From a virus, in IMG/VR virus record IMGVR_UViG_3300027298_000004, positions 1 to 37,001 of that record: 37,001 nt of DNA; one strand, written 5' to 3'. Shown here one piece after another: positions 1 through 37,001 of the stretch. Both the position numbers and the translations under genes were made by a program. Positions within the stretch are counted from its first letter, which is position 1. The number at the start of each line of letters is the position of its first letter. Under the pieces are notes generated by a model. It saw nothing but the letters and a program-made list of their open reading frames with translations. It was not told where the DNA came from and did no database searches.

Positions 1-2
1 CA

Positions 3-1814
3 GACCCTGTAGATACTTTTAGTTTTGATGTTAAATTAGGTTCATCAGCAGCATGGAAATCATTATTAGTGTTAGACCAACATGACGCAGCAAGATTTTC
101 AGGCAAAGTCTCAGGTGGTTCATTTTTAGTAAATAGAACTACTGCGGCAGGAGTAGGTGCTTCATTGGGAGATATTAATGGTGCTGAACTTGGGCCAGGA
201 TATTTAAGTTTATCAAGAGATGATACAGCATCCGCTAAACAAATACTTTTTGAAAAAAATGATGTCGAGCACAGTTATATAAAAACCACATCAAGTAAAT
301 TAATTTTAGGTTCTGACACAACAACTACAACTGTTGCGTTACAATTATATCATGCTACAAACCCAGTTTCTTTAGGTCTAGATTATGACCAAGGTAGTGC
401 TTTAGCATTTATTGAAAGTGTGCATAGTTCTTATGATGTTAACACTCATATGTTGTTTAAACCAGGTGGTACAGAATCTTGGAGAATAGGTTCGCATGGT
501 TCAGATAGTGACACAAAGTTTGTAATTAAACCAACCTCATCAGCGTATGATTTTGTTATTGCTGACAACAATAGTGATAGAATATTAACTATAGACACAA
601 GTACAAAAAGTGCAACTATTGAGGGTATTGCGAAGATTAAAGGGGGTCTTACAACTGATGGTTATGCGAAGTTTTATAACTGGAGAGCACTACAAAATAC
701 AAGTAATTCATCTAACCTATATTATAGAATAGCAAGAATTACTGGATCTCAATCAACAAGGTTTATTATAGAACTTGCAGGAAGATCTACAAGTTATGGT
801 GATACATCCTTACCTGCTTACGGTAAACTAGTAGGACAACTTAATAACGATAATAACTACGATTTAACATATTACAACCACAGTACTAGCAACAGTGAGG
901 TAGTGACCCATATAGGGCAAGTTGATGTAAGTGCAACTGAAACAGATATTTACATCAAAGTTGGTCAATTTGCTGAGATAACAGCGATAGCACACATAAG
1001 TGATGGTAGTATAACTACATATGACTCCGATAGTGGCTCAACCACAAAACCTACAGGTTATACTGACCCAACACTTGCTAAGGTTTGGAACACTTTAAAC
1101 GATGGGCCAGGTTCAGGACTAGATGCTGATACTTTAGATGGTATAAGTAGTGAAGATTTCCTTAGAAGTGACATAAATGATACTGCAACTGGATCTTACA
1201 CTTTTACAGGGTCGTTAGATTTTGCATTAGATTCAAATTTTGCTAACTCAATGGTGAGGTTCCCTGAAACAACAAATCAAAACCCTACGATGATGTTCCA
1301 TAGACCAACTGGTAATGCCTCCACTACATATCCTTGGAGGTTTCAAGCAGGTGGTGGCGGAAGTAGTACTGGGTTTTATATAGGTACAGGTTCTGCCGCA
1401 AATGTTGGTGCAGAAAGTATAACTAATAAACTAGGGTTAAGTTCTACTGGAACCTTAACTGTATCGGGTGACGTTATAGCATATGGTTCTCCATCTGATG
1501 CAAAGTATAAAGAAAATGTAAAACCTATTGAGAATGCCCTAGATAAAGTTATGGATCTAGAAGGTGTTTCTTTTGATTGGAAAGAAGGAGACGATATTTT
1601 AGATATAAAAGAAGATATAGGTTTTATAGCACAAGATGTACAAAAGGTTATACCAGAACTTGTGAGAGAAAACGAGGATGGGAATTTATCTTTAAGATAT
1701 CAAGGTATTATTCCTGTTTTACTTGAGGCTATGAAAGAGCAGCAAAAACAAATAGATGAATTAAAATCACAAATGGCAGCGTGTAACCAGAGAGCCTGTG
1801 ACTGCAAAAAATAA
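3..1814 (+). CDS. Tail fibre/spike protein, 5' partial, with C-terminal S74 intramolecular chaperone
   Basis: The reading frame is open to the left edge, so the start lies outside the window; the GTG at 69 is only the first in-frame start inside it. The C-terminal ~105 residues match the Peptidase_S74 / endosialidase chaperone family: the S-D-x-K-x-K core at nt 1494-1511, a following amphipathic stretch, and a terminal coiled coil ending in a short Cys-rich tail. In this family the domain trimerises the fibre and then cuts itself off just before the Ser. Upstream is a Gly/Ser/Thr-rich beta region with a G-L-D-A-D-T-L-D-G motif (about nt 1120-1146), common in phage fibres. It probably makes contact with the host surface. 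It is followed after 5 nt by the 128-residue gene. The family is clear; receptor specificity cannot be read from sequence. Confidence 0.88.
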   Translation, partial: DPVDTFSFDVKLGSSAAWKSLLVLDQHDAARFSGKVSGGSFLVNRTTAAGVGASLGDINGAELGPGYLSLSRDDTASAKQILFEKNDVEHSYIKTTSSKLILGSDTTTTTVALQLYHATNPVSLGLDYDQGSALAFIESVHSSYDVNTHMLFKPGGTESWRIGSHGSDSDTKFVIKPTSSAYDFVIADNNSDRILTIDTSTKSATIEGIAKIKGGLTTDGYAKFYNWRALQNTSNSSNLYYRIARITGSQSTRFIIELAGRSTSYGDTSLPAYGKLVGQLNNDNNYDLTYYNHSTSNSEVVTHIGQVDVSATETDIYIKVGQFAEITAIAHISDGSITTYDSDSGSTTKPTGYTDPTLAKVWNTLNDGPGSGLDADTLDGISSEDFLRSDINDTATGSYTFTGSLDFALDSNFANSMVRFPETTNQNPTMMFHRPTGNASTTYPWRFQAGGGGSSTGFYIGTGSAANVGAESITNKLGLSSTGTLTVSGDVIAYGSPSDAKYKENVKPIENALDKVMDLEGVSFDWKEGDDILDIKEDIGFIAQDVQKVIPELVRENEDGNLSLRYQGIIPVLLEAMKEQQKQIDELKSQMAACNQRACDCKK

Positions 1815-1819
1815 AAATT

Positions 1820-2206
1820 ATGGCAAACACTTATTTATTGTTGATAGATCAAATTTATATTCAACCTCTACAGACTCCAGAAGTAGAAGTAGAATTGATT
1901 AATGTTGTGACTGCAATTGATTATAGATACGAGTGTACCTCAGAGCATGGAACTGTAGTAAACTTCAACTCTACAAAAAATATGCCTTCACCGAGTCCAG
2001 ATAGTTTTACAAAATATGAAGATGTGACTTACGAAATGGCTCAAGACTGGGTTAGACACACTCAACCTGAAGAATTAGAAGTTTACAAAATACTTGACGA
2101 TAAAATCAAAGATATTGAATCACCAAGGTTTGTTAAACCAGATGTTATGCCTTGGGAAGTTTTACCTCCAGGAGAAGATGAAATAAATGCACAAAACGAA
2201 GAGTAA
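1820..2206 (+). CDS. Hypothetical small protein next to the tail fibre
   Basis: This is a 128-residue acidic protein with an N-terminal beta-rich part and a C-terminal helical part, about residues 70-100, that includes a V-T-Y-E-M-A-Q-D-W segment. The tail is rich in Pro and Glu. Start context is A-rich (AAAAATTATGG) rather than Shine-Dalgarno. Small proteins with a similar 'FxxYxxVTxxxxxxWV' feel are often encoded beside phage tail fibres, but I cannot name the family with certainty and assign no function. It is directly abutted by the next gene: TAA at 2204-2206, ATG at 2207. That implies co-translation with the neighbouring fibre-type proteins. Confidence 0.65.
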   Translation: MANTYLLLIDQIYIQPLQTPEVEVELINVVTAIDYRYECTSEHGTVVNFNSTKNMPSPSPDSFTKYEDVTYEMAQDWVRHTQPEELEVYKILDDKIKDIESPRFVKPDVMPWEVLPPGEDEINAQNEE

Positions 2207-3280
2207 ATGGCTGTACCCACTTCAGGAACATTAAATCTAACAAAAATTGCTAATGAAAAGCATTTTGACAACTATAACCAAGCACAACTCCCTGCTGCTC
2301 CTTATAGTTCGAAAGACCTTGCAGTAAGTGGGAACTCTAATGGTAGTGGTGTTTCATATGATGTTACGAATACCAATTCTGCTTCTAGACCAGATAATGC
2401 TGCACCATATAAGATGTCTGAATGGTACGGTTATGATCACGATGCAACAGCATCAAGTGGTGCGTGTATTCAAGTTGTTCACTCAAATTTTGCAGGATCA
2501 AATCAATACAGTACATCTGGATGTGATTCCTCTCACGCAATAACAGCAAATTCTGGCATAGTGGGTTATACAAGTGGAGATGCATTAGCATTTCTTATTA
2601 GGTATGTTAGATACAGAAATGTAACAGGTTCTTCTAAGAACTACAACATACGACTTTACAGGGAAAGCACAACCTGTGCAACCTTAAAGGTTTATAAGGG
2701 ATATCATGGTTCATCCTACGGATACACCACTTCAGGATTTACTCTTGTTCACACAAAAAGCACTACAGGATACACTACTTATACAGGTACTATTTCTGAC
2801 GATGACGAGTTGTTAATAGTGTTTGAGTTTTCAAACAATAATTCGTGCAATGGCGTGCAGGACGTATGTAGTATAAGTAACTTATATTACCATGGTTCTA
2901 CTTGTAGTTATAATGGAACAATGTACGCTGTACCAATATTGGGAAGCGGTAGTTCAACTGCTTATCAATACAGTAGTGGCTCTAGTGCTGTAACCGCAGG
3001 TTACCAACAAAGGTATAATTCTTCATCTTGGAGTACTGCCTATATTCACCAATGTGCAGGTAGTTCTTGGACGGTAGGGAATACAATATATCAAACAAAT
3101 GGCACTTCAGGATCAGAAGTTGCTTTCGCAGGTACTGGGTGGAGATGTGGAAGTTTTCCGTCTACAACATATACAAATAATGGTTATCCAGGAGGTGGAA
3201 TAAGTAATGTTATTGCTTTTTACAATGCCTTTCATGCGACTGGAAATATTGAAAATACTTATTATGACCCAGGGCTTTAA
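2207..3280 (+). CDS. Putative virion surface / fibre-like protein, Cys-, Ser- and Tyr-rich
   Basis: This 357-residue protein has a conserved-looking N-terminus (MAVPTSGTLNLTKIA, then a G-N-S-N-G-S-G-V-S segment and P-Y-K-M-S-E-W-Y-G-Y-D-H). I recognise that N-terminus from tail-region proteins of marine phages. The rest, residues 85-345, is beta-rich and full of Ser, Thr, Tyr and Gly, with eight cysteines between about residues 86 and 315. It has no signal peptide and no membrane span. Composition and position directly after the fibre gene suggest an exposed virion component such as a second fibre or decoration. The exact role is unknown. It shares no intergenic space with the preceding gene. 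Confidence 0.65.
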   Translation: MAVPTSGTLNLTKIANEKHFDNYNQAQLPAAPYSSKDLAVSGNSNGSGVSYDVTNTNSASRPDNAAPYKMSEWYGYDHDATASSGACIQVVHSNFAGSNQYSTSGCDSSHAITANSGIVGYTSGDALAFLIRYVRYRNVTGSSKNYNIRLYRESTTCATLKVYKGYHGSSYGYTTSGFTLVHTKSTTGYTTYTGTISDDDELLIVFEFSNNNSCNGVQDVCSISNLYYHGSTCSYNGTMYAVPILGSGSSTAYQYSSGSSAVTAGYQQRYNSSSWSTAYIHQCAGSSWTVGNTIYQTNGTSGSEVAFAGTGWRCGSFPSTTYTNNGYPGGGISNVIAFYNAFHATGNIENTYYDPGL

Positions 3281-3282
3281 AT

Positions 3283-3296
3283 ATTAATTAAAACAA
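3283..3296 (+). repeat. A/T-rich leader element, copy 1 (ATTAATTAAAACAA)
   Basis: This 14-nt element lies in the short leader of the glycosyltransferase gene, 6 nt before its ATG. A near-identical copy (ATTAATTAAACAA) occurs at 4027-4039 ahead of the next gene. Bacteroidota genes commonly use A-rich initiation regions in place of Shine-Dalgarno motifs, so this may be a translation-initiation signal. The function is inferred only. Confidence 0.35.
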
Positions 3297-3302
3297 ACAA
3301 CA

Positions 3303-3968
3303 ATGAAAGAAAACAAAGAAACACCTTGTGTGGAGTGTAAAGATGAAAATAAACCAAGAATTTTTATAGCCTCACCAGGTAACAGATTTTCAAACAACTT
3401 TTTAAATTCTTGGACAAACTTAATTATGTGGATAGTAAACAACGGTTATGTGTTTACGTCTAATATTGATTACAGTTCACTTATACAGACTTCAAGAGAT
3501 AAGGTTATGGGCACATCTCATAACTCGGCAAAACCTTTTAATGGAGAGTTTGATTTTGACTATATGTTGCTTATTGATTCTGATATGACATTTCACCCTA
3601 CAGATTTAGAAAACTTAATATCGAGAAATGTTCCTGTTGTTTCTGGTATCTACAGAATAAAACCAGATAACGCTTGGTCTGCTTGGGTAGGAGGAAAACA
3701 ATCTGAAGGTGGCGACTGGATTAATGATGAGTATATAGAAAAACATAAAGATAAAATGATCCAAGGAGACTTTGGTGGTTTGGGTTTTTGCTTAATTAAA
3801 AAAGAGGTATTTGATAAACTTACACCTCCTTTATGGTTTGATGATCAAGCAGATAAAAACTACGGAGAAGACGTTGTATTCTTTAGAAAAATCAAAGCAG
3901 CAGGTTACGATGTCAACTTCGATACGTCTGTAAAGTTAGGTCATGAAAAAACGTTTATATTCATGTAA
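3303..3968 (+). CDS. GT-A fold glycosyltransferase-like protein
   Basis: This 221-residue protein has a typical GT-A nucleotide-sugar transferase layout. An N-terminal beta strand (R-I-F-I-A-S-P-G) comes first, then a DxD-type motif in M-L-L-I-D-S-D-M-T-F (about residues 93-102) expected to bind the metal and the sugar nucleotide. A G-D-F-G-G-L-G-F-C-L-I acceptor region follows, then a late Y-G-E-D-V-V-F segment near residue 190 that would supply the catalytic acid, and a C-terminal G-H-E. Family 2-like enzymes of this size are common in phage genomes; they may modify virion proteins, host envelope or DNA. It sits among structural genes, so a virion target is plausible but not shown. It is followed by an 84-nt gap, the widest in this half of the window. 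Confidence 0.78.
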   Translation: MKENKETPCVECKDENKPRIFIASPGNRFSNNFLNSWTNLIMWIVNNGYVFTSNIDYSSLIQTSRDKVMGTSHNSAKPFNGEFDFDYMLLIDSDMTFHPTDLENLISRNVPVVSGIYRIKPDNAWSAWVGGKQSEGGDWINDEYIEKHKDKMIQGDFGGLGFCLIKKEVFDKLTPPLWFDDQADKNYGEDVVFFRKIKAAGYDVNFDTSVKLGHEKTFIFM

Positions 3969-4026
3969 AAACTGGACAGTAAATAAATACGAGACCTATA
4001 TATTATTTCACTTTATTTGTACAAAC

Positions 4027-4039
4027 ATTAATTAAACAA
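4027..4039 (+). repeat. A/T-rich leader element, copy 2 (ATTAATTAAACAA)
   Basis: This is the second copy of the leader element seen at 3283, here 13 nt before the ATG at 4053. The surrounding gap (3969-4052) also holds TTTATTTG at about 4013-4020. That matches five of the six fixed bases of the Bacteroidota -7 box, but no TTG is visible at the expected upstream distance, so I do not call a promoter. Confidence 0.35.
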
Positions 4040-4052
4040 TAAATTTTTTATT

Positions 4053-4337
4053 ATGGCAAAGTTAAAAAAAGAAGAACTAGAGTTAGTTCAAAAGAACAAT
4101 CAGAAGCAGTTTGAGATTAAAATCGCTTTGGCTGATTTAGTAATTGCATCAGAATCATTTGATCAAAGAAAGCAGTCCTTGCTTAGTTCTTGGTCAGAGG
4201 TATCTGAAGAACAAAAGAAAATTCAAGATGACTTAAAAGAGTCATATGGGGAAGTTACTATTGATATCCAATCAGGTGAAATTATTGAACCTGCTCCTGC
4301 AAATGTAGAGCAAGATGACAATAAAGGAGATTCATGA
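4053..4337 (+). CDS. Hypothetical small coiled-coil protein of the head/neck cluster
   Basis: This 94-residue protein is almost entirely helical and charged. Residues 1-70 form a probable coiled coil (Lys/Glu/Gln-rich, with a hydrophobic heptad pattern around the L-A-D-L-V-I-A segment). The tail, residues 75-94, is acidic and Pro/Ala-rich. I do not recognise a family. Its position just before the connector-type proteins, and its small helical nature, would suit a scaffold, chaperone or assembly factor, which is inference only. The last 23 nt overlap the start of the next gene, suggesting translational coupling. Confidence 0.6.
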   Translation: MAKLKKEELELVQKNNQKQFEIKIALADLVIASESFDQRKQSLLSSWSEVSEEQKKIQDDLKESYGEVTIDIQSGEIIEPAPANVEQDDNKGDS

Positions 4338-5190
4338 TTACATAGTATTCATAGTTAATAAAGAGGCTACTGGGTATGTATCACACGATGATATAGATGC
4401 GGCTATTGACAGAGGTCAAATGTCTAAGTTTATGGAGTTGTATAGCAACCCTAAACTGCATCAGCCTGGTAGGCCTATACCTCCAGTTGCATACGGTCAA
4501 ACTCAAAAAATATCCGATGATCTTAGATTTTTCAAGCATCGGAAACAGTTTACCACAAACAACAATGGTATATTAGATTTAGGTAATTTCTCTAATAGTG
4601 GTGGAGGTCAGAATCCAGAATACTTACATCTATTAGGTCTGTATGTTTCTAAAACACTTAATAGTGTTACTAATAATAGTTACACTGTTTCATCTTTGTA
4701 TACAACTTTTGGGGAAGGAACCGCAAATAAAAATGTTGTAAAAAGTGTAAAAATAGTAAACGAAGACCAGTTAGCGGATAGGTTAGTATCCCAAGTATCT
4801 TCGCCAAGCGTATTATCCCCTATTGGGATTTTAGGTGATGGAGGGAAGAAGGTACAACTTTTCCCAGAAGTTCAACATTCTGGCTTTATAATGTATTTAA
4901 CCAGGCCTACAAAGCCGAGGTTCAGCCACGTTGTTGATGGTAGAAAGATAGTTCATAATCCTTCTACAACTTCAGCAGCATCATTTACCGCAGCCAACGA
5001 TTTAACTCTTCCTAATGGTACTGCTGTTTCAGCAGGAGCCTCATATTCTTTAGTAAAATCTGTAGATTTAGACTGGCCAGAAGATTGTATTAACGACATA
5101 CTCAATAGAACCTTAACATCCCTCGGAGTTCATTTAGAAGACATAAATGTATATAACTACACAGAGGTTAAAAACAAAGAAGGATTATGA
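4315..5190 (+). CDS. Putative neck/connector structural protein (unnamed family)
   Basis: This 291-residue protein begins M-T-I-K-E-I-H-D-Y-I. An N-terminal helical region (residues 1-70) is followed by a mixed alpha/beta body and a C-terminal helix with D-W-P-E-D-C-I-N-D-I-L. The pattern of an N-terminal helical bundle, beta body and 'DWP' helix near the end recurs in phage neck and connector proteins that sit beside stabilisation-type proteins. I infer a virion role from that and from the gene order, with no diagnostic motif. It overlaps the preceding gene by 23 nt and the next by 4 nt (ATGA), so it is part of one translational unit with genes 4053-6613. Confidence 0.6.
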   Translation: MTIKEIHDYIVFIVNKEATGYVSHDDIDAAIDRGQMSKFMELYSNPKLHQPGRPIPPVAYGQTQKISDDLRFFKHRKQFTTNNNGILDLGNFSNSGGGQNPEYLHLLGLYVSKTLNSVTNNSYTVSSLYTTFGEGTANKNVVKSVKIVNEDQLADRLVSQVSSPSVLSPIGILGDGGKKVQLFPEVQHSGFIMYLTRPTKPRFSHVVDGRKIVHNPSTTSAASFTAANDLTLPNGTAVSAGASYSLVKSVDLDWPEDCINDILNRTLTSLGVHLEDINVYNYTEVKNKEGL

Positions 5191-5858
5191 TTACTAAAGG
5201 AAAATTAACTGATCAAATATTAAGATTATATACTGGTGGTAATCCATCTGATGATAAAGAAATATCCAGAGCAGATGTTGACTTACTGGTTGGTCAAGTA
5301 ATAAATCAAATATTAAAAAAAGAGTATGTTGCATCTAACATATCACAAGGGGAAATGTTTCCTCCACATACGCTAGTAACAACATATAAAACTGAAGTAA
5401 AAGCAGATTCAGCAGTTTTACACCCATATGCAGCATTACCTGTGATGCCAATATCATTACCAAGAAACATGGGGATTTGGAGAGTTGTTGCTTGTCCTGA
5501 AAACGATGAGGGTAATTCACCCGCTGTGAATACTGGAAACGAATTAATACCAATACAAACAGGACAATACTCAGCAATTAGTACTCAAGAGCAAACTAAA
5601 TTTTTAGAAAATCAGGTTGGTTATTGGGCAGAAGGGAATAAAATATTTTTTACTAAAGACGTATTGAATGATACAGATTTTAAGTTTGACAAGGTGTTTA
5701 TATCATTACTTGTAATTGATCCAACTGTTTTAGGTGAGTTTGATTATTTAGCAATACCTGCTGAACACGAGGATTCTATTATAAAAGAATGTTTAACTAT
5801 TCTTGGAGCACTGCCTAAAGTGGTAGATAAAGTTTCAGATTCAAATAATCAGATATGA
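5187..5858 (+). CDS. Putative neck/connector structural protein (unnamed family)
   Basis: This 223-residue protein has an N-terminal helix containing K-G-K-L-T-D-Q-I-L-R-L-Y and a central beta-rich region, residues 70-180. Its C-terminal part, I-P-A-E-H-E-D-S-I-I-K-E-C, resembles the helix-and-tail ends of small adaptor proteins. It has no signal peptide, no membrane span and no catalytic motif. ATGA overlaps bind it to both neighbours (5187-5190 and 5855-5858). Three consecutive 220-290-residue proteins in this arrangement, directly upstream of the muzzle-like giant protein, look like a set of ring or adaptor subunits of the neck. That role is inferred from order. Confidence 0.6.
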   Translation: MITKGKLTDQILRLYTGGNPSDDKEISRADVDLLVGQVINQILKKEYVASNISQGEMFPPHTLVTTYKTEVKADSAVLHPYAALPVMPISLPRNMGIWRVVACPENDEGNSPAVNTGNELIPIQTGQYSAISTQEQTKFLENQVGYWAEGNKIFFTKDVLNDTDFKFDKVFISLLVIDPTVLGEFDYLAIPAEHEDSIIKECLTILGALPKVVDKVSDSNNQI

Positions 5859-6613
5859 GAACATATACAGTAGACGAAATAGTTAGATCATCTTTACTTA
5901 CAACTGGTAAGCCTATACATTATTATATGCAGTATTTACATTATGCATTAAAAGGTCTTAGGGAAATAAACTATGATTCACCATTTAAGATAAAAACTAC
6001 AAAATTAACAGTAGATGATAATCTTGAGGTGACCTTACCAGACGACTATGTTGACTATATAAGAGTAGGTTATGAAAATGGTCAGTATGTAAATAAACTA
6101 ATTGAAAAAGATTCATTTAATAGATTAATGAATTTAGATTCTGATGGTAACCAAATACCTTATCCAGATGTAGAGTCAGACAACGGAACTGCATATTCAG
6201 ATTCCTACTATTACGCATCCCATGCTAATGATAAAAGTGAACATTTAGGTAGAAATTTTGGACATAAATCAACATACAAAGGTTCTTTTATGGTTATACC
6301 AGAAAGAAATAAAATTATGTTAGATCCATCTATGCATCTAGCAAAGCACATTGTTATAGATTATTTAACTACAGGGTTACCTAATAAGTCTGTAGCCTCT
6401 ACTCTACCCGCATATGCAGCCGAGCCTGTTGAAAGGTATATTTTATGGAGAATGACAGAGCACGATAGAATGTCCCCAATGAATCTAAAGCAATTGGCAA
6501 GAGAAGAGTTTATTCTGGCACACAAAAGATATAGAAGTAGAAACTATCAAGTAAAAATTGAAGACGTTTTAAAATCTCTACGTTCTCATACTTTTGCTGC
6601 TATTAAATCATAA
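5855..6613 (+). CDS. Putative head-tail ring/adaptor protein
   Basis: This 252-residue protein starts M-R-T-Y-T-V-D-E-I-V-R-S-S-L-L. An all-helical N-terminus (residues 1-45, with Y-L-H-Y-A-L-K-G-L-R-E-I-N) leads into a beta segment, L-P-D-D-Y-V-D-Y-I-R-V-G, at about residues 59-70. The helix bundle followed by 'LPxDYVxYxRVG' is a pattern I associate with ring/adaptor proteins of short-tailed phages of Bacteroidota, including crAss-like viruses. The C-terminal half holds an R/K-rich helix (residues 205-230), suited to contacts with DNA or a partner protein. It overlaps the previous gene by 4 nt and ends 2 nt before the 1747-residue gene. Confidence 0.65.
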   Translation: MRTYTVDEIVRSSLLTTGKPIHYYMQYLHYALKGLREINYDSPFKIKTTKLTVDDNLEVTLPDDYVDYIRVGYENGQYVNKLIEKDSFNRLMNLDSDGNQIPYPDVESDNGTAYSDSYYYASHANDKSEHLGRNFGHKSTYKGSFMVIPERNKIMLDPSMHLAKHIVIDYLTTGLPNKSVASTLPAYAAEPVERYILWRMTEHDRMSPMNLKQLAREEFILAHKRYRSRNYQVKIEDVLKSLRSHTFAAIKS

Positions 6614-6615
6614 GG

Positions 6616-9600
6616 ATGCAAAACAGTAAAAAAACATTTATAGCAGGATTAAATACTGATGATGCATTTTTTGCACATAAACCAGATGACAATGTAGATG
6701 CGTTGAACGCAAGGGTTATATCTTCATCTGAAGGTAAATCAGGTTCACTATCTAATATTGATGGGAATAGGCTTATTTCAAACACTAGCCTTTTGGTTGG
6801 AGGAGGAGATAATAAAGTAGTAGGAACACATGAAGATCCTACAACTAATAATGTTTTTTACTTTGTAACCAAAACAAGCGGATACTCATATATATTTATG
6901 TATGATGCCGAGGCCGAGGCTATATACAAAGTATTAGAAGACTCTAACATGGTCTCTACATATACTCTTAATTTTCAAGTATTAGAGCCTATCACAGCAA
7001 TATCTTTTATAGATGGCTTATTATATTGGTCTGGTGTTAAAGACAGAGAGCCATGCAGGGTTAATGTAGAAAGGGGAATTAAATTAAACCAACCTCAATA
7101 TACATCTTCAGAAACTGCATATGAACAACCAATTAAGAAAGAGGTAATTACTTTAATAAGAAAACCTCCTATGATGCCACTTCAAATAAGAGTGGATGTT
7201 GATGCAGATAGAGATACTAGTTTTCTAAAATCTAGAACTTTAACTTTTTCATATAGATATATTTATAAGGATGGGGAGATAAGTGTTTTTGCTCCTACTA
7301 CTCCACATTATCCTAATCAAGACATGGATAATGATGACCATAAAACAACTAAAAAAATTGTTGTAGGTTTCCCACTAAATGAGGCAACACCTACAGGCAT
7401 TGCAGATGATGTAGAAAAAATACAATTTGCTGTAAAGTTTGATAAAGACACATCATATTTTGTATGGAAAGAATTTACAAGAACATCTCACCCTAGTGAA
7501 TTTAATACTCAAACAGATGGTGTTACTTTTATTATAAAAGGAGATTATTATAACGATGTCTTAGGGTCTGCTGTTGATGATAGCAATAGTATAAAACTCT
7601 ATGACACAGTACCATATGAGGCTCAGGCGTTAGAGATTGGAAGAAATAGATTATTCTTGGGGAATATCAAGGAGGGATTAGTTAACAACAGAAAAATGAC
7701 CTCAGCCGATATAACAGTAGAAATTGAAACAGCCCCTTTTAGCACAACAACCTTTAATCAAGAAGTGAGAGATAGAGGTGGTATTGTGGGTTATTCAGGT
7801 GCTTCAGCGTACCAAGTCGGCTTGGCTTTTTATGATTTTGCAGGCAGAACAGCAGGTGTTCTTACAGATGACTCTATGAAGGTTATTACAGCAGAAAGAA
7901 ATCTGGTGTATACAACATATAATAGTTTTATAAATTTCACTATAAATAACACAGCAACAGAACTAATACCAGAATGGGCAACTCATTACGCTATATTAAG
8001 AACTAAAAATCTTACAAAAGATTTTACAATAGGAAACCTTTCTGATAAAATAAGATACTACCGTTATGACAGTACTGGTAATTTTACTGTAAGAATAGAA
8101 AAAGTAGATGATGAAGGTGATCCAACTGGTAAGTTTTCAGATAACGAATATACATCTTTTGATCAAGGGCACGAAGGTATTGCTATAGGATTAGGTGATT
8201 TGACATCATACAAACAAGGATATAGTTATCAAGAGGGTGACCGAATTAAACTTATTACCGATAGTCAAGTAATAGAATTTGCTATTACAGGAACTATGGG
8301 ACAATTTGTTTTAGTAAATCTTGTTGATATTAATGGTGGAAATTATTTCGGACAAACATCTTTACAGAGCGTAGATTACTCTGTAGTTTATGAGATATAT
8401 AGCCCGCACAAAATACAGCCTAATGAATTTTATTATGAATCCGTAAGAGGTAAAATATTAAACCCTGGTACTAATCAAAAAGCATACGACACAGCAAGCG
8501 GTAGACTTATAGGTGATGTGTATATGAAGGCTAGAGAAGCAGATATGTCCTCTGTTCCCCCTCATTATGAACAGGGTTCTGCAAGGACTGATAATGATCA
8601 TAGTGACCCATTTAAAGGGAAGGCTAAGTATATTGGCTTTCCTTGTTTTTATGGCGAAGGATTAAATGATATGACTGCTAATACAGGGCTTGGTAATTAT
8701 AACAATTCTAATGACCATAGGTATGAAATTAAAATAACAAGTACCTCTGGGAACGCAGATCAGTTTCAATGGAGAAAAAGAATCTATAGCCAGAGAATGG
8801 TGAATCATGCCTGGGGTAACACTACCACAATAACAGGAAATGAACAAACACTAGCAGATGGTGTAAAGATTACATTTGAATCTACAACTGGACATACAGT
8901 TGGAGAGAGGTGGTCAGTTCATGGCAAGACTCTTGGTTCGGGCCTAGGTAATGTAAATACTTACGGATACTCAATGATAACCGCACCTCCTAATGGTGGT
9001 ATTCAATCGGGCAGCGATGTTAAGTTGCACCAAAAAGAACATCAACCTAGATGGCCAAGAAGTGATAGGAGGCATGAATGGACTGTAGTAATGAGTCCTA
9101 ATGAAATAACACAGAACTATGCCACATTAGAAGAGTTTTACTGGGAAAGTGATTTTGGTGCAAAGATATGTGCTGTTCATCCAGATAACCACATTTATTT
9201 TAGGAGAAGTACAATTGATTTATCAGGAGATAATGGTAAGAACAGAATGTACATACTTGACTCAGAGTCAAATAATAATATTGCAGGTGATGTAAGCACA
9301 TCAGACGGAACTGCGGTGCATATGATCATAAAAAGCAAAATCGACCAACCGAGTGATTTAAACAATCCAGTAGATATTGATCATGATTTCAAGGTAGACC
9401 TACCAGATGAGTATGGTTATTCAGCAGAGGCCATGAATCCAAGTGATGATTATTTTTTAAATTGGATTCAGATTACTGGAAGACCTAATTTAGTCCCTGA
9501 TGATGTAAGTGCACAAAATAAATTAACTGGTATTGTTTTTAGTGAAACTAAAATACCAGGAAGTAAGGTAAATGGATTATCTAAATTTAGTGCTTTAGAT

Positions 9601-11859
9601 GAAGACAGGTTAGATGATGCTACTGGCCCATTAAGAACCTTAAATATTACGTCTAAGACACAATCTACAGGTACTGTTATGTTAGCAATATCTGAGAATG
9701 AAACTACAAGTATATATTTAGGAGAATCTCAACTACAACAAGCATCAAGTGGTAGTCAATTCTTATCAGTAGCAAAAGGAGTTATAGGAACAAAAAATTC
9801 TTTGCAGGGATCTTTTGGGACTACACATCCAGAGTCTGTTGTTATAAACGAGGGTAAAGCATATTGGTTCGATTTAAAGAACGCAACTGTTGTGAAATAT
9901 GACTCTAATGGTTTAAAGGCAATAGGAGATGTTAAGATGAAAACTTACTTTAAAGAAAAGTCTGATATCATAGTATCTGACATTATAGATAAGTTTGTAC
10001 CTGCCACATATGATTCTTTTAATAATGAGTACATTATAACCTTACCACAAACTAGTGAGGTAGAGGTTACAACTGATGGCCCTGGAACTTTCCCTGAAGA
10101 TCCAGTAATATCAGGAACTAATCAAAAAGCAGGTGGAGGAAGATTTACAGGAGATATAAATGTATTTATCAGTGGGTTTAAGAACCCTATAAATCAAAGC
10201 ATAGGAGTTGTTGATGGAGCAGGTAAGATTGGATTTACTGCTCCAAATGGATTTAAAATTCCTAATAACGCAATTACAAACCCAAATCCAACTCTCGGAA
10301 TGACAGTAGAAAATGCTGCTAGTGGTGGGTTTACTGTTGATTCTAATGATTCTGACTTATTACTACCTGGTACTCGTGCTTTAGATTTTGAAAATATACC
10401 AGAAGGTACTACAAGTATAGAGATAACACTAACGGAAGTAGTGATAACGCCTCCAACAAAAAGCGTATTGGTTAACAATCCGTTAAATTATTCAAGTAAG
10501 TTTGAAGGCTTTAACTCTACACCAATAAGGTTGGTAGAGCCAAGTTATTCAGGTATAACTGACGAACAAAAAACTTATTCTGCATCGAGTGGAACTTTAA
10601 CAATACCTTTTACATCTAACTTTAATTTTAAACTTGGGAGTGTAAATCCAAGCACAGGGTTTACATATACTAAAAATGGAGTTCAAACAGATATACCTAT
10701 TAGTAAAATTTCTACTAACGCTACAAAATTAGGAACTAATGACGCTTTACATCAATATAAAGCAGGTAGTTGGAATCTGGTTATCACAGGCATTGATTCT
10801 GAAACAAGCAGAGTCGATATAAATTCAAGAAAATTAGAAGATCCAGTTATTGCCACACTCAATGCAACTGACATCAGCACAACAGGTTTCAAAATGCATG
10901 GGGAAATAGAATCTAAAGGGTCAGGCACTATACAAGAAAGAGGGTTTGTGTATTCAAGTACAGATCAGGTATTAAGCCTTACTAACTCAACCAAGTGTGT
11001 AGATGGATCCGCAACTACAGGGTCATATGAAAAAGTTCTAAGCGGGTTAAATCCTGGTACTTATTACTACTTCGCTGCATATGTTGTAACTGAATTAGGA
11101 GTGACCTTTGGAAATAGAAATTCAATTGAGACAGGAAGTTCAAATGCTTCTGTTCCAGGTTTAAGCACTACTCCTTATGATGCTCAAAAGCACAAAATGG
11201 AAGGTAGCGTTACAGGAAACGGAGGAGCAGCAATAACAAAATATGGTTTTGTTCTTGGTAAGAATTCAACACCAGTTATAGGGCAGTCAGGTATTATAGA
11301 TAGAGCAACTACAGCAAGTGTAACTAGTTTCCCTTATGAATTTAATTTTGACCTTAATAATAAATTATTGAATTTAGATTCTGCAACTCAATATTACTAT
11401 AGAGCATACGCAACAAACAATGTTGGTACTGGGTATGGCGAAATTAAAACTTTCACTAGTCCTACTGCATCAACTGGAGGTATTGCACTAATAGAATTAT
11501 TAACCTCTAGTGTATTATACACTGGTGGTACAGTTAACTTTAGAGTCACTAAATCATTTAACTCTTCAGGTCAAATAGCAGGCACTATAACAATACAAGA
11601 CACAACAGGTACTCAAACCAATGTTAGCGTAACGATACCTTCTTCGTCTTCATCAGTTACAGTATCAACAAGTGTAGGTCAAAACTATTCGACATCGTCA
11701 AGAAATGTTGGGTTTACTATAACAAACTTTAGTACTAGTACTTTAAACCAAACAGGAGACAATACACCTATATTATTAAAAGATACAGTTTCACAAGGGG
11801 GAGCCCCAAACAACAATGGAGGTGGTAGCCTGGGAGGAGGATTAGAAAATTACGAATAA
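6616..11859 (+). CDS. Giant neck/tail 'stabilisation' or muzzle-like protein with tandem FN3-like domains
   Basis: This 1747-residue protein is among the largest in the window. The N-terminus (F-I-A-G-L-N-T-D-D, then D-A-L-N-A-R, then a repeating beta pattern with L-Y-W-S-G and the segment Y-R-Y-I-Y-K-D-G-E-I-S-V) resembles phage stabilisation proteins of the P22 gp10 / crAss-like muzzle type, which close the neck or tail end. A long beta-rich body follows to about residue 1400. Two tandem fibronectin/Ig-like domains of Bacteroidota style lie near residues 1408-1510 and 1511-1615; each has a T-x-x-G-F-V motif and ends in Y-Y-F/Y-R-A-Y followed by a YG strand. The C-terminal ~130 residues form a Ser/Thr-rich beta domain with a Gly/Asn-rich tail. 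The tandem domains may bind glycans on the cell surface. The overall family is likely; details rest on pattern recognition. Confidence 0.7.
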   Translation: MQNSKKTFIAGLNTDDAFFAHKPDDNVDALNARVISSSEGKSGSLSNIDGNRLISNTSLLVGGGDNKVVGTHEDPTTNNVFYFVTKTSGYSYIFMYDAEAEAIYKVLEDSNMVSTYTLNFQVLEPITAISFIDGLLYWSGVKDREPCRVNVERGIKLNQPQYTSSETAYEQPIKKEVITLIRKPPMMPLQIRVDVDADRDTSFLKSRTLTFSYRYIYKDGEISVFAPTTPHYPNQDMDNDDHKTTKKIVVGFPLNEATPTGIADDVEKIQFAVKFDKDTSYFVWKEFTRTSHPSEFNTQTDGVTFIIKGDYYNDVLGSAVDDSNSIKLYDTVPYEAQALEIGRNRLFLGNIKEGLVNNRKMTSADITVEIETAPFSTTTFNQEVRDRGGIVGYSGASAYQVGLAFYDFAGRTAGVLTDDSMKVITAERNLVYTTYNSFINFTINNTATELIPEWATHYAILRTKNLTKDFTIGNLSDKIRYYRYDSTGNFTVRIEKVDDEGDPTGKFSDNEYTSFDQGHEGIAIGLGDLTSYKQGYSYQEGDRIKLITDSQVIEFAITGTMGQFVLVNLVDINGGNYFGQTSLQSVDYSVVYEIYSPHKIQPNEFYYESVRGKILNPGTNQKAYDTASGRLIGDVYMKAREADMSSVPPHYEQGSARTDNDHSDPFKGKAKYIGFPCFYGEGLNDMTANTGLGNYNNSNDHRYEIKITSTSGNADQFQWRKRIYSQRMVNHAWGNTTTITGNEQTLADGVKITFESTTGHTVGERWSVHGKTLGSGLGNVNTYGYSMITAPPNGGIQSGSDVKLHQKEHQPRWPRSDRRHEWTVVMSPNEITQNYATLEEFYWESDFGAKICAVHPDNHIYFRRSTIDLSGDNGKNRMYILDSESNNNIAGDVSTSDGTAVHMIIKSKIDQPSDLNNPVDIDHDFKVDLPDEYGYSAEAMNPSDDYFLNWIQITGRPNLVPDDVSAQNKLTGIVFSETKIPGSKVNGLSKFSALDEDRLDDATGPLRTLNITSKTQSTGTVMLAISENETTSIYLGESQLQQASSGSQFLSVAKGVIGTKNSLQGSFGTTHPESVVINEGKAYWFDLKNATVVKYDSNGLKAIGDVKMKTYFKEKSDIIVSDIIDKFVPATYDSFNNEYIITLPQTSEVEVTTDGPGTFPEDPVISGTNQKAGGGRFTGDINVFISGFKNPINQSIGVVDGAGKIGFTAPNGFKIPNNAITNPNPTLGMTVENAASGGFTVDSNDSDLLLPGTRALDFENIPEGTTSIEITLTEVVITPPTKSVLVNNPLNYSSKFEGFNSTPIRLVEPSYSGITDEQKTYSASSGTLTIPFTSNFNFKLGSVNPSTGFTYTKNGVQTDIPISKISTNATKLGTNDALHQYKAGSWNLVITGIDSETSRVDINSRKLEDPVIATLNATDISTTGFKMHGEIESKGSGTIQERGFVYSSTDQVLSLTNSTKCVDGSATTGSYEKVLSGLNPGTYYYFAAYVVTELGVTFGNRNSIETGSSNASVPGLSTTPYDAQKHKMEGSVTGNGGAAITKYGFVLGKNSTPVIGQSGIIDRATTASVTSFPYEFNFDLNNKLLNLDSATQYYYRAYATNNVGTGYGEIKTFTSPTASTGGIALIELLTSSVLYTGGTVNFRVTKSFNSSGQIAGTITIQDTTGTQTNVSVTIPSSSSSVTVSTSVGQNYSTSSRNVGFTITNFSTSTLNQTGDNTPILLKDTVSQGGAPNNNGGGSLGGGLENYE

Positions 11860-11868
11860 AATATAGAT

Positions 11869-13335
11869 ATGAGCAACTTTAGTATAAATACAGATTTAAG
11901 TGTAGGGGATGAGATTAAAATAAAATTTGATATATCAAACAATTATCCAACCTCTGCTCCTGCTACTATCTATATAGTTGATTTGCATGAAATGCAGGAT
12001 ATAGAAAACAATCCAGATTATGATCTAAACACCCTGCCTCAATGGAGTAATATAAATGAACATATAGGAGGACTTGACTTTAATTGGTCTGGTAAAACAA
12101 ACACAGATGCTATTGTTGCCCAAGCAGGTCATGTAGATTCTGGTGCAAAAAGATGTAAAGATGTTACAAGAACTGTAGGTGGTGTGACATATAACGATTG
12201 GTATTTACCATCTGCTGCTCAATTAACAACTCTTTATCAATTAAGAAATATCTTAGATCCTGTTATATTAAATGCAGGTGGCGATATTCTTACAAAAACA
12301 CAAACACACTATCAAAGAAAAGGATATTGGGCATCACACGAAAGTAGTTCTACTTCAAATAAAACTCCTGTGTATTCTGTATCATTTAACCCTAATTCAG
12401 GTGGTGGTGCAACCTTTGGTAGAGCAAAATCAAGGAGATTTAGAACTAGAGCAACGAGAGAAATGGAACTCCCTAATGGTGTTAGTGTAGCGGTAGGTCA
12501 ACTATACGGAGGAGGTATAGTGTATAAAGTGGTTGAAGCAGAGTCTGGTGGAGTTACTCCTAAAGTTGATGTTGATGTTAAAATTGGTAATGGTCTTACA
12601 ACTATATTTTCACAAAATGAAAAGCCTAGTGGTTTCGCTACAGAAATACTACACACTGTTACGTCAACAGATGGTACGTCTCCTATAATTAAATGGGAGT
12701 TTGAAAATAGTAATACAGGAGCATATAATTGGACAACAAATTATCAGGTATTTGTAAAAGAGAACACAGCAACCACTACAATACAACCAGGATCGCAAGC
12801 AACTTTAGCCTGGAATGACGATGCGGGAAGGTGGACATCAAGATATTCATACATTCCAGAATATATGTCAACCTTTAAAACAGGCATCATAACCTTTACA
12901 AAAGGGAACTTATATATTCATGATGATTCAAACAATAAAAACTATTTTTACAACGGTAAATATCCAACTCAAGTAACTTATGTTGAGAATATACAGCCTT
13001 CACAGCCTAAAGTATTTTTAACACACGCTGTTGAAGGGACATCACAACCAAACATAAGCAGGTTTGAGACAATAGAAAACTGGACAATGAATAGTGATCT
13101 TATTAAAGATGACTATATAAGAAGAGAAGGAACTTATTATTCTGAATTATTCGGAGATGTTAATGATCCAAATGTTGGACTTAATGCATCACATGGTGAT
13201 AAGTTAATGAAAGGAACAAAACTCAGAGGTCAATACATAAAAGTATTTATGACCTTCAGACAAGAAGATTTAGAAATTAAACATTCTAATATCGGATATA
13301 TAACTAGTAAGGGACATACAACAAAGAATGGATAA
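11869..13335 (+). CDS. Tail-associated protein with DUF1566 / C-type-lectin-like domain
   Basis: This 488-residue protein carries, at about residues 68-200, the hallmarks of the DUF1566 (Lcl C-terminal) domain: D-W-Y-L-P-S at 110, a helix with L-Y-Q-L-R, Y-W-A-S-H-E at 153, and a closing basic strand R-R-F-R-T-R-A-T-R. That domain belongs to the C-type-lectin/formylglycine-enzyme-like fold that many phage receptor binders use. Residues 200-370 are beta-rich. The C-terminal ~110 residues (Y-I-R-R-E-G-T-Y-Y, G-D-K-L-M-K-G, R-G-Q-Y-I-K-V-F-M-T-F) look like the end piece of phage stabilisation proteins, so it may work as a partner of the preceding giant protein. It starts 9 nt after that gene and overlaps the cupin gene by 8 nt. 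Confidence 0.7.
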   Translation: MSNFSINTDLSVGDEIKIKFDISNNYPTSAPATIYIVDLHEMQDIENNPDYDLNTLPQWSNINEHIGGLDFNWSGKTNTDAIVAQAGHVDSGAKRCKDVTRTVGGVTYNDWYLPSAAQLTTLYQLRNILDPVILNAGGDILTKTQTHYQRKGYWASHESSSTSNKTPVYSVSFNPNSGGGATFGRAKSRRFRTRATREMELPNGVSVAVGQLYGGGIVYKVVEAESGGVTPKVDVDVKIGNGLTTIFSQNEKPSGFATEILHTVTSTDGTSPIIKWEFENSNTGAYNWTTNYQVFVKENTATTTIQPGSQATLAWNDDAGRWTSRYSYIPEYMSTFKTGIITFTKGNLYIHDDSNNKNYFYNGKYPTQVTYVENIQPSQPKVFLTHAVEGTSQPNISRFETIENWTMNSDLIKDDYIRREGTYYSELFGDVNDPNVGLNASHGDKLMKGTKLRGQYIKVFMTFRQEDLEIKHSNIGYITSKGHTTKNG

Positions 13336-13810
13336 TTTAGTAGAGCAGAATAATAGCGTTAGCAATTTTACTCAGAAATTAGAGGATTTACAAAATGTAA
13401 TGATTGCTAATAACGATAAAGAAAATATCTATGGTGATGGTATTAACTTAGTCGAGAATGATGTCTTTCAAATTAGCCATGATTATTGTGGCCCTTTATA
13501 TATGAGAAAGATGATTATGCCTAAAGACTCTATTGTGGTTAGTGCGATGCATCATACTAACCATTTTTGGTTTTTATTAAAAGGCAAAATAAGTGTAACG
13601 TCAGGCGATGAAACTGTAGAGCATATAGCACCATGTTATTCAAGGTCTTTAAAAGGTGCTAAAAGATTTATTGTATGTGTAGAGGAGTGTTTGTTTATTA
13701 ATGTACACGCCAACCCTACTGAATCAACAGATATTAAAGAAATACAAGATGACTTGTATTCAATAACATTAGAAGAATATAATAAAAAAGAAAAGTTATG
13801 GCAGGAATAG
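13328..13810 (+). CDS. Cupin-domain protein
   Basis: This 160-residue protein has a single cupin barrel at about residues 55-130. The signs are a H-H-x-x-H-F-W-F-L-L-K-G-K-I first cupin motif, S-G-D-E-T-V-E-H-I-A-P as the turn into the second half, and the late R-F-I-V-C-V-E-E-C-L-F-I-N-V-H-A-N strand. The histidines fit a metal site, though I cannot assign a substrate. Cupin proteins of this size appear in the structural clusters of several marine phages, where their role is unknown. The gene overlaps both neighbours (8 and 13 nt), so it is made together with virion proteins and could be a virion component or an assembly factor. Confidence 0.7.
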   Translation: MDNLVEQNNSVSNFTQKLEDLQNVMIANNDKENIYGDGINLVENDVFQISHDYCGPLYMRKMIMPKDSIVVSAMHHTNHFWFLLKGKISVTSGDETVEHIAPCYSRSLKGAKRFIVCVEECLFINVHANPTESTDIKEIQDDLYSITLEEYNKKEKLWQE

Positions 13811-14379
13811 CAACAGCAGCAATCGTAGGTGCAGGTTTAAAAACAGTCGGTGGACTTGCTCAAATGGCATCTGGTATCTTTGGAAAAAAGAAAAGACAAA
13901 GAGAAATAGACGACTTAATAGCAATGCGACCTAAGTATGAAATACCAAAAGAAGTTGGTCAAGATGTAGCAATGAATAGAAACCTAGTCAATGCTCGTTT
14001 AGATGGACAACAAGAGTTGCTTGACAGTCTCAATACAGATAAGCAAAACCAAATTAATACAGTTAAATCTTCCTCTGGATCTCTAGAGGATTTGTTGGCT
14101 GTAAGCACATCAGGAAATGCAAGTATGTCAGATGCTTTAATAAAAGCACAGCAAGGAGGAGCAGCACAAAGAGATAAGCGAAGAGCAAACTTTTCAGAAT
14201 CCCTGAGCAACCTATCATCATTTAGAGATCAAGCATTTAAATTAAATGAACTAGACCCATACAATCAAAAAGTAGAAATGACAATGGCTAACAACGCAGC
14301 ATCAAGACAGATGACTTTCGGTGGTTTAAATCAAACAGCATCAGGAGTAACTGATATTGGATCAGCGTTAGCAGGTTAA
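13798..14379 (+). CDS. Putative internal virion / DNA-ejection protein
   Basis: This 193-residue protein starts with a Gly/Ala-rich hydrophobic segment, residues 2-28 (A-G-I-A-T-A-A-I-V-G-A-G and onward), followed by a basic K-K-K-R-Q-R stretch and then a long Gln/Asn/Ser-rich helical region. That layout resembles small internal virion proteins of podoviruses such as T7 gp14, which insert into the outer membrane during DNA ejection. It overlaps the cupin gene by 13 nt and precedes two more large putative ejection proteins. No catalytic motif is visible. The call rests on layout and neighbours. Confidence 0.55.
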   Translation: MAGIATAAIVGAGLKTVGGLAQMASGIFGKKKRQREIDDLIAMRPKYEIPKEVGQDVAMNRNLVNARLDGQQELLDSLNTDKQNQINTVKSSSGSLEDLLAVSTSGNASMSDALIKAQQGGAAQRDKRRANFSESLSNLSSFRDQAFKLNELDPYNQKVEMTMANNAASRQMTFGGLNQTASGVTDIGSALAG

Positions 14380-14389
14380 AAAAATAATT

Positions 14390-16213
14390 ATGGCAAAATT
14401 TACACCAGGATTAATGGGAGTTAAAACAACTCCAACACTAGGAAAAAATTCTATACCAGGATTTATAGATACTGGCACACAGTCTATGGACGCATCGTTC
14501 AGACAGAACCTAGAAATTAGGGCTAAGAATAAAGCAACTAAGTTCGCACAAGCACAAACACTTAGAGATGGTATAGTTTCTGGGCATTTTTCCGAAGATA
14601 TGGTTGTAAAGGTTGAGGCAGCAATAGACAGAATGTCTAAGTTAAATCCAAACAGAAGAAACTATTCTAAAGTATTGAATGAGGCTAGTGCTGAATTAGG
14701 GATGGCTGTTCAAAAACAAGCAAAGGTCACTAAATTATTAGAAAGAACTGGTGCAGCGTTTGAGGGTGATGAAGATAAAAAATATTATAGCAAGGATGGA
14801 TTCTTTGCTATGCTTGAAGATAACACCAATATAGACTTAGACAAAACACAAATGCAAAGTCTATATCAAGGTTATTTACAGGATACAGGAAACATAAATC
14901 AAGATGTTGTAAGAGAAGACTTTGTTGAACTTTTAGGAAAATACAAATTCGGAGGCAACTTAAAATCTAAAGAAGGAGAAATAGATGGTCAAAAAACCCT
15001 AACACAAGGTTCTTATCAAGGTGAGAGAACTCAAATGTATAAGTTGTCTAACAGGAATATTTCTATTCCTGTTTTTGCCAATTCATCAGAAGTTCCAGAA
15101 GACCTAGTAGAAAAATGGGGAACATCAAGTAAAGCACACATGGCTATGATGGATAATTATACCAAGGAAAAAATGAAGGGCTTTACAGGAACTCAAGCAG
15201 AAATGGACGCAGAGGAAATGCGAATTGGTCAAGAGTTTGTTCTAGACCAAATGAAAAAAGTAATTCCTGATTACACTAGTATTTCAAAAAAGAAAGAGGA
15301 TTTCATACCACCACCTCCTACTCCTGCTGGTGATCCTAATGATAAGCCAAACCCTTCAGCATTAATTGCAACTCAATTAGCAAGAGCGATGATGGGTGGT
15401 GATTCTATTATAGGTAAAACTCCAGTAACTAAATTACAATACAAAAACACATCCCTTAGCGGTTATGATATTACTAATCAATTTAAAGATATCAAATTAA
15501 TTCCAGGAGTAGGTAAATCACCAGGGAGACCCGCTAAAAAAATATTTAGAGCAGAAGGCGAAGATGCTCTATATATTGATACAGGTAAAGGAGTTGTTAG
15601 ATATGACGAGAGTCAATTTAATGACTTAATGCTGATGGCATCAACTGGATCTAAAGATTTTACTTCTGAAGATGCTAACACATTGCCAGAATATGATAAC
15701 ACAAGAAAAGCATACAACATACGTCAAAAGTATACTGATGGTAAGACTGTTAAGTTTAGAGGCGAAATGACCGATGCTGAGTTGAGTAGTGGGAAATGGA
15801 GTACAACTGGTAGATCATTAGTAGGAACAGAATTTAACCCTTATGTAAATACTTTGACCGCCGAAGAAAGAGACGCACAGAAAGTGAGTTATCAACTACA
15901 AACAGCAGGTAGTGCAATTGCTGATATTGAAAATGTCTATGATAGAATGACCAACACAACTACTGATTATGAATTTGTATTAGACGTTGCAAATAAATTA
16001 AATACAGCATGGACAGGTCAAGTTATAAAATCTCTTAACAAAACATCAGCAATTACAAGTATTAAACGAGGAGTAAGTGCTGCGGGAAGTATGGGATTTG
16101 GTGCAGGTAGAGATAAATATGTTGTAAGATTTGCTGATGGAAGCGATAAAACTGTAACTCAAGAGGAGATGAAGGGATACATTCAGGGTCAGAATATAAC
16201 AGAACCGAAATAA
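14390..16213 (+). CDS. Putative internal virion (cargo/ejection) protein
   Basis: This 607-residue protein is hydrophilic and mainly helical in its first half, including a Q-K-Q-A-K-V-T-K-L-L helix and a D-N-T-N-I-D-L-D-K-T-Q segment. A Pro-rich linker (P-P-P-P-T-P, about residue 305) leads into a mixed C-terminal half with a small beta segment, G-V-V-R-Y-D-E-S-Q-F. I find no known domain, signal peptide or membrane span. The start lies in AAAAATAATTATG, the A/T-rich context used throughout the window. Between the small hydrophobic protein and the 2852-residue protein it most likely belongs to the set of proteins packed in the head and delivered with DNA. That is inferred from order alone. 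Confidence 0.55.
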   Translation: MAKFTPGLMGVKTTPTLGKNSIPGFIDTGTQSMDASFRQNLEIRAKNKATKFAQAQTLRDGIVSGHFSEDMVVKVEAAIDRMSKLNPNRRNYSKVLNEASAELGMAVQKQAKVTKLLERTGAAFEGDEDKKYYSKDGFFAMLEDNTNIDLDKTQMQSLYQGYLQDTGNINQDVVREDFVELLGKYKFGGNLKSKEGEIDGQKTLTQGSYQGERTQMYKLSNRNISIPVFANSSEVPEDLVEKWGTSSKAHMAMMDNYTKEKMKGFTGTQAEMDAEEMRIGQEFVLDQMKKVIPDYTSISKKKEDFIPPPPTPAGDPNDKPNPSALIATQLARAMMGGDSIIGKTPVTKLQYKNTSLSGYDITNQFKDIKLIPGVGKSPGRPAKKIFRAEGEDALYIDTGKGVVRYDESQFNDLMLMASTGSKDFTSEDANTLPEYDNTRKAYNIRQKYTDGKTVKFRGEMTDAELSSGKWSTTGRSLVGTEFNPYVNTLTAEERDAQKVSYQLQTAGSAIADIENVYDRMTNTTTDYEFVLDVANKLNTAWTGQVIKSLNKTSAITSIKRGVSAAGSMGFGAGRDKYVVRFADGSDKTVTQEEMKGYIQGQNITEPK

Positions 16214-16223
16214 AACAACCTAG

Positions 16224-19200
16224 ATGGAGGAAAAAGAATTACTCGCAGCGTGGGAAAAAATACAGAGTATGTATGGCCCTCAAAAGAAAACATTTGATGA
16301 GTTTAAATTTCAAATGCAGTCTAATGAGTACCGAAGCAAGGTATTTAAAAATGTAGGTCAAAACGCAAAAGACATATTTGGTTACGCTGATTATCAGCAA
16401 TTTAACGCTGATAAGTTTTTACCTGCACCCGCCAAGGAAATAACTAACACTCCAGAATCAGCAGAAAACCTACCAAGATTTCAAGGCTCTTCAGCCTCAT
16501 TTGTTGACCAACAAGTAGAGGCGAAAAGAAATCAGTCTAATTATAATGCAGATGGTTCAGCAGGCAGAATGCCTACCCTGTATGATAGAATGTCTGAACA
16601 AGAAAAAAAAGACCTTGATTTAAAGAATAAGAAAGCAAAACAATTTAAGCAAGCAGAAAGAGGGAAGAAAGGTTTAGGTACTACCTCTCAAATAGTTTCT
16701 GATGGAGGTGATTTTTATGAAGTTATTAGAAACTACTCATTAACAACTGGCGAAAACTTACTTGCAAGTCAACTTGATTACAACGAAGGCAAGTTAGATG
16801 GTGTTGCTAAAGGACAATTCGAACAAAAAGCAATCAACCTCATATCTGAAGATATGTTTCAGGTTGTTGACGAAACAGAAAAAAGCCAAGTCTGGGAAAA
16901 CTATGGAGAAGAGTATGGTTTTTTAATCAATCAACTTAACTCTCAAGGTAAAGAAATTAGAGGTTTACAAGACCAGTTAGCAACAGCAGTTGATCCACAA
17001 AGAAGAGAATTAATTATTGAGCAAATAAATAATATTCGTGAAGAAGGTGCTGAGTATTCTTATGAAAAACCAAATCAATATGGTGGTACGGATGCAAAAA
17101 GATTTCTGTTTACCGATTATGATGAGATGCAAAAAAGGTTTTCTAAATTAAATAGTTTACCAGAATTTAAGAATTACCAAAGAGCAATAAATGTATTAGG
17201 TCATTTAAGAGATGTAAGTGATAATTTCGACACAAGAAACCCTGAGTTTGTACAAAATCAAAAAGACTTAAAATCAGCACAAGAGTTTGTTGATATAAAA
17301 GAAAAGTATGATTTACCTGAGTTGGGAATGCCTGGAACACGACCTCCTAAATGGTTCAACAATAATATTACAAAACCCATTTTATCTTCTCTTGCAAAAG
17401 CAGTAAATGATGCAGCGAGTCTACCAAGAACATTAGCGTTTAATGATGAATATGGTTGGACAGATGCTCTTGCTGAGGGTGCAGAAAGAATATTAACTAA
17501 AGAACTAAACCCTAATATGGTTGCAAGTTTAGGACAGGCTAGTAATAAAGATAGAGGCCTGTCTGAAAGAGTTGCCATGGTTGATGATTACCAATTAGTG
17601 GTATCAGATGATTTATTTGAAGGAAGAAGAACTCCTAAAACAGTAAGAGATAAAGATGGTTTCTTGATACAAGATGAAAAGATTGTTAAAGAAGTTATAG
17701 ATAAGTACGAAGAAGATCCTACAAAGTATGAGGATGAACAACAATATAACTTTGAAGGTGCATTACCAAAATTTGTTGGAGTAATGGCTGACTTAGGTAT
17801 CTTAATGTTTGGTACTAAGGGATTAGGTACAGGAGTAAAAGCAACAGGAACTCTTGCTAAAGCAGGAGGTTTAACAAGGACAGGTAATTATTTATCCAAG
17901 TCTAATGTTGCAAATAGAATAGGTTTAACTGGTGCAGTAACTGGACAAACACATAATCAATTATATACCGAGGCAATCAAACAAGGGTTATCTCCTTCTG
18001 AGGCATCAGCGTTTGCAGTAACTGGATCATTGGCTGTTGCAACAATAGCACAGTTTAACCCACAGTTTTATTTAATTGGTGAGAAAAAAGCAGCCCAAGC
18101 ACTAACAAGTAGATATATAAATTACTTAGCAGCAGGAGGAAAGGAGTCAAAAAAGAAAGCCTTTGGTTATGCAATGCGTGAAGTATTTGGTCAGGGTAAA
18201 AGAGAAGCGTTTGAAGAGTTGGCAGAAATTCCTGCACTTAATGCTGTAAGAGGTGGTTTCAACGAATTCCTTACTCCAGAAAAACAATTTGAAGTTAACT
18301 GGTCAAGAGGAGAAATAGAAGAGTCTGCTATATTTGGATTTGCAGCAGGTTTCTCTACAGGGCCAATGAACATTACAAGCCAATCTGCACTACAGCAACA
18401 AGCAACATACGCTGCATATAAAGCAAAAGATAAATTCTTCAAAAGAACTGACGAGTTGGTAGGTAAAGAGTATATGGATCCTGAGACTGGGAATATGTTA
18501 AACTATACTCAAGAACAAGCAGATGCTACTAAGACTAAATTTAGTAACCTATTTAAACAATTGGATGCTGCTAAAGGTAATACAAAATACTCTGAAGAAG
18601 TAGAAACTAAATTATTAAGTTTATTACAAAGGTCTGAAGCGATAAAACAAAATAGGGATCTGGCACTTGGCAACCCTGCGTTATTAGAAGTATTGGATGC
18701 ACAGTACGCAATTGTTAATGATGCAATCGCTAAAGTATTGCAGGATAATAGAACACCAGTTAAACCAGAAAAATACGAAAGAGAAAAAGCCACAGATTCA
18801 AAGGGTAATCGTCTAGATGCAGAAGGTAATATAATGTCTTCAGAAGCAACTCCAGAAGTTAATGAAGAAGTAGATAGTGCAATTGATGAGGCACTAAATA
18901 ATGATTCAGAAAACGTATTAGATGGTAGAGTTAAGCCAGAGGCTAAACCAGAGGAAGATGTAGAATTAGAAGTAAACGAAAATACTACAGAACAAGAAAT
19001 AGAGAATATAGCAAATGAAGGATCTAAGCAAGGACGAAAGCAACAAGCAAAAAACATTGGAGCAAAAGTTGAGGGTGACCAAAAAGTGGAATCAGAAATT
19101 AACCCTGAAACCAAAACTGAACCACCAGTTGATACTAAAACAACTAGTAAAACTGGAGCAGTAATAGAGCCAGGTGTAGTTAAGATAGAAAGCCAGAAAC

Positions 19201-22200
19201 AGTTTGAGGCATTGGAAAATGCTCTAAGGAATGAGGATATAACTGATGAAGAACTAGAGCAATTAGGTTTTAAAAGAGAACCATACTATGATCCTGGCAA
19301 TGATATGCAAAGGACACATAAGAATTTAAAAATAGATATTACTAGTACTCCAGTCTTTGAGGAAATAAATCTAAAAGGAAAGCCTACAGGGAAAAAATAC
19401 CATAGACTATTCAATTCTACACAGAAAGGTGTGGGGTACTATGTACCAGTAGGAAAAGAAATTTACTTAGATGATCGTGGCACAACAAGACCAACTGATG
19501 TAGAGGGTAATAAAATGGGTGATGGAACATATATGTCAGACAGTATGTTTGCCCAACCAGAAGGTACTCAAACAAGTACAGAAACAAATCCAGAACCTAA
19601 GAAGCCTTTATTTACTAAGGATGAGTTATCTACTGCAAAAGCAGATCAAAACTATTTAGACCCATTAATTAAAAGATTAAAAGAAAACTTTCCTGGTGTA
19701 AACATAGAGATGGATGCGGAGGCTGTAGAGCAGTTAGCATTAAGTCAAGGTGTATCACCAGAGATGGCTAAAAAAGCAAGAGGCGTTTATGATGCTACAA
19801 ACAATAGAGTTTTAATAAACCCTAAGACAGCAGGTAAAGATACTCCTATACATGAATTTGCTCATGTATGGACAAGAATTGCTAAAGACGAAAGACCAGA
19901 ACTTTGGAAAAAAGGGATGGAGTTAATGAAAGATAGTCCTATCTATAAGAAATTAAAAGAGCAGATAGCACAAAATCCTGATTTACAAAAAGTATATACT
20001 GAAGATAAGATTCTAGACGAGGCACTTGCAGTCGCAATAGGACAGAGAGGTGCTAAAATATTTGAAGATCAACAGCAGGAAACTATGTGGAAGAACTGGA
20101 TACAAGAGTTCTTCGATTTTATTAAAGATAAATTTAATGTACAAAGTGAGGGTGATATTCAGAACCTTACATTAAGAGAGTTTATAGAACTAGCAAGTAC
20201 AGAAATACTTACAGGTGATAAGGTTGTACCTGCAAGACAAAAACTCGAAACGTTAAATAAAAATATAGAAGTAAAATATAATAAAGAGGGTGACCTTGAG
20301 ATTATAAACAAGAAAACAGGTAAGCCTGTATCTAAACCCACAAGAAGAAAGGTAGAACAGGAAATCATTAAGATGAATGAGTTGCCTGCTGAATGGGTAG
20401 ACGCAGGAACAACTTTATATGAAGCACTACAAGAGGATAAGAATAATAGAGAAGGTTTTTATGACCCTGTTGAATCAGCGTTTATTGGTTACAAAGTAAA
20501 GAGACAATCTTTTATAGACAACTCAGATGTAAACAACATAACCAATACTCTAGCAAGAGGGTGGCTCTCTAACAAGAAAGGTCAAGGGTTAGATGTTATT
20601 GCCATGGAAATTGAAGGCATGGTTTACGGTGGTGAATACAACGCTAGTCAACCGAGAGTTGAGGTTCAGGACTTAGTAGATATAATGCTTAAAAACCCAG
20701 GCAACTACTTAGCAGTACCAGAACAGGTTAAAGATGCAAAAGATAATTTCATGGAGGTTACAGGTATGTATCCAACAATGAAAAACGCTGAGGCAATCAA
20801 AGATAAAATTTCAGATTCTAACTCTAAGTTAGATGAGGTTTATGATGAAGACTTTCTTGATCAAGATATACAGAACGATGAGGGTGAGTTGCCATTCCAG
20901 TTATCTTTCCAAGCGAACTTTGTAGACCCTATGACTGGTCTAAGTTATTCATATGATAAAAACTCAGACACCTTTAAAGCACTAGAGGCAGCAGGTTTTA
21001 TAACTAAGAATAAAACTTTAAGAGATTTCTCAGATAAGAATATGGTTTTACATACTCCAGACTTTGCATTTTCTGGTAGTATAAGTAAAGATGGAGATTT
21101 AATTGTTGAAGGAAAAGGTGGTATGTACTACCCTATTAAATTTCATCAAGCAGGTTTCTTCTGGGCATCAACTGAAGATGGTGCTAGTTCATTGGTTAGA
21201 TCCCTTAACCAATCTTTAGCGAAAAATAAAGATGGTAAGGTATACATGGGATTAGTTACTGCAACACCTAGCAAACTGCTATCTTCAACTACAGCAGCGA
21301 ATGGAGTGGTAGATGTATTTATGTCTCCTACTTTCCTTAAAGGTCTAGGAATGACTGAAAGTCAGGTTACTAGATCTCTAGTAAATGCTGCTAATTTTTC
21401 AACAACTAAAAATGTAAAAGACAATAAGGGAAATATTAAGCAGGTAACAACAGGACTAAGAGCAGGTGTATCAGCAAAAGCAAATATAGAGGATACATTA
21501 AAATTAATCAGAACTAAACTTGCATCAGATAAATCTTCCTTTGAGGATAGAAAAGTATTTGTAGAATCTTTCTTAGGAAGGGTTGCAAAAAGAATTAACC
21601 CAAAATCATTAGATCCAAAAACTGGTAAAATGAAATTTGTTAACTCTAAAAAATCTATTGCAACAAATAAAAAGATTGTAAAATTCTTTAAAGAAAGTAT
21701 AGGGTTTACGCAAATGAAAGCGACAGGTGGTAGAGTTTCACCTGCTAACCTAAAGGCTGCTGTATCATATATGTTAGGTGAGCCACTTTTAAGAAGTGAA
21801 TCTCAAACAAATAAAATTTATGCTGTATTAGAAATAGATGGTAAAGTAAAACCAGTAAAGTCTGATGCACATGAGTCTTATCCTAAAGCAATTGCATCTG
21901 AGGGTGATGCTAGAACTAAATTACACATTCTAAAAGATAGAATGGATTGGAGAGATAATGTAGCAGATCCTGATACAGATACAAACATTGAAGTGGGGCG
22001 ACCAAGAAATAAAGATGGTAAGCCAAGATCACATATACAAATACTACCTACAACTGTAGGATTATCTTATGCACCAGTAAGGGTGTTAAATCAATCAGAG
22101 AATCCTGGAATGTCATTTCAGTTAAATACTGATACTAATAAAAAACAGATATCTGAAAGCATAACAAGACTTAAAGAGCAAGGTAAATTTACAGAACAGC

Positions 22201-24782
22201 AGTTAGTCGATTACTACCATAGAAGATTCCCTGACGTATCTAAAAAAGAATTAGGAGAAATGTATAATGGTAAGGTGCCAGAAGATTCTCCAAGATCTGA
22301 AAAAAGAAAATATACTAATAGACTAGAAGAAGTATTAAGTGAGCAAACTTTTGAAGAATTATCTGAAGAAGCAAAAACTTATATTCCAAAAAGAAATAAT
22401 ATAACAGAGGCTGAGGCTGATGCTATGTTTGAAGGACTAGGCTTAGAAGATGCTATAGTTGTAGTGAAATCTAATCCTGAATATTTATTACCTGAAGTTA
22501 GAATTGCTCTAACCAATAAAGTTGTAATGGAGTTAGAGAAGAAGGCTCAGCAACTAAGAGCAGAAGGAAAAGACTCTGAGGCTAATCTAATATCAGCATC
22601 TATAAACAGTATTGTTGAGGTTATCGCAGCAGAAGGAACAAAAGCAGGTAGGTTTATTCAAGCATTTAAATTATTAAAAGCATTAAGTGCAGATAGAACG
22701 GTTTCTCTAGTAAACAAAAAATTAAAAGAGGCAGGCAAACAACCTTTAACAAAAGAACAAGAGGCCGAGTTAAAAAGATTAAAACAAGAGTCTGATAACG
22801 CAGCAGAAGGATTACCAAAATCTGAGGCGATGGCAAAACAATTTAAATACATTCAGAAACTTTTAGGATCTTCTTTTAAAGGTGTGTTTGAGGCGTATTT
22901 CTATGCTAGTATACTGTCGGGAATGACAACTCAATTGAGAAACATTATGGCTAACGTAATGTCTATAGGTAATGAATTAATTGTTACATCCATAAGAGAG
23001 GCTATTTTAGGAAATCCAAAAGCAATATTCCAAGCACCAATGGGAATGATTAAAGGACTTAGTAAAGGGTGGTTGAATGCTAAAAATATTTTACAAACTG
23101 GTATAAAGTCTGATAAGTCGAATAAGTTTGATAACCCTGCCCTACTTGAGTGGTGGAGATTTAATACTAATGAAACTGTTATAGGTAAACTATTACCTAA
23201 AAAAGTAACTGATTCAGCAGACTGGCTTTTAAATTCTAAGTTTTTACCATGGTCACCTAACTTTTTAAAATATGTTCAAAGAGCAATGGTTGCAGGTGAT
23301 CAAATGTTTTTTCATTCTGCAAAAGAAATGCAAGCGAGAGCACTTGCAAATAGAATTAAAAGAGGTAAAGACGTAACACCAGAAGATGTTAAAAGAGCAG
23401 AAAGTATATTAGAACCTTCTCAAGAATTAAAAGACCAAGCAAAAGCACAAGCAATTAAAGAAGGTTTTAAGGAAGGCACTACAAGATATAAGATAAGGGT
23501 GCATGAATTGATTGAGGCACAAAGAGACATGACTATTCAAGGTCAGTCTGAAGACTTTGCTGCCAAAACAACTTTTAACTATGAGCCAGAAGGTGCATTA
23601 AGTTACTTATATAACTTTATCGTACAGTCAAGACAGATGCCAGGTATTGGCCCAATCATGACTACGTTTATTCCTTTTGCTAGAGTATTAACAAATGTAT
23701 TTAATAGGTTCTTACACTATACTCCTGTAGGTGCTGTAACAGCATACAGAGGAAAAGTAAGAATAGCAAGTGGTAAAATTAGAACCCTGAGTACGGAAGA
23801 AAAAGCAGACTTATATATCAAGTCATCAATTGGTTTGTCTACAATGGCAGGATTGGTTGCATATTTAATGTCTCAAGCAGACGATGATGATGCTGTTCTA
23901 AAAATATCAGCAGCAGGCCCTTCTGATTTTAATAAAAAATATGAATTACAAAAGGCGGGTTGGAAACCATTTACTATTACAGTAGGTGATGTAAGTGTAT
24001 CTTATCAAGATCATCCATTATATTTTATTCTTGCAGGTGCAGGTACTTTATATGAAAGTGATAAGTATGGTAACTCAATAGATGGTGAAGGTAACGCAGA
24101 TCTATTCTCTTATGTAGCATTAACAACTGCGATGAGTATGCTACAACAATCATGGTTACAGGGCTTGTCAGACCTTGGTAGAATTTTAAATTCAAATGAT
24201 CCTGCTAAAGCAATAGCAAATAAAACTTTTGGTGTTCTTGGTTCGGTTGCAATGCCTAATTTCCATAAACAACTGGTAAGACAATACATGGAAATAATGA
24301 GTGATCCAATTAAGGCAAGAAGAACAGGTACATTATCTGGTGCAATAGATCAACTGTATAGAGACATACCTATTGCAAACTCTGGACTATATGATATGGT
24401 AGATAATTTTGGTGATCCAGTTATTCCTAACCAGGGAGAAAAATTTGTTCCTTTAAGTTTAGACTTCGGAGAAAGAGGAGATCCATTAGTAAAACATCTT
24501 GTTGAAGAAGGAGTATTTGTAGGCTCTGCAAGAAACAGAAAAATTGAGGACTTTGAAACAGGCGAATCTAGATACCTAGATGGCGATGAGTATCAGGTTT
24601 ATAAAATGGAATCTGCAAAAGCAGTAGGTAAACTACTTAGAGAAAATTATTCCTACTTAAAAACATTAAAAGGAGAAGAGTTAGGAGAAACTGTAAAAAT
24701 GTATAAGCAACAAGCGAGAGAGGAAACACTATATGAGTTATTCTATTATGATAAATACAAAGAATTAACCAAGAAAAAATGA
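16224..24782 (+). CDS. Giant polyvalent ejection-type protein with zinc-metallopeptidase domain
   Basis: This 2852-residue protein is the largest in the window. The N-terminal ~800 residues are mainly helical with Gly/Ala-rich hydrophobic stretches near 520-560 and 590-620. Residues ~870-1010 are an acidic low-complexity linker. A zincin-type site follows: H-E-F-A-H at 1210-1214 and a likely third ligand, E1266, in L-D-E-A-L-A-V-A-I-G, the arrangement of the metallopeptidase domain found in phage polyvalent proteins. The C-terminal third has a membrane-like helix near 2220-2250 (Y-F-Y-A-S-I-L-S-G-M-T), large helical stretches with F-I-V-Q-S-R-Q-M-P-G, and another hydrophobic span near 2540, resembling large polyvalent protein-associated domains of marine phages. 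It is probably packaged in the virion and ejected into the cell, where the protease could act early. Domain boundaries are approximate. Confidence 0.72.
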   Translation: MEEKELLAAWEKIQSMYGPQKKTFDEFKFQMQSNEYRSKVFKNVGQNAKDIFGYADYQQFNADKFLPAPAKEITNTPESAENLPRFQGSSASFVDQQVEAKRNQSNYNADGSAGRMPTLYDRMSEQEKKDLDLKNKKAKQFKQAERGKKGLGTTSQIVSDGGDFYEVIRNYSLTTGENLLASQLDYNEGKLDGVAKGQFEQKAINLISEDMFQVVDETEKSQVWENYGEEYGFLINQLNSQGKEIRGLQDQLATAVDPQRRELIIEQINNIREEGAEYSYEKPNQYGGTDAKRFLFTDYDEMQKRFSKLNSLPEFKNYQRAINVLGHLRDVSDNFDTRNPEFVQNQKDLKSAQEFVDIKEKYDLPELGMPGTRPPKWFNNNITKPILSSLAKAVNDAASLPRTLAFNDEYGWTDALAEGAERILTKELNPNMVASLGQASNKDRGLSERVAMVDDYQLVVSDDLFEGRRTPKTVRDKDGFLIQDEKIVKEVIDKYEEDPTKYEDEQQYNFEGALPKFVGVMADLGILMFGTKGLGTGVKATGTLAKAGGLTRTGNYLSKSNVANRIGLTGAVTGQTHNQLYTEAIKQGLSPSEASAFAVTGSLAVATIAQFNPQFYLIGEKKAAQALTSRYINYLAAGGKESKKKAFGYAMREVFGQGKREAFEELAEIPALNAVRGGFNEFLTPEKQFEVNWSRGEIEESAIFGFAAGFSTGPMNITSQSALQQQATYAAYKAKDKFFKRTDELVGKEYMDPETGNMLNYTQEQADATKTKFSNLFKQLDAAKGNTKYSEEVETKLLSLLQRSEAIKQNRDLALGNPALLEVLDAQYAIVNDAIAKVLQDNRTPVKPEKYEREKATDSKGNRLDAEGNIMSSEATPEVNEEVDSAIDEALNNDSENVLDGRVKPEAKPEEDVELEVNENTTEQEIENIANEGSKQGRKQQAKNIGAKVEGDQKVESEINPETKTEPPVDTKTTSKTGAVIEPGVVKIESQKQFEALENALRNEDITDEELEQLGFKREPYYDPGNDMQRTHKNLKIDITSTPVFEEINLKGKPTGKKYHRLFNSTQKGVGYYVPVGKEIYLDDRGTTRPTDVEGNKMGDGTYMSDSMFAQPEGTQTSTETNPEPKKPLFTKDELSTAKADQNYLDPLIKRLKENFPGVNIEMDAEAVEQLALSQGVSPEMAKKARGVYDATNNRVLINPKTAGKDTPIHEFAHVWTRIAKDERPELWKKGMELMKDSPIYKKLKEQIAQNPDLQKVYTEDKILDEALAVAIGQRGAKIFEDQQQETMWKNWIQEFFDFIKDKFNVQSEGDIQNLTLREFIELASTEILTGDKVVPARQKLETLNKNIEVKYNKEGDLEIINKKTGKPVSKPTRRKVEQEIIKMNELPAEWVDAGTTLYEALQEDKNNREGFYDPVESAFIGYKVKRQSFIDNSDVNNITNTLARGWLSNKKGQGLDVIAMEIEGMVYGGEYNASQPRVEVQDLVDIMLKNPGNYLAVPEQVKDAKDNFMEVTGMYPTMKNAEAIKDKISDSNSKLDEVYDEDFLDQDIQNDEGELPFQLSFQANFVDPMTGLSYSYDKNSDTFKALEAAGFITKNKTLRDFSDKNMVLHTPDFAFSGSISKDGDLIVEGKGGMYYPIKFHQAGFFWASTEDGASSLVRSLNQSLAKNKDGKVYMGLVTATPSKLLSSTTAANGVVDVFMSPTFLKGLGMTESQVTRSLVNAANFSTTKNVKDNKGNIKQVTTGLRAGVSAKANIEDTLKLIRTKLASDKSSFEDRKVFVESFLGRVAKRINPKSLDPKTGKMKFVNSKKSIATNKKIVKFFKESIGFTQMKATGGRVSPANLKAAVSYMLGEPLLRSESQTNKIYAVLEIDGKVKPVKSDAHESYPKAIASEGDARTKLHILKDRMDWRDNVADPDTDTNIEVGRPRNKDGKPRSHIQILPTTVGLSYAPVRVLNQSENPGMSFQLNTDTNKKQISESITRLKEQGKFTEQQLVDYYHRRFPDVSKKELGEMYNGKVPEDSPRSEKRKYTNRLEEVLSEQTFEELSEEAKTYIPKRNNITEAEADAMFEGLGLEDAIVVVKSNPEYLLPEVRIALTNKVVMELEKKAQQLRAEGKDSEANLISASINSIVEVIAAEGTKAGRFIQAFKLLKALSADRTVSLVNKKLKEAGKQPLTKEQEAELKRLKQESDNAAEGLPKSEAMAKQFKYIQKLLGSSFKGVFEAYFYASILSGMTTQLRNIMANVMSIGNELIVTSIREAILGNPKAIFQAPMGMIKGLSKGWLNAKNILQTGIKSDKSNKFDNPALLEWWRFNTNETVIGKLLPKKVTDSADWLLNSKFLPWSPNFLKYVQRAMVAGDQMFFHSAKEMQARALANRIKRGKDVTPEDVKRAESILEPSQELKDQAKAQAIKEGFKEGTTRYKIRVHELIEAQRDMTIQGQSEDFAAKTTFNYEPEGALSYLYNFIVQSRQMPGIGPIMTTFIPFARVLTNVFNRFLHYTPVGAVTAYRGKVRIASGKIRTLSTEEKADLYIKSSIGLSTMAGLVAYLMSQADDDDAVLKISAAGPSDFNKKYELQKAGWKPFTITVGDVSVSYQDHPLYFILAGAGTLYESDKYGNSIDGEGNADLFSYVALTTAMSMLQQSWLQGLSDLGRILNSNDPAKAIANKTFGVLGSVAMPNFHKQLVRQYMEIMSDPIKARRTGTLSGAIDQLYRDIPIANSGLYDMVDNFGDPVIPNQGEKFVPLSLDFGERGDPLVKHLVEEGVFVGSARNRKIEDFETGESRYLDGDEYQVYKMESAKAVGKLLRENYSYLKTLKGEELGETVKMYKQQAREETLYELFYYDKYKELTKKK

Positions 24783-25204
24783 GAGAAATAAATGAAATAA
24801 TTGTGCATTGCACAGCAACACCAGAAGGCAGAAAGGTTTCTGTTGAAGAAATAGACAGATGGCACAAGGACAGAGGATGGTCAGGTATAGGATACCATTA
24901 TTGTGTTCAGTTAGATGGTAAAGTAAACAAAGGAAGAGATGTGAAAATTCCAGGTGCTCATTGTAAAGGAAGAAATAAACAATCTATCGGTATTACATAT
25001 GTTGGGGGGTTAGATTCAGATATGAGTCCATGCGACACAAGAACGGATGCACAAATTGACAGTCTTAAATATCTAATTGGATATCTTTGTGCAAGTTATC
25101 CAGGGGCAAAAGTTTCTGGTCACAGGGACTGGTCATCTAAGGCTTGTCCTTCTTTTGACGCTAAAGAAGAATATAAAAATATATCAGAGAAATATGGAGG
25201 ATAA
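24779..25204 (+). CDS. N-acetylmuramoyl-L-alanine amidase (T7-lysozyme-type endolysin)
   Basis: This 141-residue protein matches the Amidase_2 family over its full length and is the endolysin. It cuts the amide bond between N-acetylmuramic acid and L-alanine in peptidoglycan. The zinc ligands fit H10 (I-I-V-H-C-T-A-T), H115 (S-G-H-R-D) and C123 (K-A-C-P-S-F-D). The T7 catalytic residues correspond to Y39 in G-I-G-Y-H-Y and K121. It has no signal peptide, so export needs the holin. It overlaps the end of the giant gene by ATGA (24779-24782) and is overlapped by a small ORF, which opens the lysis cassette. In T7 the same protein also inhibits the phage RNA polymerase; nothing here tells whether this one does. 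Confidence 0.95.
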   Translation: MREINEIIVHCTATPEGRKVSVEEIDRWHKDRGWSGIGYHYCVQLDGKVNKGRDVKIPGAHCKGRNKQSIGITYVGGLDSDMSPCDTRTDAQIDSLKYLIGYLCASYPGAKVSGHRDWSSKACPSFDAKEEYKNISEKYGG

Positions 25205-25364
25205 TAAAGGTTACGAGATTGCTGTATCAGAAAGGTTCAAAATTGGGCCATTAGTTGGATGGGCATTTTATTCACCAGACGAACATGGTGATTGGTACGA
25301 ATTTAATCTTTACCTATTGTTTTTTATGATACATATAAAATGGTGGGATTTAGATGAAGAGTAA
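25194..25364 (+). CDS. Small hypothetical protein of the lysis cassette
   Basis: This 56-residue protein starts at ATG 25194, overlapping the amidase by 11 nt. A longer frame starting at 25077 exists but would lie over the amidase's conserved zinc-binding end, so I prefer the short form. It has an aromatic and hydrophobic C-terminal half (W-Y-E-F-N-L-Y-L-L-F-F-M-I-H-I-K-W-W-D) that could lie on or cross the membrane. Small proteins beginning with a similar 'K-I-G-P-L-V-G-W-A-F-Y' segment occur beside phage endolysins. Function unknown; a lysis accessory role is inferred from context. Confidence 0.6.
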   Translation: MEDNKGYEIAVSERFKIGPLVGWAFYSPDEHGDWYEFNLYLLFFMIHIKWWDLDEE

Positions 25365-25605
25365 AGATGAAAGTATAAATAGTTTTTTAGCCAAAAATTG
25401 GTCAATGGTAGTTGGTCTATTGGCTGCGATATTTACAGCAGGAACTATCTTCGCACAATTCACCGCCCTTCAAGTAGAATTAACTACTCTACATGAAAGA
25501 TTAGATAAGAAAATTAAAGTTATAAATCAATTAGAAGACAGAATAGTTGATATTGAGAAAGAACTACAATACGAAAAGGGATATCTAGAAGGTAAAGAAA
25601 AATAA
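25354..25605 (+). CDS. Single-span membrane protein with coiled coil (spanin-like or holin-like)
   Basis: This 83-residue protein has one membrane span, residues 16-37 (W-S-M-V-V-G-L-L-A-A-I-F-T-A-G), followed by a long coiled coil, residues 38-78, with charged heptads. The N-terminus is short and would stay in the cytoplasm, so the coiled coil would extend into the periplasm, as in inner-membrane spanins (Rz-type). I see no lipobox for a partner o-spanin nearby. It overlaps the preceding gene by 11 nt and sits between the amidase and the 2-TM holin, so it belongs to the lysis cassette. Whether it is a spanin or an accessory holin cannot be decided here. Confidence 0.68.
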   Translation: MKSKDESINSFLAKNWSMVVGLLAAIFTAGTIFAQFTALQVELTTLHERLDKKIKVINQLEDRIVDIEKELQYEKGYLEGKEK

Positions 25606-25610
25606 AAATC

Positions 25611-26081
25611 ATGAGTAATAAAAAACCAAAAAAAAAGTTTAAAGAAACTAAAGTTGGTAAGTTTCTATTAGGTTCTGGATCAGCCATCATAGATGTTGTA
25701 GGCGATTTGTTACCAGACTCTGGTGTAATGGGTGTGGTTAAAAATCTTATCGAAAAAGAAGATCCTAAAATATTACCTCCAGAAGACAAGGAAAAAGCAA
25801 TGAAACTCTTAGAACTAGACATGATAGAGTTGCAAGAGGTGAGTAAGCGTTGGGATTCAGATATGAAATCAGACTCATGGCTTTCAAAAAACACAAGACC
25901 TATGACTTTAATCTATCTAACAGTTACCACATCATTATACATTATCTTAGATAGTCTAGATATTGCGTTTGATATTGATGAAAGTTGGGTAGAACTTTTA
26001 AAAACTCTTCTAGTTACAATTTATGTAGCCTATTTCGGATCGAGAGGATTTGAAAAATACAGTACAATTAAAAAAGGTTAA
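25611..26081 (+). CDS. Holin of the GTA/3TM-like family
   Basis: This 156-residue protein has a basic N-terminus and an amphipathic helix near residues 22-40. A conserved W-L-S-K-N-T-R-P segment (90-97) precedes two membrane spans (about 98-114 and 128-143), with a charged C-terminus. The S-D-x-x-S-x-S-W-L-x-x-x-x-R-P element plus spans is the mark of the GTA-type holin family (Holin_3TM). It should form the membrane lesions that let the amidase reach peptidoglycan. It is the last rightward gene; its stop codon overlaps the leftward 42-residue ORF by three bases (26079-26080 shared region), with no visible terminator. Confidence 0.85.
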   Translation: MSNKKPKKKFKETKVGKFLLGSGSAIIDVVGDLLPDSGVMGVVKNLIEKEDPKILPPEDKEKAMKLLELDMIELQEVSKRWDSDMKSDSWLSKNTRPMTLIYLTVTTSLYIILDSLDIAFDIDESWVELLKTLLVTIYVAYFGSRGFEKYSTIKKG

Positions 26082-26206
26082 GATTCTTTATCTTCCTTAT
26101 ATATTTTATACCCTTGTTCCTTCAATAATTTAATAGCCTTCTTGATCGCTCTTTCATTCATTCTAAATTCGTGAAAAATTTGATTCTCAAATGCGTGATG
26201 TTTCAT
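26078..26206 (-). CDS. Small basic ORF at the convergent junction (42 aa)
   Basis: I read this ORF by hand; it runs from ATG at 26206 to TAA at 26078-26080. It is 42 residues, basic and helical, with an H-H-A-F-E-N-Q-I-F-H-E-F-R start and a lysine-rich middle (R-A-I-K-K-A-I-K-L-L-K-E-Q-G-Y). Its ATG lies one base after the stop of the DUF1599-like gene, the same TAA-N-ATG spacing used by that gene relative to the SSB-like gene, which argues that it is real. No domain is recognised. It ends inside the holin stop codon from the other strand. Confidence 0.6.
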   Translation of the reverse strand: MKHHAFENQIFHEFRMNERAIKKAIKLLKEQGYKIYKEDKES

Positions 26207-26207
26207 A

Positions 26208-26531
26208 TTAGTATGTATTAGTTGTCGTTGTAAACCAACCATTCTTATCAGCACCTTCGTTTTCTTTAACCTCCTGGTCTTTCAACGCTATTATTAAAAG
26301 TATTAAATATCCTGTAAGATCTTTTACAGAATCTTCAGTCTTATCGTATATACCCTTCTGCTTTATTCTAGATATTTTATCATCTATCCTAGCACACAAA
26401 GATTTTACCGCATCGCCATCACTAAAAATATTGACTGGATTAGTTGCACTATCTCCGTAGTCTTTATTTTTAGAGACGAGAAGGCTGATGATTTCAGCAC
26501 CAACCCTCTCAATTTTTTCTCTAGTATCCAT
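26208..26531 (-). CDS. DUF1599 / Nmad1-like MazG-type nucleotide-metabolism protein
   Basis: This 107-residue protein matches the DUF1599 pattern: K-N-K-D-Y-G-D-S (residues 22-29), then a helix with R-I-D-D-K-I-S-R-I-K and the late D-S-V-K-D-L-T-G-Y-L-I-L-L-I-I-A-L helix. The family is a small all-alpha, MazG-like nucleotide-metabolism fold, also called nucleotide-modification-associated domain 1. In phages it is thought to act on nucleotides related to modified DNA. A longer start at 26564 is possible but would overlap the SSB-like gene by 32 nt; the ATG at 26531 lies one base after that gene's stop, so I choose it. The substrate is unknown. Confidence 0.72.
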   Translation of the reverse strand: MDTREKIERVGAEIISLLVSKNKDYGDSATNPVNIFSDGDAVKSLCARIDDKISRIKQKGIYDKTEDSVKDLTGYLILLIIALKDQEVKENEGADKNGWFTTTTNTY

Positions 26532-26532
26532 A

Positions 26533-26892
26533 TTAGAATGGTGCAGTTTCATCTTGGTTAACAAAACTTTCTACTTTTTCCTCATGGCTTTTTGAAGGAA
26601 TATTACCATCTGCGTATGTAATTTTCCATGCATTAGCATTAGCAGTTCTTAACTCTCCATTACGGTCTGTGTAACTTCTTAGGTTTACTGATACTTTTAC
26701 TTCATCATTTTCTTTGTATGCAGTAAATAGGTTTGCTTTTGCACCAATAGCCTCCACTGGGTAGTCTACAGGATACTCTCCTCCTAACGTAAGTGTTAGG
26801 GTTCTTTTCTCCAGATCTCCATTTTTAGTCTGGATTGTCATCGCATCAGATATTGTTTTGATGCGGCCTTGTAATTCAATTGAATTGCTCAT
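26533..26892 (-). CDS. SSB-like OB-fold protein (DUF3127 type)
   Basis: This 119-residue protein fits the Bacteroidota DUF3127 family: a G-R-I-K-T-I start, an R-T-L-T-L-T-L strand, then N-L-R-S-Y-T-D-R-N-G-E and N-A-N-A-W-K-I-T. These are the strands of an OB fold with a conserved tryptophan. The C-terminus ends in D-E-T-A-P-F, an acidic tip with a final Pro-Phe like that of bacterial SSB proteins, where it binds partner proteins. It probably protects single-stranded DNA during replication and recombination and recruits enzymes encoded nearby. Its start context, A/T-rich AATAATTATG, is typical of the window. The next gene begins one base after its stop. Confidence 0.8.
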   Translation of the reverse strand: MSNSIELQGRIKTISDAMTIQTKNGDLEKRTLTLTLGGEYPVDYPVEAIGAKANLFTAYKENDEVKVSVNLRSYTDRNGELRTANANAWKITYADGNIPSKSHEEKVESFVNQDETAPF

Positions 26893-26910
26893 AATTATTA
26901 TTTAAAAGTG

Positions 26911-27135
26911 TTATATATATTCAGAGGTGTTGATTCCTCTTGCCTTGAGACATTCAAGGACTTGTTTTATTATATAGTTTACATAGTCTAAATCCTTTTC
27001 TAGTTGTTTATCTAGTTGTTTTAATTTCTTTTTTTCTTGTGCTGTATTGTTTACACAGATGATTTTTACATGATCTGTGTTATGTTTTTCTAACAACCTA
27101 TCCATTTCTGGTATTTTTAAAATCTTGTCTGGCAT
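26911..27135 (-). CDS. Hypothetical small coiled-coil protein
   Basis: This 74-residue protein is helical and highly charged, with a heptad pattern in the segment A-Q-E-K-K-K-L-K-Q-L-D-K-Q-L-E-K-D-L (about residues 32-49). It has no cysteines, membrane span or known domain. It sits between the resolvase-like nuclease and SSB-like genes, so it is co-expressed with replication genes. A role as an adaptor or regulator is possible but nothing in the sequence shows it. Confidence 0.55.
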   Translation of the reverse strand: MPDKILKIPEMDRLLEKHNTDHVKIICVNNTAQEKKKLKQLDKQLEKDLDYVNYIIKQVLECLKARGINTSEYI

Positions 27136-27144
27136 ACAATTTTA

Positions 27145-27492
27145 TTAAGGCGTATTAATTATTTTATTTTGAATTAGCATCTCTATTAATTCCATCATAT
27201 CTTCCTTATAAAGAATGCAATATTCTTTCCCTCCTGGTGCTTTATGAAACACAATAGGAACATCTGTTGGTTTTATATCCATGTCGCTTAGGACTTTTTT
27301 ATACTGAGGATTTCTTTTGTAACATTTTGCCTGGACAGCAAAATCTCCAGTATTCATAAGGTCAATACCCTTATCATCTAACATTTTAGATCCATACCTA
27401 GTTGTTACACAATCTGTAAATCCTAACTTTTTAAAGTCTTTTACTAATTGTCTTTCGTAATTGTGCCCTTTATTTCTGTTTGTGTTTGCCAT
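27145..27492 (-). CDS. Holliday-junction-resolvase-like PD-(D/E)xK nuclease
   Basis: This protein has 115 residues from ATG 27492. The sequence shows a restriction-endonuclease-like core: E13 in N-Y-E-R, D44 in D-D-K-G-I-D-L, and the Q54-A-K56 motif, the layout of archaeal-type and phage Holliday-junction resolvases. Such enzymes cut branched DNA formed by replication or recombination. An earlier start at 27516 exists but adds a non-conserved hydrophobic segment and deepens the overlap with the upstream gene, so I prefer 27492. The gene lies with primase-helicase and SSB-like genes. A related role as a general endonuclease cannot be excluded. Confidence 0.75.
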   Translation of the reverse strand: MANTNRNKGHNYERQLVKDFKKLGFTDCVTTRYGSKMLDDKGIDLMNTGDFAVQAKCYKRNPQYKKVLSDMDIKPTDVPIVFHKAPGGKEYCILYKEDMMELIEMLIQNKIINTP

Positions 27493-27775
27493 ATACATTA
27501 AAATCTTTATAAACATAAACCGCTTTGCGTTTTACAAATGCTTTTATGTCTTCATATTTAACTGATTTATCAAAACCTCTTAGTAAAAGGTAATAATCCT
27601 TACCTAAACCATTTGGTCTAATAAAATACTCTTCTTTGTTTGGAACTATTTCTTCTAGTTTTGCAGGTCTCAGTAAGTCTACGCCTTTCTCAAAAGGTTT
27701 TTGCTTTCCTACCTTGCCTCCATACCTATTGTTTTCCCAAACTACCCTATATAATATTTGCTCATTCTTGACCAT
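27470..27775 (-). CDS. Hypothetical protein downstream of the primase-helicase
   Basis: This 101-residue protein starts at ATG 27775. The longer start at 27820 would overlap the primase-helicase by 59 nt, while 27775 overlaps it by 14 nt and gives the better N-terminus, M-V-K-N-E-Q-I-L-Y-R-V-V-W-E-N. It is basic and mixed alpha/beta, with a K-P-F-E-K-G-V-D-L segment and a lysine-rich end. No family is recognised. Overlaps with both flanking genes place it in the replication operon. Confidence 0.55.
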   Translation of the reverse strand: MVKNEQILYRVVWENNRYGGKVGKQKPFEKGVDLLRPAKLEEIVPNKEEYFIRPNGLGKDYYLLLRGFDKSVKYEDIKAFVKRKAVYVYKDFNVYGKHKQK

Positions 27776-29480
27776 TAAACTTTGCATACTGCCCGCCATG
27801 AGTTGTGTTGCTATACTCATTATAACAAGTTGTTTCTAAATTATACTTGAATTCCTGCATACCAGTCTTTCCAGTAAACCTCCATCGTACCTTCCAAACG
27901 TGCACTTCGACTAGTTCATTCTCAAAATCTCGGTACACAGTAATTCCATTATCTACTTTATTAAAGAAATGGGAAGACCCACTTACACTATACCCACTTG
28001 CAACCTCTACCTTACCATTCTCTTTCTTTAATTTTTGTGGGTGAGCAACTAATATCACTCCACAATCATAAGCCTCTTTAAATATTTTTATCTTAGATAA
28101 TTGTAATCCAGTATACTGATGCTCATTCATCCCTCTCTCAATCTTATGCTCAACAAATGCCCAGTTATCTATAATCAAGCAATTGATACCCATCTTTTTG
28201 ACCAACTCTTTTCCTTTGTTTAATATCCCCTCTACTGTAAGGTCATTGTCTTTTAAATTTATAAAGTAGAAATGCTTATTAATAAAATCAATTGCAGGAT
28301 CTAATTCTTCTGGCTGTAAATTTGTAGCAGAGCCTTTACCAAACTTTTTACCGCTATACTTTTCAATTAATTCAGCAACATGAACTTTAATTGGCTGTTT
28401 CTCAGCAGAAAATATTCCAAACTTCCATCCTTGTCTTGCCAACTCTACAATAACTTGATCTACAAAAGAAGATTTACCATGCCCTGGAACTCCAGTAACT
28501 AAAGTAAATTCACTTGGTCTCCATGACATCAATTTGTCAAACTCTTTATAACCTATCTCATCACCTTTTGGCATTCCATGGTTATACAGGTTGTGTATTT
28601 CTTTACGAGAATCTGATGCCTTACTTACGCCTTCTAGTGGAAAAGGCTTTGCATTATCTAAACATTTAACTAATTCAACACTTCCATGTTTAAGTAAGAC
28701 ATCGTTGGCATCCTTACATCCTTCTGGAAAGTTTACTAACCAGATCCTGTCTTTGCCAATTCTTCTCGATAATTCGTCTCTTAATTTAATTCCAGGGGCA
28801 TCATTGTCTAATGCCAAGTATATTTTTTCTTTGTTTTCAAACTCCTCTATGCTGTTGTCTAGATATGTAAGGTTTTGATTACCAGTAGATGCTCCATTAG
28901 GTACAGAGCAAGCAAACATTAATTTACCTTGCTGTAATCCTGCCTCATAAAAAGCCATAGCATCAAACTCCCCTTCTGTTATTATACACCAAGATGCAGG
29001 TTTAATTAAATCTAAACCATACATTATCATTTCAGAACCTTTATTAAGTTTAAAGTTTTTCTGTGAATCTCTAAACTTGATATTTATTCTTCTACCTTTT
29101 CTAATATAATTAAATTGGATAACTGGTTTTTCCATCTGTACTTGTGGCATATACTCTACGCCTTCAGTCACTCCGAAATACTCAATTGTGCTATCACTTA
29201 TCCCTCTGTCTTTGAAGAATTTTAGAACCTTATCAGATAGTGGGGATGCTCTTTGAACAGGCATCTCATATTCAGTTTTATATTCTGCTACGGATCCATT
29301 ATCTCCACAGTGGTGGCAATAATAAGTACCAGTTTCAACCCAAACTCTTAGGCATTTTTCATTCCTATTCTTCTTCCTAGTATGAGAACACTTAGGACAT
29401 TTGGTTTTTTGGGGGTCGTTCCCTCCATTAGACTTGACTTCAATGCCAAGTGCTTGCAGTTTTGATAAGTTATCTGTCAT
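27762..29480 (-). CDS. T7 gp4-like primase-helicase (Twinkle-like)
   Basis: This 572-residue replicative enzyme has three recognisable parts. A zinc ribbon uses C28, C31, C55 and C58 to recognise template for priming. A TOPRIM primase domain shows E170/D173 in C-I-I-T-E-G-E-F-D and the D225-N-D227 pair. A RecA/DnaB-type helicase domain has a Walker A G-V-P-G-H-G-K-S (330-337) and Walker B-like I-N-C-L-I-I-D-N-W, with V-I-L-V-A-H-P-Q later. The length matches T7 gp4. It unwinds the fork and lays down primers for lagging-strand synthesis. The start overlaps the upstream replication protein by ATGA (29477-29480). The matching DNA polymerase is not in the window. Confidence 0.92.
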   Translation of the reverse strand: MTDNLSKLQALGIEVKSNGGNDPQKTKCPKCSHTRKKNRNEKCLRVWVETGTYYCHHCGDNGSVAEYKTEYEMPVQRASPLSDKVLKFFKDRGISDSTIEYFGVTEGVEYMPQVQMEKPVIQFNYIRKGRRINIKFRDSQKNFKLNKGSEMIMYGLDLIKPASWCIITEGEFDAMAFYEAGLQQGKLMFACSVPNGASTGNQNLTYLDNSIEEFENKEKIYLALDNDAPGIKLRDELSRRIGKDRIWLVNFPEGCKDANDVLLKHGSVELVKCLDNAKPFPLEGVSKASDSRKEIHNLYNHGMPKGDEIGYKEFDKLMSWRPSEFTLVTGVPGHGKSSFVDQVIVELARQGWKFGIFSAEKQPIKVHVAELIEKYSGKKFGKGSATNLQPEELDPAIDFINKHFYFINLKDNDLTVEGILNKGKELVKKMGINCLIIDNWAFVEHKIERGMNEHQYTGLQLSKIKIFKEAYDCGVILVAHPQKLKKENGKVEVASGYSVSGSSHFFNKVDNGITVYRDFENELVEVHVWKVRWRFTGKTGMQEFKYNLETTCYNEYSNTTHGGQYAKFNGQE

Positions 29481-30091
29481 ATTATTGCTACTCTCTTTCT
29501 ATTGGGGGTGACCTGGTTAGTAGTCTCCCACTCTTTATATTGTATGAGATATTTCTCAACGAATTTATTACCGAAGATTACCTCTGGTGTAACAGAAGAT
29601 TGATACTTTTCACTCCATTGCTCCTTACAGTAATCAAACACTTTTACCATTATTGAACCAGTAATTGGCTTACCATCAAACTTTTTAGCCAAAATACTTT
29701 TAAATCTTTTCTCGTATGTTCGTGCTTGGTAATTCTTCTTATATCTTTTATTTATATATTCTATCACATCTTTACATACAGTTTGATATTCAAGTGAAAT
29801 TACTTGATCTGTTTCTGCAACAGCAATCCTAAACCACAAAGGTGTGGTTCTGTATTTCGGATGTGCCTTTGTTCCTATATTGTCTATTAAACCTTTTTCT
29901 CCTAACTCCGAAATATATCTACTCATAGTTCTGGATGAGGTGTTTAACTCAATACTTAAATCTGATAAGGTTTTATCACAATAATTATCTTGTGATGTAT
30001 ACTTATAAATTAAATCACATAACATATACGACAATGGAGATAAATCGTGTTTGCGTAAGACTTCATATATTACAGTTGTGCTTCTTATCAT
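29477..30091 (-). CDS. Replication-initiation-type protein with winged helix and Phg_2220_C-like domain
   Basis: This 204-residue protein has an N-terminal winged-helix region, residues 1-75 (T-L-S-D-L-S-I-E-L-N-T-S-S-R-T-M-S-R-Y), the classic DNA-binding layout. The C-terminal half, residues 105-190, fits the conserved phage C-terminal domain (Phg_2220_C) found in phage replication proteins: Y-I-N-K-R-Y-K-K-N-Y near 112, then F-D-Y-C-K-E-Q-W, and a closing P-E-V-I-F-G-N-K-F-V-E-K-Y-L. It probably binds the origin and loads the primase-helicase encoded next, which it overlaps by 4 nt. Where the origin lies cannot be seen; in relatives it is often inside or near this gene. Confidence 0.8.
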   Translation of the reverse strand: MIRSTTVIYEVLRKHDLSPLSYMLCDLIYKYTSQDNYCDKTLSDLSIELNTSSRTMSRYISELGEKGLIDNIGTKAHPKYRTTPLWFRIAVAETDQVISLEYQTVCKDVIEYINKRYKKNYQARTYEKRFKSILAKKFDGKPITGSIMVKVFDYCKEQWSEKYQSSVTPEVIFGNKFVEKYLIQYKEWETTNQVTPNRKRVAII

Positions 30092-30348
30092 TTTAACAAT
30101 AATTTATGATACCAGAGTTCTCTTTTCTTTTTATTCCTGTGCGACTCTAACCTACAATCCAGTTCTACAATTTGCCCTACCTTATATCCTTTTGCTTTAT
30201 CTATTGAATCATCCCATGCATGGATTGCTAAGTAGGAGTTGTCTAGGGTTTCTATGATGACTATTTTGAATTGGTGATCTCCTTTTTCGCCACTTACCTC
30301 CTGGTCTTCTCCAATATGTCTAATCTTTCCGTTTACTTTTATGTTCAT
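30088..30348 (-). CDS. Small OB-fold-like protein
   Basis: This 86-residue protein is beta-rich: V-N-G-K-I-R-H-I-G, H-Q-F-K-I-V-I-I-E, A-I-H-A-W-D, V-G-Q-I-V-E-L-D-C-R-L and E-L-W-Y-H-K-L. The spacing of strands and the W/R/Y pattern look like a single OB fold of the DUF3127/SSB class without the acidic tail. It probably binds single-stranded DNA or a partner. It overlaps both neighbours by ATGA, so it is part of the replication operon. The call is by pattern and remains tentative. Confidence 0.62.
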   Translation of the reverse strand: MNIKVNGKIRHIGEDQEVSGEKGDHQFKIVIIETLDNSYLAIHAWDDSIDKAKGYKVGQIVELDCRLESHRNKKKRELWYHKLLLK

Positions 30349-30710
30349 TTGATGTGTTCTTTTATAATTTCAGCAAGCGACACCGCTTTACCATGCCTAT
30401 TTTTTATGTAGTTCATTACTAAACTAGTCTTGGTATGAAATCCTTTTGCAGTAACCCTGGGGTCTTTTGTGTTATAAAACTCATCCATTATAGAAAGAAA
30501 CTTTCCTTCCATAAATTCTATGTTACTGATATCTTCAGATAAAAAATCTGCTATATCCTCTTTAGAATGCCCATACATCAATGCTATGCCAGTAAATATG
30601 CAAACACCAAAATAAGAGTTTCCTTCTATCACTTGATTTACCTCAAGCGTGTGTGGGTTTTTCACAGCCAAGTTTGCCAGAATTCCCTTTTTTATGTTTT
30701 CTAATTCCAT
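30345..30710 (-). CDS. Hypothetical helical protein, possibly DnaA-domain-IV-like
   Basis: This 121-residue protein is all-helical. The middle, Y-F-G-V-C-I-F-T-G-I-A-L-M-Y-G-H-S-K-E-D (about residues 33-52), followed by I-A-D-F-L-S-E-D, resembles the helices that lead into the DNA-binding helix-turn-helix of DnaA domain IV, but the R-x-H-S/T-T-V signature is absent. The C-terminal end is basic (Y-I-K-N-R-H-G-K-A). The gene lies between YqaJ exonuclease and an OB-fold protein. Treat as unknown, with a DNA-binding role as one possibility. Confidence 0.5.
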   Translation of the reverse strand: MELENIKKGILANLAVKNPHTLEVNQVIEGNSYFGVCIFTGIALMYGHSKEDIADFLSEDISNIEFMEGKFLSIMDEFYNTKDPRVTAKGFHTKTSLVMNYIKNRHGKAVSLAEIIKEHIK

Positions 30711-30713
30711 GTT

Positions 30714-31736
30714 TTAAAATTTAGGTTTTTCAATATCCTTATATCTTACATTGAAGGTTTTTCCCCAAATAATCTTCCCTTTCTCACCAAAATCTACCTC
30801 TTGTGCCCCTCTATGAATCATCATTTGCTTGATAAGTTGCTGAGTAAGATTTTTATTTGCTTTTGCCTCTTTCTCATTTTCCCTGTGTACGATATATGCT
30901 TTTGTTAAATCTTCCAGATCATCATTACCATTAATCTTTACTCTATCAACCATTGCTTTATGTTTCTCTGAAAGAAACTGGTCAAGATCAATTTTATATT
31001 CTTCTTCTACAGAAGGCTCTAAGTGAGATACCAATCTGTATACCTCGTTATTGTTCATTGCATCTCCTTCGAGTTCTATGGTTTGCCTTGCCTCTTGAAC
31101 ACTATTGTAGAACCTTTCTCCTTCCTCTATAATTGTTTCTTGAATGTTTGGGTTTGCCTCGATTGTAAAAACATCCATATGTCTTCCATCTTTTAAAAAA
31201 GCAAACTGACCATATGCATATTCAAGAACAAGCATATATAATTGTATTTGTGCTATATAGTATGGAGGAATTCCTCCTTCCCATTTATCTGCATTGTATC
31301 CAGAAATAGTTTTAATTTCTAAAATACCTCTTCCCTCCATCTCATCGTGCTGTACTATTTGTCTGTCTATGTTAGCAAACAAAAAAGGATATTTAGGATT
31401 AATAAATATAGAATTCCTTCTTATTGATTTTCTTAATTTGTTTTTAGACTGGTAGTTGTTTATCATTTCAACAGGATCTCCAGTCCAATATTGCCATAGG
31501 TCAGCAACATAATCTTCAAGTAGCCTACCATGAAACATGACTTCATTGTCTATGTTCTTAATATTTGCAGTTCCTACTGATTGATTCCATCTGGTGATTT
31601 TAGATGTCCAGGGGTTTAACCCTAATAGTGTTGAGGCATCTGATCCTCCCACCATACCTTTATAGACTAAGGATTTTCTTAATTCTACCCACTCTTCGTA
31701 GGTTAGGTTTGCTGTTGGTATTCTTTTTAATTTCAT
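30714..31736 (-). CDS. YqaJ-type viral recombinase / 5'-3' exonuclease
   Basis: This 340-residue protein shows the YqaJ family core. G-G-S-D-A-S-T-L-L-G-L-N-P-W (residues 30-43) is followed by G-R-L-L-E with E74, then A-N-I-D-R with D124, the E140-I-K142 pair, and Q163-x-Q165 in I-A-Q-I-Q-L-Y-M. This is a PD-(D/E)xK nuclease site like that of lambda exonuclease. It would resect double-stranded ends so that a partner annealing protein can pair the strands. The partner is probably the upstream 178-residue protein. The 88-nt gap before it contains a long hairpin (31747-31814) that may control its expression. Confidence 0.88.
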   Translation of the reverse strand: MKLKRIPTANLTYEEWVELRKSLVYKGMVGGSDASTLLGLNPWTSKITRWNQSVGTANIKNIDNEVMFHGRLLEDYVADLWQYWTGDPVEMINNYQSKNKLRKSIRRNSIFINPKYPFLFANIDRQIVQHDEMEGRGILEIKTISGYNADKWEGGIPPYYIAQIQLYMLVLEYAYGQFAFLKDGRHMDVFTIEANPNIQETIIEEGERFYNSVQEARQTIELEGDAMNNNEVYRLVSHLEPSVEEEYKIDLDQFLSEKHKAMVDRVKINGNDDLEDLTKAYIVHRENEKEAKANKNLTQQLIKQMMIHRGAQEVDFGEKGKIIWGKTFNVRYKDIEKPKF

Positions 31737-31746
31737 AATTAGTTTT

Positions 31747-31814
31747 AAAAAAAGGGGAGGCTATCAATTACACTCTTGGGTGTTTTTGATTTGTTGTTGG
31801 CTTGTACCTCCCCT
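31747..31814 (-). terminator. Terminator-like or regulatory hairpin in the leader of the exonuclease gene
   Basis: On the leftward strand an eight-base arm AGGGGAGG (31814-31807) pairs perfectly with CCTCCCCT (31760-31753), and the second arm runs straight into seven T. The 46-nt loop holds a smaller hairpin with ACAC/GTGT arms at 31770-31783. A GC-rich stem plus T-run is a rho-independent terminator layout, but the long structured loop is unusual. It could reduce or regulate read-through into the exonuclease gene. It ends 10 nt before that gene's start. Confidence 0.5.
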
Positions 31815-31824
31815 ATGGGTTTAT

Positions 31825-32361
31825 TTACTTACTCGCTTTGCTGACTGCTTTCTGTGACTTCTTCGAGTTTATAGTCTTTCTTAATAGATCAATTTGTTCT
31901 TTTGTTAATTGATTCTTATAAGATGAAAGTTTTTTCTCTACATACACATAGTCTGTATCAATATGCTTTAGCATATCTTCAAACAATTTGTTTCCAGATT
32001 CTACTTGTACTTGCTCTAATTCTTTCGCCTCATACTCATCCATGATAGTATCTTCTCCTCCATCTGCTATACCAAAAATAAACAGTGCTCTATTCAAAGC
32101 ACCAGACTGGCATTTTTGAGATGCAAAAGGTTCGTTTGCTCTTTTATGAGCAATTCCATCTGCGACAACAATATGTTCTGAATTTAAAACTGAACCCCTC
32201 ATCATAATTGTACTTTCGTTCAATTCGACAATCTCAGTTTGTGTGTAGAATCCTTCGGTTCTGTAGTAGTCATTAAAATAACTTAATCTCTCAGTCCAAG
32301 GTACTATTTCTTTTCCTCCTCCAATTCTAGTTTTCTTTAGTTTCCTTTTTAGTTTCCCCAT
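31825..32361 (-). CDS. Putative single-strand annealing protein (Rad52/Erf-like)
   Basis: This 178-residue protein has a central stretch with V-A-D-G-I-A-H-K-R-A-N-E-P and then Q-K-C-Q-S-G-A-L-N-R-A-L-F-I-F-G-I-A-D-G-G (about residues 60-100). The 'aT/aDG.A.E ... AL.RAL..FGI' pattern is that of Erf/Rad52-type annealing proteins. The N-terminus is basic; the C-terminal part is helical and Lys/Glu-rich. It would bind single strands left by the exonuclease encoded downstream and anneal them, as Redbeta does with lambda exonuclease. The fold is inferred from pattern and the exonuclease neighbour. It overlaps the preceding gene by 35 nt. Confidence 0.6.
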   Translation of the reverse strand: MGKLKRKLKKTRIGGGKEIVPWTERLSYFNDYYRTEGFYTQTEIVELNESTIMMRGSVLNSEHIVVADGIAHKRANEPFASQKCQSGALNRALFIFGIADGGEDTIMDEYEAKELEQVQVESGNKLFEDMLKHIDTDYVYVEKKLSSYKNQLTKEQIDLLRKTINSKKSQKAVSKASK

Positions 32362-32575
32362 GATTATTTTTTATTAAGTTGGTTAAATAAATATTTACTA
32401 TAAAATACTTTCTTGTGTGAAACAAGATTGATTCCCAGTCGAAAATCCATTCCTTAATTCTCCTCTTCATACATAACTCTTCAAAGTTATCTAAGAGGTA
32501 TAGTTTGAAATCTCTAAGAGAAAAACGCTTCCGATCATGAATAATCTCTCTATTTTCGTAGTCGAATCTGACCAT
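32327..32575 (-). CDS. Hypothetical protein, first gene after the candidate promoter
   Basis: This 82-residue protein is basic and aromatic-rich, with F-S-L-R-D-F-K-L-Y-L-L-D-N-F-E-E-L near residues 18-34 and W-I-F-D-W-E at 43-48. No family is recognised. It is the first gene of the leftward replication operon, with a leader of about 40 nt from the candidate promoter at 32624-32653. It overlaps the annealing-protein gene by 35 nt, a hint at coupled translation. Confidence 0.55.
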   Translation of the reverse strand: MVRFDYENREIIHDRKRFSLRDFKLYLLDNFEELCMKRRIKEWIFDWESILFHTRKYFIVNIYLTNLIKNNHGETKKETKEN

Positions 32576-32623
32576 GTAATAATGTTATTTATCATGTCGT
32601 GGTGTTGTGGTGTAAAGGTAAAA

Positions 32624-32653
32624 ATAAATTACACTTATTAACGATTGTTCAAA
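32624..32653 (-). promoter_or_regulatory. Candidate Bacteroidota-type promoter, replication operon
   Basis: Reading leftwards, TTTG at 32653-32650 is followed by an 18-nt spacer and TAATTTAT at 32631-32624. This fits the Bacteroidota vegetative form (TTG around -33, TAnnTTTG around -7) with two differences in the second box. It lies 49 nt ahead of the start at 32575 and directly downstream of the integrase gene end, so it would restart transcription for the replication genes. No experimental support is available here. Confidence 0.4.
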
Positions 32654-32680
32654 AAATAATGTTAAATAGTTATTAACATT
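32650..32680 (-). terminator. Candidate terminator at the end of the integrase gene
   Basis: An inverted repeat AATGTTAA (32658-32665) / TTAACATT (32673-32680), arms 8 bp and loop 7 nt, overlaps the last codons of the integrase. On the leftward strand it is followed by ATTTTTTG. The stem is A/T-rich, so it may be weak. It shares its T-run with the -33 element of the promoter just downstream. Confidence 0.4.
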
Positions 32681-33639
32681 TCGTTGGTTAACAGGTTTGC
32701 CATTTCCTTCTGTTTCTGGATACTGCTTTTGTTGGTGAATTTCACATATCTGTAGAAAGCCTCAGACCCATTCGCATGACCACTTATTTCTCTTACTTCC
32801 ATTTCAGTCAATCCTTTACTTAAATAATATGTGATTGCACTACTCCTTAATTTATGTGGTGTATATAATTCCCAGAGTTTGTTTGTGCATTTTTTGGGGT
32901 TGCCTTCATAATCATATAAGTAGGTTACTTTGTCAATACAGAAAGCCTGGTATTGTTGTAATAATTTTTTTAGATTTCTTCTGAATGTAACTATATCTAA
33001 TTTCCATTTAGTCTTTACAATAAAGTCTTTTACATCCTGTGGAAGATAGAAATTACTTATCGATCCAGTTCCTTTTTTTGTAATGATAGTGACAGAATCA
33101 CTATTTGTATCACATTCAAACCCTACCAGATCACTAATTCTCATGCAAGAGTATAACATAAGCCTTGTATAATACCATGTTGTATGTAGAGACTTGTCAA
33201 TTGGCATTGCTGTATGTATTAGTTCTACTTCTTCTGGAGTCATTGCGATTACTTCTGTCTTCACCTCCTTAACTGATTGTAATTTAGGAAACCAGTATCC
33301 GTACTCTTCCTCTCCCTTTTTAAGTGTTGCTCTTATTGTTTTAAGATGAGATTTTCTGGTGTTAGGATGTTTAAAGTCCTCAGTTAATAGGTTAAGGTAT
33401 TTGTTTACCTTCCCTTGTAGAGACTTCTTTACTCTGATTCTACTTCTTCTTTCTACTACTGCATTCAAATCTAAATTCTCAATATTAAAATTATACTTAT
33501 ATCTTTTCATGGTATTGTATACACCTTTATAAGATTTAATTGTTGAGTAGTTTAGTTTCTTTCCGTTGTGAAGAATCTCTCCACTTTCTAATTTATTTAT
33601 AATGTCCTTTAATAAAGAGACAAAGGTATGTTCTTTCAT
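32662..33639 (-). CDS. int: Tyrosine recombinase / phage integrase
   Basis: This 325-residue protein has an N-terminal SAM-like helical domain (residues 30-115) and a C-terminal catalytic domain (130-310). The catalytic set is visible: R167 (S-C-M-R-I-S-D-L), K188/K189 (T-K-K-G), H262 and R265 in P-H-K-L-R, H288 in S-G-H-A-N-G, and the nucleophile, probably Y298 in F-Y-R-Y-V-K-F; Y296 is the alternative. These enzymes recombine attP with attB to insert the phage into the host chromosome. The region just upstream (33640-33768) contains a candidate attP. No excisionase is evident, although the small basic gene at 33769-33993 is a possible candidate. The gene ends in a terminator-like inverted repeat. 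Confidence 0.92.
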   Translation of the reverse strand: MKEHTFVSLLKDIINKLESGEILHNGKKLNYSTIKSYKGVYNTMKRYKYNFNIENLDLNAVVERRSRIRVKKSLQGKVNKYLNLLTEDFKHPNTRKSHLKTIRATLKKGEEEYGYWFPKLQSVKEVKTEVIAMTPEEVELIHTAMPIDKSLHTTWYYTRLMLYSCMRISDLVGFECDTNSDSVTIITKKGTGSISNFYLPQDVKDFIVKTKWKLDIVTFRRNLKKLLQQYQAFCIDKVTYLYDYEGNPKKCTNKLWELYTPHKLRSSAITYYLSKGLTEMEVREISGHANGSEAFYRYVKFTNKSSIQKQKEMANLLTNEMLITI

Positions 33640-33682
33640 GTTTATGAATTAATAGGGTTAAACAGGTAGGTTGGATATATGA

Positions 33683-33753
33683 GATTGTAAAAGCCTCTCC
33701 ATTGACTGGAAAGGCACATTGTTGTAGTCCCTAGGGGAATCGATTTACAATCG
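33683..33753. other. Candidate attP: nested palindromes with an anticodon-arm-like core
   Basis: This 71-nt element fills most of the non-coding gap between the integrase start and the small gene at 33769. It holds GATTGTAAA (33683-33691) and its inverted copy TTTACAATC (33744-33752); a hairpin with arms 33693-33701 and 33707-33715 (eight pairs, one mismatch, 5-nt loop); a CCCTAGGG palindrome (33729-33736); and CGATTTACAATCG (33741-33753), a perfect 5-bp inverted repeat around TAC. Read on the leftward strand the last part resembles a tRNA-Tyr (GTA) anticodon arm; read rightwards it resembles a tRNA-Val (TAC) arm. Position next to the integrase and this symmetry fit a recombination core site. 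It is not a complete tRNA gene. Confidence 0.45.
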
Positions 33754-33768
33754 TTCAATTTATCAAAA

Positions 33769-33993
33769 TTACCTAGCAATAATATCATCAATTTCTTGTG
33801 CTAAATTCGAGTAGTATTCTATAATCCTTGATGATTCTTGAAACATTAACTGAGTCTTCCCAGTTTTCTTTTGGTTCAATCTACTCTTTCTTGTTTTAGA
33901 CCCATATACATATTCGCATACATCGGTAGAGGTTATTCCTTTTATGTTTAGGAGTTCTCTGGCTTTCTTCTTATATATTAATTGAGATTTCAT
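33769..33993 (-). CDS. Small basic protein, possible helix-turn-helix regulator or excisionase
   Basis: This 74-residue protein is rich in Lys/Arg in its middle (K-T-R-K-S-R-L-N-Q-K-K-T-G-K) and has a helix-turn-helix-like start: A-R-E-L-L-N-I-K-G-I-T-S-T-D-V-C-E-Y-V-Y-G spans residues 11-31. It lies directly upstream of the candidate attP and the integrase gene, in the same direction. That is where excisionase (directionality factor) or repressor genes commonly sit. No motif separates these options; the DNA-binding call is by pattern and position. Confidence 0.55.
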   Translation of the reverse strand: MKSQLIYKKKARELLNIKGITSTDVCEYVYGSKTRKSRLNQKKTGKTQLMFQESSRIIEYYSNLAQEIDDIIAR

Positions 33994-34015
33994 TATTTAG
34001 TTGGTTGGGTTTTAG

Positions 34016-34588
34016 TTATAATATTACTTTGTCCTTCCAATTTAGTGAAGGATCTCTATTTGTCAAAGTTTGTCTTACAGAATTTTTAATTCTTTCTGTA
34101 GCCGAATCTGACTCATAGATTGTTGTTAATGAATTAGATGGTAAACTGTCCAATTCAAACATTAAAGCAGAATTTAATTTTGCCTCAAAGTTTTCGTGTA
34201 GTTTGTCGTACTGGTCTTGCAGAATATTATTCTTTTTGACTAGTCCGATATAATCATCTAATAAATCTTGATTGTCAGTTCTTTCAACATCAAAGTCGAA
34301 ATCATGTTCCAACATTTCAAGAGTGTTGTGGTACTTCCTTTTAAGTTCCTTGTCAATGTCGTAAAAATTTTTAAATTGCTTTAATGCATGAATACCAGTT
34401 GCATGGTTTTTTCCTATGTAATTTGCTGAATGAGATATAGGTACTCTCAAATGATCATGCACTATTTTAAAATAAATTTGTCTGGCATCCACATTGTGTC
34501 TCTCCCTGTTTCCATGAACCTTGCCCATCGAAACCGTATCGATTATTTTGATAATCGCATCAAGTTTTAGTTGTAATTGTTTTGTCAT
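34016..34588 (-). CDS. DnaA domain-IV-like DNA-binding protein
   Basis: This 190-residue protein has, in residues 30-75, a segment very like DnaA domain IV. R-Q-I-Y-F-K-I-V-H-D-H-L at 36-47 leads into S-A-N-Y-I-G-K-N-H-A-T-G-I-H-A-L, where G-K-N-H-A-T takes the place of the G-x-R-x-H-S/T-T motif that reads DnaA boxes. The rest is a helical, acidic C-terminal region. It has no AAA+ domain, so it would bind DNA without remodelling it. Roles could be origin recognition, interference with host DnaA, or gene regulation. An 82-nt leader (34589-34670) precedes it. Confidence 0.62.
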   Translation of the reverse strand: MTKQLQLKLDAIIKIIDTVSMGKVHGNRERHNVDARQIYFKIVHDHLRVPISHSANYIGKNHATGIHALKQFKNFYDIDKELKRKYHNTLEMLEHDFDFDVERTDNQDLLDDYIGLVKKNNILQDQYDKLHENFEAKLNSALMFELDSLPSNSLTTIYESDSATERIKNSVRQTLTNRDPSLNWKDKVIL

Positions 34589-34670
34589 TTTTTTCTTTTT
34601 TAAAAGAAGGCATAGTTTCGCCTCGTGACGACCAAGTTTAAAAGGTTAATAATATACCCTCTTCTTTAAT

Positions 34671-34982
34671 TTATCGTTGTAATTCTTCTACTATAGATTC
34701 ACCTATAAGTTTGGATATGTTCCATTCATCAGACCAGTATTTTTTTGATCTTTCTATTGAACCTTTATCTCCTCTAGAAACTTGGTATCTAGATGGAGCC
34801 CATGTGAAAATATTTATTTTGTGGGATCTGTATGCTAAGAAACAAGCACCAGAATCAAGAGCCTCTTTACACTTTTGTGTTATCTCTCCTCCGAGTCTCC
34901 AAGCCTCACCAGAGTCAATTAAGTCTTGGTAAATCTTGAATCCATACTGCTTTTGCAGTTTTCTAATTTTACTTTCGTTCAT
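34671..34982 (-). CDS. Hypothetical phage protein
   Basis: This 103-residue protein starts with a basic helix (S-K-I-R-K-L-Q-K-Q-Y-G-F), followed by G-E-A-W-R-L-G-G, a central A-L-D-S-G-A-C-F-L-A-Y, and P-S-R-Y-Q-V-S-R-G-D-K-G-S. Proteins with the same order of motifs (short basic helix, 'G-x-A-W-x-L', 'xSGACxL', 'PSRxxxxxGxKG') occur widely in phages with no known function. It follows the candidate promoter at 35026-35056, which carries a palindrome. Confidence 0.65.
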   Translation of the reverse strand: MNESKIRKLQKQYGFKIYQDLIDSGEAWRLGGEITQKCKEALDSGACFLAYRSHKINIFTWAPSRYQVSRGDKGSIERSKKYWSDEWNISKLIGESIVEELQR

Positions 34983-35025
34983 AATATCAGTTTTTTTTAG
35001 AGACTAAATAATGAGTTTATGGGTG

Positions 35026-35056
35026 CTAAATTAACATTTAATGTTGATAAAACAAA
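35026..35056 (-). promoter_or_regulatory. Candidate Bacteroidota-type promoter with palindromic operator
   Basis: Reading leftwards, TTTG (35056-35053), a 19-nt spacer and TAATTTAG (35033-35026) fit the Bacteroidota promoter form with one mismatch in the -7 box. The palindrome AACATTTAATGTT (35033-35045) fills much of the spacer and touches the -7 box, so a bound repressor would block the polymerase. The start codon at 34982 lies about 40 nt downstream. It could drive the downstream gene and the regulatory and integrase genes. Confidence 0.5.
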
Positions 35057-35209
35057 TTATTCTCTATCCGAAATTGAATTTTCGTTCAAGTTTGCATCCC
35101 TCCATAAGTATTGTTTGCCTTTGATATTGTGATACATAGAAACAATAAAATGCTCTGGTGCATCTGGGAACATTTCTTTTACTTTAATATATATAGGGTC
35201 TTTTTCCAT
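35057..35209 (-). CDS. Small hypothetical protein (50 aa)
   Basis: I read this ORF by hand: ATG at 35209, TAA at 35057-35059. It gives a 50-residue soluble protein with K-V-K-E-M-F-P-D-A-P-E-H-F-I-V and a W-R-D segment near the end. The start shares its A with the stop of the upstream 35-residue gene (TAATG), a common translation-coupling arrangement. No domain is recognised. Confidence 0.55.
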   Translation of the reverse strand: MEKDPIYIKVKEMFPDAPEHFIVSMYHNIKGKQYLWRDANLNENSISDRE

Positions 35210-35316
35210 TATTCAGTTATTATAATTATTAGTATTGTTACAAAAAGTCCAATCATGCTAAAGAATGCACCTTTGTAGTTAGTTTTCATTTGTTGAGGTG
35301 ACCTTCCTTGATTCAT
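35209..35316 (-). CDS. Very small single-span membrane protein (35 aa)
   Basis: I read this by hand: ATG at 35316, stop TAA at 35211-35209. It is 35 residues, with a polar basic N-terminus followed by a hydrophobic stretch of about 17 residues (F-F-S-M-I-G-L-F-V-T-I-L-I-I-I-I-T) that should cross the membrane. It is linked by ATGA to the upstream gene and by TAATG to the downstream one, so translational coupling supports it. Function unknown. Confidence 0.6.
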   Translation of the reverse strand: MNQGRSPQQMKTNYKGAFFSMIGLFVTILIIIITE

Positions 35317-35678
35317 AGCCTTAGATTTTTTAGTTCTTTTTCAGCAACCTCTTTAGTCATATAGTATTTTGTGTCTGGGTTCTGATCATGTAATTTTTCA
35401 CTTTCATAATCCCAACAAGACCAAACTATCTTCCCATTTTCAATAGTCCAGTAATCATCTCCTTCATCAAAAGGATATACTACACCATTTCTTTTGGCTT
35501 TTAATCTTTTAACATTAATCATGTAATCAATAGTCTCATCGACTGTCTTCATTACATTACCTAATTGTGCTTTAATGTTCATTAGATAATCTAATGATTC
35601 TGGGTCATACTGATATTTTTCAGATACTACATCCAGAATGTTTTTCTTTATGAAATCTTCCATTTTTATTTCTGACAT
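35313..35678 (-). CDS. Hypothetical protein with a conserved tryptophan-rich C-terminal domain
   Basis: This 121-residue protein has a helical N-terminal half (residues 1-60, F-I-K-K-N-I-L-D-V-V) and a C-terminal beta domain with E-G-D-D-Y-W-T-I-E-N-G-K-I-V-W-S, C-W-D-Y-E-S-E and a closing E-V-A-E-K-E-L-K. A 'GDxYWxI..GxI...W' then 'F/YxTKExAE' pattern recurs in phage proteins, possibly as a DNA- or protein-binding module. I know no function. It overlaps the small membrane-protein gene by ATGA. Confidence 0.62.
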   Translation of the reverse strand: MSEIKMEDFIKKNILDVVSEKYQYDPESLDYLMNIKAQLGNVMKTVDETIDYMINVKRLKAKRNGVVYPFDEGDDYWTIENGKIVWSCWDYESEKLHDQNPDTKYYMTKEVAEKELKNLRL

Positions 35679-35679
35679 T

Positions 35680-36036
35680 TTATTTAAGTTTAGTGAATTG
35701 AATTGTTAAATTTTCTTTCCAGTTGTCTGAGTCGTTTTCATACTCTTCCAGAATAGCATTGACCAAAGGGAGTTCATCGATCCCTAGTTTACATAATCTG
35801 GTCATAAGTTCATCTGTATGTTTTTGTAGGTTTACCAGAAATTCTTCATTCTCTCCATACATCCTATCAAGGAGTTGGTTAGTGGCTTTTTCTAGTTCCT
35901 TTTCTGCTTGTTTCACTTTAAATTTTAGTGAATGCTTAAATACTGGTGTGTGTGATACTTCATCAAGTGACTCCAGTAATAATTGTGAGTAGAAAGTTGC
36001 TTTAACTACTGCATAGCGTATGTCGTTTTTATTCAT
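35680..36036 (-). CDS. Hypothetical helical protein
   Basis: This protein has 118 residues from ATG 36036 (M-N-K-N-D-I-R-Y-A-V). A longer start at 36057 overlaps the upstream gene more deeply, so I prefer 36036. It is almost all helical with a coiled-coil-like stretch: F-K-V-K-Q-A-E-K-E-L-E-K-A-T (about residues 38-51) and E-E-F-L-V-N-L-Q-K-H. No family is recognised. The gene overlaps its upstream neighbour by 8 nt and ends 1 nt before the next. Confidence 0.55.
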   Translation of the reverse strand: MNKNDIRYAVVKATFYSQLLLESLDEVSHTPVFKHSLKFKVKQAEKELEKATNQLLDRMYGENEEFLVNLQKHTDELMTRLCKLGIDELPLVNAILEEYENDSDNWKENLTIQFTKLK

Positions 36037-36190
36037 AGTTTTTATTTTTAATTTCAATTTTTAATTGCATCTCTTCCCAAACCTCCTCCATGAATTCCAA
36101 TTTCTGGTTTTCATTATCTGCATACTTAGGGTATGTTGTCCAGTATGCTTTTCTCTTTGTTTTTAAAAGTGATTTTAAAAGTTTGATCAT
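36029..36190 (-). CDS. Small basic hypothetical protein
   Basis: This protein has 53 residues from ATG 36190, basic, with L-L-K-S-L-L-K-T-K-R-K-A-Y-W near the start. A longer start at 36229 would run through the end of the 37-residue membrane protein gene. At 36190 an ATGA overlap with that gene's stop (36189-36187) makes the short form more likely. No domain is recognised. Confidence 0.5.
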   Translation of the reverse strand: MIKLLKSLLKTKRKAYWTTYPKYADNENQKLEFMEEVWEEMQLKIEIKNKNYE

Positions 36191-36300
36191 AGATTTTTTA
36201 TTATTAAGAACAGGATGAAGAACATCCACACCAATATAATTAGTGTGAATATCCCCTCTCCCACTCCTTGTTTAAACTTTCTCTTTAGTTCTGGCTTCAT
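36187..36300 (-). CDS. Very small single-span membrane protein (37 aa)
   Basis: I read this by hand: ATG at 36300, TGA at 36189-36187. It has a basic N-terminus (K-P-E-L-K-R-K-F-K) and then a long hydrophobic segment with I-F-T-L-I-I-L-V-W-M-F-F-I-L-F-L. A single membrane span with the N-terminus inside fits the charges. It overlaps the preceding gene by 29 nt and the following gene by ATGA. It is unlike the 35-residue protein in sequence but similar in design. Function unknown. Confidence 0.58.
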   Translation of the reverse strand: MKPELKRKFKQGVGEGIFTLIILVWMFFILFLIIKNL

Positions 36301-36856
36301 TATATATTTTTTCTATTTCCTTTTTCTTTGCGTAAGGATATTCTATTACAGCCTCTTCTAAAGTAAAAACTTCATCAGCAAACATTTCACCTAAATCATA
36401 TTCCCAAGTTTCGTAACTCTCTCTGTATTGCCACTCATCGTAGGAGTAATCCTCTTCTTTTGTTATTCCATCTTCATCAAACGTTGTTCGCCCTCCAAAG
36501 TCACATCCACCTTCCTCGTATTCTATTTCAGCCTTGAGTTTATACTTTTTACAAATTTCCTCGACAAGTTTAATTGGGGGTGACCATGCAGAATCACCAT
36601 AGACTCTTAATCCATGATCATCAGACTCCATTTCAAAATCGAACCATTTAGTTCCATACATATAGAAGACATTAAAGTTATCTCCATACTTTTTTTTGAA
36701 GCCTTCGCCTCCATCAAGTTTACCTTCGCCTATTACATACTCACTCCACTCCGTAAAGTATTTAGATTTATCATAGGTTTTAAGTTTCTTTTCTAATTTG
36801 CTGAGAGTAGATTTACTTCCCTCAAACGTTATCCAGTTATTACAATTATTTGCCAT
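36272..36856 (-). CDS. Api92/DUF1281-like ferredoxin-fold protein
   Basis: This 194-residue protein has the start M-A-N-N-C-N-N-W-I-T-F-E-G that marks Api92-like / YubB-type (DUF1281) proteins of phages and plasmids. Later come F-D-F-E-M-E-S-D-D, G-D-S-A-W-S-P-P (about residues 87-94) and E-E-G-G-C-D-F-G-G, the segments expected of that ferredoxin-like domain. The end is acidic and helical. The family's function is unknown. The gene starts one base after the stop of the next upstream ORF. Confidence 0.72.
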   Translation of the reverse strand: MANNCNNWITFEGSKSTLSKLEKKLKTYDKSKYFTEWSEYVIGEGKLDGGEGFKKKYGDNFNVFYMYGTKWFDFEMESDDHGLRVYGDSAWSPPIKLVEEICKKYKLKAEIEYEEGGCDFGGRTTFDEDGITKEEDYSYDEWQYRESYETWEYDLGEMFADEVFTLEEAVIEYPYAKKKEIEKIYNEARTKEKV

Positions 36857-36857
36857 A

Positions 36858-37001
36858 TTATATAGTTTTTAAGTTTTTAATAAATTCTACTACTGCTTGG
36901 TATCTTGTGTCTAAATCGTTACTGCTTAGACATTCATCAAAGTACCCTACTTTACCTACATTATCACTTAAATAATCTTCAATCTTCTTTACTACTGGCA
37001 T
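36858..37001 (-). CDS. Small hypothetical protein at the right edge (may be partial)
   Basis: A leftward frame of 47 residues ends at TAA 36858-36860. Its ATG at 37001 is the last base of the window, so it may be the true start or an internal methionine of a longer gene. It is an acidic, helical protein (K-I-E-D-Y-L-S-D, then V-V-E-F-I-K-N-L). No domain is recognised. TAA-N-ATG spacing links it to the Api92-like gene. Confidence 0.5.
   Translation of the reverse strand: MPVVKKIEDYLSDNVGKVGYFDECLSSNDLDTRYQAVVEFIKNLKTI

Follow-up and report, generated by a model that had tools for sequence, protein, structure and literature searches.

A tRNA-Glu 3′ end beside a tyrosine integrase marks a very probable attachment site in an uncultivated Bacteroidota phage

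The window analyzed here, a 37,001-base IMG/VR virus record, carries on its minus strand a conserved 74-aa open reading frame (ORF; 33769 to 33993), then a 129-bp gap, and then int, the gene for a 325-aa tyrosine recombinase (32662 to 33639; PF00589, E value 4e-8; PHROG 1 integrase). Is this gap the place where the phage joins a host chromosome and, if so, in which gene? The first-pass annotation had read it as a phage attachment site on a host tRNA gene that would reveal the integration target, and that reading is borne out by a 22-nt identity to tRNA-Glu, which the annotation had overlooked although it is the strongest feature of the gap. With a 22-base copy of a tRNA-Glu end lying beside an integrase, the gap is almost certainly the joining site of the phage.

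The probable attP core matches one end of one tRNA gene

The core, TCGATTCCCCTAGGGACTACAA (22 nt; 33722 to 33743, minus strand), is identical to the 3′ end of tRNA-Glu. Positions 33743 to 33725 correspond to T-loop position 55 through discriminator A73, and 33724 to 33722 to three flanking bases; the core is laid out as the T-loop remainder TCGATT, the 3′ T-stem CCCCT, the 3′ acceptor strand AGGGACT, and the discriminator A, followed by CAA. The palindrome CCCTAGGG (33729 to 33736) is the junction of T-stem and acceptor stem in this tRNA-Glu end. ARAGORN found zero tRNA genes in the window, and other Rfam RNAs gave matches at chance level only. A scan of 84,980 species genomes for the 19-nt pattern TTCRATTCCCCTAGGGACT gave at least 118 loci; among the matches listed, 124 of 127 lie inside tRNA-Glu (TTC or CTC) as called by ARAGORN, and the other three lie 22 to 35 bases from the end of the locus, so that the tRNA gene is cut off there. 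All 22 nt recur in the tRNA-Glu of Empedobacter and in that of an uncultured Bacteroidales genome.

The same gene emerged when no target was assumed. In an open BLAST of the 71-bp interval 33683 to 33753 against 148 Flavobacteriales genomes, 22 of the best 30 loci overlap tRNA-Glu, all from one common query base; seven of the remaining eight were read and are coding sequence or, at locus L189, a hairpin between convergent genes. Among the tRNA genes of all fetched loci, tRNA-Glu reaches a longest match of 20 nt, and no other tRNA exceeds 9 nt.

The target proposed at first pass was a different one, namely the anticodon arm of tRNA-Tyr(GTA) or tRNA-Val(TAC), with a crossover centered on CGATTTACAATCG (33741 to 33753). 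The palindrome CGATTGTAAATCG does resemble a short anticodon arm, and an 8-nt stretch, TGTAAATC, is common to the gap and tRNA-Tyr; however, the palindrome is lost in the variants L004 and L157 (and is imperfect in L003), and neither tRNA is found among the best 30 loci in the 148 genomes. The longest matches to Tyr and Val genes are 8 to 9 nt, a chance-level length, compared with 20 nt for tRNA-Glu; the fetched loci hold only two Tyr and five Val genes, so the whole-genome BLAST is the stronger test for both. A crossover in the anticodon loop (subsite A) calls for a block running from that loop through the rest of the Tyr or Val gene, and the gap carries no such block. This target is hence scarcely credible. 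The annotation had also named 15 to 25 bp of identity with a single tRNA as support for its reading; the length agrees, at 22 nt, but the tRNA is Glu. Near-matches of 19 to 20 nt to the left palindrome in small Bacteroidota genomes were rejected as well, as they belong to a conserved protein-coding gene and to no tRNA.

The identity thus runs from the T-arm to the 3′ end of one tRNA gene. Crossovers at the T-loop or the T/acceptor junction are grouped as subsite J in the Islander database (PMC4383910), within the tRNA sublocation scheme of Williams 2002 as relayed by later papers. Like J-subsite sites, the window has an identity block that begins in the T-loop and continues beyond the 3′ end of the tRNA, its core adjoins a tyrosine integrase with its catalytic residues, and the predicted integration rebuilds the tRNA, in silico; it differs from them in that its identity is only 19 to 22 nt and that neither a lysogen nor a displaced tRNA fragment has been observed for this phage. 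The site is therefore an attP of an already known class, T-loop or T/acceptor junction sites beside tyrosine integrases, and is itself new; among the papers searched, none described a tRNA-Glu integration site for Flavobacterium or Bacteroides.

The core is fixed among relatives while its flanks change

Relatives of the integrase are few among viral contigs: apart from a near-identical record there are one at 90%, five at 65%, and one at 56 to 57% identity. The residues R167, H262xxR265, H288, and Y296 are invariant across them; the window's integrase family is distant from named families. Every relative with an intact gap carries GATTCCCCTAGGGACT between the 74-aa ORF and int, and the sequence is exact in the int gap of three diverged relatives (integrases 90, 65, and 56% identical). 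The tRNA segment is exact over 16 nt in four lineages, and both flanks change. To the left of the core, divergence proceeds outward from T-loop position 56 or 57; to the right, the endings are TACAA in the window, TGCGA in L003, TACAAA in L004, and TGCA in L157, each of which agrees with the 3′ flank of some Bacteroidota tRNA-Glu. This pattern is that of a recombination core, in which the host gene would fix the shared block and the arms would be the phage's own. Five related phage records have an unbroken core between int and the 74-aa ORF and lack the tRNA-Glu 5′ end, as expected of free or excised phage genomes.

This conservation also bears on whether the tRNA-Glu fragment is a working attP or only a leftover, that is, a displaced attR or attL fragment or a host-derived tRNA pseudogene. 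Fragments of tRNA genes can persist as scars, and the Bacteroidota draws described below showed no lysogen. A scar would, however, be expected to decay, whereas 16 nt are kept exactly in four lineages with integrases down to 56% identity, always in the int gap and amid changing flanks, and the variants of the trailing bases are ones also seen in the tRNA-Glu flanks of hosts. We consider a leftover very unlikely.

The 74-aa ORF lies directly upstream of the core, on the side away from int, in every relative (54 to 93% identity). From its size and place it is a candidate excision factor or DNA-binding protein; searches of Pfam, PHROG, and other family collections gave no match, and its structure model is all-helix, of low confidence, and without a PDB match. 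Its identification as an excisionase was rejected, since neither family nor fold backs it.

Several observations on other viral contigs accompany these results. Nine carry a longer tRNA-Glu 3′ end (GGGTTC onward) and no tRNA gene (L139, L142, L144, L145, L149, L153, L156, L158, and L160) and are apparently independent phages on the same target. An isolate virus record (L162, 1 to 1563) begins inside tRNA-Glu beside a large serine recombinase, which suggests that the tRNA-Glu end also serves recombinases of another class; because its recombinase is of the serine type, the record was rejected as an integrated relative. A tRNA-Arg(TCT) gene lies in the early region of three relatives (L003, 745 to 819; L004, 854 to 928; L007, 943 to 1017). 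The sequence TAAAACTATATAATATGAA recurs right over start codons (L002 at 60, 1228, and 1499; L003 at 166; L004 at 1893; L157 at 873), which makes it a recurrent A-rich leader of the sort expected where translation starts are of the Bacteroidota type. In L004, AACCTAT repeats ahead of int were tried as arm-type sites and rejected, because they resemble such A-rich start-codon leaders of this phage group.

Inverted repeats and a candidate terminator in the gap

The nested inverted repeats listed at first pass are all present where they had been placed. On the plus strand, GATTGTAAA (33683 to 33691) and TTTACAATC (33744 to 33752) form perfect 9-bp inverted arms; read on the minus strand, the phage-specific arm GATTGTAAA lies to the left of the core at 33744 to 33752, and TTTACAATC lies at 33683 to 33691, where it overlaps the T-tract after a hairpin. 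In an attP transcript the left arm would pair with 33683 to 33691, a putative role. Of 300 dinucleotide-shuffled versions of the 129-bp gap, 8 contain a perfect inverted repeat of at least 9 bp, as do 7 of 286 equal tiles of the contig; the arms are only mildly unusual.

Between the core and the right-hand arm stands the hairpin GCCTTTCC-AGTCAAT-GGAGAGGC (33693 to 33715, minus strand), which begins 6 bases past the core and is followed by TTTT (33692 to 33689), a candidate intrinsic terminator. As minus-strand RNA the hairpin alone folds with a z score of −3.7 against shuffles, and its stem is paired in 96.9% of cells across four variants, with two pairs showing compensatory change. The T-run is 4 long in the window, and L157 reads GGG-TTTTTTT, with 7 Ts. 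A strict consensus terminator scan of the window did not call the hairpin; a near-identical one at the Flavobacteriales locus L189, located between convergent genes, has TTTTTT after it. On balance, we favor the hairpin as a terminator that the phage supplies to the rebuilt tRNA-Glu. A search of viral contigs for the core-plus-hairpin pattern returned known members only.

These folds raise the alternative that the region is mainly an RNA element, an int leader or switch in which GATTGTAAA/TTTACAATC pairing alters the terminator in the attP transcript and a lysogen has tRNA-Glu in place of the left arm, the tRNA match being secondary. The minus-strand RNA of the region does fold better than shuffles (z score of −4.4 in the window, −5.3 in L157), and the compensatory changes in the hairpin agree with an RNA role; but the z score is only −0.8 in L004, and the outer arms, paired in 77% of cells across variants, have zero compensatory pairs and do not form in L157. 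With arms only partly conserved and free of compensatory pairs, an RNA switch is possible, though weakly supported. Moreover, it is the tRNA-derived part that is conserved exactly, which is what DNA recombination requires. A primarily RNA-based function is therefore unlikely.

Predicted integration and its consequences

We propose that the region is very likely the attP of a temperate Bacteroidota phage, whose integrase would recombine the core with its identical counterpart at the 3′ end of a tRNA-Glu gene in the host. The recombination itself is inferred from sequence identity, conservation, position, and the in silico reconstitution of tRNA-Glu: when a host tRNA-Glu 5′ part was joined to the phage half, ARAGORN called tRNA-Glu(TTC) for all four variants. 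The crossover would fall somewhere between the T-loop and the T-stem/acceptor junction, an interval within which the identity alone places it no closer. As the phage copy replaces the tRNA-Glu 3′ end on integration, the tRNA would stay intact. The predicted attL consists of the tRNA-Glu 5′ part, then GATTCCCCTAGGGACTACAACAATGTGCC, and then int, and the predicted attR runs from the 74-aa ORF to GATTGTAAATCGATTCCCCTAGGGACTACAA and host DNA. Because int starts 85 nt past the tRNA-derived 3′ end and the joining restores tRNA-Glu, int in a lysogen would start 85 nt downstream of the rebuilt gene on the same strand. The hairpin and T-tract would then lie between tRNA-Glu and int, probably insulating int from the tRNA promoter.

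Five draws of 291 to 396 Bacteroidota genomes (a total of 1772, with some genomes drawn repeatedly), searched with an integrase profile, yielded no integrated copy, attL, or attR, and neither did the 28 viral contigs that carry the core; the junctions are thus given as predictions only. The same profile recovered five of five phage records as a control, and its best two matches in Bacteroidota genomes were distant (E value of about 1e-13).

The main genes from 37001 down to 26208 all lie on the minus strand, and integration would therefore divide them at the core into two groups: int and the replication genes would follow tRNA-Glu in the same orientation, and those upstream of the core, from the 74-aa ORF onward, would be carried to the other prophage end. 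This arrangement admits a further possibility, that attP doubles as a transcription switch which integration sets. In the unintegrated phage, transcription of the early operon would continue past the core to int and the replication genes, with base pairing between GATTGTAAA and the T-tract arm of the terminator helping it through; integration would swap the GATTGTAAA arm for tRNA-Glu, and the terminator would stay active. With the terminator active after integration, the early operon would be cut in two, and int and replication would be silenced without a repressor. We regard such a switch as quite unlikely.

The attP reading can be set beside two described systems. In KplE1, intS and its tRNA have the same orientation, termed the STI arrangement (PMC2951348). 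The predicted window lysogen likewise has tRNA-Glu before int on the same strand, and its 85-nt intergenic region must contain any int promoter, but here a same-strand replication block also comes after int. The 10K genomic island of Riemerella anatipestifer was demonstrated experimentally to integrate at tRNA-Arg, and its published 53-bp repeat ends in AGGCACTTTTCACGAAGTGCCTTTT (PMC6764341). It comes from the same phylum, and its attachment sequence likewise has a short hairpin with a T-run just after a tRNA 3′ end; it differs in its tRNA (Arg), in being an island instead of a phage, and in its longer identity block, which includes the hairpin.

A likely chromosomal target, tRNA-Glu, can be named for an uncultivated Bacteroidota phage lineage whose integrase is far from named families. 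The host assignment to Bacteroidota is suggested by a DUF3127 protein, by nearest primase relatives in Bacteroidota phages, and by the form of tRNA-Glu. The core offers a further clue, in that the host tRNA-Glu should end in GATTCCCCTAGGGACTACAA; most matched Flavobacteriales loci read TACGGACT. Should recombination be demonstrated, the integrase and its site could be put to use as a tool for integration in Bacteroidota.

Other features of the window were also noted. All main early genes between 26208 and 37001 are on the minus strand, with int within the block, and no divergent repressor gene was recognized in this interval, which is unusual for a temperate phage. The N-terminal part of a 190-aa ORF (34016 to 34588) shows a weak match to the C-terminal, DNA-binding portion of DnaA (NCBIfam, E value 5e-4), and the ORF has distant relatives in Flavobacterium phages only. 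A module with an 89-aa ORF (window, 36854 to 37001; L002, 1499 to 1786; L004, 1302 to 1589) is 97 to 99% identical between phages that share about 77% identity elsewhere, which suggests recent exchange between phages.
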